Assembly (NCBI RefSeq): GCF_900094885.1
Contig: NZ_FMBL01000002.1
Span: 240,638 to 304,637 of the forward strand
DNA: 64,000 nucleotides
From: Bifidobacterium commune
GTDB taxonomy: Bacteria > Actinomycetota > Actinomycetes > Actinomycetales > Bifidobacteriaceae
Direction of reading: 5' to 3'
A program made the translations under genes and the position numbers. A model generated the notes under the pieces. It was not told the origin of the DNA. It worked only from the letters and a program-made list of their open reading frames with translations, and did no database searches. Shown here piece after piece: positions 1-64,000 of the stretch; position 1 is the stretch's first letter; each line of letters opens with the position of its first letter.

Positions 1-462
1 CCGCGCGGGTCGAAGAACAAGTACGAAATGGACGAAGAAACCGGTCGCATCAAGCTCGACCGCACGCTGTTTACCGCAATGGGCTATCCCGATGACTACG
101 GCTACATTGAGGGAACCCTGGGCGAGGACGGCGATCCGCTCGATGCACTCGTGATGATTCCGAACTCCGTGTTCCCCGGCTGCGTGGTTGAGTGCCGCGC
201 CGTGGGCCTGTACCACATGGAAGACGAAGAGGGTGGCGACGACAAGGTGCTGTGCGTGCCTGCAGACGTACGCTTCGATGACATCAAGGACGTCGACGAC
301 GTCAACAATTACCACAAGGCCGAAATCAAGCACTTCTTCGAGCAGTACAAAGCACTGGAGCCCGGCAAGGAAGTTATGCCCGGCGATTACTGGACCGGTG
401 CTGCCGAAGCTGAAAAGGAAATCAATGCCGCTCGCGAGCGCCTCGCTGGTCAGGCAAAGTGA
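1..462 (+). CDS. ppa: Inorganic pyrophosphatase, family I (5' partial)
   Basis: Soluble inorganic pyrophosphatase hydrolyses diphosphate to two phosphates in the cytoplasm, pulling nucleic acid, protein and lipid synthesis forward. The frame is open from base 1, so the true start lies upstream. Family I active-site segments are visible: the DYGYIEGTLGEDGDPLDALV stretch holds the Asp-Gly-Asp-Pro-Leu-Asp signature with metal-binding aspartates, and a later DVNNYHKAEIKHFFEQYK block is typical of the C-terminal part. The 153 visible residues plus a short missing N-terminus fit the usual length of about 165-175. The ATG at 28 is internal. A hairpin terminator follows about 90 bases downstream, so this is the end of its transcript. 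Confidence 0.95.
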   Translation, partial: PRGSKNKYEMDEETGRIKLDRTLFTAMGYPDDYGYIEGTLGEDGDPLDALVMIPNSVFPGCVVECRAVGLYHMEDEEGGDDKVLCVPADVRFDDIKDVDDVNNYHKAEIKHFFEQYKALEPGKEVMPGDYWTGAAEAEKEINAARERLAGQAK

Positions 463-551
463 CATGTCTGATTTGAAAGACGAGCGATATCGCTTCAACG
501 GCTACATCCACAGATAGCTGTCCGGATCAACCGCCTTTCCACGATTTGAGA

Positions 552-588
552 CCGGAACGCGCAATATGCAGCGTTCCGGTTTTCTGTT
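552..588 (+). terminator. Rho-independent terminator after ppa
   Basis: A nine-base inverted repeat, CCGGAACGC (552-560) and GCGTTCCGG (571-579), is followed by a T-rich tail TTTTCTGTTTC. It lies about 90 bases after the ppa stop and fits an intrinsic terminator. Confidence 0.85.
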
Positions 589-1012
589 TCTTGAATCATC
601 CCAGATACCTAGGCTGTCGAGATCACCGATCCCCGAACCACCGACGATGCCGTCCAACCCACCCATATCGTTTAAGTCGTTTACAGCTTACGAAACAGTA
701 AGCAACAACAGGAATCAAGCCATGACGGACAACAAAACGTAGCGCGCACCGACGGACAGAAAAAATTCCACGACATACATTCAAGCCTCGGACTATAGTG
801 TTCCTCGTACAGATGGCATGTGAACTGCGTTCACATAGGGAATTCAAAGCCGGATACGAATAAGTCATCGGCAGTTCTCAATGCCCAACACGAGGCGCAG
901 GCGGGATTGACCGTCGAGGCCCATCCGTGCACAGCAGATGTCAACGATTGCGGATTACGTCGTTGCCGAGCATGAAACCGCGGATGAACAACACGGAAGC
1001 GCACACCTACTG
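589..1012. other. Intergenic region upstream of mntP
   Basis: No convincing gene is seen. A possible -10 element TATAGT lies at 794-799. It is followed at 818-836 by an inverted repeat of 8-base arms, ATGTGAAC and GTTCACAT, three bases apart. The long untranslated leader before mntP made a yybP-ykoY (Mn) riboswitch worth looking for, but I do not see its conserved core. The inverted repeat could be an operator or a leader hairpin. Confidence 0.5.
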
Positions 1013-1582
1013 ATGATTATCGAAATTTTTCTTATCGCCGTGTCCGTTTCGATGGACGCTTTTGCCGTTGCCATCGGCAAGGGGCTGGCCACCAAGCGCG
1101 TAAAGCCCCTTAATGCACTCAAAACCGGACTTTGGTTCGGTGGATTTCAAGCGCTCTTCCCCGTCCTCGGCTACTTCTTCGCCTCGCTGTTCGGCAAATA
1201 CCTCGAAGTTGTGGACCACTGGATTATCTTCGCCATGCTCGCATTGATCGGCGGCAACATGATTCGCGAGGCGCTTGGAGAGCCCGAGGAGGACGCCAAG
1301 GAAACACCGCAGTTCGACTGGCGCCACATGGCTCCACTCGCGGTTGCATGCAGCATCGATGCCTTTGCCGTTGGAGTCAGTTTCCAGTTCATGCCGATTA
1401 ACATCTGGGTTGCAGCAGGCGTCATCGGCGTCATCACAGGGGCATTCTCGGTGGCCGGTCTTTACTTGGGCCACTTCATCGGCGTGAAATGGCAGCAGGT
1501 CGCACAGATCGGCGGCGGTGTCGTCCTGATTCTCATCGGTCTGAAAACACTGCTGGAACATCTCGGCTTCATCACCTGGTAA
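1013..1582 (+). CDS. mntP: Manganese efflux pump MntP
   Basis: MntP is a small inner-membrane pump that exports Mn2+ and protects against manganese overload. The protein (189 residues from this start) has six hydrophobic segments and the duplicated family motif: SVSMDAFAVAIGKG near the N-terminus and ACSIDAFAVGVSF in the middle, each carrying the conserved Asp in a membrane segment. I chose ATG 1013 because it places the first motif about ten residues from the start, as in known MntP proteins. An in-frame ATG at 938 would add 25 residues with no family counterpart. The gene stands alone, with a long leader upstream and a convergent membrane-protein gene downstream. Confidence 0.9.
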   Translation: MIIEIFLIAVSVSMDAFAVAIGKGLATKRVKPLNALKTGLWFGGFQALFPVLGYFFASLFGKYLEVVDHWIIFAMLALIGGNMIREALGEPEEDAKETPQFDWRHMAPLAVACSIDAFAVGVSFQFMPINIWVAAGVIGVITGAFSVAGLYLGHFIGVKWQQVAQIGGGVVLILIGLKTLLEHLGFITW

Positions 1583-1653
1583 CTGCCCGGTTCACTTACC
1601 GTCAACAGCCGTGCCCTGCCTGATATCGCAGGTCAATTCGCATCAATTGCAAT

Positions 1654-1695
1654 CGGCCGCGCACGTCGTAGTCCAAGATACGACATGCGCGGCCG
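1654..1695. terminator. Long hairpin between convergent genes
   Basis: An inverted repeat of 17-base arms (1654-1670 and 1679-1695) with one mismatch and an 8-base loop lies between mntP and the convergent gene at 1722-2567. It is very G+C rich (CGGCCGCGCA core) and lacks a clear T tract in either direction. It probably serves as a shared terminator or transcript-end stabiliser. Confidence 0.6.
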
Positions 1696-1721
1696 AACGA
1701 ATAACAGCCAGATGTCCTCCG

Positions 1722-2567
1722 TCAGCCGACGAAGAAAAGCAATGCGACCAGCGCCAGAAAAACGACGAACCCACCGCACATCACCGAAGCAAGACCCATG
1801 GCCGCGCACGATTGATGCGAACGGTCATGCTTGACCGGCACCGAGGATGAAACACTCATAGAAGCAACATAATCCTTCCACCAGCGCGTTGACGCCCACG
1901 ACAGTCCGGAGAACAAAACGATTGCAACCGCCAAGACAATCACTACGACCAGCGGGCCGTGCATTCCCCAGACATTGGTCCCGATGTAACGGAAGAGCAG
2001 CGGCGACAGAACCCATCCCGAACTGGCAACCAACGCAACATCAAGCATCAGACTGTGAGACATGGAACGCACCATATCCGTGCGGTTCCGTCGCAGCATT
2101 TGCTGCAGGAAGCCCGCAACAACAAAGACAACAAGCGTCAAAAGCAGGGCGAACGCCCAAATCGCGTACAGGCTGTTCAACAGGGTTGGATAGATAGCAA
2201 CAGCCGCGGCTCGGAACGTCCTACCGGCGGCATCCAACTGGTCGATTTCAGGCAAAGCATCCATCACCATCAGCTGGGTGGCAAAAATCATGATGACCCC
2301 GCCAATCGCTCCCACAACGGCATCAACGACATTGCTATACAAAGGCCACATCCCCATGATCGCAATCATCAAAATCAAGGCAGTCGCAGTTGAAATGCCG
2401 AGTGCGAACTGCCGGCCAACAAAGCAGGAAGCAAGCGAAGACACCGCAATGAGGGCATAAACGGCAATCTCAAGCATCACCATTCGCCTCGTCGACCCCT
2501 TCATCGCAGCGTCATTCAAGGGAGTTTCGGAGTCATTCACCGATTCCATAGTCTTCACAGTTCCCAT
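1722..2567 (-). CDS. Multi-pass membrane protein of unknown function
   Basis: I do not recognise a family. The 281-residue protein has a hydrophilic N-terminus of about 28 residues and then roughly seven hydrophobic segments (about 32-50, 55-77, 80-103, 122-152, 170-190, 205-226 and 255-280). Short charged loops such as RRNRTDMVRS separate them. There is no signal peptide, no catalytic motif and no clear transporter signature. Start choice is uncertain: ATG 2567 has AAAAGG too close to it, while the Met at 2549 has a weak GAAG before it. It is monocistronic between mntP (convergent) and glnR (divergent). Confidence 0.7.
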   Translation of the reverse strand: MGTVKTMESVNDSETPLNDAAMKGSTRRMVMLEIAVYALIAVSSLASCFVGRQFALGISTATALILMIAIMGMWPLYSNVVDAVVGAIGGVIMIFATQLMVMDALPEIDQLDAAGRTFRAAAVAIYPTLLNSLYAIWAFALLLTLVVFVVAGFLQQMLRRNRTDMVRSMSHSLMLDVALVASSGWVLSPLLFRYIGTNVWGMHGPLVVVIVLAVAIVLFSGLSWASTRWWKDYVASMSVSSSVPVKHDRSHQSCAAMGLASVMCGGFVVFLALVALLFFVG

Positions 2568-2943
2568 CCTTTTCGCTTAAGCCCGCAGCGAGCGCAATGT
2601 TCCGTCATTGTCGTTCACAGCAATAACCATCGTGAATTGCATCCCGCCTTACTTTCTCATCTGTGCCATTGTAGACACGGAAATCCGGTCATCCAAAGTC
2701 CTGCCGCCCAATCGTTTGCGGAATTTCAAAGCCATTGAAACCCCGACGTAACACCGCCGACACATACAGGGGTTTCCATAGGGCTATATGGTACCTGCCT
2801 GTGTCCACAACCGGCAGGTACAATGCATGAATACTGCATGAACCCCAATGATGCCCCTTTTGGTGTCAAGCTATGCGCTAACCGGTCGTCAACGGACGGG
2901 TTGATGAAGCCTTTGAGGTCGTGCTTGAGCAGAAAGGGGCTCA
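2568..2943. other. Divergent intergenic region with promoter and inverted repeat before glnR
   Basis: No gene is seen. A 9-base-arm inverted repeat, GTACCTGCC (2791-2799) and GGCAGGTAC (2813-2821), overlaps a good -10 element TACAAT (2819-2824). No good -35 is evident, which is common for activated promoters. Transcription from here would give a leader of about 115 bases for the regulator at 2944. Confidence 0.5.
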
Positions 2944-3726
2944 ATGACGGATTTGACGTTGATGACGATGGCCCCTCGTCCTGCAGGAGTTTTGCCAAGC
3001 CTTACGCTGCTCTCCTATCGCGTACGGGTGCTGCCGATGGAAGCGGCGAGCATTGTGAAACTGCCGGAAAACACCATTCTTTTCCTCGACGCCCGGGACG
3101 ATCTGGCCAATGCCAAAACGCTGTGCAATCTCATTCATGCTTCTGGACTCGCAGTCCCTGTAATTCCTGTCGTCACCGAAGGCGGATTCGCCGCCATCAA
3201 TCTCCAGTGGGGTGTGGCGGACGTGGTGGTCAGCAACGCTTCACCAGCCGAGGTCGAGGGCCGGTTGCGACTGGTTTCGGAACGTTGCCGCTCGGTTCCT
3301 TCGGCGTCACGCACCACACACAACACCAGCGACAACGAAGAAAGCGGACGAATCCGTTCCGGCGATCTGGTGGTGGATACCAACGGCTACACCACAACGC
3401 TCAACGGCGAACCGGTCAATCTGGCATACAAAGAATTCGAGCTGCTCAAATATCTGGTCCAGCATCCGCACCGGGTCTTTACCCGCGCCCAGCTGCTGCA
3501 AGAGGTGTGGGGCTATGACTATTACGGCGGCACACGTACCGTCGATGTCCACGTACGTCGTCTGCGCGCCAAGCTCGGCGGTGAATACGAACATCTGATT
3601 GGCACGGTACGCAACGTCGGCTACCGTTTCGACCCGCCGGAAGATGGTGCGTCGAACGGCGATGACGACGTCCAGGGCAGCGACGATGCCGGCGAGGAAA
3701 ACAACTGCGCAGACGGTGATGCCTGA
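2944..3726 (+). CDS. glnR: GlnR-type atypical response regulator (nitrogen control)
   Basis: This is an OmpR/PhoB-class transcription factor with the layout of actinobacterial GlnR, the global nitrogen regulator. The N-terminal receiver-like domain (about 1-125) matches GlnR in features such as LPSLTLLSYRVRVLP, ILFLDARDDL, VVTEGGFAAI and WGVADVVVSNASPAEVEGRL. It keeps one Asp (residue 49) but lacks the usual phosphorylation pocket. The winged helix-turn-helix (about 140-240) includes YKEFELLKYL, RVFTRAQLLQEVWGYDYYG and TVDVHVRRLRAKLG, ending in NVGYRF. An acidic tail of about 20 residues follows. AGAAAGGGG lies a few bases before ATG 2944. No sensor kinase gene is adjacent, as expected for an orphan regulator. 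Confidence 0.85.
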   Translation: MTDLTLMTMAPRPAGVLPSLTLLSYRVRVLPMEAASIVKLPENTILFLDARDDLANAKTLCNLIHASGLAVPVIPVVTEGGFAAINLQWGVADVVVSNASPAEVEGRLRLVSERCRSVPSASRTTHNTSDNEESGRIRSGDLVVDTNGYTTTLNGEPVNLAYKEFELLKYLVQHPHRVFTRAQLLQEVWGYDYYGGTRTVDVHVRRLRAKLGGEYEHLIGTVRNVGYRFDPPEDGASNGDDDVQGSDDAGEENNCADGDA

Positions 3727-3885
3727 CGATGGCGGGCCGCTTGGATCGTCGTGCCGCGCATCATCAAATCGACACGGAACACCTAGGGCACTGATACAGA
3801 TGAGGCACACAGGCCGCAACCAGCGGAGCGCAATCCGGCCGGTTCAGCCCTGCCCATGCAGGCATAGCGAAAGGAACGAAAAGCC

Positions 3886-4554
3886 ATGCCAAGGGAAACC
3901 ACGCAGCAACGCAGTGATCGCATCCACGCCGAATACGCTGTGCTGTGTCGGATGTTCCCCGAAGCGATCTGCACACTCGACTTCCAGACACCGTTCCAAC
4001 TGCTCGTCGCCACCGTTCTGAGCGCACAGACCACGGATGTAAGGGTCAACAGCGTCACACCAGAACTGTTCAGCAACTACGGCACCCCAGAAACACTTGC
4101 GGTGGCCAATCCGGAGCACATCGAAGACATCATTCATCCGCTGGGCTTCTACCACACGAAGTCAGCTCATATCATCAAACTCGCTAACCAAATCGTCAGC
4201 GATTTCAACGGTATTGTGCCACAAACCATGGAAGAGCTGACCAAACTCGCCGGCGTCGGGCGTAAAACGGCGAACGTCGTTTTGGGTGATGCGTTTGATG
4301 TTCCTGGGTTCCCCGTCGACACGCATGTCATCCGTGTGACGGGACGCTTGCGTTGGCGCACCGATTGGCGTGACAAGCACCCCGATCCGGTTAAGGTCGA
4401 AAAAGAAATCACCCAATATTTCGAACCGTCGGAGTGGTCGGATCTTTCACATCGACTCATTCTTTTCGGACGCACCGTCTGTACGGCCCGCAACCCCGAC
4501 TGCGAATCGTGCCTGCTGAACGATACATGCCCAAGCGCCGGGCATCCGCTCTGA
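3886..4554 (+). CDS. nth: Endonuclease III (DNA glycosylase/AP lyase)
   Basis: Endonuclease III removes oxidised pyrimidines from DNA and cleaves the resulting abasic site, in base excision repair. The 222 residues match the family length. The helix-hairpin-helix LAGVGRKTANVVLGDAF carries the catalytic Lys, and VDTHV carries the catalytic Asp. Four cysteines at the C-terminus spaced C-x6-C-x2-C-x5-C form the 4Fe-4S loop. LVATVLSAQTTD near residue 40 is also diagnostic. The start has AAAGGAACG upstream. It lies about 160 bases after glnR on the same strand and could be read with it, though no functional link is apparent. Confidence 0.96.
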   Translation: MPRETTQQRSDRIHAEYAVLCRMFPEAICTLDFQTPFQLLVATVLSAQTTDVRVNSVTPELFSNYGTPETLAVANPEHIEDIIHPLGFYHTKSAHIIKLANQIVSDFNGIVPQTMEELTKLAGVGRKTANVVLGDAFDVPGFPVDTHVIRVTGRLRWRTDWRDKHPDPVKVEKEITQYFEPSEWSDLSHRLILFGRTVCTARNPDCESCLLNDTCPSAGHPL

Positions 4555-4801
4555 TGCCATGAAAACACCAACCAACGGCCTGCCATTGAGGCCCGCCCAA
4601 GAACTAGTAAACATGCGCCGCCATCGTTTCCGCCATTCGCAACAACAAACCACCGAAGCTTTAACTCGACAACAACACCTCGCCTCTCGCAACGAAACCA
4701 ACCTGCGTCTGCGTACGGAATTCGGGCAACCAATGCCCCAGACTGACATTTTTGGATGATTGTCAGCAATCGTTCAGGACCAGATAGTAAGGTAATAGCT
4801 C

Positions 4802-6331
4802 ATGTCAAGACACGCACAACGCTCAAACGCACCAGTAAAGAGTCTGGTGTTCGTCGTTGTTGCCTTCATATTGATCGCTTCCGCCGGCTTCACTCTGATC
4901 CGTTGGAACAGGAACTCAGACAATATGACGATTGCGCTCCATTCCGGTTCGGAAGTGACGGTTGGATTGGACAGCACAGCGCCGAAATCACTCGACATTC
5001 GGACGACACCGGGCAAGGAGCTGGATCAGACCCTGCTTGGAAATGTTTACGAAACGCTGATCGGACGTGATGAAAACAACAGACTTGTTCCCTCAATCGC
5101 AAAAAGCTGGAAAGTTTCCAAGGATGGGCTCGATTACACGTTCACGTTGAACAACGATATGCGCTTCGCCAACGGCAACGCACTCGACTCCACCGATGTG
5201 GTCTATTCGCTGCAACAGATCATCCAAAACAACTTTGTGGGCGCCCAAGACCTGTCGGATCTCAAAACCGTCAAGAACCCCGACACCTCCACTGTGCAGA
5301 TTACGCTCAACAACCCCAATCCGAGATTGTTACGAGCGTTGTCATCACGGGCGGGAATCGTGTATGATGCGAATTCCAACACCAACTACGCCAAGCAGAC
5401 ATGCGGAAGCGGTCCCTTCACCGTACGAAGCTTCGACCCGGGCAGTTCCATCGTCCTCGCGCGAAATTCCATGTATTGGAAGGACCAAGCCGCAAGCTCA
5501 CAGATAACGATCCGCCATTACAGCGATGCCGACGCCCTTCACGCTGCACTCAACAGCAGAGAAATTCAACTGGCCGTCCTGCGCCCCTCTGACTCACCGC
5601 AGCCGTTCAAGGAAAGCAAAAACGTCACCGTTGCAAAGGGATTGACGACATCCAAGGTGGTGCTGGCCCTGAACAACAATGCCGATTCGATTTTTTCCGA
5701 CAGCCATGCGCGCAAAGCGGTTCGTTATATCATCGACAACAAGAAGATAGCCCAAAATCAGCCCAATGCAGCCTCCGCATTAAGCGGTCCCATCAGTCCG
5801 CTCGAGCCAGGCTACGATGATTTGTCTGAACTTTTCCCTCACAACCTCACCGAGGGACAGAACGACATCAGCTATTTCAGCCCCTCCTACATCGGCACTA
5901 TCACACTTCTGGTGCCGAATGAGTACGCTTCCCTCGGGCAACAAGTTGCCGACCAGCTTAAGAACACACGGCTCAATCCCGTGGTTCAGGTAGTCGACGA
6001 CCAAATGTTCGCGCAACGAATCGCAGCGGGCGATTACAAAATGGCGATTACCTCGATGGGGGGCTTCAACGATACCGGAGCGTTCGCCAACGGAGCCTTC
6101 GGCTATCAGAACGGTCAGGCCCAGCAGGATTACCGCAAGGCGCTAGCCTCCACCAATGACGTCGATTATCAGACCAACCTGCGCGCATACTCAAAAACCG
6201 TAAGTGCCGACGCCGCCAGTGCTTGGCTTTACACGGAAAGCAGCATGGTCGCCACAAAAGACAACGTCACCGGTTATCCGGAAAACATGACCGACGAACT
6301 CCTGCCATTGCACAACATAAGGCTAAAGTAG
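4802..6331 (+). CDS. Membrane-anchored solute-binding protein, peptide/nickel ABC family (SBP_bac_5)
   Basis: This resembles the extracellular binding proteins of oligopeptide/dipeptide ABC importers. The 509 residues contain the family opening block LLGNVYETLIGRDENNRLVP followed by SIAKSWKVSKDGLDYTFTL, then ANGNALDSTDVVYSLQQI and a long alpha/beta body. Residues 11-33 form a single hydrophobic helix after a basic start, but no lipobox cysteine is present. The protein is therefore predicted to be held by an uncleaved signal anchor rather than as a lipoprotein. No permease or ATPase genes are adjacent, so its transporter partner and ligand are unknown. AAGGTAA lies about nine bases before ATG 4802. 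Confidence 0.85.
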   Translation: MSRHAQRSNAPVKSLVFVVVAFILIASAGFTLIRWNRNSDNMTIALHSGSEVTVGLDSTAPKSLDIRTTPGKELDQTLLGNVYETLIGRDENNRLVPSIAKSWKVSKDGLDYTFTLNNDMRFANGNALDSTDVVYSLQQIIQNNFVGAQDLSDLKTVKNPDTSTVQITLNNPNPRLLRALSSRAGIVYDANSNTNYAKQTCGSGPFTVRSFDPGSSIVLARNSMYWKDQAASSQITIRHYSDADALHAALNSREIQLAVLRPSDSPQPFKESKNVTVAKGLTTSKVVLALNNNADSIFSDSHARKAVRYIIDNKKIAQNQPNAASALSGPISPLEPGYDDLSELFPHNLTEGQNDISYFSPSYIGTITLLVPNEYASLGQQVADQLKNTRLNPVVQVVDDQMFAQRIAAGDYKMAITSMGGFNDTGAFANGAFGYQNGQAQQDYRKALASTNDVDYQTNLRAYSKTVSADAASAWLYTESSMVATKDNVTGYPENMTDELLPLHNIRLK

Positions 6332-6453
6332 TTTCAATCTCACGGGTTGCCGATACGACCTTTTCTCATCGCTTCGTAGCACGATTTCTTTTTCGTCCGT
6401 ATCAGTGAGCAACCCTTCGTTGATGTCACTGTTTCTTTCTAACATTGGGTCTT

Positions 6454-9201
6454 ATGACTGATCAGGACAATAGCACTATCAACGCAAGCCTTTCACCGCT
6501 CCCCGACAGAGTCGGCGTGGACGGCCTGGAAGACAAATGGCGCACCGAATGGGACGGCGACGGCACCTACCATTTTGACATCCCGCGCGACGGAAACGGT
6601 GAACCGGACCGCAAGGCCGTTTACTCCATCGACACCCCGCCTCCCACCGTTTCCGGTAGCCTGCACGTAGGTCATGTTTTCTCTTATACCCACACCGATG
6701 TCATCGCCCGTTACGAGCGCATGAAGGGCAAGCACGTCTTCTACCCAATGGGTTGGGACGACAACGGTCTGCCCACCGAACGCCGTGTGCAGAACTACTA
6801 CGGTGTGCGCGTGGATACCTCGTTGAAGTACGATCCTGATTTCAAGCCGCCGTTTGAGGGAACGCAAGGCAAGAAACTGGACGCTCGCGACCAGGTGCCG
6901 GTGAGCCGTAAGAACTTCGTTGAGCTGTGCGAACGGTTGACCAAGGAAGACGAAAAGCTGTTCGAGGAGCTGTGGCGCTCCTTGGGCATGTCCATCGACT
7001 GGCGTCAGACCTACAACACCATCGGCAAGATGCCGCAGCGTGTGGCTCAGAAGGCGTTCCTGCGCAACCTTGCACGCGGCGAGGCCTATCAGAAGGATGC
7101 GCCCGGCCTGTGGGACGTCACCTTCCAGACCGCAGTGGCACAGGCTGAGCTGGAAAGCCGAGAATACGACGGCTTCTACCATCGAATCGCATTCCGCTTC
7201 GAGGACGGCACGCCTCTGTACATCGAGACCACGCGTCCCGAATTGCTGCCCGCCTGCGGCGCTCTGATCGCCAACCCTGACGACGAACGCTACCAAAAGT
7301 ACTTTGGCGAGTATGTCTACTCACCACTGTTCAAGGTGAAGGTTCCGGTTCTCGCCCACCCCGCCGCCGAAATGGACAAGGGCGCGGGCATCGCGATGTG
7401 CTGCACCTTCGGAGACCAGACCGATATCGAATGGTGGCGTGATCTGAGCCTGCCTACCCGTCCGATCATCCAACGCAACGGCCGTATCATCGCGGACGTG
7501 CCGGATTGGATTACCGACGAAAGCGGCAAGGCCATCTTCGAAGAAATGGAAAGCAAAACCACCTTCTCTGCTCGCAAGGTCGTCGTAGATTACCTGCGCG
7601 AATCCGGCGACTTGGATGGCGAACCGAAGCCGACCAAACGTATGACGAACTTCTATGAAAAGGGTGACAAACCGCTTGAAATCGTGACTTCACGCCAGTG
7701 GTACATCAAGAACGGCGGCACCGACATGAAGCTTCGCGCAGAACTGTTGGAACGCGGCAAGGAACTGCAATTCCACCCAGATTTCATGCGCGTGCGCTAT
7801 GAGAACTGGGTCAACGGCCTCAACGGCGATTGGTTGATTTCACGCCAACGCTTCTTCGGCGTCCCCTTCCCGCTGTGGTATCCGATCGACGCGAACGGCG
7901 AGACGGATTACAACCATCCGATCACCCCTTCGGAGGATCGCCTGCCGATCGACCCGACCAACGACACTCCCGAAGGCTTCTCGGAAGACCAGCGCGATGT
8001 GCCCGGCGGATTCACGGCCGAGCAAGACATCATGGACACCTGGGCCACTTCCTCGCTTACTCCGCAAATTGTCACGCACTGGGAAGAGCCCGATCAGGGA
8101 AGCAAGGATCTGTTCAAGGCCACGTTCCCGATGGATCTGCGCCCGCAAGGCCAGGACATCATCCGCACATGGCTCTTCAGCACAGTCGATCGCGCACAGC
8201 TTGAGAACAAGTGCCTGCCATGGGAGCATGCCGCGCTTTCGGGCTGGATTCTCGATCCCGACCACAAGAAGATGTCGAAATCCAAGGGCAACGTGGTCGT
8301 ACCAAAGGAACCGATAGACAAGTACGGTGCCGACGCAGTGCGATACTGGGCCGCTTCCGCCAAGCTCGGTCTAGACGCCACCTATGACGAGGGACAGATG
8401 AAGATCGGCCGTCGTCTTGCAATCAAGCTGCTCAACGCCACCAAGTTCGCTCTAGCCATCGGCCGTGAAGACGAGAACCATCACGTCGGTTCCGCTGCAA
8501 ACATCGCTTGGAATCCGGCGGACGTCACCGAGCCGCTCGACCGCGCGGTGATGAAGCGTCTGGCTTCCGTCGTTCGCGAGGCGACCGCTTCGATGGACGC
8601 ATACGAGCATTCCAAGGCTCTCGAAACCATCGAAACCTTCTTCTGGCAGTTCTGCGACGATTACATTGAGCTGGTGAAGAACCGCGCTTACGGCACCGCC
8701 GATTCCACCGACCAGCCCCCTTCAGAGGCGGCCGTGAAGTCCGCCCGCACCACGCTGGGCTTGGGACTCGAGGCCTTTGCACGTCTCTTCGCGCCGTATC
8801 TGCCGTTCGCCACCGAAGAGGTCTGGCACTGGATGCACGCTGGAGAAGGTTCGGTCCACACCGCCGCTTGGCCGACAGCCGACCTATATAAGGCTGCGGC
8901 AGCGGATGCCGACCCGAACACGCTCATTTGGGCCGGCAAGGCATTGGCTGAGCTTCGCGGTTTGAAGTCGCAGGCCAAAGTTTCCATGAAAACGCCGATT
9001 CTCAAGGCAACCCTGAACGCGTCGGAAGCCGGCAAGAAGGCCGTCGAATCAAGCTTAATCGACATCGCAGAAGCAGGCAAGGTCACCGGTCCGCTTACAG
9101 TCGCACTCGACGAGTCGAGTGACACCAGCGACGGTGATATCACCGTCAAGGTCAGCGATTCCGAGCTCGGCGAACCTCCGGCCAAGAAGCCCAAGAACTA
9201 A
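6454..9201 (+). CDS. valS: Valine-tRNA ligase
   Basis: Class I aminoacyl-tRNA synthetase that charges tRNA-Val and edits misactivated threonine. The 915 residues show the HIGH-type motif in PPTVSGSLHVGHVFSYTHTD, the KMSKSKGNVVVPKEPIDKYG signature for ATP binding, and the WMHAG region of the anticodon-binding domain near the C-terminus. The block GWDDNGLPTERRVQNYYGVR marks the archaeal-like ValS subtype that actinobacteria carry, without a long C-terminal coiled coil. I chose ATG 6454; a TTG at 6445 would add three residues. The gene follows the solute-binding protein by about 120 bases and ends before a strong hairpin shared with a convergent gene. Confidence 0.97.
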   Translation: MTDQDNSTINASLSPLPDRVGVDGLEDKWRTEWDGDGTYHFDIPRDGNGEPDRKAVYSIDTPPPTVSGSLHVGHVFSYTHTDVIARYERMKGKHVFYPMGWDDNGLPTERRVQNYYGVRVDTSLKYDPDFKPPFEGTQGKKLDARDQVPVSRKNFVELCERLTKEDEKLFEELWRSLGMSIDWRQTYNTIGKMPQRVAQKAFLRNLARGEAYQKDAPGLWDVTFQTAVAQAELESREYDGFYHRIAFRFEDGTPLYIETTRPELLPACGALIANPDDERYQKYFGEYVYSPLFKVKVPVLAHPAAEMDKGAGIAMCCTFGDQTDIEWWRDLSLPTRPIIQRNGRIIADVPDWITDESGKAIFEEMESKTTFSARKVVVDYLRESGDLDGEPKPTKRMTNFYEKGDKPLEIVTSRQWYIKNGGTDMKLRAELLERGKELQFHPDFMRVRYENWVNGLNGDWLISRQRFFGVPFPLWYPIDANGETDYNHPITPSEDRLPIDPTNDTPEGFSEDQRDVPGGFTAEQDIMDTWATSSLTPQIVTHWEEPDQGSKDLFKATFPMDLRPQGQDIIRTWLFSTVDRAQLENKCLPWEHAALSGWILDPDHKKMSKSKGNVVVPKEPIDKYGADAVRYWAASAKLGLDATYDEGQMKIGRRLAIKLLNATKFALAIGREDENHHVGSAANIAWNPADVTEPLDRAVMKRLASVVREATASMDAYEHSKALETIETFFWQFCDDYIELVKNRAYGTADSTDQPPSEAAVKSARTTLGLGLEAFARLFAPYLPFATEEVWHWMHAGEGSVHTAAWPTADLYKAAAADADPNTLIWAGKALAELRGLKSQAKVSMKTPILKATLNASEAGKKAVESSLIDIAEAGKVTGPLTVALDESSDTSDGDITVKVSDSELGEPPAKKPKN

Positions 9202-9232
9202 TGGGCTACGCCGCAAGGCACATAACGAGATA

Positions 9233-9278
9233 AAGAAGGGACTGCACTGATTGAAAGTGCAGCCCCTTCTTTTGTTTA
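9233..9278 (+). terminator. Terminator after valS
   Basis: The arms AAGAAGGG-ACTGCAC and GTGCAG-CCCCTTCTT (9233-9271) form a long hairpin followed by TTTGTTT. The A-rich left flank could also stop transcription from the convergent chorismate mutase gene. Confidence 0.9.
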
Positions 9279-9466
9279 TCGTGTGCGTAGCAATCTATCG
9301 TTCCACGCCAGCACTGCCTTCATCTTCAGAAGGCATTAGGCTCGGCCATCCAAGTCGGCAGGAAAACTACAGACAGCTTCACACAGATCCATCAGTATCC
9401 CGACCTAGGATGCAAACCCATTGCCAGATGCAGTGCCAGATTCCCTACCAGACCCAACGCAAGTCC

Positions 9467-9865
9467 TCAGCAACCGGACTTGGCACCGGCCCTGGCGATG
9501 CACTGATGACGTCTCTTGACCTCGGTGACGACGAATTGCAGGTAGTGCTCTTCGACGCTTGGATCAAGGCCGGCATTGACGGCCACCTCGTTGAGGCGTG
9601 CGGCCTGGCGCTGTTCGCGCTCTCGATCTTCAGGGGCGAATCCAGCCTGAGCTTTGAGCTTTCCCACTTCCGCGGTGTATTTAAAGCGTTCAGCGAGCAG
9701 TGATACGATCGCCGCATCAACGTTATCTATTGATTGACGCAGCTCTGTAATCCGCTCGACTGCCTGCGCCACCCTCGGATTGGCCCGAGCCTGAGCATCG
9801 TCAATCGCGGTGTTGCACCAGTCGTCACTGCTTGACACGTCGCTGGTTTCAGAAAAATCGGTCAT
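9467..9865 (-). CDS. Chorismate mutase, AroQ class
   Basis: Chorismate mutase converts chorismate to prephenate, the branch point to phenylalanine and tyrosine. The 132-residue all-helical protein has an acidic N-terminal extension of about 35 residues, then the AroQ helix ITELRQSIDNVDAAIVSLLA, followed by ERFKYTAEVGKLKAQAG with the conserved Arg and Lys, and a last helix EEHYLQFVVTEVKRRHQ. It lies 97 bases downstream of rho on the same strand and could be co-transcribed with it or use its own promoter. The family is short and divergent, but the spacing of basic residues supports the call. Confidence 0.88.
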   Translation of the reverse strand: MTDFSETSDVSSSDDWCNTAIDDAQARANPRVAQAVERITELRQSIDNVDAAIVSLLAERFKYTAEVGKLKAQAGFAPEDREREQRQAARLNEVAVNAGLDPSVEEHYLQFVVTEVKRRHQCIARAGAKSGC

Positions 9866-9906
9866 GTCTTCACCTTACGACAAGACCCCACCATTAAACG
9901 ACGAAG

Positions 9907-9932
9907 CGGCACCCGTCCGAAGTCGGATGCCG
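9907..9932 (-). terminator. Possible hairpin after rho
   Basis: An imperfect inverted repeat (CGGCA ... TGCCG arms with inner pairing) lies between rho and the chorismate mutase gene. The T tract on the minus strand is poor, so termination here would be weak at best. Confidence 0.35.
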
Positions 9933-9962
9933 TTGAACGAACGTCAGGTCGTCAGAACGGAA

Positions 9963-11969
9963 TCAGCTGTTGCCGTTCTGTTTGATGATGGCTTGAAGGA
10001 AGTCGCGGTTTGTCGCCGTCTTCTTCAAACGCGGCACGATGGTCTGGTAGGCTTGTTCAGCCTCAAGACCGCCCAGCAGACGACGAAGACGATAAATGAC
10101 CGCCAGCTCGTCGTTCTGGGTGATGAGTTCCTCGCGACGCGTGCCGGACGCATTGATATCGATGGCCGGGAAGAGACGCTTGTTCGCCAGATCACGCGAA
10201 AGACGCAGTTCCATGTTGCCGGTACCCTTGAACTCTTCGAAGATGACCTCGTCCATCTTCGACCCGGTTTCCACCAACGCCGAAGAGATGATAGTCAGCG
10301 AGCCGCCGTTTTCGATATTGCGGGCCGCACCGAAGAACTTCTTGGGCGGGTAGAGCGCCTGGGCATCCACACCACCGGAAAGCACACGACCAGAGGCCGG
10401 AGCGGCGATGTTGTAGGCACGGGCGAGACGGGTCATGGAATCGAGTAGCACAACCACGTCCTGACCGAGTTCCACCAGACGTTTGGCGCGTTCAATCGCG
10501 AGTTCGGCAACGGTGGTGTGATCGGAAGCGGGCCGATCGAACGTGGAGGAAATCACCTCACCCTGGACGGTACGCTCCATATCGGTGACTTCCTCAGGGC
10601 GTTCGTCCACAAGCACCATCATCAGGTGCACCTCGGGATTGTTGGCTGCTATGGCATTGGCAATGTTCTGCAGGGTAATCGTCTTGCCTGCCTTGGGCGG
10701 GGAAACGATCAAGCCGCGCTGACCCTTGCCGATCGGCGCCACCAGATCGATGAGTCTGCCGATAATCTTGTTCGGCGTGGTTTCCTGCTTGAGCCGTTCC
10801 TGCGGATAAAGCGGCGTCAGCTTGGAGAACTGCGGGCGATTGGCGGCCTCTTCAACACTCATACCGTTGACGGTGTCAATGGACTGGAGCGGGACGAACT
10901 TCTGACGCTGGTTACGACGGTCTCCCTCACGAGGCTCACGGATGTAACCCTGCACCGCATCACCCTTGCGCAGACCATATTTGCGAATCTGACCCATCGA
11001 GACATACACATCATTCGACCCCGGCAGATAACCCGAAGTACGGATGAACGCATAGGAATCAAGCACGTCGACGATGCCGGCGACAGGAACCATTCCTTCC
11101 CTGGACTCACCGCGATGCTCACGCACCTCGCCCGCACTGGCCCTGACGTTGTCATTATCGTAGCGACCATTGCGCTCATTACGGTTATCGCGGTCCTTGT
11201 GGTCATAATTGCGATCACGCCCACGAACCCTGCGCTGATGACGATCGTTGTTATCCTCGTGATTGTACCGGTCGTTATTGCGACGAGAATGGCGTGCGAA
11301 ATCACGGTGAGGCTCTTCTCCCTTGGCCTCTTTTATCTCGTCCGAAGCAACTTCCTCTTCATCGGGGACAGGCAGCAAAGCGAGTATGTCATCCAGATCG
11401 CGAATCTCACTGGACGTGGTATCTGCATCAGACTTCTGATCGGAGTGCCGCATACGACGACGGGTATGTATCTCATTGTCTCCGGATTCACGCTCATCGC
11501 GACCAAAGCCAGCGGAAGATTTGGCTCCACGGCGCACCGGCTCTTCGTCCTCGAACAACGGTGCGTCCTCAGCATGGACCTGATTGCCCAACATTTGTTC
11601 AACGTCCACTTCATCAGAAGGAAGCTGGATGGAGTGAGCTGCGTTTTTCTCCTGTTTTGCCGAATTTCCCGATGCATTGTTCATCGATCCGGAAACCGAC
11701 CTTCTGCCGTTATTCGATTCCTTTGCAGAAGATTGCATGGACCTTTTTTCAGCGCCATTCGTTGTCGCGGAAGCTTGGGACGAGGCCGATGCGGACTGAG
11801 GCGTGCCAACTGTGACACCACTGGGTGCCTGCCCTCCACTTCTTGCGGCTTGGAGGGTGGCGATTAATTCCGGTTTACGCATCACTGACGTACCGCGAAG
11901 CCCCATTTGTTTGGCGAGCGTTTTAAGCTCAGGCAGCTTCATGTCCTCAATATTCTGGCTTGTTGCCAC
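9963..11969 (-). CDS. rho: Transcription termination factor Rho
   Basis: Hexameric RNA helicase that ends transcription at Rho-dependent sites. The 668 residues begin with a Rho_N/SAP-like segment (about 1-43). A long hydrophilic insertion (about 45-285), rich in Arg, Asp, Asn and Gly with RNDRYNHEDNNDRHQRRVRG-type sequence, follows. Next come the RNA-binding cold-shock domain (about 288-390, GYLPGSNDVYVSMGQIRKYG) and the ATPase domain with Walker A SPPKAGKT, Walker B VVVLLDSMTRLARAYN and GGVDAQALYPPKKFFGAARN. Insertions of this type are known in actinobacterial Rho. The start is GTG 11969 with AAGGAAAGG upstream. It ends about 97 bases before the chorismate mutase start. Confidence 0.97.
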   Translation of the reverse strand: MATSQNIEDMKLPELKTLAKQMGLRGTSVMRKPELIATLQAARSGGQAPSGVTVGTPQSASASSQASATTNGAEKRSMQSSAKESNNGRRSVSGSMNNASGNSAKQEKNAAHSIQLPSDEVDVEQMLGNQVHAEDAPLFEDEEPVRRGAKSSAGFGRDERESGDNEIHTRRRMRHSDQKSDADTTSSEIRDLDDILALLPVPDEEEVASDEIKEAKGEEPHRDFARHSRRNNDRYNHEDNNDRHQRRVRGRDRNYDHKDRDNRNERNGRYDNDNVRASAGEVREHRGESREGMVPVAGIVDVLDSYAFIRTSGYLPGSNDVYVSMGQIRKYGLRKGDAVQGYIREPREGDRRNQRQKFVPLQSIDTVNGMSVEEAANRPQFSKLTPLYPQERLKQETTPNKIIGRLIDLVAPIGKGQRGLIVSPPKAGKTITLQNIANAIAANNPEVHLMMVLVDERPEEVTDMERTVQGEVISSTFDRPASDHTTVAELAIERAKRLVELGQDVVVLLDSMTRLARAYNIAAPASGRVLSGGVDAQALYPPKKFFGAARNIENGGSLTIISSALVETGSKMDEVIFEEFKGTGNMELRLSRDLANKRLFPAIDINASGTRREELITQNDELAVIYRLRRLLGGLEAEQAYQTIVPRLKKTATNRDFLQAIIKQNGNS

Positions 11970-12301
11970 TATAGTGTTGCCTTTCCTTGACTTCCAATAA
12001 CTTTGTTTGGGAGTTTAATGAAAAAGATGCGGAATACCTAAACCGCTGATGAATACTCGATGTCACCGAGTAATTCCCGAATGGCATCCAGCTTACCTCC
12101 GGCCCGTGACCTTCACGACACGATATGTGTATTGTACAGAGGTTTACATGACGGACAACGCGACCTCGAACACGAACGAACGTGTCAAATCGAGCAACAA
12201 ATCACCATCGTTTATCGGAAATCGCTCATCGAGCTTTGGACGGCACTTGCTATAGTCCGTAGACACTTGCACGACCACGCAAGAACATATGCAGCAACGC
12301 A
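11970..12301. other. Intergenic region upstream of rho
   Basis: No gene is supported between rho and the terminator of the FAD oxidoreductase. The segment must hold the rho promoter (minus strand). I see no clear -35/-10 pair or conserved RNA structure, and the short reading frames on the plus strand have no family resemblance. Confidence 0.4.
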
Positions 12302-12331
12302 AAAGCGGGCGGCCATCAAGACCGCCCGTCT
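12302..12331 (-). terminator. Terminator after the FAD oxidoreductase
   Basis: On the minus strand ACGGGCGGTC pairs with GGCCGCCCGC and is followed by TTTTGCG. It lies about 30 bases after the oxidoreductase stop codon. Confidence 0.85.
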
Positions 12332-12359
12332 CAAACGCGAGAACACTGAACGCTAATGC

Positions 12360-13997
12360 TTACTTTACCTCATGGTAAGACTTCTCTGTATTGACGGACC
12401 ACACGTTTTTCTTGTCTGCTCGGCCGGTACTGATGTTGTCGACGGCCTCCATCGCGCTGACCATCGAATGATCCTGGTTGTTGTAACGATGCTGACCATT
12501 ACGACCCACGCAGTACAGATTGCCGAAGGAATCGAGGTAATCTATGAGTTCCGGCATCTGGTCGTAGGTGTCGAAGTAGGCGGGATATGCCTTCTTTACA
12601 TGTTCACGATGCGAATCAAGAACGTCCTGGGATCCGTTGATCACGCGCATGCGCGTTAGTTCCTTAATGGCGAACTCGGTCGCTTCCTCATCGGAAAGGT
12701 TCCAGAACTCGTCGCCTTCCTCGCAGAAATACTCCAAACCGACCCACACCGTATCGTCCACATCCTTGACGAGATAAGGGCTCCAGTTGTTGAAAATCTG
12801 AATACGCCCGACCTTATAGCCCGGATCCTGCACGTAAATCCAGCAATCGGGGACAATCGGCGGATTGCCTAACGTCTTCATGTCGGTCGTGTTCTCAAGT
12901 CGCAGATGCTTCACCAGAAGACCCACAGTAACGAAGTCACGGTACGGCAGACCGTTGGCGATGCGCTTCATTTCCGCTGGAACAACCTCGGAGGAAGCGG
13001 AACCCTTCTCCTTGTTGTCTTCCTGCGCAGCATCATCGATGGCGTTGACCAAATCCTTGACCGGCATGGATGAAATAAAATCGTCCGCCTCAAGTTCAAC
13101 GCGCTTACCGTCGGCATCCTCATAAATCACACTGGCAATGCCGCCATCGGCCTTCTGTCGAAGTTCGACCACGTTTGCATCGGTGATGACCTTGCCACCA
13201 TTGTTAAGAACCTGGCTCTCAACAATCTCCCAAAGCTGGCCTGGGCCGAGCTTGGGATACCAGAACTCCTCGATGAGCGAAGTCTCGACATCCTTGGAAT
13301 CACGCTTTTTTGGCATCATCTTCTGCACAGCGTTCTTCAGAACGCTGATTACGCTCAGACCACGCACGCGCTGCGCTCCCCAGTCCGCCGAAATCTTGGA
13401 CGGGGTACGTCCCCATACCTTGGCCGTATACCCTTCGAAGAACATCGAATAAAGCTGACGACCGAACCTGTTGATGTAGAAGTTCTCCAAGTTGTCTTCA
13501 GGCAGCTTGTGGACCATCGACCATAGGTAGCTGAACCCGGCCTTCATCGTCAACTTGAAGCCCAACGCCTTGAACAGCGACGGCGAAAGCGAAATCGGAT
13601 AATCCAGGAAATGCTGGTTCCAGAAAATACGCGAGACACGATGACGCTTGAGCATCACCACATCCGTCTTCTCCGGATCCGGTCCGCCGGCCTCAAGATC
13701 GTGGTGGCGACCAAGTTTCTTGTCGTCGTACGAAGGCGCACCCTGAAGCGGCATGATGTTCTTCCACCAGTCCATCACGCGGTCGTCCTTTGAGAAGAAG
13801 CGGTGCCCACCGATATCCATGCGATTACCGTTATGCTTCACCGTGCGGCTGATACCACCAAACTCACGGGTCGCTTCCAAGACCGTAACATCATATTTTG
13901 CGGCGCCGCCGTCCTTGACCAGTTCCCAAGCCGCTGTCAGACCGGCGGGACCGCCACCGATAATCACCACAGATTTCTTATCCGCAGCCACAGCCAT
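12360..13997 (-). CDS. NAD(P)/FAD-dependent oxidoreductase, amine-oxidase/protoporphyrinogen-oxidase-like
   Basis: The N-terminus carries a dinucleotide-binding fold ([17 protein letters not shown]), then [20 protein letters not shown] and [10 protein letters not shown], the GG-doublet and GH(R)FF features of FAD enzymes related to protoporphyrinogen oxidase and UDP-galactopyranose mutase. The C-terminal part holds [20 protein letters not shown], a flavin-contacting end block of this superfamily. Length is 545. The substrate cannot be read from sequence; bacterial relatives often act on nucleotide sugars or polysaccharide precursors. AGGTAATGT precedes ATG 13997. It is single between two terminators. 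Confidence 0.82.
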
Positions 13998-14095
13998 ACA
14001 TTACCTCCGAAAATCCATGCTTTTAAAGTCTATCTGCCCTATAACCAAATCCTCACCAGTCTACAAGCAGATGCAAACAGCACATATTTACAGCT

Positions 14096-14124
14096 AAAAC
14101 ATGCACGAATCATGTGCATGTTTC
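14096..14124 (-). terminator. Terminator after DUF2469 gene
   Basis: Perfect nine-base arms AACATGCAC and GTGCATGTT (14098-14106 and 14114-14122) are followed on the minus strand by TTTTAGC. The hairpin lies 13 bases after the DUF2469 stop. Confidence 0.85.
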
Positions 14125-14134
14125 TTAAAAATCA

Positions 14135-14449
14135 TCATGTCAACGAATCAGGAATATCAATGTCCGTTTTCTGAACTTCCTCAACGTTGACGTCCTTGAA
14201 CGTGACAATACGCACATTCTTGACAAAACGCGAGGAACGGTAAACGTCCCATACCCAGGCATCCGTAAGCTGAACATCAAAATAAACATCCTGACCCGCG
14301 GAACGCACGTTGAAATCGACCTTGTTGGCCAAGTAGAAGCGGCGTTCGGTTTCCACCACATAGGTGAACAGCTTGATGACGTCGCGATATTCCTTGTACA
14401 GCGCCAGCTCGGAGTTCATTTCATAGTTATCGAGATCTTCAGCACTCAC
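14135..14449 (-). CDS. DUF2469 family protein
   Basis: A 104-residue protein matching the actinobacterial DUF2469 family: MSAEDLDNYEMNSELALYKE at the start, then FTYVVETERRFYLANKVDF, LTDAWVWDVYRSSRFVKNVR and TFKDVNVEEVQK. Its biochemical role is not established. It begins with GTG 14449, which overlaps the TGA stop of the GNAT gene upstream (GTGA), so the two are translationally coupled. A terminator follows. Confidence 0.9.
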   Translation of the reverse strand: MSAEDLDNYEMNSELALYKEYRDVIKLFTYVVETERRFYLANKVDFNVRSAGQDVYFDVQLTDAWVWDVYRSSRFVKNVRIVTFKDVNVEEVQKTDIDIPDSLT

Positions 14450-15666
14450 TGATTAGTACCTCCCGAAGTTTTCCTATCTGTCAGATCGCCGCCATCCATG
14501 CTGTTTTTGTTCTGTCCGGAATGACCCAGATTCCGCCACCAGGCCTTCTTGGATTTTTTACCTTGCTCATCGGAATATGGCCACAGGTTCTGCAAGCCAT
14601 TCTCCGATTGCTGTTCGTCATTGTTTTGCACCCGTGAAGATGCAACCGAAGACAATCTGAGCCCTTCAGAGCATTTCGAATCTGCATCGGCCACAGGGGA
14701 ATCATGTCTGGCGGTATTGTCGGAAACAAATTCTGCGGTCGGGGTTTCAGCCGTTTGCTTCCCGTCCAATCCGGCACGAGGGGAAACCCCGTCAGACAGC
14801 CAAACTGTTTCATTGTCGACAGAGTCGGCACCCGCCTTCTCGCCACAACTGGCGTCGCTGCCTTCGGACGCATATTGTTTGATTTCAGTGGAATGCTCCG
14901 AGTCGATCATCGCCTCTTTGACGCCAGGATTGCCTTCGATGACATGCATACCGAAAGTATTGAGTGAACGAATTGGATCATATTCATCTGCAAGCGTATC
15001 GAGGATAATGAGGTCCTGATATTTGCCAATGGAAGCGTCCCACAACGAATCGCGGGAAGTTCCGGACTTGATGAAGCCCAGGGATTGATAGACCGAAAGG
15101 GTGCGGCTGCTTTTCTCCGGCACGGCGACCCAAATGCGGTGCATGCCCAGACCGACCGGCCCCTCGGCAAAACCGTATGTCATTACTCGGGGCATCGCAT
15201 CTCGCGAATAGCCACGACCACGATAATCTTTGCCAAGCATCACCTGGATGCGAGCCGAACGCGCCCAGCCGTCGATATCGATGAGGAAAATCATACCGAT
15301 GACATTTCCAGTCGATTCGGCATCGATTTTGCCATCCGCATCATGATCGGCATCCGTCATAATGGCCCAAGCCATCGTGCGCCTGGCCTCAGGATCACCC
15401 ACTCCCGATTCGGAGGAGATACTGCCGTTCGTCCAAGCCACGGAACGTCGAATCCACTCCTGAACCAACGCGCGCTCTGATTGCTTGTCTTTGCCAGTGT
15501 CGCCAGAAGCGTTGAAGTAAGCATCAAGCTGATCCAGTTTGGAAATGTCGTCAAGGGTCGCAGGACGCAGATGCACCATCTCACCACGAATTTCCGGAAT
15601 GACAACACGTTCCGGTAATTGCCGCGAAACATCTTCTTGTGCAGAAATTTCGGAGTTTTCAGACAT
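14446..15666 (-). CDS. GNAT-family N-acetyltransferase with long hydrophilic tail
   Basis: Residues about 25-190 form a GNAT acetyltransferase domain: MVHLRPATLDDISKLDQLDA at the entry, VMLGKDYRGRGYSRDAMPRV containing the acetyl-CoA-binding R/G-x-x-G-x-G/A loop, then MHRIWVAVPEKSSRTLSVYQ and SLGFIKSG at the end. The remaining 200 or so residues are low in hydrophobics, rich in Ser, Asp, Glu and Asn, and likely disordered; that tail is unusual for the family. ATG 15666 has AGAGGG upstream and is preferred over an in-frame GTG at 15675. It is coupled to the DUF2469 gene by a GTGA overlap. The acetyl acceptor is unknown. Confidence 0.82.
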   Translation of the reverse strand: MSENSEISAQEDVSRQLPERVVIPEIRGEMVHLRPATLDDISKLDQLDAYFNASGDTGKDKQSERALVQEWIRRSVAWTNGSISSESGVGDPEARRTMAWAIMTDADHDADGKIDAESTGNVIGMIFLIDIDGWARSARIQVMLGKDYRGRGYSRDAMPRVMTYGFAEGPVGLGMHRIWVAVPEKSSRTLSVYQSLGFIKSGTSRDSLWDASIGKYQDLIILDTLADEYDPIRSLNTFGMHVIEGNPGVKEAMIDSEHSTEIKQYASEGSDASCGEKAGADSVDNETVWLSDGVSPRAGLDGKQTAETPTAEFVSDNTARHDSPVADADSKCSEGLRLSSVASSRVQNNDEQQSENGLQNLWPYSDEQGKKSKKAWWRNLGHSGQNKNSMDGGDLTDRKTSGGTNQ

Positions 15667-15957
15667 AGTCACCACCCTCTACTGAGACACATCCGTTAAC
15701 AGGATAGTGTATTAGACTGACTATGAACAGAACAGCAAAAACGTACGCAAACAGTGCATCTCATCCTTCAGAACCGTGAACGCTCCGCATGCGGCAAGTT
15801 GGCGGAGCTTGACTGCGTATCTGCTCGAACAACCTGCCCAGTCTCGAAAGGGTGCCGCATCAAGCCTACGAAAAACATCTTTCGAACCAAGTGAGTCATC
15901 ATCAGGACATTGCTGCCGTCACAATTGTATCCGAATGCGGACCCATTCCAGATATCA
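15667..15957. other. Intergenic region
   Basis: No gene is supported here. The segment holds the promoter side of the GNAT gene (minus strand) and, at its right end, the exit of the gatB transcript, whose hairpins are listed separately. Confidence 0.4.
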
Positions 15958-16034
15958 AAGCGCGTAGGGGAACCTCGCGATTCCGCCTACGCGCTTATTG
16001 GTTCCCGGGAAAGTTCATCTGACTTTTCCGGGGG
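15958..16034 (-). terminator. Two hairpins after gatB
   Basis: Reading the minus strand from gatB, a first hairpin has arms near 16003-16013 and 16021-16032 (CCGGGAAAGT type). A second pairs AGCGCGTAGG with CCTACGCGCT (about 15958-15995) and is followed by TTTGATAT. The second looks like the effective terminator of the gatCAB operon. Confidence 0.75.
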
Positions 16035-16044
16035 ATTCAAGAAA

Positions 16045-17544
16045 TCAGCCCTTGACCTTCTTTATGACCAAAGCACTTACCGCCTTGGCATCAGCCTGAC
16101 CGTGGGTGGCGCGCATAACCGCACCGATAATGGCGCCCATCGGCTTCATGTTGCCGCTCTTTAGCTTCTCAGCGATTTCCGGATCGGCAGCCAGAGCATC
16201 GTCTACAGCCTTCTCGAGCGCACCGTCGTCGGAGACGACCTGATAGCCGTGCTTTTTCACGACCTCATCAGGTGTACCTTCGCCAGCGAGAACACCAGTG
16301 ACGGTCTGCTTGGCGAGCTTGTCGTTGAGTTTGCCTTCGGCGACAAGCTTCTCAACCTCGGCTACATCCGCCGGAGTAATCGGCAACTCTTCAAGCGAAA
16401 GACCATGCTCGTTGGCCACTCGGGAAATCTCACCGAGCCACCATTTGCGGGCACCAGCGGCCGTAGCGCCGTCTTTGATGGTTTCCTCGACCAGATCAAG
16501 CGCGTCGGCATTGATGATGTCACGCATCTCGAGATCGCTGAACTTCCACTCTTCCTGCAGGCGGGCGCGGTGCTCACGCGGCATTTCCGGCATGGTTTTG
16601 GTGATTTCGTCGATGTGTTCCTGCGTGATGTGCAGCATGACCAAATCGGGATCCGGGAAGTAGCGGTAGTCGTTCGCATCGGACTTGACGCGGCCACCGG
16701 CCGTGGTCTGCGTAGCCTCGTCCCAGTGACGGGTCTCCTGCAGAACCTCTCCGCCTTCGTCCAGAAGTGCGGCCTGACGGCGAATCTCGTACTGCAACGT
16801 TTTCTTGATGCCGCGGAACGAGTTGACGTTCTTGGTTTCACTGCGGGTGCCCAGCTTTGTCTCGCCCTTTTTGCGCAGCGAGATGTTGACGTCGGCACGC
16901 ATGTTGCCCTGCTCCATCCGACCGTGCGAAATGCCCAGGGCGCGCACGATGTCACGGAGGGTGCGCATGTAGGCATCCGCGATCTCCGGAGCCCTCTCCC
17001 CCGCACCTTCCACAGGCTTGGTGACGATTTCGATCAGCGGAACGCCGGCACGGTTGTAGTCGACCAACGAATGGTCTGCGCCTTCGATGCGGCCGTCGGA
17101 ACCACCCACGTGGGTGTTCTTGCCGGCGTCATCCTCGATGTGGGCGCGTTCAATCGGAACGCGGAACACCGTGCCATCCTCAAGATCGACGTCGAGATAG
17201 CCGTTGCCGTTGGTGGGCTTGTCAAACTGCGAAATCTGATAGTCACGAGGCATATCCGGGTAGAAGTAGTTCTTACGTGCGAACTGGCTCCACTCGTTGA
17301 TCTCGCAATGCAATGCCAAACCCAGCTTAATCGCGAAATCGACGGCGGTCTTGTTGACCACCGGTAAGCTTCCGGGCAACCCGAGGCTCACGGGTGTCAG
17401 CTCGGTGTTCGGATCGGCTCCGAACTCCTCATGAGCAGGGCAGAACAGCTTGGTCTGCGTGCAGAGCTCGACGTGGGTTTCCAAACCGAATACCGGGTCA
17501 AATTCCTTGACGGCATCGGAATACTTCATCAATTTTTCAGACAT
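16045..17544 (-). CDS. gatB: Asp/Glu-tRNA(Asn/Gln) amidotransferase subunit B
   Basis: GatB is the tRNA-binding, ATP-dependent kinase subunit of the GatCAB amidotransferase, which converts Glu-tRNA-Gln and Asp-tRNA-Asn to the correct amides. The 499 residues include [17 protein letters not shown], the [11 protein letters not shown] block, [34 protein letters not shown] and the C-terminal YqeY-like tail ([20 protein letters not shown]). ATG 17544 has AAGGAGC upstream, and the gene lies 24 bases after gatA, making it the last gene of gatC-gatA-gatB. Confidence 0.98.
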
Positions 17545-17568
17545 GATTTTATGCTCCTTGCCGTCCGA

Positions 17569-19107
17569 TTACTTTGCGTTGCCGAGCCACGGGGTCTTGA
17601 GGCTTTGCCAGATCGGACCGCCCCACTGCTCCTCGAGAGCCGCTTCGAGAGCGGCCGCGGGCTTGTACATCTGCTCGTCATGCTTCTGCGGTGCCATGAA
17701 CTGGAAGCCGACCGGCAGGCCGTCGTCGGAAAGACCCGCCGGGATGCTCATCGCCGGAATACCGGCCATGTTTGCGGGAATAGTAGCGATATCGCTCATA
17801 TACATCGTGAGCGGGTCGTCCATCTTCTCGCCGAACTTGAAGGCGGTGGTCGGGGACGTGGGAGTGACCAGCACATCGGCCTTCTCGAACGCCTTGTTGA
17901 AGTCTTCGATAATCAGGGTGCGGACCTTCTGAGCCGAGCCGTACCATGCGTCGTAATAACCGGCCGAGAGTGCATAGATGCCGAGGATGATGCGGCGCTT
18001 GACCTCGTCGCCGAAACCGGCTTCGCGGGTGTAGGCCATCATGTTGGCGGCGGTCTGCGGCACACCTTCAGGCGGCATGACGCGGAGGCCATAGCGCATG
18101 CCATCGTAGCGGGCCAGGTTGGAGCTGACTTCGGAAGGCATGATGATGTAGTAGGCGGAAAGCGCATACTCGAGGTGTGGGCAATCTATTTCGACCACTT
18201 CGGCGCCCATGTCTTGCAGAAGCTTGACGGCCTCGTTAAAACGGGCTTCGATGCCGGGCTGATATCCATCGCCAGTGAACTGCTTGACAAGACCGACGCG
18301 CACACCCTTGAGATCGCGCTTGTAGCCTTCGCGGGCAGCGGCGGCGACCGGGGGGATGTCCATCGGAATCGAGGTCGAGTCACGCACGTCGTGGCCTCCG
18401 ATGACTTCCTGAAGAAGTGCGGAATCGAGGACGGTGCGGGACACCGGACCAATCTGATCAAGTGAGCTCGCCATGGCGATGGCACCGAAACGGGAGACGC
18501 CGCCGTAGGTAGGTTTGACGCCGACCGTGCCAGTCATTGCACCCGGCTGACGAATCGAGCCGCCGGTATCGGTGCCGAGGGCGATCGGGGCTTCAAATCC
18601 TGCTACTGCGGAAGCCGAACCGCCTCCGGAACCACCGGGAACACGTGAGGTGTCCCAAGGATTATGCGTCGGGCCGAAAGCGGAATGTTCTGTTGAAGAA
18701 CCCTGTGCGAACTCATCAAGGTTGGTCTTGCCAAGCAACGGCATTCCAGCGGCCTTGAGCTTGGTAATCACCGTGGCATCGTACGGCGGAATCCAGCCTT
18801 CGAGAATCTTAGAGGCCGCAGTGGTTTCGATGCCCTTGGTGACAATCATGTCCTTGATAGCAATCGGCACACCTGCCAGCTCCGGCAGATCTTCGGTTTC
18901 GCCGGCGGCATTTTTCTTGTCGAACGCATCAGCCTGCGCGCGGGCCTCATCAGCTGACACGTGGAGGAAGGCGTTGATTTCAGGCTCTGCGGCCTCGATG
19001 ACGTTCAGTTCGGCATCGACCAGTTCACGGCTGGAAACTTCCTTGTTGCGAATCTTCTCCGCCATCTGTGCGGCGGTCAGTTTCACCAATTCGTTTGCTG
19101 CTGCCAT
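17569..19107 (-). CDS. gatA: Asp/Glu-tRNA(Asn/Gln) amidotransferase subunit A
   Basis: GatA is the amidase subunit that frees ammonia from glutamine for GatB. The 512 residues contain the amidase signature [20 protein letters not shown] and [16 protein letters not shown] with the Ser-cis-Ser pair, and the catalytic Lys in [12 protein letters not shown] 19107 follows GGAGGTG by seven bases and shares one base with the gatC stop (TGATG). A GTG at 19110 is possible but badly spaced. It sits between gatC and gatB. Confidence 0.98.
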
Positions 19108-19406
19108 CACTCTTCACCTCCAAGGATCTGCGGGGCCACGAACATACCGTTTTCGGTGGCTGGAGCGCTGGCGAGTGCTTCTTCGCGATCCAGCGGTTTC
19201 TGGGGAACATCGGGGCGCAGATAGGCCTCAAGCGGTATCGGATTAGCGGTGGGCTGCACGTCGTCGGATGCGACTTCCTGCACCTTATTGATGGAATCGG
19301 CGATGACGTTCAACTCGCCCTGCAAACGGGTTGCTTCCTCATCGGTAAGCGCAATTTGGGCAAGATGACCCAGATGCTCGACTGTTTCTCTTGTAAAAGT
19401 AGGCAT
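19107..19406 (-). CDS. gatC: Asp/Glu-tRNA(Asn/Gln) amidotransferase subunit C
   Basis: Small GatC subunit (99 residues) that wraps and stabilises GatA. It shows the family opening [20 protein letters not shown] and the closing Asp-Val-Gln-Pro-Thr and RPDVP segments. It is the promoter-proximal gene of the gatCAB operon. The next gene upstream is separated by about 200 bases that must hold the operon promoter. Confidence 0.96.
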
Positions 19407-19609
19407 AACCTTAACTATATGAGTCGTCTGTGACGTTCAGGCAACATATTCCAAGCGAGGACGAAAGGTCGTCAACCATCTTGAAAAACAGTGTCACAGC
19501 CAACTCTTAATCACGACAAATGACAACCACGTACGCAAACGCCACCTTATTCCACGATCCGCACTTCAGATTTAAGTAGTTTGCCTCAATGCATCCCGCG
19601 TCGACCAAA

Positions 19610-20401
19610 TCAGTCAGCCAGATGCTGGGAAATCCAGCAGTGCATGGAGACCGCAGCGGCGGCACCGGCGTTGATCGAGCGAACTGAGCCGAACTGGGAT
19701 ATATAGACCACGTCATCTGCCAGTTCCAGAGCCTTTTGCGACAAGCCGGGACCTTCGGCTCCGAAGAGCATCAGGCAACGGTTTGGGAAACGGTAGGTTT
19801 CGATGGGAACCGCTCCCGGAATGATGTCAAGCGCAACGATGCGCGAGGTCTTGGCGTCATCGATGATCTTTTGCTGATGTGCCCGTTCGGATTCCGTGCC
19901 GCTATTTCGAATCCGAAATTCGGCTTCCGCTATTTCCGAATCGATTCCTTGCCTCCATGAAGCCACGAGCTCTTCGACGGAGGGACAATGATCGACATGC
20001 TGATACAGCTCGGTCATCAATGCGCCTTTACGGTTCCACTTATGCGGACCGACGATATGAACCTTGCGAGCGGCGAAGGCATTGGCAGTGCGAACCATCG
20101 ACCCGATATTGAAATCGTGTGTCCAGTTTTCCACAGCCACTTCGAAACGGTGACGACCCAGCTTATCAAGGTCGGCTTTGATGGCGGCAACTGACCAGTA
20201 ACGATAACGATCGAGGACGTTTCGACGATCACCTTCTTCAAGCAGTTCCGAATCGTAGCGCTCGTCATAATTTGGAGATTCCCGATCATCGGGACGAGGC
20301 TCATCGGGGTGTGTCTGTGACCACGGGCCGACACCTACCTCACGAAACGTCGGTTCTTCAGAAGCAAGTGCCGCAGCAGTAATGGGATTGGGCTCACGCA
20401 T
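19610..20401 (-). CDS. SpoU/TrmH-family RNA 2'-O-methyltransferase
   Basis: SAM-dependent enzyme of the SPOUT fold that methylates ribose in rRNA or tRNA. The body shows ENWTHDFNIGSMVRTANAFA (motif 1 with N and R), RCLMLFGAEGPGLSQKALEL (motif 2) and QFGSVRSINAGAAAAVSMHC (motif 3 forming the SAM-binding knot). The N-terminal 60 residues are charged. I prefer ATG 20401 (263 residues), which lies just past the stop of the gene upstream; the frame is open to 20455 with further Met codons, but those overlap the upstream gene. The exact RNA target is not readable. Confidence 0.88.
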   Translation of the reverse strand: MREPNPITAAALASEEPTFREVGVGPWSQTHPDEPRPDDRESPNYDERYDSELLEEGDRRNVLDRYRYWSVAAIKADLDKLGRHRFEVAVENWTHDFNIGSMVRTANAFAARKVHIVGPHKWNRKGALMTELYQHVDHCPSVEELVASWRQGIDSEIAEAEFRIRNSGTESERAHQQKIIDDAKTSRIVALDIIPGAVPIETYRFPNRCLMLFGAEGPGLSQKALELADDVVYISQFGSVRSINAGAAAAVSMHCWISQHLAD

Positions 20402-20411
20402 CTCAATAGAC

Positions 20412-21023
20412 CTACTTTGCCGTCGAATCGCCATCGCGTAACGAAGTCTCGTCAAAAGCGCTCACGAACGGCAAATCTCGTTCCTCGTCAGAAACGGGAT
20501 TGAGGACGTTGATAGTGCAGGCACCAGCATCGTCGCCGACTCCTCCTACCAATGAAGCAATTGCAATCACCTGTGCGCCTTCATGCTCGACAACACTGAA
20601 ATCAAGACTCAACTCGTTGCCGTTACGCAATGTCACCAGCGACGATGTCTGTACATACGATTTCTCAGAAAGCCAGGAATCGAGAAGCACCACTCGTTTG
20701 CCGGCTATGGAAGATCCTTTGATTGACGGGTAGACGAAATCCATCACGAAGCCATCGAGCTCATGACCACGGGCACCAGCCTCCTGCATAACGGCAGTGA
20801 CCATGGGAACGGCCGCAGCAGTCAACGCACCCACCGCATCGATATCGTCAAGGGCAAAGCCACCCCGCTCCAGAGCATCCAGCAACGCCTCACCTATGAG
20901 TTTGCTACCGCGATGATCAAGACTGACATCAAACAACTCGCTGAATGGTTTCCACTTTATCGCCGCACTCAGAAGCTTGCGCAACTCACCTTCATTCCCG
21001 GCTGTCGCTTTTCCCATGTTCAT
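20412..21023 (-). CDS. Phosphoribosyltransferase-like protein, PyrE-related but degenerate
   Basis: The 203-residue protein has the layout of orotate-type phosphoribosyltransferases: an N-terminal helix, FSELFDVSLDHRGSKLIGEA, the AVGALTAAAVPMVTAVMQEA segment where PyrE has its 5-phosphate-adjacent loop, and VVLLDSWLSEKSYVQTSSL at the PRPP-loop position. That loop normally reads VVxVDDxxTTG; here the double acidic pair and the TTG turn are missing, so catalysis is doubtful. It may be a regulatory or binding paralogue. GGAGGAG lies five bases before ATG 21023 and overlaps the end of rmuC, so the two are likely one transcript. Confidence 0.65.
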   Translation of the reverse strand: MNMGKATAGNEGELRKLLSAAIKWKPFSELFDVSLDHRGSKLIGEALLDALERGGFALDDIDAVGALTAAAVPMVTAVMQEAGARGHELDGFVMDFVYPSIKGSSIAGKRVVLLDSWLSEKSYVQTSSLVTLRNGNELSLDFSVVEHEGAQVIAIASLVGGVGDDAGACTINVLNPVSDEERDLPFVSAFDETSLRDGDSTAK

Positions 21024-21025
21024 CG

Positions 21026-22429
21026 CTACTCCTCCGATTCATCATTGAGCTCGGGCGCAGTCAGCTCGCGGACATCAGTCTTGTCGAAATCAACCATCTC
21101 AACCGGCTCGATGACTTTGCTCGAATCAATCTTCTGCATTTTACGCGCTGTGACCAACACACGCGATTCCAAAGACGAAGCAAACGTATTGTACGCAGAA
21201 ACAGTGCGAGTAATGGAATGGCCGAGCTTATTGGCCTTGTCTCCCAGAACAGCAAAGCGTTCGTACAATTCACGGGAAAGATCAAAGAGCATCTTCGCGT
21301 CATCAGTAAGACTCTGCTGCTGCCAAGCGAACGCAACCGACTTCAAAACGGCCCACAATGTGACCGGCGAAGTCAGTGCAACCTTTTTGGCAAATGCGTC
21401 ATCCATCAGCGACGGATCGACCTTTAGCGCGGCTTCGAGCAAAGCATCGTTGGGAATGAACGCGATGACAAAATCGGGAGCTGTGTCGAAGCCTTTCCAA
21501 TAGGCCTTGTTTCCCAACGTTTTGACGTGATCGCGTAAAGCCTTGGCATGTGCCGCAAGCAACTCATCGCGACGCTTGAGTTCATCCTCGGAAGCCGTAT
21601 CGGGAATTTCACAGGCCCGTTGATAATCGGAATAGGGGGCCTTTGCATCGATAGGAATGGTCTTGCCACCAGGCAGATAAACCACCATATCTGGTCGCTG
21701 GATACGTCCTTCGGCATCAGCGATGACCACTTGAGTATCAAAATCAACATGTTCCAGGAGTCCGGCAGATTCCACGATATTGCGCAACTGCGCCTCACCC
21801 CAGGAACCGCGTACCTTATTGTTGCGCAATGCGGCGGACAGTGAACTGGTCTCCTTGTCAAGACGCGTCTGCTGCTCATTCAAACCTTTGAGCTGCTGCC
21901 CCAATGCACCCATCTCATGCTTACGGCCTTCCTCAATTTGAGTGACTTTCTGTTGCAGGGCATCAAGATTCTTCTGCACAGGAGCCAACGCTGAAAGCAC
22001 CTTGCTTTGCTCAGCCATTGCCTTGGCCTGTTCGGCCTGCTTGCGTTCAGATGCCTCACGCTCCTGCTCCTGCTGCCGCTGCACACGCAACTGCTCAGCC
22101 TGCTGAGCCTGCGTCAACTGAGATTTGACAAAAGCAAGCTGTTGACTGAACCCTTCCGCCTGCGTACGGTATTGAGCAACCTGGGTTGTCAGATCAACGA
22201 TCTGGCCACGAAGCTCATCATTGCGCCCCTCGGCTTGTTCAATATCAACATTGTTGGCGTTCCGCGCGGCTTCCTGCCCTTTGGATCTACCCAGCACAAA
22301 TCCGGCCAGCAGACCCAAGGCCGCTGCCAACACAACCAAAATGATTATCACGACAGGATTTTCGAACATATGTTCTATTAGACAGGATGCCATGGACGAA
22401 CCAGGAAGCCCTGACGGCTCTTCACTCAT
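21026..22429 (-). CDS. rmuC: DNA recombination protein RmuC
   Basis: RmuC proteins limit DNA inversions at short inverted repeats and are predicted nucleases. A single membrane helix near residues 24-42 (VVIIILVVLAAALGLLAGFV) is followed by a Gln/Glu-rich coiled coil (about 60-200). The conserved RmuC domain includes NNKVRGSWGEAQLRNIVESA, LPGGKTIPIDAKAPYSDYQRA and DFVIAFIPNDALLEAAL. I chose ATG 22429 (467 residues) because AGGG lies six bases before it; ATG 22369 would start right at the membrane helix but has no ribosome site. It is followed directly by the phosphoribosyltransferase-like gene. Confidence 0.93.
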   Translation of the reverse strand: MSEEPSGLPGSSMASCLIEHMFENPVVIIILVVLAAALGLLAGFVLGRSKGQEAARNANNVDIEQAEGRNDELRGQIVDLTTQVAQYRTQAEGFSQQLAFVKSQLTQAQQAEQLRVQRQQEQEREASERKQAEQAKAMAEQSKVLSALAPVQKNLDALQQKVTQIEEGRKHEMGALGQQLKGLNEQQTRLDKETSSLSAALRNNKVRGSWGEAQLRNIVESAGLLEHVDFDTQVVIADAEGRIQRPDMVVYLPGGKTIPIDAKAPYSDYQRACEIPDTASEDELKRRDELLAAHAKALRDHVKTLGNKAYWKGFDTAPDFVIAFIPNDALLEAALKVDPSLMDDAFAKKVALTSPVTLWAVLKSVAFAWQQQSLTDDAKMLFDLSRELYERFAVLGDKANKLGHSITRTVSAYNTFASSLESRVLVTARKMQKIDSSKVIEPVEMVDFDKTDVRELTAPELNDESEE

Positions 22430-22571
22430 GAACCCTAATCGCTGACGAGAAGACCTTCCACGACAACGTCCCGTTTCACGCTTCACGATTAAAATCACCG
22501 GCACAAAACCGAAAAAGGTCGGTCGCTCACGAAGAGCAACGAGGTGTACGGTACGACCTCTCTACACAAGT

Positions 22572-22603
22572 ACGAAAAAGTGGGGCCAGCCCAACAATCG
22601 GCT
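22572..22603 (-). terminator. Terminator of the surface protein gene
   Basis: On the minus strand AGTGGGGTCAGCC pairs with GGGCTGGCCCCACT and is followed by TTTTTCGTA. It lies about 100 bases after the stop of the gene at 22704-25265. Confidence 0.93.
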
Positions 22604-22703
22604 GACCCCACTCTCTGCAAGAAGTGAATAAAACCACCACGACCCGCATTTATATCGTCGGCGGCGCAGGGACCGGTGTCTCTACACCGTCGTCAGAGAA
22701 CCA

Positions 22704-25265
22704 TCAGTCCTCAGCATGTGCAGAGACGCTGAATCGACGCCACAACAGGATGCAGATCGCTGCCGCCAAGGCGGTCACGGCGACCGCGGCCACAATCCAC
22801 GATACAGCGCCAGTCGAGGAAAGGGACTTCGACCTCTTCACCTTTGCAGCAGGATCCTTCTCCCACACGGCGTGCAGGACCATCGGACCATCAGAGACCT
22901 GAATCACATCACCGGGGCGGTACAGCTTGCCGCTGCCGTCCGCGTTCAAACTCCAACCCTTGAAGCGGAAGCCGGGGCGCGTAAAGCCATTGCCCGCAAC
23001 CGGGAGGCCCGAACCGGCATCCCTCTCACCGGAACCAGGAACCGAACCGGATGCGCCCGGACCGCCGTCATAGGAAACCGAACCGGTCGGCACCCACTTG
23101 GCATGCAGCGTCACAGAACCGTCAGTTATCGGCAGTTTGTCGCCGGGCCTATAGACCTTGCCGCTGCCGTCCGGACTGAGCGTCCAACCGTCGAAACGAT
23201 GGCCGGGACGCGTGAAACCACTGCCAGGTACGGAAGCAGACGAACCAATGTCGATCGGATCGGAAGGGGGCATTGTGCCAACCACGCCCGGTGCATTGCC
23301 GTCGTAGGAAACAGTACCGGTGGGTACCCACTTGGCATGCAACTTCAGAGGACCTTCGCCCATCGGCAGTTCGTCGCCGGGCCTATAGACCTTGCCGCTG
23401 CCGTCCGGATTCTCCGTCCAACCATCGAAACGATGGCCCGGACGCGTGAAACCATTGTCCGCTATCGGATACTTCGTACCCGAGTCCACGACACCGGAGC
23501 CGGGGACGGAACCAGTCACATCCGGACCATTGCCATCATAATCAACCGAACCGGTTGATACCCACTTCGCATGCAGCGTCGAATCCTCCGAAGGCATCGG
23601 AATCGTCTCACCGGGTTGGTAAACCTTGCCGCTGCCGTCCGGATTCTCGGTCCAACCATCGAAACGATGGTTCTTACGGTCGAAACCGTTCTCCGGAACC
23701 ACGAACGACGAACCCGCATCCTTCTCACCGGAGCCGGGGACAGAACCGGTCACATCCGGACCGTTGCCATCGAAGGAAACAGAACCAGTGGCAACCCACT
23801 TCGCATGCAGCTTGACGGGCCCAGGCTTGATCTCCATCGGATCACCCGGCTGGTAGACTTTGCCGCTACCGTCGGGATTCTCCGTCCAACCGTCAAAACG
23901 ATGGCCGGGACGAGTAAAGCCATTGCCCGCGACGGGATACTTCGTACCCGTGTCAATCACACCGGAACTGGGAACCGAACCGGACGCATCGGGCGCATTG
24001 CCATCATAATCGACCGAACCCGACGACCATGCCCACACCGCATGCAGGGTCGCATTGGACTCAGGCATCGGATAATTATTAATCGTTGCGGCCTTCGCAT
24101 CGGCCTCGTTCAGGAACGGTTCATGTTGGTCTTTGGACCAACCAACAAATTTCGCATGCTGGCCAGCAAACTTGCCTGATGTCGGGGACGGATACGTCAG
24201 CATCGAAGAATCCCAGCAATCGGAATCCTTGGCACCAGTCGGCAACTTAACCGACTCACCGGCAGCGTGATGTGTCGCGCAACCACCAATACCGGCATTC
24301 GGAACACCCCCGACCCGCTCCGGAGTCGTGCCGACACCCCCGTTGGAATCGAAACTTAATGGATACACCACACTAAAACTGACATCATCAATGAAATTAC
24401 CAGAGATACCACTGAGCGAATCAACGGATTTGAAGCTGAAACGCGTTACGGTCTGACCAGCGGGAATCACATAGGAACCCTCGTATGTCTCAGATTGGGT
24501 CAATGCGTTGTGAGTTGCAACCTTCGTAGCAATTCTTGTACCCACTGGCCCGACTTCATCGCCAGCGCCATTGACTGAAACACGAACCGCGTTCTGCGCA
24601 GTCAACGTACCGTTTGCAGGCCCAATCATCACATTCATTACATCGACATGAGTTTGGTCAAAGCTGGAATGCCGAAGCCTCCACTTGTAGATTGCACCAG
24701 GAACAGTACGCACATCCTGATAGATGCCTTTACCTTCCTCTTCGCCAACAATTTCGCCGACCTGATTGCCATTAGCGGACTGCAACTCGACTCGTTGCGC
24801 ATCATTCTTGTTCAGAGCCGGCAGATGAAATGTCTCCATCGACTCCCAACCGAAACGAGAACGGCAAAAACCAGGAAGAGCCTCATAACGATTGTACTTC
24901 GTTCCGAAATATCCATACACCGGATCGATGTTTACCCAGTACCCATCGATAGTTGTCAACACAGGGTCACTAGTACCAATCTGCGGATATTCAAAATCAC
25001 CGTTGACAATACGGTTCGGCATGTTCGCCCCACCGAAAGGCACACACCCGCCATCCTGTACAGACGGACCAGATTCGGTCACTCCGGCAGGTTTGATGCC
25101 CTTAGGCGCGGGAACCAGACCAAGCTGACTAGCGTCGAGGGAAGGAACATCAGAACCAACCCCCTGATCGCCTTCAACCGTATCGGCGAAAGCCGTGCCG
25201 TCAACAAGCGACAACGACAATATGCCGGCGACAGCTGCCGCGACGGCATTTCTCATTCGAAACAT
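22704..25265 (-). CDS. Cell-wall-anchored surface protein with five InlB-type repeats
   Basis: Secreted surface protein of 853 residues. It has a signal peptide (MFRMRNAVAAAVAGILSLSL, cut after an Ala-x-Ala around residue 28). A globular region of about 280 residues resembles carbohydrate-binding or adhesin modules (NRIVNGDFEYPQIGT at its start). One divergent and five near-identical repeats of 76-78 residues of the InlB B-repeat (Flg_new) type follow, each built on YDGN, GFTRPGHRFDGWT and LHAKWV. The C-terminal sorting signal is LSSTG, a hydrophobic helix and RR; LSSTG departs from canonical LPxTG. GAAGGA lies before ATG 25265. It is monocistronic with its own terminator. A role in adhesion is inferred. 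Confidence 0.85.
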   Translation of the reverse strand: MFRMRNAVAAAVAGILSLSLVDGTAFADTVEGDQGVGSDVPSLDASQLGLVPAPKGIKPAGVTESGPSVQDGGCVPFGGANMPNRIVNGDFEYPQIGTSDPVLTTIDGYWVNIDPVYGYFGTKYNRYEALPGFCRSRFGWESMETFHLPALNKNDAQRVELQSANGNQVGEIVGEEEGKGIYQDVRTVPGAIYKWRLRHSSFDQTHVDVMNVMIGPANGTLTAQNAVRVSVNGAGDEVGPVGTRIATKVATHNALTQSETYEGSYVIPAGQTVTRFSFKSVDSLSGISGNFIDDVSFSVVYPLSFDSNGGVGTTPERVGGVPNAGIGGCATHHAAGESVKLPTGAKDSDCWDSSMLTYPSPTSGKFAGQHAKFVGWSKDQHEPFLNEADAKAATINNYPMPESNATLHAVWAWSSGSVDYDGNAPDASGSVPSSGVIDTGTKYPVAGNGFTRPGHRFDGWTENPDGSGKVYQPGDPMEIKPGPVKLHAKWVATGSVSFDGNGPDVTGSVPGSGEKDAGSSFVVPENGFDRKNHRFDGWTENPDGSGKVYQPGETIPMPSEDSTLHAKWVSTGSVDYDGNGPDVTGSVPGSGVVDSGTKYPIADNGFTRPGHRFDGWTENPDGSGKVYRPGDELPMGEGPLKLHAKWVPTGTVSYDGNAPGVVGTMPPSDPIDIGSSASVPGSGFTRPGHRFDGWTLSPDGSGKVYRPGDKLPITDGSVTLHAKWVPTGSVSYDGGPGASGSVPGSGERDAGSGLPVAGNGFTRPGFRFKGWSLNADGSGKLYRPGDVIQVSDGPMVLHAVWEKDPAAKVKRSKSLSSTGAVSWIVAAVAVTALAAAICILLWRRFSVSAHAED
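22854..24017 (-). repeat. Five tandem coding repeats of about 230 bases
   Basis: Five consecutive units encode 78, 78, 78, 78 and 76 residues of the surface protein. Units share DGSGKVY and RFDGW cores; units 1-3 differ little from one another, and the fifth, next to the wall anchor, is the most divergent. Such arrays can lose or gain units by recombination. Confidence 0.85.
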
Positions 25266-25292
25266 AAAACATCCTTCTTCTTTCTTGTACAT

Positions 25293-25324
25293 AATATAAG
25301 TCAGTGTCAATATAAGTCAGTGTC
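25293..25324 (-). promoter_or_regulatory. Tandem 16-base direct repeat upstream of the surface protein
   Basis: Two perfect head-to-tail copies of AATATAAGTCAGTGTC (25293-25308 and 25309-25324) lie 28 bases before the surface protein start. On the minus strand they supply TATTAT and CTGACT elements 18 bases apart, which could be -10 and -35. They may be a binding site for a regulator or a phase-variable spacer. Confidence 0.55.
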
Positions 25325-25539
25325 ATTAAATACGATCACCATGACATAAATTGTTTTATTTTATAATACATCAGCGAGTATGTTGTTTAGTCATAACCGA
25401 ATCAACAAAGCAGAAGTCGCACAACACCGCCATTCATGGGAAACCCAACGCAAGTGCGTACATCTCGTGTCAGTAATCAAGCAAAGTTGATATCAGAGAA
25501 CCTAAAACTGAGATGATGTAAGCAAAACGAGGAGGAATC

Positions 25540-26583
25540 ATGGGATTTGACTTATTCATGGGCGGTTTGGCAGTGGCACTCGCCGCGCTGGTCACATGGC
25601 TCATCGTTCTTTTTTTCCGTTCATCGCCACCATCCGGATCCGCGCCGGAACAGACGCTGCAGAAACCATCCAATCCAAATGCAGCCCCCAACAACCGATC
25701 GGCAACGCTCGGCACACCGAACGACGAACAAACGCCAGACACAGAACAGCACCACAACCGGATGTCGAACGACGATCAGACAGTGTCACAGATTTCGCAT
25801 GTCACCCGTCTGCTGATTCTTGCCGTCGCACTGACCGCGATCGTCTTCATTCCGTCGTTGCTCAACCACTGCAACCCCTCGCCCATCCCCGACTGGATGG
25901 TCAATCCGTGGGTGCAGGCCGTGATTTCAACACCAACAATGTTCCTGTGTGGCACCCCGATTCATCGTAGAGGCTGGCAGGCGATTAGCCGCCGAACACC
26001 TGACGTCAATTCGCTGATTTCCTTGGGTGCCACGGCGGCATTCATCTACAGTTTGGCGATTTGCGTGGCCGGAGGACAATTCCCCGCCGGTTCACGGCAC
26101 GCATATTTCACCGAGATCAACGCCGTCATCGCCTTGGCGCTGGCCATCAATCTGGTCGAGCTCCACATCTTGAACGACATCGAAATAATTCAAACGCGGG
26201 TCACCAACCTCACATCCTTTGATACGACCACGGGCACAGCTGACGAGAAGATCTCAGCGAATGGTAACACGACCAACAACAACGGCCAGGCGATCTCCGC
26301 CGCGCAGGCAACCGCGCAATCCGTTGCAAACCGAGCGTTCGATACATTTGTTTCAGGCATCAGCAAACTCACCCGCTTCACACGCACATTCGTCATTGCC
26401 GTCATGGTCATCGCTGTTTGGGCGTTCGCCCTGCTTCTCGTGTTCGGCCCTCAGCCCCGCCTGGCGTTTGCGTTGTCCGGCGGAGTGGGAGTGTTGGTGA
26501 TTGCCGGCTTCGTCCTTGCAATCTTGGCGCTTGCCTTCATCGCCAACGGGCGCAGAAGGGCTCAGCACACCAACAAGCAATAA
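25540..26583 (+). CDS. Membrane protein resembling a P1B-type ATPase without catalytic domains
   Basis: The 347-residue protein has an N-terminal helix, a disordered Pro/Asn/Gln-rich stretch (about 27-85) and six further hydrophobic segments. Several align in my reading with CopA-type metal ATPases: PWVQAVISTPTMFLCGTPIH, then RRGWQAISRRTPDVNSLISL and GATAAFIYSL (membrane helices 3 and 4), and GGVGVLVIAGFVLAILALA at the helix that normally carries CPC. Here CPC reads GFV. The actuator TGE, the DKTGT phosphorylation site and the nucleotide-binding domain are all absent. GAGGAGG precedes ATG 25540. It cannot work as an ATPase; function unknown. It is single, with a hairpin downstream. Confidence 0.65.
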   Translation: MGFDLFMGGLAVALAALVTWLIVLFFRSSPPSGSAPEQTLQKPSNPNAAPNNRSATLGTPNDEQTPDTEQHHNRMSNDDQTVSQISHVTRLLILAVALTAIVFIPSLLNHCNPSPIPDWMVNPWVQAVISTPTMFLCGTPIHRRGWQAISRRTPDVNSLISLGATAAFIYSLAICVAGGQFPAGSRHAYFTEINAVIALALAINLVELHILNDIEIIQTRVTNLTSFDTTTGTADEKISANGNTTNNNGQAISAAQATAQSVANRAFDTFVSGISKLTRFTRTFVIAVMVIAVWAFALLLVFGPQPRLAFALSGGVGVLVIAGFVLAILALAFIANGRRRAQHTNKQ

Positions 26584-26612
26584 GCAAACCGACCGAAACG
26601 TTTCCCCCATGC

Positions 26613-26656
26613 AGGAAGCCGGGCATCACATTGTTGCGACGACCCGACTTCCTTGG
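26613..26656 (+). terminator. Possible terminator after the P1B-like gene
   Basis: AGGAAGCCGGG (26613-26623) pairs with CCCGACTTCCT (26643-26653) across a 19-base loop, between two converging genes. There is no good T tract on the plus strand. Confidence 0.5.
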
Positions 26657-26708
26657 TACAGCACCGAATGCGACCCTTAGCAACATTCAGCGGCAAATCC
26701 CATAACTC

Positions 26709-29342
26709 TTACTTTTCCTCGTGGTCCTCAGCAAGCGGATCCTCGGGCATTGTGGTCAACTCCAAATGCTCGCCGCCGGTTTGATCCACAAGAACAGTAT
26801 CGCCATTGTGAACCTTTCCGGACAGCAACATCCTCGCCATCTGGTCGCCGACCTCGGTCTGCACCAGACGACGCAACGGACGAGCGCCATAGGCAGGATC
26901 GTATCCAGCATTGGCGAGCCATTCCTTCGCACCCTTGGTGACCTCGAGCGTAATGCGGCGGTCGGTAAGGCGAGAGGCGACCTGCTTGACCTGGATGTCA
27001 ACGATTCCACCAAGTTCCTCGCGGGTCAGCGGATGGAAGATGACCAGTTCGTCAAGGCGGTTGATGAACTCGGGCTTGAAGTGCGCGTGAACCGCATCCA
27101 TCACCGCAGTCTTCTTCGCCTCGTCGTCAAGATCGGGCTGCACCAGGAACTGCGAACCAAGGTTCGAGGTCATGATCAGAATCGTGTTCTTGAAGTCCAC
27201 GGTTCGCCCCTGTCCATCGGTCAAGCGACCGTCGTCAAGCACCTGCAACAGGATGTCGAACACCTCAGGATTGGCCTTCTCCACCTCATCGAACAGCACG
27301 ACGGAGTAGGGACGACGACGCACAGCTTCAGTGAGCTGACCACCCTCTTCGTAACCGACATATCCGGGAGCAGCACCGATCAAACGGGTGACGGAGCCCT
27401 TCTCCATGTACTCGCTCATGTCAATGCGAACCATGGCTTTCTCGTCATCAAAGAGGAAATCAGCCAATGCCTTGGCCAGTTCGGTCTTACCTACACCGGT
27501 CGGCCCCAGGAAGAGGAACGACCCTGTAGGACGGTCCGGGTCGGAGATACCGGCACGCGAGCGCCGCACAGCATCCGAAACGGCCTGAATGGCTTCCTTC
27601 TGCCCGATGACTCGATCGCCGAGGAAGTCCTCCATGTGCAACAGTTTTTCGTTTTCGCCTTGCATCAAGCGTCCAACAGGAATGCCGGTCCATTCGGAAA
27701 CGATGCCCGCCACCGAATCGGCATCCACATGATCGGGCACCATCGGCTCGGTTTCCCGACCTTGCTCCTTGTCCTCATCCGCTGCCTGTTCAGCCAAGTC
27801 AAGCTGCTTTTGGATTGCCGGAACTTCACCATAGAGAATCTTGCTGGCCTGCTCAAGATTGCCCTCGCGGGTAAACTTGTCAGCTTCAACACGCTTGGCA
27901 TCGAGCTGGGCACGCAGGTCACCGACCTTGTTGTGACCGGCCTTTTCCTCATCCCAACGAGCTTTGAGCCCTGCCAACTTCTCCTTGGTGTCGGCCAGAT
28001 CGCTCTGCAACTTGCGCAGACGGTCCTTGCTTGCAGGATCTTCGGCTTTTTTGAGCTGCATCTCCTCCATCTCGAGGCGTGTTTCACGACGTTGCAGTTC
28101 ATCGATTTCCTCGGGCTGGCTATCCAGCTCCATACGCAGGTGCGCCGCCGCCTCATCGACCAGATCGATGGCCTTATCGGGCAACTGACGACCGGAAATA
28201 TAGCGGTTCGAAAGGGTGGCCGCGGCTACGAGTGCATCGTCACCGATGGTGACCTTATGGTGAGCTTCGTAACGCTGCTTAAGCCCACGCAGAATGGCAA
28301 CGGTGTCTTCGACACTCGGTTCGCCCACGAACACCTGCTGGAAGCGACGTTCCAACGCCGGGTCCTTTTCAATGTTCTCGCGGTACTCGTCGAGGGTGGT
28401 GGCGCCGATCAGACGCAGCTCGCCACGGGCGAGCATCGGCTTGAGCATATTGCCCGCATCCATCGAACCTTCGGTTGCACCCGCACCGACGATGGTGTGA
28501 ATCTCGTCAATGAAGGTGATGATCTCACCGTTGGCGCTCTTGATTTCGTTGAGCACAGCCTTAAGGCGTTCCTCGAACTCGCCGCGATACTTCGAACCGG
28601 CAACCATCGAACCCAAATCAAGACTGATCAGACGCTTGTTCTGCAAAGTGGTGGGCACATCACCTGCGACGATACGCTCCGCCAGACCTTCGACAACGGC
28701 CGTCTTGCCGACACCGGGCTCACCAATCAGCACCGGGTTGTTCTTGGTACGACGCGAAAGGATCTGGATAACCCGTCGAATCTCCTGATCACGTCCGATC
28801 ACCGGGTCGAGCTTGCCTTCCTTCGCTTGCGCCGTGAGGTCCGTGGAATACTTTTCCAAAGCCTTGTAACTGCCCTCCGCGTCCGGGCTGGTAACTTTCG
28901 TCCCTCCCCGTACGCCAGGAACGGCCTTGCGCAAAGCATCCGCAGTCACACCGTTATTATTCAAAATCGTCGCGCTCTCATTGGGTGCGCTGGCCGCGAT
29001 ACCAATCAGCAGATGCTCAGTGGAGACGTATTCGTCGCCCATCGCCTGCATTTCCTTTTCGGCTTGCGCCAGTGCAGCCGTCAGCTGACGGCTTGCCTGC
29101 GGCTGCGAAGTTGAAGACCCGCTGGCACTCGGCAATGCAACCAACGCGTTGCGCACGGCAGCACCGATGACCTTCTGATCTCCCCCGGCAGCACCGATAA
29201 GCCCTGTCACCACGCTGTTTTGCTGACGTAGCAAGGCATCCATCACATGCAGGGTGTCAACTTGCGGATTGCCCGCGGCAGCCGCACTCTGAATCGCGTC
29301 TCCGATTGCCTCTTGGGCCATTGTCGTAAATTGCTGTTCCAT
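26709..29342 (-). CDS. clpB: ATP-dependent disaggregase ClpB
   Basis: Hexameric AAA+ chaperone that works with DnaK to rescue aggregated proteins after heat stress. The 877 residues hold a Clp N-domain (about 1-150), AAA-1 with [19 protein letters not shown], a coiled-coil middle domain (about 410-520, [18 protein letters not shown]), AAA-2 with [20 protein letters not shown], and a C-terminal D2-small domain. ATG 29342 has GGAGGAAG just before it; the frame is open further upstream through the operator, but that part is not coding-like. A perfect HspR operator lies 107 bases upstream, so repression by HspR is expected. Confidence 0.98.
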
Positions 29343-29448
29343 AGTCTTCCTCCGTCCATTCGCCTCGTTTCCTACAATCGTTGGAATTCCGAGGCATCGT
29401 TCGTCATCTGTCTTATCCAACAGCAAATCTAAGCCATCTATTCCCAAA

Positions 29449-29469
29449 CTTGAGTCTTCCAGACTCAAG
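29449..29469 (-). promoter_or_regulatory. HAIR element (HspR operator) upstream of clpB
   Basis: CTTGAGT, seven bases, then ACTCAAG: this is an exact copy of the HspR-associated inverted repeat consensus CTTGAGT-N7-ACTCAAG. It lies 107 bases before the clpB start, in its promoter region. HspR control of clpB is established in actinobacteria including bifidobacteria, so the site marks clpB as a member of the heat-shock regulon here. Confidence 0.95.
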
Positions 29470-29565
29470 TTTTAAAAACCATTATGGTTTCACTTGATCC
29501 ATCTGTCAATGCCTTCATCTCATAAACGCAGCAACGCGTTTAAATATCAACAGATAAACATAAAG

Positions 29566-29612
29566 AGGCCGGCCAGCGGAATCAAATCCCGCCAACCGGT
29601 CCCGAAGACGCG
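29566..29612 (-). terminator. Terminator after the FAH-family gene
   Basis: On the minus strand ACCGGTTGGCGG pairs with CCGCTGGCCGG across a short loop and is followed by CTCTTTATGTTT, about 30 bases after the stop. Confidence 0.75.
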
Positions 29613-29639
29613 CATCAATATGCACCTGCACAGAAAGGA

Positions 29640-30458
29640 CTATTGAGCCTTCACGACTACATTTCGCAGAGGCCCGATACCTTCAACGGTGACAACGGCC
29701 TCGTCACGGGGGTTCAAAGAACCGGAGGCGTTGGGGGTGCCCGTCAGGATGACATCACCCGGAAGCAGTGTCGCGAAACTGGAAATCGCCGCAATCTGCT
29801 CGGGGATGGAATGAATGAGGTTGGCCGTGGTGCCGGATGCCTCAGGAACATCCTCACCGTTAAGCGTGAACGAAATTTTCGCGTCCTGCCAGTTTAGATC
29901 GGTCTCGATCCATGGGCCCAGTGGGCATGAGGTGTCGAAGCCCTTGGCACGCGTCCACATCGGGTCGGTCCCCTGCAGGTCGCGCAAGGTCACATCATTA
30001 ACACAGGTAAAGCCCAGCACGTAATCCATGGCTTTCTCAACCGGAACGTTCCTGGCGATGCGGCTGATAACTACAGCCACCTCGGGTTCAAAGTTCATGT
30101 CATCGGAGCATTCGGGGATGACAATGGGATCGTCGGGACCGATGACGGAAGTGGATGGCTTCATGAAGATAACCATCTCGCTCGGCGCATGCTCGACAGC
30201 AGACCGACCCTTGGCATGCATAAATTCAGCATGGGCCTCGTAGTTCTTGGCCAGACCGTATACCTTGGAGGGAATGACCGGCGCAAGCAGACGAACGCCG
30301 TCCTCATCAATCGCATGGCGCTCGCCCGTCGGACCGACCGGCTTGGAACCGAAGGGGTAACCGTCAAGCTCGACCAGATAATCCTTCTCGTCAGCGCCAT
30401 CGGTCTGCACAAATGCATAGTGCGGAACATCGTTATAGGAATACCGTGCAATTCTCAT
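29640..30458 (-). CDS. Fumarylacetoacetate hydrolase-family protein
   Basis: Members of this family cleave or tautomerise C-C bonds in 2-oxo/diketo acids, using a divalent metal. The 272-residue protein contains VYGLAKNYEAHAEFMHAKGR and EMVIFMKPSTSVIGPDDPIV at the family entry, the metal-binding FEPEVAVVI with acidic residues, GFTCVNDVTLRDLQ, the WTRAKGFDTSCPLGPW active-site block and LLPGDVILTGTPNASG. Annotated relatives are often called 2-hydroxyhepta-2,4-diene-1,7-dioate isomerase or acylpyruvase; the substrate is not readable. It is followed by a terminator and lies about 140 bases downstream of the YggS gene. Confidence 0.9.
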   Translation of the reverse strand: MRIARYSYNDVPHYAFVQTDGADEKDYLVELDGYPFGSKPVGPTGERHAIDEDGVRLLAPVIPSKVYGLAKNYEAHAEFMHAKGRSAVEHAPSEMVIFMKPSTSVIGPDDPIVIPECSDDMNFEPEVAVVISRIARNVPVEKAMDYVLGFTCVNDVTLRDLQGTDPMWTRAKGFDTSCPLGPWIETDLNWQDAKISFTLNGEDVPEASGTTANLIHSIPEQIAAISSFATLLPGDVILTGTPNASGSLNPRDEAVVTVEGIGPLRNVVVKAQ

Positions 30459-30595
30459 GCCTACAGCCTACGTCATTTCCGGGTCTTTGGTCATCCAAAA
30501 GCCGAAAAACCATCCCCGCCGAATAATGACGAACTCGACCAGCGAGCCTCTGCGGTTCCATCACAGATCCGCACAGCCTTGAAAAACCGATGATT

Positions 30596-31444
30596 TCAGA
30601 CGAACGCGCGCTCGCCGAAAATCGCGGTGCCGACGCGCACAATCGTTGAGCCCTCAGCAACTGCGTAGCCCATATCGTGGGTCATGCCCATCGACAGCTC
30701 GCGGCATTCCGCAGTTCCAGGCTCACCGGAGGCAAGAACCGCGTCGCGCACTCCACGCAGATGCGCAAAACCGGCGCGGATCGTCCCTTCGTCGTCGACA
30801 TGGGCACCGACGGTCATCAAACCCTGCAAACTCAGCCCTTCGAGAGCTGCAATCTGGTAGGCGAGATCGGTGGCTTCCTCGGGTTCGCAGCCCGACTTCG
30901 ACACCTCGCCCGATTCGTTGACCTCCAGCAGCACGCCGACCACGATGTTGCGAACAACGGCACGACGCGCGATTTTCTGCGCTTCTTCAAGCGAACCGAC
31001 GGATTCAATGGCGTCGACGTATGGCAGCACCTTGCCGATTTTGTTGGATTGCAGCTGGCCGATGAGATGGAAGGAGATATGGCCGTTCGGTGCGGCTTGA
31101 GAAACGCCAGAACTGTTGACATTCTGTGCGTTCGCGGCGGCACCCAGCGAAAAACCGCGTTGCGCACACCGACGAATCAACCCCTCGGCCTTGGCGGAGA
31201 TTTCCTGCGGCCGGTTCTCGCCAATCATTCGAACGCCCGCATCGATGGCTGCCATAATCTCGCCGACATCGCGCGTTTTGGTGGCCGCAAGCAACTTGAC
31301 CGACCCGGTCTCACGCCCAGACGCAGCTTCGGCCTGCGCAATGTCGTCAAGCACGCGGTGCACGCCGTCAGCGATTTCCTTGATTCTATCCTCGTTGATG
31401 ACCTCGTTGGCGAGATCCTTGTGATCCATATAAGCAGTCATCAT
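30596..31444 (-). CDS. YggS-type pyridoxal phosphate homeostasis protein
   Basis: PLP-binding protein of the alanine racemase-like TIM-barrel fold that buffers pyridoxal 5'-phosphate. The 282 residues contain VKLLAATKTRDVGEIMAAID with the PLP-binding Lys, GENRPQEISAKAEGL, ISFHLIGQLQSNKIGKVLPY and SMGMTHDMGYAVAEGSTIVR with the phosphate-binding Ser/Gly loop. This set is diagnostic. About 35 residues of low conservation lie between the second and third motifs. GTGGGGA precedes the ATGATG at 31444/31441. In other bacteria yggS is near cell-division genes; here it stands alone. Confidence 0.92.
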   Translation of the reverse strand: MMTAYMDHKDLANEVINEDRIKEIADGVHRVLDDIAQAEAASGRETGSVKLLAATKTRDVGEIMAAIDAGVRMIGENRPQEISAKAEGLIRRCAQRGFSLGAAANAQNVNSSGVSQAAPNGHISFHLIGQLQSNKIGKVLPYVDAIESVGSLEEAQKIARRAVVRNIVVGVLLEVNESGEVSKSGCEPEEATDLAYQIAALEGLSLQGLMTVGAHVDDEGTIRAGFAHLRGVRDAVLASGEPGTAECRELSMGMTHDMGYAVAEGSTIVRVGTAIFGERAFV

Positions 31445-31654
31445 TCCCCACTTCCGCTTCGTTTTACCGACTCCATATTATGCATGCCCATGCGGAACCA
31501 CAATAAATCACGTAACTCAGAAAAACACCAACCAGAACAATATAAATATGTCGCGTTATATAGCGATAGGCAAAAGCCGACATCCCAGTGTTCACTGGTA
31601 CGGCTTGCACATGAAATGGCTACTACTGTCCTCAATCATTTCAGAATGAAATCA

Positions 31655-31705
31655 GAAAAGGTGCGATCAGCGTGATTGCCTAACGCCAATCACACCTTTT
31701 CATCG
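31655..31705 (-). terminator. Terminator of the trp operon
   Basis: On the minus strand AAAAGGTGTGATTGG can pair with CAATCAC and with the distal GCACCTTTT, forming a long hairpin just after trpA. It closes the trpE-trpA transcript. Confidence 0.75.
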
Positions 31706-31728
31706 ACCTAGCGAACAGTGAGCCGATC

Positions 31729-32568
31729 TCAGTTCAGCCCGTGAACAGCTTCAGCCAACGAACGGACATACTCGCAAACATAGGGCACCGAGTCCTCGCC
31801 ATGCTCTCCAACCATGCGCACGATGGCCGAACCAACGATGGCACCACCGGAATCCGCAGCCATCTGGACGGCCTGCTCAGGAGTCGAGATGCCGAAGCCG
31901 ATGGCGACGGGCACGTCGGTGACGGAACGCACTTCGCGCACCATGCCCTTCACATCGCTGGTGATTTCCTTGCGGACGCCGGTGACGCCAAGCGAGCTGA
32001 CACAATAGATGAAGCCTTTGGCGTCCGAGGCGATGCTGTGGATGCGCTCGTGCGAGGTCGGCGCGATGAGGCTGACCAGATCGATCCCCTCGGCAGCGAG
32101 CGGCTCGTCGAATTCCGGCTTTTCCTCGTGCGGCACGTCCGGCAAAATCACACCGTCGAGCCCGACTTCAGCGGCGCGATGCGCGAAACGCTCGAGACCG
32201 TAGGAATAAAGCACGTTGGCATAGGTCATGAAGACCATCGGCGTATTGATGCCGTGCTCCCTCCGGAGACGGGCGACCAGCGCAAAGGCGTCATCGGTGG
32301 TGGTACCGGCCGCGAGGGCACGGTTGCTCGCCTCCTGAATGACCGGTCCCTCGGCGGTTGGGTCGGAGAAGGGCACGCCCAGTTCGATGAGGTCGGCACC
32401 AGCTTCGACCATGGCCGGCACAAGTTTCTCGGTCAGGGCGATTGAGGGGTCGCCGATGGTGACGAACGGAATGAAGGCCTTGCGGCGGCAGCCGTCGGCG
32501 GCCGTGAACGCCTGGGCAATACGGGACCGGCGGACACCGGCCTGCCGGGTCTGTGTTGTCTCAGTCAT
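31729..32568 (-). CDS. trpA: Tryptophan synthase alpha chain
   Basis: TrpA cleaves indole-3-glycerol phosphate to indole and glyceraldehyde 3-phosphate; indole is channelled to TrpB. The 279-residue TIM barrel has [12 protein letters not shown] at the entry, [20 protein letters not shown] with the catalytic Glu and Asp, [40 protein letters not shown] and the phosphate-binding [22 protein letters not shown] 32568 follows GGGGAGGATC and overlaps the trpB stop by eight bases. It is the last gene of the operon before its terminator. Confidence 0.97.
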
Positions 32569-33760
32569 GAAGATCCTCCCCACGATAACGGGCGATTGCC
32601 GCCACATCCTTGTCTCCACGACCGGACAAGGTGACGATGATGCTTTCGTCCTTCGGCAAGGTCGGCGCGAGCTTGATTGCGTAAGCCACGGCATGCACAC
32701 TCTCGATGGCCGGAATGATGCCTTCGATACGGCTCAGGTATTCGAACGCATCGACCGCTTCGTCATCGGTAACGGGGACATATTCGGCACGTCCGGAATC
32801 CTTCAGCGCCGCATGCTCGGGCCCGACGCCCGGGTAGTCAAGACCGGCGGAAATGCTGTAGACCGGTGCGATCTGGCCGTATTCGTCCTGGCAGAAATAA
32901 CTCTTCATGCCGTGGAAGATGCCAAGCGAACCGGTGTTCATGGTAGCTGCGGTGTCCTTGGTATCAATGCCGCGACCTGCCGCCTCGCAGCCGATGAGCC
33001 GCACGTCCGTGTCATCGATGAAATTATAGAAGCTACCGATGGCATTCGAACCGCCGCCGACGCAGGCGATGACAGCTGCCGGCAACTTGCCCTCATCCTC
33101 AAGAATCTGCTCGCGGGCTTCTTTAGAAATGACAGCCTGGAAGTCGCGTACCATTGTGGGGAACGGGTGCGGGCCCATGCATGAACCAAGGCAGTAATGG
33201 GTGTCGCTGATGCGTCGCGTCCATTCGCGGAACGTCTCGGACACCGCGTCCTTGAGTGTGGCGGTGCCGGCGGTCACACCGCGCACTTCCGCCCCAAGCA
33301 GGCGCATACGGTAGACGTTAAGCGCCTGACGCTCCATATCCTCCTGGCCCATATAGACCACGCACTCCATGCCAAACAGCGCTGCGGCCGTAGCCGTGGC
33401 CACACCATGCTGACCGGCTCCGGTTTCCGCAATAAGCCTCGTTTTGCCCATGCGCTGTGCAAGAAGGGCCTGACCAAGCACGTTGTTGATTTTGTGCGCA
33501 CCGGTGTGGTTCAGGTCTTCACGCTTGAGATAGACCTTGGCACCACCGAGATCCTTGGTCATATTTTCGGCGCAATACAGCATCGAAGGCCGACCGGCGT
33601 ATTGTTTCTCCAGGTCGTCGAGCTCAGCGACGAAGTCCGAATCATTCTTGTAATGGCCGTAGGCCTCCTCCAGCTCGTTGACGGCGCCCATCAGCGTCTC
33701 GGGGATGTATTGTCCTCCGTGAACACCGAAGCGCCCTTTTGACGTGGGCGAGTTGGTCAT
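32561..33760 (-). CDS. trpB: Tryptophan synthase beta chain
   Basis: PLP enzyme that joins indole and serine to give tryptophan. The 399 residues contain [20 protein letters not shown] with the Schiff-base Lys, [20 protein letters not shown] with the catalytic Glu, [14 protein letters not shown] (PLP phosphate loop) and [11 protein letters not shown] at the end. This is the standard TrpB1 form that pairs with TrpA. It overlaps trpA by eight bases and lies about 128 bases after trpF, a wider gap than the rest of the operon. Confidence 0.98.
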
Positions 33761-33888
33761 GATTGTGCTCCTTTGTATAACTTCATATTAACGGTCGTTA
33801 TTCTTTGCGGCTTACGGTGTCCGCCAATCGGTTTGCATTCATCCGCCACCGGGAACCCGCACATTGCCGAATGGGCTTATTCATGCCT

Positions 33889-34617
33889 CTATTCGGGTTG
33901 ACGGTAACCTCCGACTTCGCCGGCGGTCTCCCGGACAGCCGCAACCACGGAGGACATCTTGCTCGGATCCTTGAGTCCGTCGGTTTCGATGCCGGAACTG
34001 AGATCGACGCCGAACGGGTGCGTTGCGGCAATGGCCCGAGTAACGTTGTCGGCCGCAAGTCCACCAGCTAGCATGAACGGACGGCGAACCCCTTGCGCAA
34101 GCGACCAATCGAACGTTTGCCCATCGCCGGAGCCCGCATCGAGAAGAATCATATCGGCCGAAGACTCAACGGCATGCGCGACATCTCCTTCGCTGTGAAC
34201 CGTGAATGCCTGCATAATCGGCACCTCGACCAACGCATGCAGACGATCGATATATTGCGCATCCTCTTCGCCGTGCAACTGGACGACATCAAGGACCGCC
34301 TGACGAACCACGTCAGCCACGGTTTGCGCAGGCTGGTTTACGAACACACCCACCGCACACGGCTTCTCGTGGCCGGTTTCGTCGGCCTTCGAGCGCAACC
34401 GTTCAACCAACTCAGCCGCACGTTCAGCCGAGACGCTACGGCGCGAACCAGGAACGTCGATGATGAACCCAACGGCATCGGGCATTGCTGCGATTGCGGC
34501 ATCAACGTCCTGTTCGCGTTTCAGCCCGCACAGCTTGACTTTGCAGCCCAGCGCATCTTTTAGGCCCATACCTCCAGCCACGCCAGCATAGCGTGTCGCC
34601 GCAGCGCCGGCCATCAC
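33889..34617 (-). CDS. trpF: Phosphoribosylanthranilate isomerase
   Basis: TrpF converts N-(5-phosphoribosyl)anthranilate to CdRP, step three after anthranilate. The 242-residue barrel shows KVKLCGLKREQDVDAAI with the catalytic Cys, VGFIIDVPGSRRSV, VVQLHGEEDAQYIDRL, ILLDAGSGDGQTFDWSLA with the catalytic Asp, FMLAGGLAADNVTRAI and FGVDLSSGIETDGLKDPSKM. The first 25 residues are extra. The start at 34617 overlaps the trpC stop (ATGA). A separate TrpF is worth noting, since many actinobacteria lack one and use bifunctional PriA instead. Confidence 0.95.
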   Translation of the reverse strand: MMAGAAATRYAGVAGGMGLKDALGCKVKLCGLKREQDVDAAIAAMPDAVGFIIDVPGSRRSVSAERAAELVERLRSKADETGHEKPCAVGVFVNQPAQTVADVVRQAVLDVVQLHGEEDAQYIDRLHALVEVPIMQAFTVHSEGDVAHAVESSADMILLDAGSGDGQTFDWSLAQGVRRPFMLAGGLAADNVTRAIAATHPFGVDLSSGIETDGLKDPSKMSSVVAAVRETAGEVGGYRQPE

Positions 34618-35468
34618 ACCGCCTCGCGTTCCGTAACAACGGACTGGGCACCACCACGAAGAGCCGCGAGCGCCGCGGTCTTGTCGGACGAACGCATGAG
34701 CGTCTCACCGATCAGCACTGCATCAACCCCGACCTTTTCGAGCGCGGCCACATCATCGGCATTGCGCACGCCGCTTTCGGAGACGAACACCCGGTCATCG
34801 CCAACAGTTGGCCGCAAATCAATACTGTGGTCAAAGTTCACTTCAAAGGTGCGCAGGTCGCGGTTGTTGACGCCGATCACGCGGGCTCCGGCGGCGACAG
34901 CACGCGGCACTTCCTCGGGATGGTAGGCCTCCACCAGCACACTCATGCCGAGCTCATGCGCCAACGCCAGATAATCCGCCAACTGCTTGTCGTCGAGAAT
35001 CGAACAGATAAGCAGCACCGCCGAGGCACCACACTCGCGCGCCTGATAGATCATGTATTCGTCCACCACGAAGTCCTTGCGCAGCACGGGAATATTAACC
35101 GTTTGCACGACCTCGCGCAGATGATCGTCGGATCCCTTGAACCACGTCGGCTCGGTCAGACAGCTGATGGCTGCCGCCCCAGCTTTTTCATAATCGCGGG
35201 CGATGTCGAGGTAGGGATAATCTTGCGCGATGATGCCTTTGCTCGGGGAAGCCTGCTTCAACTCGCAGATAAAACTCATGCCCGGGGCCTTCAATGCCCT
35301 TTCGAACGGAAACGCCGCTTCTCCACACTTCCCGCCCTTGAGCTTACGACAAGCCACCTCACGAGCGCCCTTCTCCACGTCGGCCTGTGGCACGCGCGCC
35401 TTTTCTTCGACCACACGCTCTCGGGTCTTTGTGGCGATGCGTTGCAAAATGTTGTCGAAATTGTTCAT
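34614..35468 (-). CDS. trpC: Indole-3-glycerol phosphate synthase
   Basis: TrpC closes the pyrrole ring of CdRP to form indole-3-glycerol phosphate. The 284 residues contain FICELKQASPSKGIIAQDYP with catalytic Glu and Lys, AISCLTEPTWFKGSDDHL, PVLRKDFVVDEYMIYQAREC, VIGVNNRDLRTFEVNFDHS and VSESGVRNADDVAALEKVGV followed by LIGETLMRS. ATG 35468 comes directly after the trpD stop. It overlaps trpF by four bases. A longer open frame to 35732 lies inside trpD and is not used. Confidence 0.97.
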   Translation of the reverse strand: MNNFDNILQRIATKTRERVVEEKARVPQADVEKGAREVACRKLKGGKCGEAAFPFERALKAPGMSFICELKQASPSKGIIAQDYPYLDIARDYEKAGAAAISCLTEPTWFKGSDDHLREVVQTVNIPVLRKDFVVDEYMIYQARECGASAVLLICSILDDKQLADYLALAHELGMSVLVEAYHPEEVPRAVAAGARVIGVNNRDLRTFEVNFDHSIDLRPTVGDDRVFVSESGVRNADDVAALEKVGVDAVLIGETLMRSSDKTAALAALRGGAQSVVTEREAV

Positions 35469-35469
35469 A

Positions 35470-36522
35470 TCAGGCCTCTCCTTCCGTGTACTTCTCTGCG
35501 AACGCCTGCGAATCTGCGACGATGGTGTCCAGCGCACTTGTCGCGTTGCCCGACGAAATCTGTTCACGAGCCAGCCCGATGCCTTCGCCGATGGAAGGCG
35601 TGGCGCCGGCGACATACAGTGCACAGCCAGCGTTGAACAGTGATGCCTCGAGTTTGGCCCCGGTCTGCTTGCCCGCAAAAATGGCACGAACCGTCGCCGC
35701 GTTCTCCTCGGGAGTACCGCCAAGCAGATCATCTTTCTTGCAGCGCTTGAGTCCGAATTCCTCCGGTGTCAGCGTCATTGCATGATATTCTCCGTCGCGC
35801 AGTTCGCAGACCGCGGTTTCGGCGGAAAGAGAGACCTCGTCCATCCGATCGCGGCCATAGACCACCATCGCCCGCTTCACACCGAGGCTTTCCAGTACGT
35901 GCGCGATTGGCTCGACGAGATATTCGTTGTAGACGCCGAGCAGGAAATAGTCGGGTCTGGCAGGGTTGGTCAGAGGACCGAGAATGTTGAAAACCGTGCG
36001 AAATCCGAGCTCCTTGCGAATCGGACCAACGTAACGCATCGCCGAATGATAGAGCTGGGCGAACAGAAATGCGAAATTGTCCTTTTCCAGCAATTCGACC
36101 GCTTCTTCGGGAGCCAAGGAAAGGTTCACGCCCAGCGCTTCGAGGCAGTCGGCAGTGCCGCACTTCGAGCTGGCCGCACGGTTGCCGTGCTTGCTGACCT
36201 TCACTCCGGCTGCCGCGCAAATAAGCGCCGCTGTTGTGGAAATGTTGAAGGTATTGGAGTTGTCGCCGCCCGTGCCGACGATATCCAACGTGGAAAAACC
36301 TGGATGCGACACCGTGGTAGCCAGCTCTCGCATGGCAGCTGCGCATCCGGCGATCTCATCAATGGTTTCGGCTTTGGCGGACTTGGTAGAAAGCGCCGCC
36401 AGGAAGGCCGCATTCTGGGTGGGAGTCGATTCGCCACCCATGATTTCTTTCATCGCTCGATATGCCTCATCGTAGGTCAGGTCGTGCTTGTTGACGATTT
36501 TGATGATGGCCTCACTGATCAT
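35470..36522 (-). CDS. trpD: Anthranilate phosphoribosyltransferase
   Basis: TrpD transfers phosphoribose from PRPP to anthranilate. The 350 residues show the family glycine-rich loop [40 protein letters not shown] and the [21 protein letters not shown] block (here [20 protein letters not shown]). AAGGAGG lies five bases before ATG 36522. The stop is immediately followed by trpC. A 54-base gap separates it from the truncated trpG, in contrast to the tight coupling of most genes here. Confidence 0.98.
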
Positions 36523-36576
36523 CAGGTCCTCCTTCGCCTTGGTGACGGTTGCTAATAAATGGTTCGACAGGTTGAT

Positions 36577-36825
36577 TCATGCGCTTCTCCGATCGCCAAA
36601 ACGATCGACAACGGCGATGAAGTTCCTCAACATCGTTTCGCCTTGTGGACTCAGGATGCTTTCGGGATGGAGCTGAACACCAAAAAGCGGGCGCGCGACA
36701 TGCTGCACGGCCATGATTTCATCCGAATCGACGGTGCGCACGACGCGCACGTCCGGCAGGACGGAGCCGATGAGCTGGTAAAGATTGTATGAGAAGCTGT
36801 CGTAATTGTCGACGATGGTAATCAT
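36577..36825 (-). pseudogene. trpG: Anthranilate synthase glutamine amidotransferase with large internal deletion
   Basis: The 82 residues start like TrpG (MITIVDNYDSFSYNLYQLIG) and end like TrpG (FGVQLHPESILSPQGETMLR with its His-Pro-Glu-Ser triad motif). The normal middle, about 110-120 residues including the nucleophile Cys in GxCLGHQ, is missing. The frame is kept, so an in-frame deletion of about 350 bases is the simplest reading; the join lies near VRVVRTVDSDEIMAVQH. GGAGGTG precedes ATG 36825, which overlaps the trpE stop (ATGA). The product cannot hydrolyse glutamine. TrpE may use free ammonia or borrow another amidotransferase. Sequencing or assembly error is possible. Confidence 0.85.
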
Positions 36826-38408
36826 GCCACACCTCCGTTCGCCTGCACGACGGCGTTCATCACGGCGCGCGCCTTGTTGCGGCATTCCTCGAACTCCTTG
36901 TCGGGGTCAGAATCCGCTACGATTCCAGCACCTGATTGCACGCAAAGCCTGTCTCGATGCTTGAACGCGAGACGGATGTCGATGCATGTATCGAGATTGC
37001 CGGAGAAATCGAGATAACCGATCGCACCACCGTAAATTCCTCGAGAAGAACCTTCAAGCTCCGAAATAATCTGGCAGGCGCGGATTTTAGGTGCTCCAGA
37101 AAGAGTGCCAGCAGGAAGCACCAAGTCCACCACATCCAGCGCATCCTTGCCATCGGCCAGTTCGCCGGCCACCGTGGAACCGATGTGCATGACATGCGAA
37201 AAGCGCACGATATCGTGCAGCCGCTCCACCTCGACACTGCCGAGTTTGGACACGCGACCGATGTCGTTGCGCCCGAGATCTACCAACATGTTGTGTTCGG
37301 CCAGTTCCTTCTCATTGTGCAACAAATCATGCTCGATGCGCCGGTCCTCCTCGGTGGTCTCACCGCGCGGACGAGTGCCGGCTAGCGGATAGGTGAGCAG
37401 CCTCCCATTTTCGAGGCGCACCAGTGTTTCGGGCGAGGCCGCGGCGATTTCGATGTTGTCGCTGGACATAAAGACCATATACGGGCTCGGGTTTTCGGCA
37501 CGCATCAACCGGTATGTGTCGAACAGACTTCCCGATGCCTGCGCGACAATCGGATTGGAAAGCACGACCTGGAAAATATCGCCGTCATGGATGTAGCGCT
37601 TCGCTTTGCCGACAATATCCGCGTAACGAGAGCAGTTAGGGGTCGGCTCAAGCTCGTTCTCAAAGTTCAATGGCCTGAACTCGTAACGCCGTCCGTCTTC
37701 GAGAATACATTGCATTTCATCGATGCGATGAACCGCACGCTCATAGGAAGCGTCCACATCATCGACATCGACGCCGGCAATGAGTTGAAGACGCTGACGG
37801 TAGGAATCGAAAGAAATGAGCTGATCGAAAAGCATCAAATCGACATCGGGCATATTCGCACGATCCTGTGCCGCTCGTTTCAGCACCGGCTCGGCATACG
37901 CCAGGTATTCGAAGGAGAAGTAACCGACCAGACCGCCGGCGAATGGCGGAAAACCTTCAAGGCAGGGGCTGCAATATCGGATAAGCACGTCCCGTATCGC
38001 TTCCTTGGGATGATCGACATGGCTCCGTTCCACCACGGTGTCTTGCGTGCCATGGCCTGCGGAAGCAACATGCTTGACTGTAAGCTCGCCGTCCTTGCAG
38101 GTCAGCTCGAGCTGCGGCGCAAAGCCGAGGAAACTGTAACGACCAAGCCGCTGACCCGCCTCCGCGCTCTCGAACAGGAAGCAATGGTTGGAAACCGCAC
38201 GCACGCGGCGCATGGCCTCAATGGTGGTCAGACGGTCTGCAAGCAGCTCGCGCATCACGGGGATACGGCGATAGGGACCGGTTTTCGCCAGCTCACGCAC
38301 CTCTTCGATCGAGGGGCGAATATCCGAGCACTCGGTTTGCACGCTCGAAGCGCGTCGAGTGATCGATTCGCCGCCCGCGCCCACAGCGCCGTTCTTGTGC
38401 ACACTCAT
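36822..38408 (-). CDS. trpE: Anthranilate synthase component I
   Basis: TrpE makes anthranilate from chorismate and ammonia and is the committed step to tryptophan. The 528 residues hold the complete chorismate-binding fold: NPSPYMVFMSSDNIEIAAAS, AGTRPRGETTEEDRRIEHDL, EHNMLVDLGRNDIGRVSKLG, VLPAGTLSGAPKIRACQII and CVQSGAGIVADSDPDKEFEE. The N-terminal FLFESAEAGQRLGRYSFLG contains the tryptophan-feedback segment. A GAGGGGGGTG site precedes ATG 38408. It is the first gene of the operon and sits directly behind the T-box leader; its partner TrpG is truncated. Confidence 0.97.
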   Translation of the reverse strand: MSVHKNGAVGAGGESITRRASSVQTECSDIRPSIEEVRELAKTGPYRRIPVMRELLADRLTTIEAMRRVRAVSNHCFLFESAEAGQRLGRYSFLGFAPQLELTCKDGELTVKHVASAGHGTQDTVVERSHVDHPKEAIRDVLIRYCSPCLEGFPPFAGGLVGYFSFEYLAYAEPVLKRAAQDRANMPDVDLMLFDQLISFDSYRQRLQLIAGVDVDDVDASYERAVHRIDEMQCILEDGRRYEFRPLNFENELEPTPNCSRYADIVGKAKRYIHDGDIFQVVLSNPIVAQASGSLFDTYRLMRAENPSPYMVFMSSDNIEIAAASPETLVRLENGRLLTYPLAGTRPRGETTEEDRRIEHDLLHNEKELAEHNMLVDLGRNDIGRVSKLGSVEVERLHDIVRFSHVMHIGSTVAGELADGKDALDVVDLVLPAGTLSGAPKIRACQIISELEGSSRGIYGGAIGYLDFSGNLDTCIDIRLAFKHRDRLCVQSGAGIVADSDPDKEFEECRNKARAVMNAVVQANGGVA

Positions 38409-38440
38409 CGTGGCACCCCCCTCAAGACTTTCGTCTCTTT

Positions 38441-38705
38441 TGGGACTAAAAAAGCCCGTCCCAGCTGTCGCTTACAGCCAAGGACGAGCGAATGCCCGCG
38501 GTGCCACCTTGATTCACGGTCTCCCGTGCTCTTAAAGACGCCAACACGTCTCCAGCAACTGACGTATGCCTTCACGTCACAGCCTCATGGTTGTTTCTAA
38601 CCAATCGGTGCGCCCTCGGCGGCCCACTCAACGGCTCGCTTTTCGTCCCGGCTCCCACCGTCCCAGGCTCGCTCTTCGCGCGTTTCCGCCTACTTCCCCG
38701 CTTCA
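38441..38705 (-). promoter_or_regulatory. T-box leader of the trp operon
   Basis: The minus-strand leader of trpE carries a canonical T-box core, AAGGTGGCACCGCGGG (38495-38510). Its distal partner CGTCCTT (38480-38486) completes the antiterminator, and that same segment is the left arm of the competing terminator. The bulge TGGC would pair with an acceptor end GCCA, which fits a G discriminator base as in bacterial tRNA-Trp. Stem I is long and G+C rich; a candidate TGG specifier lies at 38624-38626, but I could not fold stem I with certainty. Uncharged tRNA-Trp would then allow read-through into trpE. Confidence 0.82.
38448..38486 (-). terminator. T-box attenuator terminator
   Basis: On the minus strand CGTCCTTGGCTGT pairs with ACAGCTGGGACG and is followed by GGCTTTTTT. 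It overlaps the distal arm of the antiterminator, so the two structures exclude each other, as in a transcription-terminating T-box. Confidence 0.88.
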
Positions 38706-38738
38706 TCGGTTTGCAGTGTTCAATTATCGGTAGTCAGG

Positions 38739-40241
38739 CTACACGTTCGTTTTCATTCGTGTCAAATCATCGGACCAACCTAGAGGCAAAATGCGGTCGG
38801 ACCTGTCCGCACGGACACCGTCCCAAACGAAGAATTGCAAGGCTTCCTGAGCACTCATCGGAACCGGCCCGATGGTGTTCGACATGTGGACACCTCCCGG
38901 CGGCCGGATGCCCAGCAGCCATGCGCAATAGCCGACGACCTGCTCCGGGCTGGCCCCGGCATCGCGCAAAGTGCCGATATCCAGCGACCCCTTCCGCTTG
39001 GCAAGACGAACCCCCTCGGAGTCGTCAAGCAGCGGCAGATGGGCGTACGTGGGATAGAGCTGCGTTCCTTGCATCGCGGGCGGCAGAGATGCGGAATCCA
39101 GAACGGGCACGCCAACGGCGTCGGCGCACGAAACGCCGCACGCCATCAAACCATTTGCAGCTCCAATGGTTTTCGGCACAAGACCGTATCGAGTCTCGAA
39201 GCCAGAGGCAGCCAAAACATGCCTGATCCATATCTGCATGGCCGTGGAACGTAACAAATCGCGACCACGAACGATGTCATTGACACCGGTCAGCCAGTCG
39301 TCCACGACCACGGCAAGCTGGTAGGAGAAGATGCCGTCGGAGCGTCGAATCACCATATCCCCAACCTGGCTCGGCAGGTCGAAACGCTGCTCGCCAAACA
39401 CCAGATCGTCGAACACAACGGTCCTTTCGCCAGGACACTCCTGCGGCACTGCCAGACGCAGCGAATGACGCCGGCCAGCATCCAATCGAGAACGCACTTC
39501 ATCGGGGTGCCCGGCCAACAGTTTGCGGCATGTACCCGGATACAGAAGGAATCCATCACCCTCCTGCGGTGCTGCGGCGGCATGAATGTCGGAGCGTGAG
39601 CAGAAACACGGATAGACAAGTGGGAAGTCGGCCGGCAACGCATCGCCATCGGATCGCCGGGGCGTCTCGCCAGCACAAGCCTTATCGTTGAAAGCCTTGC
39701 CGTCAGAAGTACCGCCCTTTCGTGATTGACCAGCGAATTCCACGTCGGACAAGCTGTTCGACTTCAAAAGACGCAAAGCATCATCGTAAATGTCGGCACG
39801 CTGCGACTGATATACCGGCTCGCCGTCCCAATCTAGCCCGAGCCAGTGCAGATCGTCCATAATCCACTTATCGGCATCCTTCACCGCACGGGAGGCATCC
39901 ACATCCTCAATGCGCAGCAAAACCTTGCCCCGAGAACGAGCGGCACCGCTGGAAGAATCGCTGTGGCAACTCTTATCTTGCCGTCCGTTTTCCCCCTTTT
40001 TATCAATATCGCAGTTCAGCGCTTCACGCCGATCGATACGGTTGGCGAGATCTCGGTCTGACGCGTGCACGGAAAGCCAAGTGGCCAGCATCGCATAGAC
40101 ATTACCGACATGCAGCCTTCCCGAAGGCGTCGGCGCAAAACGGCCTATCCGCGGCGACAGCTCAGCACGGCAACCTGCAACGTTCGCTGCCTCCGCACTG
40201 GCGGCTTCGCCTGCTTCAACACCCACTTGTTCATCGCTCAT
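38739..40241 (-). CDS. gluQ: GluQ-type glutamyl-Q tRNA(Asp) synthetase (long form)
   Basis: GluQ proteins resemble the catalytic half of GluRS and attach glutamate to queuosine in tRNA-Asp. Seen here are [18 protein letters not shown] with the HIGH-like motif, [26 protein letters not shown], a Cys-x-Cys...Tyr-x3-Cys zinc site (CFCSRSD, YPGTC), [20 protein letters not shown] and the KMSKS-like RLAKRKGS. No anticodon-binding domain follows, which separates it from GluRS. At 500 residues it is much longer than the usual 300, because of hydrophilic insertions near 65-105 and 170-210 and a longer tail. The gene ends just before the trp leader; no other modification gene is adjacent. Confidence 0.82.
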
Positions 40242-40249
40242 TCAATCGC

Positions 40250-41236
40250 TCAATCAATCCAAAGCTCGGAATCGGTAGGCCATTCGTTTGGGGCACAACC
40301 ATGCAGGTCAATCGACTGCTCCTGCATCAGCGGCGCGAGGGCTTGTGGACCTGGACACACGTGCTCGTTGTCAAGATGCCCCAGACGGTGGCCGACCTCA
40401 TGGTTGATTACCATGCTACGGTAACGATCTAACGACATTCCCGCCTGCAACATGCGCTCAGTAGCCCCATTCCAACGAGCTTCGTTGATAATGACATCAT
40501 TGCCCACGCGGCAACTGTACTTGTCGGAACAGTTGTCCGAAAACGAGGTCATCAACGAGGGCTGCGCCAAGTATACGACGAAATCGCACTGGCCCGAATC
40601 GGCACTATATGTGAAGGTCGCGCCGGCACGAGGCCACCCGCGAGCATCGTTCAGAGTACGGAAAACAACGTTCTCAAATTGTTGTTGCACACCGGCTCCA
40701 CCGACCTCGCCTTTGGCACTCACGCAGTAGGAGTATTGCCGTACGCTCTTGCCACTTGCCGCTGCCGTTGCCTGTGCGCCAGCAAGAATTTCCCTACGGC
40801 TCCGATCTATCAGTGCAGACTGCACCGTCGCCTTGCCCAGAACCATTTCTTTGTTCCGCTGCTGCACAGACTCGTCCTTCCGCTGCTCTGCAGGACGTTT
40901 CACGGCAGGATCGTCGTGGGAGGGCCGAGGAGGATTGTCTTCCTCAGCAGCAATGCGCGCATTAGTTGCCGTTGCAACAACAATGACAGCAACAATCACT
41001 ACCAAAGATACCGATAACGTCCCCATACAATGCGTCCGATACACCGACTTGGCAACTTTCGGCGAAGCCTTACGACGAATTGCATGGAAACAATCACGAA
41101 TACAGGCAAAGTGAGTTCGACCCAGCGGCCGCAGGAAGAAACCTCCTCGGTCATGTCTCACGTTACGCGGGTCCCTATCTGACGAATCATTGTCCCTCAC
41201 GGCATCCTCCAACCCGTGTCCGATGCGATCAAACAT
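40250..41236 (-). CDS. DUF3152-type membrane-anchored zinc metalloprotease
   Basis: The protein has a basic cytoplasmic part, one membrane helix (SVSLVVIVAVIVVATATNA) and an extracellular domain. That domain has the zinc motif INHEVGHRLGHLDNEHV (HExGH...H) and cysteines likely to form disulphides. It matches the actinobacterial DUF3152 family, including the FVVYLAQPSL and VIINEARWNGA features. Substrate is unknown. ATG 41236 (328 residues) is my choice; the frame runs on to 41302 but that part overlaps the promoter of the divergent tRNA-Lys gene. The stop lies eight bases before the gluQ start, so the two genes probably form one unit. Confidence 0.8.
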   Translation of the reverse strand: MFDRIGHGLEDAVRDNDSSDRDPRNVRHDRGGFFLRPLGRTHFACIRDCFHAIRRKASPKVAKSVYRTHCMGTLSVSLVVIVAVIVVATATNARIAAEEDNPPRPSHDDPAVKRPAEQRKDESVQQRNKEMVLGKATVQSALIDRSRREILAGAQATAAASGKSVRQYSYCVSAKGEVGGAGVQQQFENVVFRTLNDARGWPRAGATFTYSADSGQCDFVVYLAQPSLMTSFSDNCSDKYSCRVGNDVIINEARWNGATERMLQAGMSLDRYRSMVINHEVGHRLGHLDNEHVCPGPQALAPLMQEQSIDLHGCAPNEWPTDSELWID

Positions 41237-41288
41237 CCATAATAGACATTCTTCATGACCGCAAGACGCCCCACAACGACACACCACC

Positions 41289-41317
41289 TTGCGCAATATC
41301 AAGTTTCTATGTATACT
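41289..41317 (+). promoter_or_regulatory. Promoter of the tRNA-Lys gene
   Basis: TTGCGC (41289-41294) and TATACT (41312-41317) are separated by 17 bases and lie 29 bases before the mature tRNA 5' end. Confidence 0.7.
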
Positions 41318-41345
41318 TTCTTTTGGCTCTTGTCATTAAGCCAGC

Positions 41346-41419
41346 GCCCCTATAGCTCAGCTGGTTAGAGCAGCTGACTCTTAATCAGCGTGTCCGGGGT
41401 TCGAATCCCCGTGGGGGCA
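41346..41419 (+). tRNA. tRNA-Lys (anticodon CUU)
   Basis: A 74-base cloverleaf: acceptor GCCCCTA pairs with TGGGGGC, the D arm contains AGCTCAGCTGGTTAGAGC, and the anticodon stem GCTGA/TCAGC holds loop CTCTTAA with anticodon CTT at 41380-41382. The T arm is GGGGTTCGAATCCCC and the discriminator base is A. The CCA end is not encoded. It reads AAG lysine codons. Confidence 0.97.
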
Positions 41420-41513
41420 CATGCAAGGTATCGTCATCTGACGGTACCTTTTCTATATCTCAGAAACATTGAAAACACTAAGGTTTGGGATTATACGCGA
41501 AATTTCCCAAGTA

Positions 41514-41548
41514 CAAAAAGGACCCGCTTCCGCGGGTCCTTTTTGTTT
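41514..41548 (+). terminator. Bidirectional terminator
   Basis: AAAAAGGACCCGC and GCGGGTCCTTTTT form a perfect hairpin with a short loop, followed by T-rich sequence on the plus strand and A-rich on the left. It ends the tRNA transcript and may also stop the convergent surface-protein transcript. Confidence 0.93.
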
Positions 41549-41613
41549 TAGCTTAACTACAGCAATATATCACCAATCGCATCGTCGAACAATCCAATTG
41601 CGACCAACCCAAT

Positions 41614-44169
41614 TTACTTACTGCTGTTCGGCTCATCATCCTTGCGTTTGCGAATCAACACGAGAGCGACACCGGCAGCGAGAAGCGCCACAACCATAAC
41701 CAGCACCGCCAACACGCCAACACCGGTATGCGCCAACGCACCCCTGAAAGTGGACGGACCCTTTTTCGAATTGAAAGCGTGACGAGCAGGATCATTCTTG
41801 GAGTTCTCTCCAACAGGATCATCGACCTTCTCCCACTGGGCGTAAGCCTTCCTTGCCGAAATCACCCGAGCCGAGAAATCAAACGGATCGTGACCCTCGG
41901 GATCCGAAGTCCATCCCTTGAAACGATATCCTTTACGAACCGGATCCGCAGGCTTGAATGCAAGATCGCCATGCGCTACGCTCTGCGAACTAACGTTCGA
42001 ACCGCCTTGAGTATCGAACTGCACTGGATGGACAATCCGCTTCCAAATACCGTACACCGTCGTGCCATCAGGCAAGGCGGAATCAAAATTGAACGGAGTA
42101 GAACCATCCTTGCTCAGAGACCATCCGACAAACTCGAAGCCCTCACGCACCGGATTCGCCGGTTTGCCGGGAATACCGTTGTCGGCAGGTTCGGTCGTAA
42201 AGACCGGAGTGCCGTTCTGTTCATCGAAATGGACTTTCGCCTTCTTCCACTTCGCATGCAAGGTGATGGTATTGGTCACTGCGTCATCAAACGGGTATGG
42301 ATCGGTTCCATCCTCGTTACGCCCCCAGCCTTCGAAGACGTAACCGGGCCTGACCGGATCTGCGGGCCGTTTCGCGGTCCCGTTATAGTCGACGCTCTGC
42401 ACCGGCGGAGCAGCCACAGACGGACTGCCTGTTTCGAACTTTACATCATACTTGTTGACGTCCCACTGCGCGTGCAGAACGATGTCATCGGTAACCGGGT
42501 CATTCGCGATATCGAAGGGATGCTTACCTTCCTTATCAAGGGTCCACCCTTTAAAGGTGTGGCCCACCTTGGTGGGAGCAGTCGGAGCACTCGCATGCTC
42601 CTGGAAAGGCACACTCTGTCTATCCGCCAATGTGCTGCCGCCGACGGAATCCTTGAAATCGACATTGAACTTGTGTTTCTCCCACTGTGCATGCAGTGTC
42701 ACATCGCCGGTGACCAGCGTATTAGCAAAATCATAGTTGCTACCGGCACCGTTCTCGTTCAAGGACCAACCTTTAAAATCATAACCATGAGATTTCGGAT
42801 CTTCCGGAGCCGTAACTTTCCCGTCATACTCGATGACTTGATCAGGAGGATTACTGACGTCACTCTTATGCGTCACGAACGTGGCCTTGTACTTCTTCGC
42901 GACCCACGTCAACTTCACTTCGGAAGCAGAATCAAACTTATAATCAGTCGGAAGGCATCCAGTTACACCATCCTTCTGCCAACAAGGCGTATAACCCACT
43001 TTCGACCTGGTCGGGAACGGCACACTCGACGGAGTGCCAATGACCTCCGAACCAATTTCCGTGGTACCGTCAACATCAAAGAAGATCACCTTTACTTTTA
43101 CGACCTGATTCACGAAGCCTTCGAACTTGAAGTTCTTGGAACCTCCTACCAAAGCCGAAAATCCCAGACCATGAATATCGGCCTTCGGGGAGCGCCATTC
43201 CACATAACCTTCACGGATATTCACATCTCCGCCTACGGGATCAGAACCCGTGATAGGCGCGTATGTTTTGGGATTGCCATCAGCAACGACAGCATCATAT
43301 ATCTTGTACGATTCACCTGGATTGCTCACTTGATAATCAGGATACTGACATACTTGTTCGTCTGCAGAAAACGCGTCCAATTGAGTCAAGAGACTGGACA
43401 AAGACGAGATGTCAATAATGTGGTTCGAATCGAGATTCAACTCTTTTAACGAGGTTAGTGCCCCCAGCCCGGACGGATCCTGAATGTCATTATCGCTTAG
43501 GCTAACGCTTGTCAGATTGTGCAATTGCGCAATCCAAGCGATATTCGACTTTGGTTTGGTCGAATCTGCCAGCCACGCATCGTATACAGTTGCACCTATT
43601 TTGCATGTCTCTAAGCGCAGACGTTCCAAGCCGGGGCTGTAGCGCGGCAGCAAATCAAATTTATCCTCACCTGCAAATTTCTTGATCGACAAATCCTTGA
43701 GATTGTGCAACTGGTCAAGATATTCGATATTCTTAAATTGTTTAGCGGCCAATGTCAGTTTCGTCAGCTTCTTCAAACTCCGCAGCACGGCGAATTCCTC
43801 TGATGGAGTGGAAGCATCTGTGAGAGTGAGCTCTTCCAGGTTAGTCAACTTCTCAAGGTTCTTGATATGTGGTGCATCAGGAAGATTCAACGCTTTAACC
43901 ATGTCCGCATATGCCTGAGACAATACAGAGGTATCCCTCAAAGTCGTACCAACACCTTGAGCCTGTAAGGCTCTGACTACTTTAGCAGCCACATCTCTAC
44001 CAAAACACTGTCTTATTGTGCTGGTCCCGACGATGCATTCCCCTGCACCATCCTCATCTGCATAAGCACTGGACGGCACCGCCAACAGACCGGTCACAGC
44101 CAAGGCGACGGCGACAAGCACTGCGGTCGCACGTCCACCCAATAACCGAATACCGTTCCTCAAACCCAT
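41614..44169 (-). CDS. Cell-wall-anchored internalin-like protein (LRR plus InlB repeats)
   Basis: The 851 residues start with a signal peptide (basic MGLRNGIRLLGGR, hydrophobic core, cut near AYA-DE at 37). A leucine-rich repeat block follows (about 90-270, units such as LEKLTNLEELTLTDAS, LDQLHNLKDLSI and LGALTSLKELNLDSN). After an Ig-like linker come about five InlB B-repeats of 70 residues (GYDFKGWSLN, GHTFKGWTLD, GYVFEGWGRN, GFEFVGWSLS, GYRFKGWTSD). The end carries LAHTG, a hydrophobic helix and RKRK, a sortase sorting signal with Ala and His in place of the usual LPxTG residues. Domain order matches internalins. Adhesion to host or matrix is inferred. Confidence 0.88.
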   Translation of the reverse strand: MGLRNGIRLLGGRATAVLVAVALAVTGLLAVPSSAYADEDGAGECIVGTSTIRQCFGRDVAAKVVRALQAQGVGTTLRDTSVLSQAYADMVKALNLPDAPHIKNLEKLTNLEELTLTDASTPSEEFAVLRSLKKLTKLTLAAKQFKNIEYLDQLHNLKDLSIKKFAGEDKFDLLPRYSPGLERLRLETCKIGATVYDAWLADSTKPKSNIAWIAQLHNLTSVSLSDNDIQDPSGLGALTSLKELNLDSNHIIDISSLSSLLTQLDAFSADEQVCQYPDYQVSNPGESYKIYDAVVADGNPKTYAPITGSDPVGGDVNIREGYVEWRSPKADIHGLGFSALVGGSKNFKFEGFVNQVVKVKVIFFDVDGTTEIGSEVIGTPSSVPFPTRSKVGYTPCWQKDGVTGCLPTDYKFDSASEVKLTWVAKKYKATFVTHKSDVSNPPDQVIEYDGKVTAPEDPKSHGYDFKGWSLNENGAGSNYDFANTLVTGDVTLHAQWEKHKFNVDFKDSVGGSTLADRQSVPFQEHASAPTAPTKVGHTFKGWTLDKEGKHPFDIANDPVTDDIVLHAQWDVNKYDVKFETGSPSVAAPPVQSVDYNGTAKRPADPVRPGYVFEGWGRNEDGTDPYPFDDAVTNTITLHAKWKKAKVHFDEQNGTPVFTTEPADNGIPGKPANPVREGFEFVGWSLSKDGSTPFNFDSALPDGTTVYGIWKRIVHPVQFDTQGGSNVSSQSVAHGDLAFKPADPVRKGYRFKGWTSDPEGHDPFDFSARVISARKAYAQWEKVDDPVGENSKNDPARHAFNSKKGPSTFRGALAHTGVGVLAVLVMVVALLAAGVALVLIRKRKDDEPNSSK
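41827..42882 (-). repeat. InlB-type coding repeats (about five units)
   Basis: Five units of about 210 bases encode roughly 70 residues each of the internalin-like protein. They share the glycine-aromatic-x-aromatic-x-GW core and an LHAQW/LHAKW end. They are more diverged from one another than those in the surface protein at 22.7 kb, pointing to an older array. Confidence 0.75.
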
Positions 44170-44201
44170 ACAACCCTCTCTTTGCCGCTTCCCACAGAAC
44201 C

Positions 44202-44219
44202 GTGCTGCATGTACAGCAC
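44202..44219 (-). promoter_or_regulatory. Inverted repeat upstream of the internalin-like gene
   Basis: Arms GTGCTG and CAGCAC, six bases apart, lie 33 bases before the start codon of the gene at 41614-44169. The site could be an operator or a leader hairpin. Confidence 0.4.
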
Positions 44220-44434
44220 TTTCCGCATGATTAAAGTTCTACGAGATAGTATCACTAACGGCTAACCGATATCTTTTTGAGATAATTTTGTCTAGTGCAA
44301 TGTTCAACAGAATCAATCATTTGGTGTGGTAACCGTACACTGGAATCACCCATATCAGACTGGGCATGATGGACATCCGGCTCAGGAAGCGATCACTCAA
44401 GCGGACAATGAGACGCTCGCCGTCGGTGGCTGTG

Positions 44435-45934
44435 CTATTCCCCTACAGAATGCATCTGAACAGGCTGGTGCTTGCGGATCCTGACGGAAACGAGAGTCAA
44501 CACCAATGCCACCACCGAAAGCCCGATAAGCAAGGCGAAGGCATTTTCTCCCCCATCAATCGAAGCAACTTTGATGTCGTCAGGGAAATGGGCCTCACTC
44601 AAGGAAAGCGAGGAAGAAAGCACGCTCGTGCCCAAGGATCCCGCATACTGCTGTAACACGTTGAACAACGAGTTGAAATTGGTCTGCCGTTCGACGGGAA
44701 CGAATTTGCTCGCATCCGACATGGTATTGCCGTAGCCAAAATTGAATCCAGCACGTAGGAACATATAGAGCAGCGCCAGCAACACAACGGACGCCTTATC
44801 TGTCATGAACCAAAGGGCCACCGCGCCGACAAGCAGCGAACTATTGGAGATAAGCAACACCAACGTCGGACCACGCCGATCATAGACCTTGCCGACCAAC
44901 GGGGCAATGAAGGCACCCAGCAGGGAGCCCGGGAGCAGCATGAGCCCTGCGGTCAGAGAATCGATACCAAGGAGATTTTCCGCGAACACGGGCAAGAGGA
45001 AGGAACTGCCAATATTAATGAACTGCAAAACCGCATAGTTCACACCGCGCAAAGCGACGATCGGTTTGCACAACAGCCGCAGGTCAAGCAGCGGCCACTT
45101 GGCATTCAGGCAACGCCACACAAACAAACCGAGCAGCAACACGGAAGCACCAATGGCAATGCCCACACGATACGACCACCCGCCGTTGACCCCAATCTGG
45201 TCGAAAATCTGTGTGAAACTGACCATAAACAGGCTCAGCAGCACGAGTCCTATGCCATCAAACGATTCATCTGCGCCCTTGGCTTTCAGACGCAGGTTTG
45301 TCTCACCCAAAATCCATGCGATGACGAGCAACGGCAACGTCAGCACGAAAATAATGCGCCAAGAGAAGTAGTGGTTGATAAGGCCGCCATAAGTCGGGCC
45401 TAAAGCCGGTGCAAACGAGGTAACCATGTTGGCAAGCCCAATGTAGGTGCCGCGACGGCTTATAGGTACGAGGGAAAGAATCGCATGAATCAGCAGCGGT
45501 GTGGAAATACCCGTGGCCGCGGCCTGCAATAGACGAGCGAGCAGAAGGAGCCAGTAATCCAGAGGCAGGCAGCACAAGACGGTGCCGACGATGCTGACGA
45601 CGACTGCACAGCGGAACAGGGGGCGTGTATCGAAACGTTTGAGCAGGAACGCCGAGGTGCTCATGACGATGGTCACCATAAGCAGATAGCCGGAAGTCAG
45701 CAGCTGTATAGTCGAAAGCGGCAAACCGAACTCATGGGTCATTGTCGTGAACGTGACGTTCAGCGAGGTCTCGGTCAAAATTCCGATAAATGAAAGTAAG
45801 GCTGCCGCTGCGATGGAAAGGTTTGTCTGCGTCGAAACACGTTCTTCTTGCAAAATCTCGGACCTCAATACGCTCTGCCAAATCAGGTACTCAGGGTATA
45901 GATGAAAATCTGCACACCCCGACCCTCCGGACAT
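44435..45934 (-). CDS. MFS drug:proton antiporter, DHA2-like
   Basis: Membrane exporter with about 14 hydrophobic segments over 499 residues, typical of the EmrB/QacA (DHA2) branch. Motifs include LLTSGYLLMVTIVMSTSAFL at the second helix, LARLLQAAATGISTPLL (motif B with Arg), the motif C-like GLANMVTSFAPALGPTYGG, and VGKVYDRRGP (motif A-like loop in the second half). Length and topology agree. ATG 45934 has GAGG upstream; the first 30 residues are not membrane-like, so a later start is possible. Its substrate is unknown. It is not next to a regulator gene. Confidence 0.85.
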   Translation of the reverse strand: MSGGSGCADFHLYPEYLIWQSVLRSEILQEERVSTQTNLSIAAAALLSFIGILTETSLNVTFTTMTHEFGLPLSTIQLLTSGYLLMVTIVMSTSAFLLKRFDTRPLFRCAVVVSIVGTVLCCLPLDYWLLLLARLLQAAATGISTPLLIHAILSLVPISRRGTYIGLANMVTSFAPALGPTYGGLINHYFSWRIIFVLTLPLLVIAWILGETNLRLKAKGADESFDGIGLVLLSLFMVSFTQIFDQIGVNGGWSYRVGIAIGASVLLLGLFVWRCLNAKWPLLDLRLLCKPIVALRGVNYAVLQFINIGSSFLLPVFAENLLGIDSLTAGLMLLPGSLLGAFIAPLVGKVYDRRGPTLVLLISNSSLLVGAVALWFMTDKASVVLLALLYMFLRAGFNFGYGNTMSDASKFVPVERQTNFNSLFNVLQQYAGSLGTSVLSSSLSLSEAHFPDDIKVASIDGGENAFALLIGLSVVALVLTLVSVRIRKHQPVQMHSVGE

Positions 45935-46083
45935 GCAACAGCCTCATTATACGGCGGTCGCCACAATTATTGGACAAGTGTGACCCACTCAACAATCGGA
46001 CAATCAACGGCTCAGCTATTATTCGGCGCTTTCAACACCATATGGCGCCAATGCCTCATTCAGATTTTGCTGCTGAGCAAAAC

Positions 46084-46123
46084 ATAAAATCCCGCCCGTA
46101 CTGGTGGTATGAGCGGGATTTTC
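46084..46123 (-). terminator. Terminator after rplI
   Basis: On the minus strand AAAATCCCGC and GCGGGATTTT pair around a central loop, with TTTTATG following. It ends the rpsF-ssb-rpsR-rplI transcript. Confidence 0.9.
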
Positions 46124-46161
46124 GCTTAAGCTTAGAGTATTAAACCCAATATGGTGTGAAA

Positions 46162-46608
46162 TTACTCAGCGACGACCTTGACGGTGAAGTTCGCGGAGAT
46201 TTCGGGGTGCAGAGCCACGGTGGCGGGGAATTCGCCGGTGGTCTTGATGTTCTCGACCTGAATTGCCTTCGGATCGACAGCGGCCTTGGACTCGAGTGCG
46301 GTGGCGATGTCGAGGGCGGAAATGCCACCGAACAGCTTGCCGGACTCGGAAACCTTGGCGCTCAGCTCAACGGTGGTGCCGTCGATTGCAGCCTTGGCAG
46401 CCACAGCGTCCTCACGGGTAGCCACGGACTTGGCCAGGCGTGCACGCTTCATGGCCTCGATCTGGGAAGCGGCGCCCTTGCTCCACGCGAAGGCCATGCC
46501 CTGCGGAATAAGGTAGTTGCGCGCGTAACCGGCCTTGACCTCAACGACGTCACCGGAGTGACCGAGGTTCGCGACGGACTTGGTAAGAATAACTTTAGTT
46601 TCAGCCAT
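46162..46608 (-). CDS. rplI: 50S ribosomal protein L9
   Basis: L9 binds 23S rRNA near the base of the L1 stalk and supports reading-frame fidelity. The 148 residues show the N-terminal fold [40 protein letters not shown], a central helix and a C-terminal lobe. AGGAAGGC precedes ATG 46608. It is the last gene of the four-gene operon. Confidence 0.98.
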
Positions 46609-46625
46609 TGTTCCTTGCCTTCCTA

Positions 46626-46874
46626 TCAGCGACCGTTGGTGGCGTACGGCAACAGAGCCATCTCACGCGCGTTCTTGATAGCGCGGGAAATTTCACGCTG
46701 TTCCTGAATCGAAACGCCCGTGATACGGCGGGAGCGAATCTTGCCGCGGTCGGAGATGAACTTACGAAGCAAAGCGGTGTCCTTGTAATCGATCTCGGTG
46801 ACCTTCGCGGTCTTCAGCGGGTTCGGCTTTTTCTTGAACGGCTTGACTGGTGGTTTTGGCCTTTTACGTGACAT
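46626..46874 (-). CDS. rpsR: 30S ribosomal protein S18
   Basis: S18 lies on the 30S platform beside S6, which is encoded first in this operon. The 82 residues contain [40 protein letters not shown] and the end AREMALLPY. There is no Cys4 zinc motif, so this is the zinc-independent (C-) paralogue form. It sits 17 bases before rplI. Confidence 0.97.
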
Positions 46875-46937
46875 ATCAATGTCTCCTTAACACTTAAATA
46901 ACGTCTATTCTGTGGTTTTACGCTTCTTACAGAGCGC

Positions 46938-47543
46938 TTAGAACTCCGGCTCGTCGGAATCTCCACCGAAATCGGAGTTGCCTCCGAAACTGGAGAATCC
47001 ATCGCCCGAACCAGCGGAGTTGCCCCACGGATCGGCTGCGGGGGCCGACTGGCCTCCCTGCGCCTGCTGAGCCGAAGCTCCACCAGAGTAGCCAGCGCCA
47101 CCCTGATATCCGCCGTTACCGCCGCCGTTGAAACCGCCACCGTTGTGGGAACCGCCCTGGAACCCACCGTTGGAAGCAGCTTGACGTTGCACCTGAGCGG
47201 TGGCATAGCGCAGCGAGGGGCCGATTTCGTCAACCGTAAGCTCGACGACCGTGCGGTTCGAACCGTCATTGGCGGTGTACGAACGCTGTGACAGACGACC
47301 CTGCGCAATCACTCGCATGCCCTTGGACAGGCTCGACGCGCAATGGTCGGCCATATCCCGCCACGCGGAACAGCGCATGAACAGGGGTTGCCCGTCCTCC
47401 CACTGATTCGTGTTGCGGTTGAATGTCCGCGGCGTCGAAGCAATCGTGAAACTCGCGACCGAAGCACCGCTACCAATAGTGCGCAACTCCGGGTCAGCCG
47501 TCAGGTTGCCCACGATCGTGATAATCGTATCTCCCGATGCCAT
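46938..47543 (-). CDS. ssb: Single-stranded DNA-binding protein
   Basis: SSB coats single-stranded DNA in replication and repair. The OB fold (about 1-110) has [40 protein letters not shown] and [17 protein letters not shown] Gly/Gln/Ser-rich disordered linker (about 115-190) leads to the acidic tip DSDEPEF, which recruits partner proteins. AGGAAGG lies before ATG 47543 (201 residues); an ATG further up would add five residues. It lies between rpsF and rpsR. Confidence 0.97.
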
Positions 47544-47629
47544 GCTTGCCTTCCTCATAAGCCTTTGGCGCTTCGATAACTATGAAGCACAAAGCGAATA
47601 GACTAAATTTATTATTCCCTCAAACGGAC

Positions 47630-47926
47630 TTACTTGGCGTCCTTGCGAAGGATCTTCGTGCGAATAATGGACTCGTTCAGGTTCATGACACGGTCCAACT
47701 CGTCGCTCACTGCAGGCTCGCAGCTGTAGTTGACTACAACGTAGTTGCCTTCGGTCTTGCCATCGATCTCATAGGCAAGCTTGCGACGTCCCCAGATATC
47801 GGGGTCGGAAACGGAACCGCCTTCTTTGGTGACGATTTCCATGTGTTCGTTCGTCAGCTTCTTCAGGGCTCGCTCGTCAAGCTCCGGATCGGCGATGAAC
47901 ATCAGTTCATACTTGTGTGCAGACAT
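47630..47926 (-). CDS. rpsF: 30S ribosomal protein S6
   Basis: S6 pairs with S18 on the small-subunit platform. The 98 residues begin MSAHKYELMFIADPEL and hold GRRKLAYEIDGKTEGNYVVV. AAGGAGGTGG precedes ATG 47926, which decides the start; the longer open frame to 48031 is not ribosomal-protein-like. It opens the rpsF-ssb-rpsR-rplI operon, whose promoter should lie in 47927-48200. Confidence 0.97.
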   Translation of the reverse strand: MSAHKYELMFIADPELDERALKKLTNEHMEIVTKEGGSVSDPDIWGRRKLAYEIDGKTEGNYVVVNYSCEPAVSDELDRVMNLNESIIRTKILRKDAK

Positions 47927-48380
47927 CACCCACCTCCTTCGGACTACAGTCGGCCGCGGTCTTTCCGCGACAGGAGTGTGTATGCATGCCATCTCAGGAC
48001 GCGAAACCACGCCAAAACATAGCTTTTCCATAGTAGGGGCTGGCGACGACTTCCAGTAATTCCGAAGCTTAGGCCATATCGCCCGAACCGCACACGTAAA
48101 GAGCGGTGCCTGATCCCTTCGGTATTCGTATCAACAGCCAATCGATACATAATCAACGAAGCGATTCAGACGTCAATTCAGAAATTGGCGATTCTCGAAC
48201 CACCAACGACAAACCACGAAGGTCCGTCAATTCGGCGCAACCCGCTACACCCGATTTGCGCGGGGTTCCCTGTACCATTGGTAGACGGTTTCTATAATTC
48301 ATCTTTGCCTCGTTTAGGTTCGGCGCTTAGGTGCCGAGTTGCTGGCTCGAACGCAAAGTCTATGTATCGGAAGGCGAGAC
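47927..48380. other. Divergent intergenic region (rpsF and prs)
   Basis: No gene is seen. A good -10 element TATAAT (48293-48298) serves prs on the plus strand, with a poor -35 about 16 bases before it. The rpsF promoter must also lie here but is not obvious. Confidence 0.5.
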
Positions 48381-49397
48381 ATGTCCGCGATTCTCGGAGG
48401 AGAACCCACAAAACGACTGGCACTGGTGACAGGAAGATCTTATCCAGAGCAGGCACAGGCCACTGCAGAATGCCTGGGTACCGTGCCTCTAGAAACCACC
48501 GCCTACGACTTCGCCAACGGCGAGATGTATGTGCGCTATACCGAACCGGTGCGCGGCGCTGATGTATTCGTTTTGCAAAGCCATACGGACCCGATCAATA
48601 AGTGGATTATGGAGCAACTGCTGATGGTTGACGCTCTCAAGCGAGCCTCGGCACGTTCCATTACTGTGGTGGCGCCGTTCCTCGGCTATTCCCGTCAAGA
48701 CAAGAAGGGACAGGGACGCGAGCCCATCACGGCCCGCCTGATTTTCGACCTGTTCCAGACCGCAGGCGCCGACCGCATCATGACCATTGACCTGCACGCT
48801 TCGCAGGAGCAAGGTTTCTTTGATGGCCCCGTCGACCATCTGACGGCGATGCCGGTACTGCTCGACTATGTGAAAAACTCGATGCCACTTGGAAACGCGA
48901 CGATTGTCTCCCCCGATGGCGGACGCATCAAAGTCTCGGAACGCTGGGCATCCAAGCTCGGCGGTCTGCCGTTGGCCTTCATTCACAAGACTCGCGATGT
49001 GACGCGCCCCAACCATGCAGTGGCCCACGGCATCATCGGCGAGGTACGAGGACGAGACTGTGTGGTCGTCGATGACATGATCGACACCGCCGGAACCATC
49101 TGCGAAGCCGTACGCACACTTAATGAAGCCGGTGCGAAGTCGGTAACCCTAGTGGCCACCCACGGTCTGCTTTCCGGCCCCGCGGTGGAGCGACTAAAGG
49201 ACTGCGACGTGCGCGAAATCGTCTTGATGGACACCGTCCCCGTACCGGAAGAGAAGCGCCTGCCCAACATGACGGTGCTCTCCATCGCCCCGCTTCTGGC
49301 GGCCGGCATGAAATCGGTCTTCGAGTCCGGATCGGTCTCAGGGCTGATGGACGGACTACCCGAAGACATGCACCCACGCAATTTGTATGCACGCTGA
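48381..49397 (+). CDS. prs: Ribose-phosphate pyrophosphokinase (PRPP synthase)
   Basis: Makes PRPP from ribose 5-phosphate and ATP, feeding nucleotide, tryptophan and histidine synthesis. The 338 residues contain ANGEMYVRYTEPVRGADVFV, APFLGYSRQDKKGQGREPIT, MTIDLHASQEQGFFDGPVDH, and the PRPP loop DCVVVDDMIDTAGTICEAV. GGAAGGCGAG precedes ATG 48381. The short first block ALVTGRSYPEQAQATAE is usual for the family. Downstream lies the ribokinase locus, which could supply its substrate. Confidence 0.97.
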   Translation: MSAILGGEPTKRLALVTGRSYPEQAQATAECLGTVPLETTAYDFANGEMYVRYTEPVRGADVFVLQSHTDPINKWIMEQLLMVDALKRASARSITVVAPFLGYSRQDKKGQGREPITARLIFDLFQTAGADRIMTIDLHASQEQGFFDGPVDHLTAMPVLLDYVKNSMPLGNATIVSPDGGRIKVSERWASKLGGLPLAFIHKTRDVTRPNHAVAHGIIGEVRGRDCVVVDDMIDTAGTICEAVRTLNEAGAKSVTLVATHGLLSGPAVERLKDCDVREIVLMDTVPVPEEKRLPNMTVLSIAPLLAAGMKSVFESGSVSGLMDGLPEDMHPRNLYAR

Positions 49398-49461
49398 GCC
49401 TTCGTACAGACAGCGATGGGGGGGGGCGGAGCGAGACGATTACTGAAACCAGCCTCGTCCC

Positions 49462-49498
49462 GTTGCACCTATCGCCCCGATACGGCAATAGGTGCAAC
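49462..49498. terminator. Hairpin after prs
   Basis: GTTGCACCTAT pairs with ATAGGTGCAAC, with inner GCC/GGC pairs, in a strong hairpin 65 bases after the prs stop. There is no T tract, so termination by hairpin alone is uncertain. Confidence 0.5.
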
Positions 49499-49580
49499 CA
49501 CCCGCGTCAACGGGGGCATCGACCCAACACATACAGAAAGGATGAGATGAGAACACATCTAAGCCGCACCATCACCGAAT

Positions 49581-49609
49581 TTGACTTCTTTGATAAAGCG
49601 TTTTATCAT
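49581..49609 (+). promoter_or_regulatory. Promoter and LacI-type operator before ribokinase
   Basis: TTGACT (49581-49586), a 17-base gap and TATCAT (49604-49609) form a good promoter. The operator TGATAAAGCGTTTTATCA (49591-49608) fills the spacer and covers the -10. It is palindromic about a central CG, as LacI-family operators are, so bound repressor would block polymerase directly. Confidence 0.88.
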
Positions 49610-49678
49610 GTTCCATCAGATAACCTTCATTCAGTTTTTGGAAGCTTTAACATTTAATCGACGCGAAACGAGGATGAG

Positions 49679-50650
49679 ATGAGCGCGAGTCCACTTTCTT
49701 TATTGTCTGATATTTCAGGTTCCATCAGCATCGTCGGTTCGATGAATGCCGATTACACGGTAACCACCGAGCGCCTGCCCAAGCCGGGCGAGACCATCAA
49801 TGGCGGCCCGCTGCGCATCCTCCCCGGCGGCAAATCAGGCAACCAGGCCGCAGCGGCCGCACGCCTCGGCGCTCACGTCAACATTTTCGGTGCGGTCGGC
49901 TCGGACGATAACGCGGACTTCCTGCTCGCCCAGCTTGCCGATGCCGGCGTTGACACCTCCCATGTCCGCCACGTGGAGGGCGCCAGTGGCACCACCGTGA
50001 TCACCGTCGACGACAACGGCGAGAACACCATCGTTTACTCCGCGGGATCGAACGCTAAGGTAGATTCCGAATATGTTGAGCAGCAAAAGGACGTGCTGCT
50101 CAACTCCTCCGTACTCGGCCTGTGCCTGGAGAGCCCCATCGATGCCGTGACCGCCACCGCAAGAATGTGCCACGATGCCGGAATTAAGGTGCTTCTGAAC
50201 GATTCCCCCTTCACCGACAAATTGCCGGAAGAACTGATCGAGTACTCGGATATCCTGCTGATCAATGAGCACGAAATGGCTCAGCTGCTCAATATCGCGG
50301 AGCCGAGCAACGGCGACTGGCTGGGCATGGATTGGGGCTATATCGCTCGCGCTATGCATGAGTTCGGCTTTAAAGAAGCCCTGGTCACCCTGGGCGGAGA
50401 AGGTGCCATGGCCATCGACGGCGACCAGACCTATCACATCAATGCCGCCAAGATCGACGCAGTGGACACCACTGGCTGCGGCGATGCCTTCATGGGTACG
50501 CTGCTCGCCGGTCTAGCCTCCAAGTTCACTCTCAGCGATTCTGCATCCTTGGCCTCATACGTTGCTGCTTATGCCGCAACGAACTATGGCGCGCAGGCTT
50601 CCTACGGAAGCAGCGAGCAGATCAAGGCTTTCTTCGCCGACGCCAACTAG
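49679..50650 (+). CDS. rbsK: Ribokinase, PfkB family
   Basis: Phosphorylates D-ribose to ribose 5-phosphate. The 323 residues show IVGSMNADYTVTTERLPKPG, the GGKSGNQAAAAARLGAHV entry motif, ILLINEHEMAQLL, and the catalytic DTTGCGDAFMGTLLAGLAS with the Asp base. ACGAGGATGAG precedes ATG 49679. It is transcribed from the operator-promoter just upstream and lies 110 bases before the LacI-family gene, probably in one unit with it. Together with the nucleoside hydrolases downstream it would complete ribose salvage from nucleosides. Confidence 0.92.
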   Translation: MSASPLSLLSDISGSISIVGSMNADYTVTTERLPKPGETINGGPLRILPGGKSGNQAAAAARLGAHVNIFGAVGSDDNADFLLAQLADAGVDTSHVRHVEGASGTTVITVDDNGENTIVYSAGSNAKVDSEYVEQQKDVLLNSSVLGLCLESPIDAVTATARMCHDAGIKVLLNDSPFTDKLPEELIEYSDILLINEHEMAQLLNIAEPSNGDWLGMDWGYIARAMHEFGFKEALVTLGGEGAMAIDGDQTYHINAAKIDAVDTTGCGDAFMGTLLAGLASKFTLSDSASLASYVAAYAATNYGAQASYGSSEQIKAFFADAN

Positions 50651-50760
50651 TACTTCCTAGCTCCGTAGCTTCTCTTAAGGTAGAATGCATGGTTGGATAC
50701 CGGTCATCAAGATCGGGCGCGGCATTCGCAGCCGACGATTACAGCGCGAAAGGCGGTTCG

Positions 50761-51822
50761 ATGAAAAAACATGCGACTCTAAGAGATATAGCTACCGCCG
50801 CAGGAGTTTCCATCACCACCGTCTCGCTGGTCCTCAACAATCATCCAACCCGCGTTTCGGACGAGAAGCGTGCTCTGATCAAGCATGAGGCCGAGAGACT
50901 GCATTACATCCCCAACCAGACCGCGCGAAGCCTGGTCACGAATCAGTCGATGCTGCTGGCACTACTGGTTCCCGACATCGAGAATTTGTTCTTCGCCTCG
51001 CTCGCCAAGCAGGTTGAAGATGCCTGCAGCACCGATGGCTACTCATTGATCATCGCCAATTCGAATGATTCAAAAGCAAACGAAATCAAGCTGTTACGAC
51101 AATTCGAGTCGCGCAACATCGACGGTCTCTTCCTGATCCCCTCAAGCGAATCAACCAAGGATTCCACCGATCTGAGACAAAAGGTCGCACAGATGAATTG
51201 CCCCGTGGTACTTACGGATCGCTTGGTTCGCGAAAAATGGTGTGATGCCGTCGGATCCGACAACTACTGCGGAGGACAGTTGTCCGCGAAACTGTTCGTT
51301 GAAGCCGGTCATACCAATATCGCCTGCATCTCCGGCCGTCACGACAACGGCAACGCAGAAGCCCGAAAAGCGGGATTCGTGAATGAGCTACGCAAAAACA
51401 ACATCGAAATAGACCCGGAACTTGATTGCTACGGTGCCTATCGATTCGACGGCGGCTATCAGGTCGCCGACCAGATCATCGATTCAGACGCCACCGCGGT
51501 CTTCTGCTGCAACGATCTGATGGCGTTGGGTTTTTCGAAGCGAGCAAACGAACGTGGGCTCAGCATCCCACATGACATCTCCGTGGCCGGATACGACAAT
51601 GTGATGAACAGCCTCGGCATCGCTTCCGACCTGACCACCATCGATCAGGACGTACCAAGCCTAGTGCAGGCCTGCCACGATCGCATGATGAACCGCATCA
51701 ATCGGCAGAACGATTCAACAGAGCAAACTCCTTGGCTGAGCGACCCACAAACATTGCTGATCAAACCAAGAACGGTTATCAGGGATTCGATCCGATCGCT
51801 GCATCAGACCAGCGTCGACTAG
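50761..51822 (+). CDS. LacI-family transcriptional repressor (RbsR-like)
   Basis: DNA-binding regulator with the LacI helix-turn-helix at residues 4-24 (TLRDIATAAGVSITTVSLVL), the hinge and YIPNQTARSLVTNQSMLLAL, and a periplasmic-binding-like effector domain with DNYCGGQLSAKLFVEAGHTN, DATAVFCCNDLMALGFSKRA and SVAGYDN. I chose ATG 50761 (353 residues) because it starts right at the HTH and has AAAGGCGG upstream. The gene lies between ribokinase and the nucleoside modules. Three copies of one LacI-type operator occur in this locus and nowhere else that I noticed, so it most likely represses all three units. The inducer may be ribose or a nucleoside. Confidence 0.9.
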   Translation: MKKHATLRDIATAAGVSITTVSLVLNNHPTRVSDEKRALIKHEAERLHYIPNQTARSLVTNQSMLLALLVPDIENLFFASLAKQVEDACSTDGYSLIIANSNDSKANEIKLLRQFESRNIDGLFLIPSSESTKDSTDLRQKVAQMNCPVVLTDRLVREKWCDAVGSDNYCGGQLSAKLFVEAGHTNIACISGRHDNGNAEARKAGFVNELRKNNIEIDPELDCYGAYRFDGGYQVADQIIDSDATAVFCCNDLMALGFSKRANERGLSIPHDISVAGYDNVMNSLGIASDLTTIDQDVPSLVQACHDRMMNRINRQNDSTEQTPWLSDPQTLLIKPRTVIRDSIRSLHQTSVD

Positions 51823-52259
51823 AGCCGCATATCGCCGCAGAGGTTGTGCCACTGCTTCCAGTTCATCGAGGCACTTTACGGGTGAATATCGCTTTGGGGC
51901 ATCCCCACTCGTTTTACTGTCACGAGCCATCATCTTCCCGCTGCAAAACAAGCGGATGAAGCCTCTGCATACAGGCACGATCGAAGCTGACACCAGTGCG
52001 GTGAACCTGTCGGCGATTGTTGTTTGCCGTGTGATTACGACACGCCATGAATTGGTTCACAACAGAAAACCGATCACAAACGCCTCGAATCCCATGATCG
52101 GTTCCGTTTACCAAAGCCATTGAAAATCCTCGAATATATGCCCCAAGAATAAAAGAAGGCCGCATGCTTCAGCGACTGTTTTTACCTTCACACGTTGAAA
52201 CAGTTGTTCTGAGAGTGGTTTGGCCAGCTATCGGAAAGTATTTATTATTGCTAACATAT
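51823..52259. other. Intergenic region after the repressor gene
   Basis: No gene is supported. A hairpin of arms ACCGATCA (52069-52076) and TGATCGGT (52095-52102) lies 245 bases after the repressor stop. Short open frames have no family features. The right end holds the operator of the next unit. Confidence 0.45.
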
Positions 52260-52277
52260 TGATAAAGCGTTTTACCA
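52260..52277 (+). promoter_or_regulatory. LacI-type operator before nucleoside module 1
   Basis: TGATAAAGCGTTTTACCA differs from the ribokinase operator at one base. It lies 92 bases before the first nucleoside hydrolase start. Confidence 0.85.
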
Positions 52278-52368
52278 ATATTAATGCGAAGTTACGAGCA
52301 ATGGCGCCCTTTGGATAACATTATATTGAAGTTACACTTCAGCCTAAACGCTACTGGAAGGCAGTGGA

Positions 52369-53328
52369 ATGAAAAAGAAGATCATCCTTGATCTGGATAC
52401 GGGAATTGACGATACCCTCGCCATCTCCTACATCCTCGGCAGCCCTGAGGTCGAACTCATCGGCATCACCAGCACGTACGGCAATGTCCTCGTGGATCAA
52501 GGTATCCGCAACGACCTCGCCGTCACCGACCTGCTCGGTCATCCCGAGGTACCCGTATACCCGGGCGAGAGCCATGCCCTGAACGCAGACTCGTTCGCGG
52601 TTTCCGACATTTCCGCTTTCATCCACGGCAAGAACGGCATCGGTGACGTCAACATTCCCGATTCCTTTCGCAATGCCGAAAGCATGAACGCAGTCGACTT
52701 CATCATCGACTCGGTCAAAAAGTATGGCAAGGACCTCACATTCGTGCCCACCGGCCCCGAGACCAACATTGCCAAGGCACTTCAGAAGGCTCCTGAAATC
52801 AAGGATGAGATCGGCAGCATCGTGATCATGGGCGGCGCACTGACCGTGTGCGGCAACGTGAGTGCTACGACCGAAGCCAACATCTCCCAAGACCCTGAAG
52901 CCTGTGACATTCTTTTCCGTTCCGGTGCACCAGTAACGATGGTCGGCCTTGACGTGACTCTGCAGACATTGATGACCTACAAGGATTCTCAGCAGTGGCG
53001 CGAAATCGGTACATCGGCCGCCACATTCCTTGCGGACATGGTTGATTACTACATCAAGGCTTACGAGACCACTTCGCCGCACCTCGGCGGATGCGGCCTG
53101 CACGATCCGCTCGCGGCGGCTGTTGCGGTTGATCCGACGCTGGTCACGACCCTTGATATGAACATGAAGGTCGACACCGAAGGCGAGATTCGCGGCCGCA
53201 CCATCGGCGACAACGAACGTCTGAACGACCCGCACAAGACCATCAAAGTCGCGGTAGGAGTCGACAAGGAACGCTTCCTGAACGAATTCATGACTCGTAT
53301 CGGCAACCTTGCTGCATCGGCAAAGTAA
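52369..53328 (+). CDS. Nucleoside hydrolase 1 (IUNH/Rih family)
   Basis: Cleaves ribonucleosides to free base and ribose. The 319 residues begin with the calcium-binding motif KKIILDLDTGIDDTLAISYI (Asp cluster). They also have FVPTGPETNIAKAL, IVIMGGALTVCGNV, EANISQDPEACDILF and GCGLHDPLAAAVAVDP with the His-Asp active-site pair. GGAAGG precedes ATG 52369. Base preference (uridine, inosine or mixed) is not readable. It forms a two-gene unit with the MFS gene 29 bases downstream and is preceded by the LacI-type operator. Confidence 0.94.
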   Translation: MKKKIILDLDTGIDDTLAISYILGSPEVELIGITSTYGNVLVDQGIRNDLAVTDLLGHPEVPVYPGESHALNADSFAVSDISAFIHGKNGIGDVNIPDSFRNAESMNAVDFIIDSVKKYGKDLTFVPTGPETNIAKALQKAPEIKDEIGSIVIMGGALTVCGNVSATTEANISQDPEACDILFRSGAPVTMVGLDVTLQTLMTYKDSQQWREIGTSAATFLADMVDYYIKAYETTSPHLGGCGLHDPLAAAVAVDPTLVTTLDMNMKVDTEGEIRGRTIGDNERLNDPHKTIKVAVGVDKERFLNEFMTRIGNLAASAK

Positions 53329-53357
53329 CCCGCAACAAGCTATTCCAAGGAAAAAGA

Positions 53358-54785
53358 ATGACCGAAATAAACAATCAGGGCACCGTCAACCCCTCAACTT
53401 CGGCAGTTCAGAACGAGCCCGAAATTACCAACGAAATGGCCATCAAAGCCTTGATTCCGCTGTTGATCACCTTTATCCTAGGCACCCTATGCCTGCAAGG
53501 ATTCAATCTGGTGTTCACCGAGGTCGGCAAGGACGTCGGAGCTCCGGCTCAGGCTTCTCTGATTACCGCACTGCCCAGCATCGTGCTCGGCATAGTCTGC
53601 TTCGTTTACGGCTCCCTGGGTGACTTTGTCTCCCTGAAAAAGCTCGTCGTCGTGGGCATCATCCTGCTGCTGGTAGGATCCGCTTTCGGATTCGCCGCCA
53701 ACATCTTCATGCAGGCAAACATCTGGACTGTCATCATCGCCCGCATTATCCAGACAGCCGGTGAACAGGTGGCCGGATCGGTTTACCTCGTGGTTGCCAG
53801 CAAGTACTTGAAGGACTCCCTCAAGGTTATCTTCTTCGGTATCTTTACCGCTGGCTATCAGGTCTCCGCAGCCATCGGTGTCTTCGCCGCAGGCTGGCTG
53901 ACTTCCATCCACTGGCAGTATCTCTTCCTGATTCCGATCGTCACCGTGGTCTTCCTTCCGCTCCTGCTGCACAACCTGCCGAATAAGTCTGGCACTGGCA
54001 ACAAGGTGGACGTTTGGGGCTTCACCATCTTTGGCACCGCCACCGCGTTCCTGACCCTCTTCTTCTCCTACACCGCTTGGTGGATGCTTCTGGTTTCGGC
54101 CGCTCTCTACGTCGTCTTCGCGGTGTACATCCACAAGGCCTCCAACCCGTTCATCACCCCAACCTTCTTCCACAACAAGCATTGGATCATGGCCATCAGT
54201 CTGATTCTGCTTTTCTACCTGCCGAACTATTCCTTCTCCCCGATCTTCAATGCAATCGGCACGGGAATCTATCACCTCGGCACCCAGGAAGTTTCACTCT
54301 ACATCGTGTGGGCTTTCGTGGTGGCAGCCGTGTTCGGCACCTGCTCCGGTTGGATCATCGACAAGATCGGCAAGCGTGCGGGCATCATCTGCGCGGCCTG
54401 CTTCCAGCTCATCGGCTTGATCATCGCCGCATTTTGCGTCAGCGTCAGTCCTGCGGCGCTTGCAATCGCCGGATGCCTATACTACGCAGGCGTGGGCTTG
54501 CTGTACTCCCCGGTGGTCGATACCGCCTTGGGCACACTGAGCAAGGATGAGTCCGGCCGTGGCGTCGGCATGAACGATCTGGCGATGAACGTCGCCGGTT
54601 CCATTGGCATCGCCATCATCGGTGGCTTGATGACCTCGAAGAACATGACCGGTTTCAGCATTGCCGGTTTGACCGGCGATGCTGCGAACTTCAGCAACCT
54701 GTTCCTGGTCGCTTCCATCGCCACCATTATCGGCCTTGCCATCTTCCTCATCTTCAACAAGGCCATCTACAGCGAGAGCGAGTGA
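53358..54785 (+). CDS. MFS transporter of nucleoside module 1
   Basis: Twelve or more hydrophobic segments over 475 residues, with MFS features FVYGSLGDFVSLKKL (motif A-like), ARIIQTAGEQVAGSVYLVVA (motif B-like) and GWIIDKIGKRAG in the second half. The first 30 residues are polar. It lies 29 bases after nucleoside hydrolase 1 and ends before a strong terminator. Uptake of nucleosides is inferred from its position; the paralogue of module 2 is clearly related. Other MFS classes in bifidobacteria carry sugars, so ribose is an alternative substrate. Confidence 0.85.
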   Translation: MTEINNQGTVNPSTSAVQNEPEITNEMAIKALIPLLITFILGTLCLQGFNLVFTEVGKDVGAPAQASLITALPSIVLGIVCFVYGSLGDFVSLKKLVVVGIILLLVGSAFGFAANIFMQANIWTVIIARIIQTAGEQVAGSVYLVVASKYLKDSLKVIFFGIFTAGYQVSAAIGVFAAGWLTSIHWQYLFLIPIVTVVFLPLLLHNLPNKSGTGNKVDVWGFTIFGTATAFLTLFFSYTAWWMLLVSAALYVVFAVYIHKASNPFITPTFFHNKHWIMAISLILLFYLPNYSFSPIFNAIGTGIYHLGTQEVSLYIVWAFVVAAVFGTCSGWIIDKIGKRAGIICAACFQLIGLIIAAFCVSVSPAALAIAGCLYYAGVGLLYSPVVDTALGTLSKDESGRGVGMNDLAMNVAGSIGIAIIGGLMTSKNMTGFSIAGLTGDAANFSNLFLVASIATIIGLAIFLIFNKAIYSESE

Positions 54786-54821
54786 TTCGACACTCACCCG
54801 CTTCGCCCGAATGACCGAACT

Positions 54822-54860
54822 AAGCCGGGACCTGATATTACATCAGGCCCGGCTTTTTGA
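54822..54860 (+). terminator. Terminator of nucleoside module 1
   Basis: AAGCCGGGACCTGAT pairs with ATCAGGCCCGGCTT and is followed by TTTGAT. It lies 37 bases after the MFS stop. Confidence 0.93.
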
Positions 54861-55277
54861 TAATCATCTCTGCCCGAGATACATGCCGGCATCAATGAAA
54901 TGCATGCAGAACGAGACTGACGACATCAACAGGGGCAAAACGGCAAAGAGCCGGACACATCGTTGCGGGTTCCTGCCTTAATATTCGATTACAACACGGT
55001 TCATCGATGCGGCAAGCAGCAAATAGCGATGCAATGTTGCATTCCATATCGATTTCTGCAGTGTTTTGCTTGCACCCCGATATGTATTGACATCCGAAAT
55101 CCACAGTCAATATCAGCAACGATTCACAAATGTTTTGGTTTGGTTTTCGACATTTCTAAATATATTGCCGCTTATCATCAACGAAATTATTCAATATATT
55201 ATCAGATACGTAATATGTAAGACATGCACATCTAATTTGACGCCTTGAGGAAAACAAATTATTATATAAACCGATCT
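54861..55277. other. A+T-rich intergenic region before nucleoside module 2
   Basis: About 420 bases with no supported gene and a marked fall in G+C compared with both flanks, especially from 55080. No IS or terminal repeats are seen. It leads straight into the operator of module 2. Confidence 0.45.
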
Positions 55278-55295
55278 TGATAAAGCGTTTTATCA
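55278..55295 (+). promoter_or_regulatory. LacI-type operator before nucleoside module 2
   Basis: TGATAAAGCGTTTTATCA, identical to the ribokinase operator, lies 99 bases before the second nucleoside hydrolase start. TTGATA at its left end and CATAAA 18 bases on (55301-55306) could be -35 and -10. Confidence 0.88.
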
Positions 55296-55393
55296 AAATT
55301 CATAAAAATTAACATGCAACGGAGCACGGCATCCAAGGGAGGTTCTGGACACCGCCGCAGCAATGAATCCCCGTAATTGAGAAAGGCATTTTT

Positions 55394-56347
55394 ATGAAAA
55401 AGGTTATTCTAGACCTTGATACAGGTATCGACGACGCCCTTGCCTTGTCGTATATCCTTGGCTCGCCGGACGCCGAACTCATCGGCATCACCGCGACCTA
55501 TGGCAATGTCGTCATCGAGCAGGGCGTTACCAACAATCTGAATCTTCTTGCGATGTACCATCGGGAAGACGTCCCGGTCTACAAAGGAATTGCCTACCCC
55601 ACGGGGACCACATCTTTCGAGCCTGAATGGTTCGTTTACCACGGCAAAAACGGAACAGGCAACATCTCCATTCCCGCCACCGCCACACGTACCGCGGAAG
55701 AAAAATCAGCCGTCGATTTCATTATCGATTCCGTACGCGAATACGGCAATGACCTCGTGGTCATATCAACCGGATCTTCCACCACCATTGCAGCCGCCCT
55801 CGAAAAGGCACCTGAGATCATCGGCAAGATTCATCTTGTGGTGATGGGCGGATCGTTGACCCAACCGGGCAATTGCAATCCATTCCAGGAAGCGAACATG
55901 GGACAGGATCCGATCGCATCCAACAAGATGTTTGCCACGGACGCCGACATCACCATGGTCGGTCTCGACGTTACCACCCAGGCGCTGATGAGCAGGGAAA
56001 ACACACAGGCCCTTCGCGACACCGGCACCACCAGCGGAAAGTTCCTTGCCGACATGACCGATTACTACATCGGTGTCAGCGAAAACGACGAAGGCGCGCC
56101 GCAGGGCGTATGCAACCTGCACGATCCGCTCGCAGCCGCGGTGGCGCTCGACCCCACGCTGGTCAAGACCTTCCCAATCAACCTCAAAGTCGAGACAGAA
56201 GGACCGAGCATTGGCCGCACCATCGGCGACCCGTCCAGGCTCCTGTCTCCTGTCAAGAACACGAAGGTTGCGTTGGAAGTCGATACAAAACGTTTCACGG
56301 AACGATTCATGGAACGACTGCTCTCGCTCGTAACCTCGATCGACTGA
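55394..56347 (+). CDS. Nucleoside hydrolase 2 (IUNH/Rih family)
   Basis: Paralogue of the enzyme at 52369. The 317 residues start KKVILDLDTGIDDALALSYI and keep VISTGSSTTIAAAL, LVVMGGSLTQPGNC, EANMGQDPIASNKMF and GVCNLHDPLAAAVALDP. Differences cluster in the segment after TYGNV and around residues 55-85, which shape the base pocket, so the two may prefer different nucleosides. GAGAAAGG precedes ATG 55394. It pairs with an MFS gene 27 bases downstream, exactly as in module 1. Confidence 0.94.
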   Translation: MKKVILDLDTGIDDALALSYILGSPDAELIGITATYGNVVIEQGVTNNLNLLAMYHREDVPVYKGIAYPTGTTSFEPEWFVYHGKNGTGNISIPATATRTAEEKSAVDFIIDSVREYGNDLVVISTGSSTTIAAALEKAPEIIGKIHLVVMGGSLTQPGNCNPFQEANMGQDPIASNKMFATDADITMVGLDVTTQALMSRENTQALRDTGTTSGKFLADMTDYYIGVSENDEGAPQGVCNLHDPLAAAVALDPTLVKTFPINLKVETEGPSIGRTIGDPSRLLSPVKNTKVALEVDTKRFTERFMERLLSLVTSID

Positions 56348-56374
56348 GCATAAACAGGGAAAGGAAATACGACA

Positions 56375-57781
56375 ATGACCGATGTCAGCCCCCAAACAAC
56401 GACCGCGGAAGCGGACGCTCTGTTTGAAGAGAACCGACGCAAGACCAAGAAGGCACTACCCAGCCTCCTGATCGTCTTTACCCTCGGCACACTGATGCTT
56501 CAGGCGTTCAACCTGGTGTTCCAGAACATCGGCGATTCGCTGAACATGTCTTCAAGCGCTTCGCTTATCAGCACCCTTCCAGGCATCGTGCTCGGTGTGG
56601 TGTGCATGCTTTACGGCACGCTCTGCGATTTCATCTCGCCCAAGCGAATCACCATCGCCGGCGTTACCGCACTGGTTCTCGGCAGCTTGCTGGGCTTCTT
56701 TGGTGCATCGAACTTCTGGATCGTTCTTATCGCACGTATGATTCAGGTCGCTGGCGCCCAGGTCGAAGGCTCCGTCTTCCTGGTGATGGCCATGAAGTAT
56801 CTGAAGGACAATGAAAAGGCCGTCTATCTCGGTGTATTCAACGCCGTGTACTACCTCGCGTCAGCATTCGGCGTCTTCGCCGGCGGTTTCATCACCTCCT
56901 TCGATTGGAAGTATCTCTTCCTCGTTCCAGCACTCTCGATCTTCTGCGTGCCGTTCATCGTGAAGAACACCCCCGACATCAGCGCCAAAGGCGAGAAGAT
57001 GGACTACATCGGCATCATCATCTTCGCACTCTTCGCGGCACTCATCGCGATCTACTTCTCCTTCCCGAGCGTTTGGTACATCGTCGGCATCATCGCGCTC
57101 GCTGCGATCTTCGCTCTTTGGGTCGCTTTCAGCAGCCACCCGTTCCTGTCGAAGAGCTTCATCACCAACGGCAAGTTCATGTCGATTGTTCTGCTGCAGT
57201 TCGTCTACTACTTCTTCAACTTCGCCTGCGTGCCGATCTACAACATCATCGGCGACAAGATCTATAACATGCCGCTTACCACGATCTCGCTGTGCCTGAC
57301 CATTGTTTATGTGGTGGCCACTATCGTAGGCGTGTTCTCAGGCCCACTGATCAACAAGCTCGGCCGTACGACCACCCTTGCGATCGCATCGGTAATGCTG
57401 GTTGTCGGCTTCGCTGGCTCCGCTATCTTCATCACGACCAGCTTCTGGCTGCTGACCGCACTGGCCTGCATCTTCATCGCCGGTATCACCGCCGTTTACA
57501 CCCCGCTCTACGATGCGGCATCCTATGCGCTTCCGGTCGACGAGAACGGGCGCGGCGTTGGTATTCTCGACCTGGTCATGAACACCTCCGCTTCCATCGG
57601 TATGGCCGTGTACTCCGCGTTGATGGCGAACCCTGCCATGGAAACCAAGGGCCTGTTCGGAGTTGACAAGGGCGTTGCCGCAGCGACTTCAAACATGTTC
57701 TGGATTATGGCAACCGCTGCATTGCTCGCCCTCATTCTTTTCGTGATTTTCAGGAAGTCGTTCAAAAGCAACAAACAGTAA
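56375..57781 (+). CDS. MFS transporter of nucleoside module 2
   Basis: Paralogue of the MFS protein of module 1 (468 residues, 12 or more hydrophobic segments). It shares LPGIVLGVVCMLYGTLCDFI, ARMIQVAGAQVEGSVFLVMA, MKYLKDNEKAVYLGVFNAVY and DENGRGVGILDLVMNTSASI, with near-equal spacing. The start has GGAAAGGA upstream. It is the last gene of the locus and ends before a bidirectional hairpin. Transport of nucleosides is inferred from linkage; a distinct substrate from module 1 would explain the duplication. Confidence 0.85.
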   Translation: MTDVSPQTTTAEADALFEENRRKTKKALPSLLIVFTLGTLMLQAFNLVFQNIGDSLNMSSSASLISTLPGIVLGVVCMLYGTLCDFISPKRITIAGVTALVLGSLLGFFGASNFWIVLIARMIQVAGAQVEGSVFLVMAMKYLKDNEKAVYLGVFNAVYYLASAFGVFAGGFITSFDWKYLFLVPALSIFCVPFIVKNTPDISAKGEKMDYIGIIIFALFAALIAIYFSFPSVWYIVGIIALAAIFALWVAFSSHPFLSKSFITNGKFMSIVLLQFVYYFFNFACVPIYNIIGDKIYNMPLTTISLCLTIVYVVATIVGVFSGPLINKLGRTTTLAIASVMLVVGFAGSAIFITTSFWLLTALACIFIAGITAVYTPLYDAASYALPVDENGRGVGILDLVMNTSASIGMAVYSALMANPAMETKGLFGVDKGVAAATSNMFWIMATAALLALILFVIFRKSFKSNKQ

Positions 57782-57805
57782 TTAGCCAGTTACCTTGGTT
57801 TACGA

Positions 57806-57843
57806 AAGATGGAGCTGCCAATGCGCAGCCCCATCTTTTTCTA
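57806..57843. terminator. Bidirectional terminator
   Basis: AAAGATGGAGCTGC pairs with GCAGCCCCATCTTT and is followed by TTTCTA. It ends module 2 on the plus strand and may also stop the convergent minus-strand gene. Confidence 0.92.
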
Positions 57844-57855
57844 TATTCGCAGCGA

Positions 57856-60462
57856 CTAAATGCTGCGGGTACGAGAGCGATGCGCCAGCACTGAGATGGC
57901 AACACCCAGGAGACGTGACTCTTCGGCGGTCGTGCCAGTGACCAGCAAATCGGTATGCCGCAAGTCCGCAACGGTTCTCGCACCAAGCAAGGCCATCAGC
58001 GACCGGACCTGTTCCTTCCACCCGTTGATTTCCGCCGTAAGCCCGTCTTCTCCGGTAGCATTGAGTACGTGCAGGAAATGACCAGATACGCCAACGGCCT
58101 CGGCTCCGAGAGTGAGCGCCTTGACAACATCAAGAGGGTTACGCACACCGCCGGACGCCAGAACTTGGGTATGCGCTGCAGCACCGCCGGTCGATTCGGT
58201 ATTAGCAGCCGATTGAGAGTCAACGGTTGATTCGCTGTCATTGGGCAGCAATTCAAGCAGGCACAACGCCGTGGACTGACCCCAACCGGCAAGATAGCCG
58301 TACTCGTGCTCTTGGCGCCTAGCGTTCTCGATACGCGCGAAATCCGTACCGCCACGACCGCTGACATCAACGCAGCGCACACCCATTTGGGCGAGCTGCC
58401 GCACGGTCTGCGCGCTCATGCCGAAACCGACTTCCTTGACAACCACCGGCACCGGAGATGCCTCAACAATTTGCTTGATATGCTGCGGCCACGACTCGAA
58501 GTCGCGCGAGCCTTCCGGCATCACCAGCTCTTGGGCTGCGTTGAGATGGATCTGTAACGCGTTCGCATGAAGCATTTCCACCGCGTGGAGCGCCTGGGAC
58601 ACGTCAACCGTGGCACCAACGTTGGCAAAGACGAAACCTGCGGCGTTGTGCTCACGAATCGTGGTGAACGTGGGCTCGAGACGCGGGTCGCGGATGGCGG
58701 CGTGCTGCGAGCCCGAGGCCATCGCCAAACCCGTCGCGGAGGCGACACGGGCGAGTGAGGTGTTGATCTGCTCGGCTTTGGCCGACCCTCCGGTCATCGC
58801 GTTGATATAGAAGGGCACGTCCCACTCCACCCCGCACACTTGCGTGCTCATGTCCACATCTTCAACGGCAATGCTGCCGAGGCTGTGATGAACGAATGCT
58901 AGATCGTCGAACGCGTTGCGCCGCATATCGCCGTATTCATCGAGCGCCAGACGTATGTGGTCGTCCTTGCGGTTCGAGCCGGGTGAAACCGTTTGAGACC
59001 GTGAAGTTTCGTTGTTTACCTGAGCGGCGGAGAACCGACCCGATGTTGCATAATTGCATGCAGCGGTGTCACGGACGCCATCGCATGAGTCGGCGAAACC
59101 GTTATCGGCACCGGCACGGCTTTGCGCATTGTCCGTCACCGCCGTTGCGGGAAAGCGACCAGCGCCATCGTCGACGGCACTGCCAGCCCAATCGGCAAGC
59201 TCGAGCTGCGGCTCTTGTACGGAAAGATCCAAAGGAACGATGTCCTTCTGCTGCCAGCCTTGGCGGATGGCGGCCGCATCGGCGCCAGGTCCGGCGATCG
59301 CAATACCGCAGTCACCACCGCCGGCACCGGAGCTTTTCGCCGCGGCTCCGTGACGTTCGGCAACATCGATCAAATTGCGCAATGACGGGGTCTCGATGGT
59401 GACACCGGTGAACAACGAAAGTTCCTGCAACAGTTTGCGGGCCTGCCGCACGCAGGCGATGACGGCCTGCTCATCGTCCGCGGCCAGCGCCTGCGCCAAC
59501 GCATCGACGCAGGCATCGCTGCCGGTAAGGAAGTCCTGATACATCCGCTCATGCTCGGCGGCGCTTTGCTGCTGCACGTGGCCAACGAGCGACGACGTGG
59601 AAGCTGGACTGCCAGTCCAGCCAACCATCAGACGCAAGGTGCTGCTCGGCTCAAACACGCGAAGACGGGCGATGCTCAGGCCGGGCCAAGGCATGTCAAT
59701 CAGCGCACTCAGCGCGGTGTCTTGCAAACGGTTGGTGACCCACTGGCGATCGACTGCGGTAAAACGAATGCACCCGCCCAACAGACTGGCTGCAAGGTCG
59801 CCTCCCGAACCTACTTTCTGTGCACGACTTGCGGCCACGAACGCAAGCTTGTATTGCTGAATCGGCGTGAGTTCAAGCTCATAGAACGACGTGAGCGCCT
59901 TGACCATCGCCACCGTCACGGCAGCCGAGGAACCGAGGCCGTATTTGCTCCCCGATGCATCGTCGAGCTCGCTTTCGATATTTACGTCATAGACTTTAAG
60001 GGCTCTGCTCTGCTGCTGTGCCAGTTCCTCGACCGCATGAATCACGGCAAGAACGAAAGCCGCACCCGGCTGCTCGAGATCCGGTACCGCACGACCGGCA
60101 CGTCGACGCCACGTCACGGAAGCTTCGGGATGACCCGCAGAATGAATGCGCCCGACCGGATCGACACCGAATGGCTGCGCTTGATCGGCGGACGTGTCGT
60201 GCTCGGTGATGCGCACGGTGAGCATACGGTCCACGGCCACCAGAATCGCCGGATGACCATGTTCAACGACGGCATACTCACCGGCAATGTAGAGCTTGCC
60301 AGGTGCCGAAGCAGCACTGCTTTTCGGTTCCTGGATTCCCCCACCGCTCATCGTCCTGTCGATCCTTTCCGCAAAGTCCTTGACTGCATTCGCTTCCCGC
60401 AACATATCTGTTTGAAACCTTACCGCAAAATCGCCAGAAGCCACATGACGCAGTATTGTCAT
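57856..60462 (-). CDS. Fused phosphomevalonate kinase and type 2 isopentenyl-diphosphate isomerase
   Basis: One 868-codon frame joins two mevalonate-pathway enzymes. Residues about 50-420 are a GHMP kinase of phosphomevalonate kinase type: APGKLYIAGEYAVVEHGHPA, the ATP loop YGLGSSAAVTVAMVKAL and SSGAGGGDCGIAIA. Residues about 421-496 are a polar linker. Residues about 497-868 are an FMN-dependent IPP isomerase: RKDDHIRLAL, INAMTGGSAKAEQIN, ASGSQHAAIRDPRLEPTF, VVKEVGFGMSAQ, DVSGRGGTDFARIENARRQE and LASGGVRNPLDVVKALTLGA. ATG 60462 has GGTGGAAAGAAG just before it; Met codons at 60405 and 60351 are alternatives. No other pathway gene is next to it. Confidence 0.9.
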   Translation of the reverse strand: MTILRHVASGDFAVRFQTDMLREANAVKDFAERIDRTMSGGGIQEPKSSAASAPGKLYIAGEYAVVEHGHPAILVAVDRMLTVRITEHDTSADQAQPFGVDPVGRIHSAGHPEASVTWRRRAGRAVPDLEQPGAAFVLAVIHAVEELAQQQSRALKVYDVNIESELDDASGSKYGLGSSAAVTVAMVKALTSFYELELTPIQQYKLAFVAASRAQKVGSGGDLAASLLGGCIRFTAVDRQWVTNRLQDTALSALIDMPWPGLSIARLRVFEPSSTLRLMVGWTGSPASTSSLVGHVQQQSAAEHERMYQDFLTGSDACVDALAQALAADDEQAVIACVRQARKLLQELSLFTGVTIETPSLRNLIDVAERHGAAAKSSGAGGGDCGIAIAGPGADAAAIRQGWQQKDIVPLDLSVQEPQLELADWAGSAVDDGAGRFPATAVTDNAQSRAGADNGFADSCDGVRDTAACNYATSGRFSAAQVNNETSRSQTVSPGSNRKDDHIRLALDEYGDMRRNAFDDLAFVHHSLGSIAVEDVDMSTQVCGVEWDVPFYINAMTGGSAKAEQINTSLARVASATGLAMASGSQHAAIRDPRLEPTFTTIREHNAAGFVFANVGATVDVSQALHAVEMLHANALQIHLNAAQELVMPEGSRDFESWPQHIKQIVEASPVPVVVKEVGFGMSAQTVRQLAQMGVRCVDVSGRGGTDFARIENARRQEHEYGYLAGWGQSTALCLLELLPNDSESTVDSQSAANTESTGGAAAHTQVLASGGVRNPLDVVKALTLGAEAVGVSGHFLHVLNATGEDGLTAEINGWKEQVRSLMALLGARTVADLRHTDLLVTGTTAEESRLLGVAISVLAHRSRTRSI

Positions 60463-60747
60463 CTTCTTTCCACCAATGTACGCACAATCGCCGGGGAGCG
60501 AAACGTTTAACGCATACTCTGCACCAAATACCCCCGATTACTTGGTGCAGCGGTACGCGAGGCCGTGAGGCACTGGCCGAAGTGCGGAAGCCTGTCAGGT
60601 CACGAGCAACCGAGTAACCTTGAAACGGAACGATTGCCGGCAATCAAAAGCACCGGGCGCCACAACAATGAGCAACACGGCGAACGTGAGCCGCCAGCAC
60701 GGTAGAATCGGAAGCACTGTAGATTCGCTTCACCAAAGGAGTTACCC

Positions 60748-61095
60748 ATGCCAGTCATCCACACCCACGTTTCCGTTTCCACCACCCCCGCCCAGCGCGA
60801 GGCTCTCAAAGCCGCGTACGGCAGGGCCATCACCGCGCTTCCCGGCAAGACCGAAGCCTGGCTGATGTGCCCGTTCGAAGACAACATGCCCATCTACTTC
60901 GCCGGCGACGACAGCAAGCCGTGCGCCTACATCGAGGTCAACGCAAAGGGAGACAACGTTGGTCGGACTTACTGGGAAGAGATGTCGAGGCAGATCATGT
61001 CCGCGCTGAGCAATGAGCTCGGCATACCCGAGGACCGCACCTACATCCGTTACACGGCCACGGCCGACTGGGGCTGGAACGGCGGCAACCTCTGA
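60748..61095 (+). CDS. MIF-like tautomerase (4-oxalocrotonate tautomerase superfamily)
   Basis: The 115-residue protein begins MPVIHTHVSVSTTPAQREAL, so Pro-2 would become the catalytic N-terminal proline after Met removal. It has CAYIEVNAKGDNVGRTY and ends with LGIPEDRTYIRYTATADWGW and NGG, very like the end of eukaryotic MIF (RVYINYYDMNAANVGWN). Function is probably keto-enol tautomerisation of phenylpyruvate-like compounds; some bacterial MIF homologues affect host signalling, but nothing here shows export. GGAGTTAC precedes ATG 60748. It stands alone with a strong terminator. Confidence 0.9.
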   Translation: MPVIHTHVSVSTTPAQREALKAAYGRAITALPGKTEAWLMCPFEDNMPIYFAGDDSKPCAYIEVNAKGDNVGRTYWEEMSRQIMSALSNELGIPEDRTYIRYTATADWGWNGGNL

Positions 61096-61115
61096 GAGCC
61101 CCGCGCTTCCACCAC

Positions 61116-61168
61116 AAAAACCCGCCCTTCGGCAACCATCCAAGGTTGCGTCGAGGGGCGGGTTTTCG
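61116..61168. terminator. Terminator between MIF-like gene and fhs
   Basis: AAAACCCGCCC and GGGGCGGGTTTT form the outer stem of a long hairpin with inner CAACC/GGTTG pairs. T/A-rich flanks on both sides suit both converging genes. Confidence 0.9.
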
Positions 61169-61350
61169 TTTATCTGCGACTGGCTGATTTGCAGGATTTT
61201 CGGCACCGATTAACCGCACAAGCTCCTCAGGTTTCCGGCCTGATGTTTCCGTGCCAACCTTATCGGGAGTGTTTACCGATTCCGGCTTTCATGCGGGATT
61301 ATTCGCGCACCCACGCAAACTGCGCTTGACAATGCCGCGCCGCCTGCAGC

Positions 61351-62898
61351 TCAAACAATTTTCGGCATCGGGGTGGTCAGCGAGGTGGTGAGGTTGACGT
61401 GCACCACACCGGCACCCAGATGTGGATCGACCTTTTTGAGGGTTACCGTGCGCTCGCCGGCTGCAGCTGAATCGTCATCGGTCATCGTGGCCGGCGACTT
61501 GACCGCAACCACCGCGAGGTCATCAATGCTTGTGCCGACGCCCTTGCACAGCTCCGCCGCCGAAGCGAGCGAATCCGCGAAGCCGTCTTTGAGCAGCACG
61601 CGGTCGGCAGGAACGCCGTACACGTTGGCGGCAATCCACTGCACATCCTCGACCAGCCCAATGCCCTTATGGCTGCCGCGCTTATCGGCGTGCTGGGCGG
61701 AAGCGCCGCCCGAAACGCCCGCAATATCCGAGTTCAGCGCATCCACGAACCCATCAAGCTGCGGAGCAAGAGCCTGCCCTCCATCGCGGAAGAGGTTGCC
61801 AATAATCGGGTTGCGCAAATCGAGCGATGCTGCCGTGTCTCGCAAAGTATCAATCCGATCGTCCTCCCCATCCCACAAGTTGACCAGCGGGAAGGTCGGA
61901 ATGCCAAGATTCTCAAGGCGATGAACGTGGAAGGGATAGCGCCAAGCGAGCTTCGGGTCGTCACGCCAGGTCGAGGCGCGGGTAACGACCACCGCGGCGG
62001 ACGGCCACTGCGCACCGAACTCGCGGCAGGCGATATCAAGCCACTTCTGTGCTCCGGCGTCGGCCCCGTATCCGGCCTCGACCACCACCACATCGTGAAG
62101 CGCGCACGCCATCTCAACCGACACAAGGCTCGGGATGCCAAGCGACACATTGGCGAACGGACCGCAATGCACATAAACCGGCGAGCCGTTAACTGTTTCG
62201 GTCAGGGCCGGTTTCACCGCATCGCCCAGAATGCCCGTAATTCGCCACAAATCAACGAACGAACCGAAGGTAACGGGCTTGCCGTCCTTGGTTCCCGCGA
62301 CCATCTTGGAAACGCGCTCGGCAACCTCATCCATGGAACGCGAAAGCACCACAATCTGCATGAGCTCGCAGGTCGGCGTGAGCACCACCTGCTCGGCAAC
62401 GTCCCCCTTGCCACGGTCCACGGCAATCTGACGCAGCGAACGCGAGGGAACTTCGGAAACGCGCGGCACGAGAATCGTGTCGATGAGGCCATCGTCAACC
62501 GCTTTTTCCGCGAACGAGACCAGCAGGTTCTGCGCATTCTCAATGGCGGCCATCTCGCCGCACAGGCCCCAGTCAATCAGTTCAGGATGCGAAAGCGAGG
62601 ATTTGCCGCCGCCCGATGCCCCGCCTTTGGAACCGGCCGCAGTGATGCCCATACTCGGCTGACGCAGAACGGCAGTTGCGTCGACGCCACGGGCACGCAG
62701 CGCATCGATCAGTGCAATGGTGGTGGTGGTTTTGCCCTCACCGCGCGAGGCTTTCAACGGCGTATCGGCGGTGACCAGCACGACCTTCCCGTGCTTGCGC
62801 GGCTCATCGGTGTACTTCTTCAAGTAATCGAGATACCCGAACGCATCAATTTTCTTGACCAGTCCATATTGAGTGCTGAATTGATCGATCAGAGTCAT
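61351..62898 (-). CDS. fhs: Formate-tetrahydrofolate ligase
   Basis: ATP-dependent activation of formate to 10-formyl-THF, feeding one-carbon pools. The 515 residues contain the P-loop LKASRGEGKTTTTIALIDAL (family usually has TPAGEGKTT), LRQPSMGITAAGSKGGASGG, HPELIDWGLCGEMAAIENAQ, WRITGILGDAVKPALTETVN and CGPFANVSLGIPS. It is about 40 residues shorter than the common 555. AGGTGCAAC precedes ATG 62898. It is monocistronic. In bifidobacteria formate is a product of fermentation (pyruvate-formate lyase), so formate is available. Confidence 0.95.
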   Translation of the reverse strand: MTLIDQFSTQYGLVKKIDAFGYLDYLKKYTDEPRKHGKVVLVTADTPLKASRGEGKTTTTIALIDALRARGVDATAVLRQPSMGITAAGSKGGASGGGKSSLSHPELIDWGLCGEMAAIENAQNLLVSFAEKAVDDGLIDTILVPRVSEVPSRSLRQIAVDRGKGDVAEQVVLTPTCELMQIVVLSRSMDEVAERVSKMVAGTKDGKPVTFGSFVDLWRITGILGDAVKPALTETVNGSPVYVHCGPFANVSLGIPSLVSVEMACALHDVVVVEAGYGADAGAQKWLDIACREFGAQWPSAAVVVTRASTWRDDPKLAWRYPFHVHRLENLGIPTFPLVNLWDGEDDRIDTLRDTAASLDLRNPIIGNLFRDGGQALAPQLDGFVDALNSDIAGVSGGASAQHADKRGSHKGIGLVEDVQWIAANVYGVPADRVLLKDGFADSLASAAELCKGVGTSIDDLAVVAVKSPATMTDDDSAAAGERTVTLKKVDPHLGAGVVHVNLTTSLTTPMPKIV

Positions 62899-63235
62899 GT
62901 TGCACCTGCTTTCTGCGCATAGCCATCGCTGTATGTCGGCTCAGGACGACCTTAACACATTCGCGCGCACAATACCTCGCAAAAGCATACAACTATGATG
63001 ACACGCTAACCCCGTCCCTTATCATCCACAATCTATCAGTAACGGCACGTATCGCCATGTCGATGACTGATACCAAACCTCAACACAAAATGTTCATTTA
63101 ACGATTTTTTTATCATAATGTATGATAATTTCATCTATAGTAAACACAGTTCAGGGGGAAGTTCTGTAAAGGCAACTCACGTCGAGAAGACGCAGAAACC
63201 CTGCAGAAGAAGCCAGAAGAAAGAGTTGGGTAATT
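62899..63235. other. Divergent intergenic region (fhs and BspA-like gene)
   Basis: No gene is seen. An inverted repeat TTATCATA-ATG-TATGATAA (63110-63128) lies just upstream of a possible -10 element TATAGT (63136-63141) for the plus-strand gene. GGGGGAA at 63154-63160 looks like a ribosome site but has no start codon at the right place. Confidence 0.5.
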
Positions 63236-64000
63236 GTGAACATCTTCAACAACATCATTGCTGCGGCATTGTGCATAACCATGGCAGCTGCGCCATCCGC
63301 GAAGCAGTCTGAGGCGCCGAGCAGCGCATCTCAGCCACAACAAACCTCAAGCGCTCCCAGATCAAGCGTGGGACAAGGCACGAAACCACGCCCCGGACCG
63401 ACGGAGCGCACAATCACCGATCCCGTCAAGCCCAAGAGCGGCATCAACTCACCAGTACCAAACGATGCATTAGCCGCGCCCACCACTCTCGGATTGTCAA
63501 CGGCACCCGCAGCTCCGCTCGGTTCTGCCGCAACACTGAATCCACCACTCCCTCCGTTGGCTGGGGCTATGGGTGTACAGGACAGCTCCTGCACACCCAT
63601 AGCCCCCAGAACTTTGGGAGAACCCGCTAACGACAGTACCGTCAATCGCGTGCCCGGCAGGGACCCAAGCCCCATACAATGGGAACTCGGTAGCGACTGC
63701 ACCCTCACCATCCACCACGGCACCAGTCCCAACAAAGTTGGTGTTTGGCCTTGGCAGCAAAATGCAGTTATCGGCAACAACTATGTTGCCAAGGTTCGCA
63801 TCGACGGCAACGTCACCCTCTACAGCGATGGAGACGGCTATTCACCATTTCGCTTACGGACACTTCGCGAGGTGCGCGTGGACGGCACCCTCCACCTCGC
63901 AGGGAATATGGCCGAGAGCCTATTTGTGTTTGATTCTAGTCTTAGCGACTTCACAGGTGCTGGCCTCAGCGGTTTCGAAACCAGCCAAGCAAAGAACATG
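63236..64000 (+). CDS. BspA-like surface protein (3' partial)
   Basis: The frame starts at GTG 63236, the only usable start I can find after the in-frame stop at 63167, and is open to the end of the window (255 codons). A hydrophobic N-terminus (NIFNNIIAAALCITMAAAPS) suggests secretion, but positive charges expected before it lie upstream of the GTG. A Pro/Ser/Ala-rich linker of about 120 residues follows. The segment VRIDGNVTLYSDGDG, VRVDGTLHLAGNMAESLFVF and SDFTGAGLSGFETSQAKNM resembles BspA/DUF285 repeats, whose core is FDTSKVTNM. Adhesion is inferred. The missing n-region and weak ribosome site leave the start doubtful; the gene could be broken at its 5' end. Confidence 0.6.
   Translation, partial: MNIFNNIIAAALCITMAAAPSAKQSEAPSSASQPQQTSSAPRSSVGQGTKPRPGPTERTITDPVKPKSGINSPVPNDALAAPTTLGLSTAPAAPLGSAATLNPPLPPLAGAMGVQDSSCTPIAPRTLGEPANDSTVNRVPGRDPSPIQWELGSDCTLTIHHGTSPNKVGVWPWQQNAVIGNNYVAKVRIDGNVTLYSDGDGYSPFRLRTLREVRVDGTLHLAGNMAESLFVFDSSLSDFTGAGLSGFETSQAKNM

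Follow-up and report, generated by a model that had tools for sequence, protein, structure and literature searches.

We have identified a tryptophan operon in Bifidobacterium commune in which the core of trpG has been lost through a 351-base in-frame deletion and which is otherwise intact. It is an even call whether the anthranilate synthase of this strain is fed with free ammonia through TrpE alone. This is the explanation that we prefer, ahead of an early tryptophan auxotrophy, its main rival, to which we give clearly less credence. Should tryptophan synthesis still operate in this strain, the strain represents a natural experiment in which evolution has removed the glutaminase and kept all else, and sister species with a full-length TrpG offer a direct test of how far the pathway depends on ammonia from the environment. 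Should it not, what is seen is the opening step of tryptophan auxotrophy in a bifidobacterium with a small genome. The operon lies in a window of 64,000 nucleotides, the whole stretch of DNA that was analyzed, and the genome of the window (assembly G000) comprises 1,633,662 bases in 4 contigs, with 95.17% completeness and 0.08% contamination. Features of the operon are collected in Table 1. Elsewhere in the window, an 851-residue open reading frame (41614-44169, minus strand) has a translation suggestive of a surface protein, with stretches rich in leucine, repeats of ~70 residues and a putative C-terminal membrane anchor.

Table 1. Features of the trp operon and its leader, in order of transcription (positions in the window)
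Feature	Position	Strand	Evidence
T-box leader upstream of trpE	38477-38715	-	Rfam RF00230, 68.3 bits, E 7.8e-15, under gathering score 93
trpE, anthranilate synthase component I, 528 aa, intact	36822-38408	-	TIGR00564, 482.5 bits, profile positions 1-454 of 455
trpG remnant, 82 aa	36577-36825	-	core deleted in frame
Deletion junction (probable)	36730-36750	-	about codons 28-32 of the remnant; junction DNA compared with both sides in 12 relatives
Shine-Dalgarno-like GGAGG, 5 bases ahead of the trpD start	36528-36532	-	read from sequence
trpD, anthranilate phosphoribosyltransferase, 350 aa	35470-36522	-	TIGR01245, 403.4 bits, above cut-off
trpC, indole-3-glycerol phosphate synthase	34614-35468	-	name from operon position and sequence
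trpF, phosphoribosylanthranilate isomerase	33889-34617	-	NF002298, 159.7 bits, under cut-off 215
trpB, tryptophan synthase beta, 399 aa	32561-33760	-	TIGR00263, 634.2 bits
trpA, tryptophan synthase alpha	31729-32568	-	name from operon position and sequence; tblastn to relatives

The trpG remnant is open from ATG to TGA without a stop codon or frameshift, and its start overlaps the trpE stop codon in an ATGA at 36822-36825. Its two parts, TrpG residues 1-30 and the final 52 residues, are fused in frame. Compared with the closest full-length homologues found, the metagenomic proteins P0127-P0129 (199 aa each), 117 codons (351 bp) are absent, and the alignment to these sisters shows a single 117-residue gap after remnant residue 29 or 30. 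The gap contains the GVCLGHQ nucleophile motif together with the MHGK and ARYHSLE segments. With the nucleophile loop deleted, residues required for function are lost; the remnant has no Cys at all, and the nucleophilic Cys of GxCxGHQ is gone. The catalytic His-Pro-Glu is retained as LHPES at remnant residues 52-56. Identity to P0127, P0128 and P0129 amounts to 74, 72 and 74 of the 82 positions, respectively, and on this sequence comparison the homology to the sister TrpGs is beyond chance. The TIGR00566 profile is matched in two stretches, at profile positions 151-191 (the best) and 1-33, and the score of 68 bits is below the curated cut-off of 121.05. A sequence-only reading of this DNA had described a start coupled to trpE, 30-odd N-terminal residues and an HPES tail with 110-120 residues missing between them, and the removal of the catalytic cysteine (GxCLGHQ) by an in-frame deletion. 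All of this agrees with the alignment, and the core-deleted trpG is confirmed as an observation and was correctly described.

The same locus was located in 12 other genomes (G002, G004, G015, G029, G034 and G115-G121), chosen by a TrpG identity of at least 87% to the TrpG of G002, which is itself included. Such a choice would miss a genome that has this operon and lacks trpG; in the TrpE search, the sole further genome at 480-500 bits was G101 (498 bits), the TrpG of which is 60% identical. A trpE sequence stands upstream of trpG in all 12 relatives, with a gluQ-like gene before the operon and a yggS-like gene after it (names assigned from sequence). A full-length trpG lies between trpE and trpD in each of the 12, among which trpD is broken in G115 and trpE is interrupted in G115 and G015. 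Thus, the trpG deletion is a derived state that, within this sample, occurs in G000 alone; a clade-wide deletion was considered and rejected on the same count in these relatives, picked as they were by TrpG.

A wider survey covered 112 genomes of the genus, which were searched for TrpE and TrpG/PabA. TrpE was matched in 98, in G008 only as a weak fragment, and 94 of the 97 genomes with TrpE (G008 excluded) have, at the level of matches, a TrpG/PabA at E 2.6e-33 or better. The best such match in G101 contains one TGA. The match in G025, also among the 94, spans query residues 43-187 in a 309-residue open reading frame with GVCLGLQ. The remaining three of the 97 are G028, matched in two pieces of a 315-residue frame with GVCLGLQ; G114, a Bifidobacterium genome that is 91% complete and has a full TrpE match and no TrpG/PabA match above the level of GuaA; and G000 with its remnant.

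At the junction, the DNA resembles the joint of two short imperfect direct repeats, which in the relatives encode VRVVR (towards the N-terminus) and LR(I/V)VAR (towards the C-terminus). The junction probably falls within these repeats, with a breakpoint uncertain by a few bases, and their presence would fit a deletion through slippage.

Substitutions in the remnant were compared with those in its neighbors. At positions invariant in the 12 relatives and the 3 sisters, the remnant is changed in 3 of 49 (I22V; F52L, which turns QFHPES into QLHPES; and T59S); the corresponding count for TrpE is 2 of 351. Because the TrpE set includes a closer sister, this difference alone does not show relaxed selection. 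Against the relatives alone, the remnant is changed at 4 of 52 positions, a smaller share than in trpE (60 of 421) or trpD (37 of 298), and these counts do not show a marked speed-up of the remnant that would point to decay. Owing to broken genes, G115 was left out of the relatives-only counts except for trpG, and G015 was left out for trpE. At 61 and 59 of 421, the trpE of the closest sisters has changed to the same extent, which means that the greater part of the trpE change is common to them and G000.

The remaining genes of the operon appear in good order. There is no stop codon or frameshift in any trp gene of G000, and departures from columns conserved at 97% or more were few, at 2 of 145 in trpE, 1 of 98 in trpD, 1 of 59 in trpC, 0 of 33 in trpF, 0 of 211 in trpB and 0 of 74 in trpA. 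The homologues behind these columns came from 79 fetched loci and the 12 relatives; of these 91, the number usable was 90 for TrpE, 77 for TrpD, 75 for TrpC, 74 for TrpF, 72 for TrpB and 62 for TrpA. Locus L067 (the G115 genome) and columns with fewer than 30 sequences were omitted, as were, for all genes but trpG, matches to less than 60% of the gene. The TrpE score lies under the curated cut-off of 517.7 for TIGR00564, as do those of the 12 relatives. In tblastn searches, trpC matched 11 relatives at 76-82% along almost its full length and G115 in part. The trpA start was set at MTETTQ, within a longer open reading frame reaching 32700. The claim of the sequence-only reading that the rest of the operon is intact therefore stands, with TrpE, D, C, F, B and A all open and nearly all of their conserved residues kept. 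The T-box leader was also found in 4 of 4 relatives tested, likewise below the gathering score, and from the alignment to the model, a UGG triplet at the specifier position can be read as a Trp specifier.

The T-box-led operon (31729-38715), together with loci L154, L155 and L177-L186, looks acquired in this Bifidobacterium group when TrpE sequences are compared. The TrpE of the group is 57-64% identical to its counterparts at 7 loci from Coriobacteria-type genomes, Dialister and Blautia, compared with only 41-42% for those of 8 ordinary Bifidobacterium genomes.

The nearest public TrpE, P0242 (longest contig 6.9 kb), is 97% identical (513 of 528 positions). Since the split of the two, 6 derived substitutions have arisen in the TrpE of G000 and 5 in P0242, with 4 ambiguous, so TrpE is not accelerated relative to P0242. 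One of the six is G477D. Position 477 is Asp in G000, whereas the 131 other TrpEs in the comparison, which leaves out G115, have Gly (94), Ala (32) or Ser (5) there. Two residues further on is a conserved Arg, which we take to be a substrate-binding residue, a chorismate ligand in the Serratia enzyme. From its position, the substitution could weaken TrpE or leave it unaffected. When a wider set of 185 columns is scored, TrpE departs at 4, a number equaled or exceeded in 22 of the 131 other TrpEs; among the 11 relatives in that set, 10 depart at 0 or 1 and G015, with its frameshifted trpE, at 6. Chorismate synthase and an ammonium transporter are both present in G000. Taken together, the pathway looks to be still in use, or to have lost the partner of its first enzyme very recently.

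A substitute for the lost glutaminase was sought in the whole assembly. PF00117 matches six places in G000, namely GuaA, PyrG (both named from their sequences), CarA, HisH, a PRK07053-like amidotransferase and the trpG remnant. Profile searches with PF00117 and TIGR00566 of this 95% complete assembly found no second TrpG/PabA over the TIGR00566 cut-off, and a PF00425 search found no PabB, TrpE being the sole chorismate-binding enzyme matched. In the 12 relatives, the genus search, with matches sorted by E-value and complete to about 3e-16, gave no second TrpG/PabA match better than 1e-17. Given this, there is no sign of a second trpG concealed in the 5% that the assembly lacks, and its 95% completeness leaves a small chance of a trpG elsewhere. 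The sequence-only reading had allowed for a borrowed PabA-type amidotransferase and had proposed a genome search for another trpG/pabA; that search returned none above the family cut-off, and borrowing is not supported, as TrpE is the only PF00425 enzyme and the spare amidotransferase is old. The PRK07053-like gene was present, at 52-84% identity, in each of the 18 relatives searched and so was not gained to replace TrpG; a compensating gain of another amidotransferase was rejected on this ground.

It is hypothesized that the deletion arose between the two short imperfect repeats and left a protein without glutaminase activity that probably does not fold. TrpE would then carry out its known ammonia-dependent reaction, and with the glutaminase gone it would be limited to that reaction, such that tryptophan synthesis would follow the ammonium supply. 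The kept reading frame would let translation continue from trpE into trpD, even though a separate Shine-Dalgarno-like site precedes trpD. The reaction itself is known from reviews, which state that the alpha subunit alone suffices for ammonia-dependent anthranilate formation from chorismate at high ammonium (PMC10464499) and that monofunctional AS-alpha uses free ammonia (PMC12279710). Ammonia feeding is supported by the conservation of the other trp genes, the unaccelerated TrpE, the kept T-box leader and the presence of chorismate synthase and the ammonium transporter. Counting against it are G477D, which could harm TrpE, and lesions of the same operon in G015, G115 and G034, as expected of a dispensable pathway. 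In G015, a genome assembled as one contig, trpE has a mid-gene frameshift (L185, around 4175-4185). In G115 (MAG B-bin1; L182 / L067), trpC and trpB are fused in one 394-residue open reading frame, trpF and most of trpD are missing and trpE is interrupted, which reflects either decay or a fault in the MAG assembly. In G034 (L155), there is no trpF between trpC and trpB. On the basis of these three genomes, at least part of the group can probably do without the pathway.

The same lesions, together with G477D, speak for tryptophan auxotrophy, the strongest competitor, though a less probable one than ammonia feeding. Under auxotrophy, the deletion would be the first fixed lesion of an unneeded pathway whose other genes have not yet decayed. 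The small genome, 1.63 Mb compared with 2.0-2.6 Mb in all 12 operon-sharing genomes, points the same way, as do the three substitutions in the remnant, including QFHPES to QLHPES, at positions invariant in relatives and sisters. Auxotrophy is opposed by the lack of any stop codon or frameshift in the trp genes of G000, by a TrpE that is not accelerated relative to P0242, and by TrpB, TrpA and TrpF without a single departure from conserved columns. Free ammonia and auxotrophy were the other two outcomes put forward by the sequence-only reading; between them, the state of the other trp genes leans towards free ammonia through TrpE, with the caveat that if the deletion were very recent, their conservation would say little. 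An error of assembly or sequencing, in which the real trpG is full length and 351 bases were lost between the short repeats, is decidedly unlikely. Imperfect repeats do flank the deletion, and near relatives may keep the gene, given that the closest TrpGs found (P0127-P0129) are full length and that a 97% identical TrpE exists. Few-base repeats rarely collapse assemblies, however, and the contig is 373 kb long with trpG ~95 kb from its nearer end. The remnant also has substitutions of its own (the 3 of 49 above), and the exact 82-residue protein is listed with 4 public contigs, possibly not independent, in a cluster with no second member sequence.

Two further explanations carry little weight. 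The remnant might still work as a small non-catalytic subunit that stabilizes or regulates TrpE, an idea that draws on the kept frame, the ATGA coupling, the 88-90% identity to the sisters and the recurrence among public proteins of core-less TrpGs with intact ends. We regard it as very improbable, with most of the TrpG sequence gone and a poor AlphaFold2 model (mean pLDDT 58.4, pTM 0.46), which, coming from a thin alignment of only 13 sequences, is in line with a remnant that would not fold well. Slimmer still is the chance that another amidotransferase of the cell (the PRK07053-like protein, GuaA, CarA, HisH or PyrG) feeds ammonia to TrpE; class-I amidotransferases are present and the PRK07053-like one keeps GICLGHQ, but none reaches the TrpG/PabA cut-off, and the occurrence of the PRK07053-like gene in every relative searched argues against a compensatory gain.

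Public proteins were searched with the remnant, giving 1005 matches, and 14 proteins from the best 120 of these, the remnant included, were examined. Nine of the other 13 keep both ends without the nucleophile (P0002-P0009 and P0011), P0010 keeps the nucleophile, and P0032, P0047 and P0115 are N-terminal fragments with unrelated tails. The nine proteins with both ends and the remnant together show eight distinct deletion end points, and for five of these ten every contig is at most 3 kb long. P0003, P0004 and P0007 represent a 113-residue TrpG that lacks the nucleophile loop and has ends similar to those of Lachnospiraceae TrpGs. For P0004, there are 13 member sequences and 154 contigs; its ends, like those of the G000 remnant, are joined in frame without GxCLGHQ, at end points that differ from those of the remnant, and they match Lachnospiraceae TrpGs at up to 83-84%. 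The whole protein was not found among the matches listed for 397 Lachnospiraceae genomes, where the best match covers residues 1-70 only, nor in the one genome searched of another genus. A bias towards in-frame loss cannot be claimed here, since a protein search finds in-frame deletions only. That core-less TrpG is a recurrent product, the glutaminase being shed in ammonia-rich guts by in-frame deletions that spare both ends, to leave an ammonia-fed enzyme and a TrpG stub, is a speculation that we consider unlikely to hold.

Literature searches, limited to open-licence papers, brought up no previous description of a trpG without its core, nor any of this genome. Relative to TrpG as it is known, i.e., anthranilate synthase component II, a class-I glutamine amidotransferase (TIGR00566), the G000 remnant is alike in its operon place after trpE, its N-terminal 30 residues and its C-terminal HPES, and differs in lacking 117 residues that include the nucleophile loop, hence 68 bits against 121.05. 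Compared with isolated TrpE (AS-alpha), the intact TrpE of G000 without a working partner is likewise predicted to use NH3; the activity of isolated AS-alpha, as described in PMC10464499 and PMC12279710, comes from biochemistry of the separated subunit, and that of the G000 enzyme from prediction. The genome announcement of Campylobacter ureolyticus RIGS 9880 describes a strain without TrpG and other glutamine amidotransferases that perhaps uses ammonia from urease directly (PMC4645207). Both organisms would thus have a trp pathway without the TrpG glutaminase for which direct ammonia use is proposed, but in C. ureolyticus TrpG and other amidotransferases are reported absent, whereas G000 has an internal deletion and keeps HisH, CarA, GuaA and PyrG. 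Given this precedent, the concept of ammonia feeding is not new, and the in-frame core deletion with a coupled remnant is the variation that G000 adds to it.
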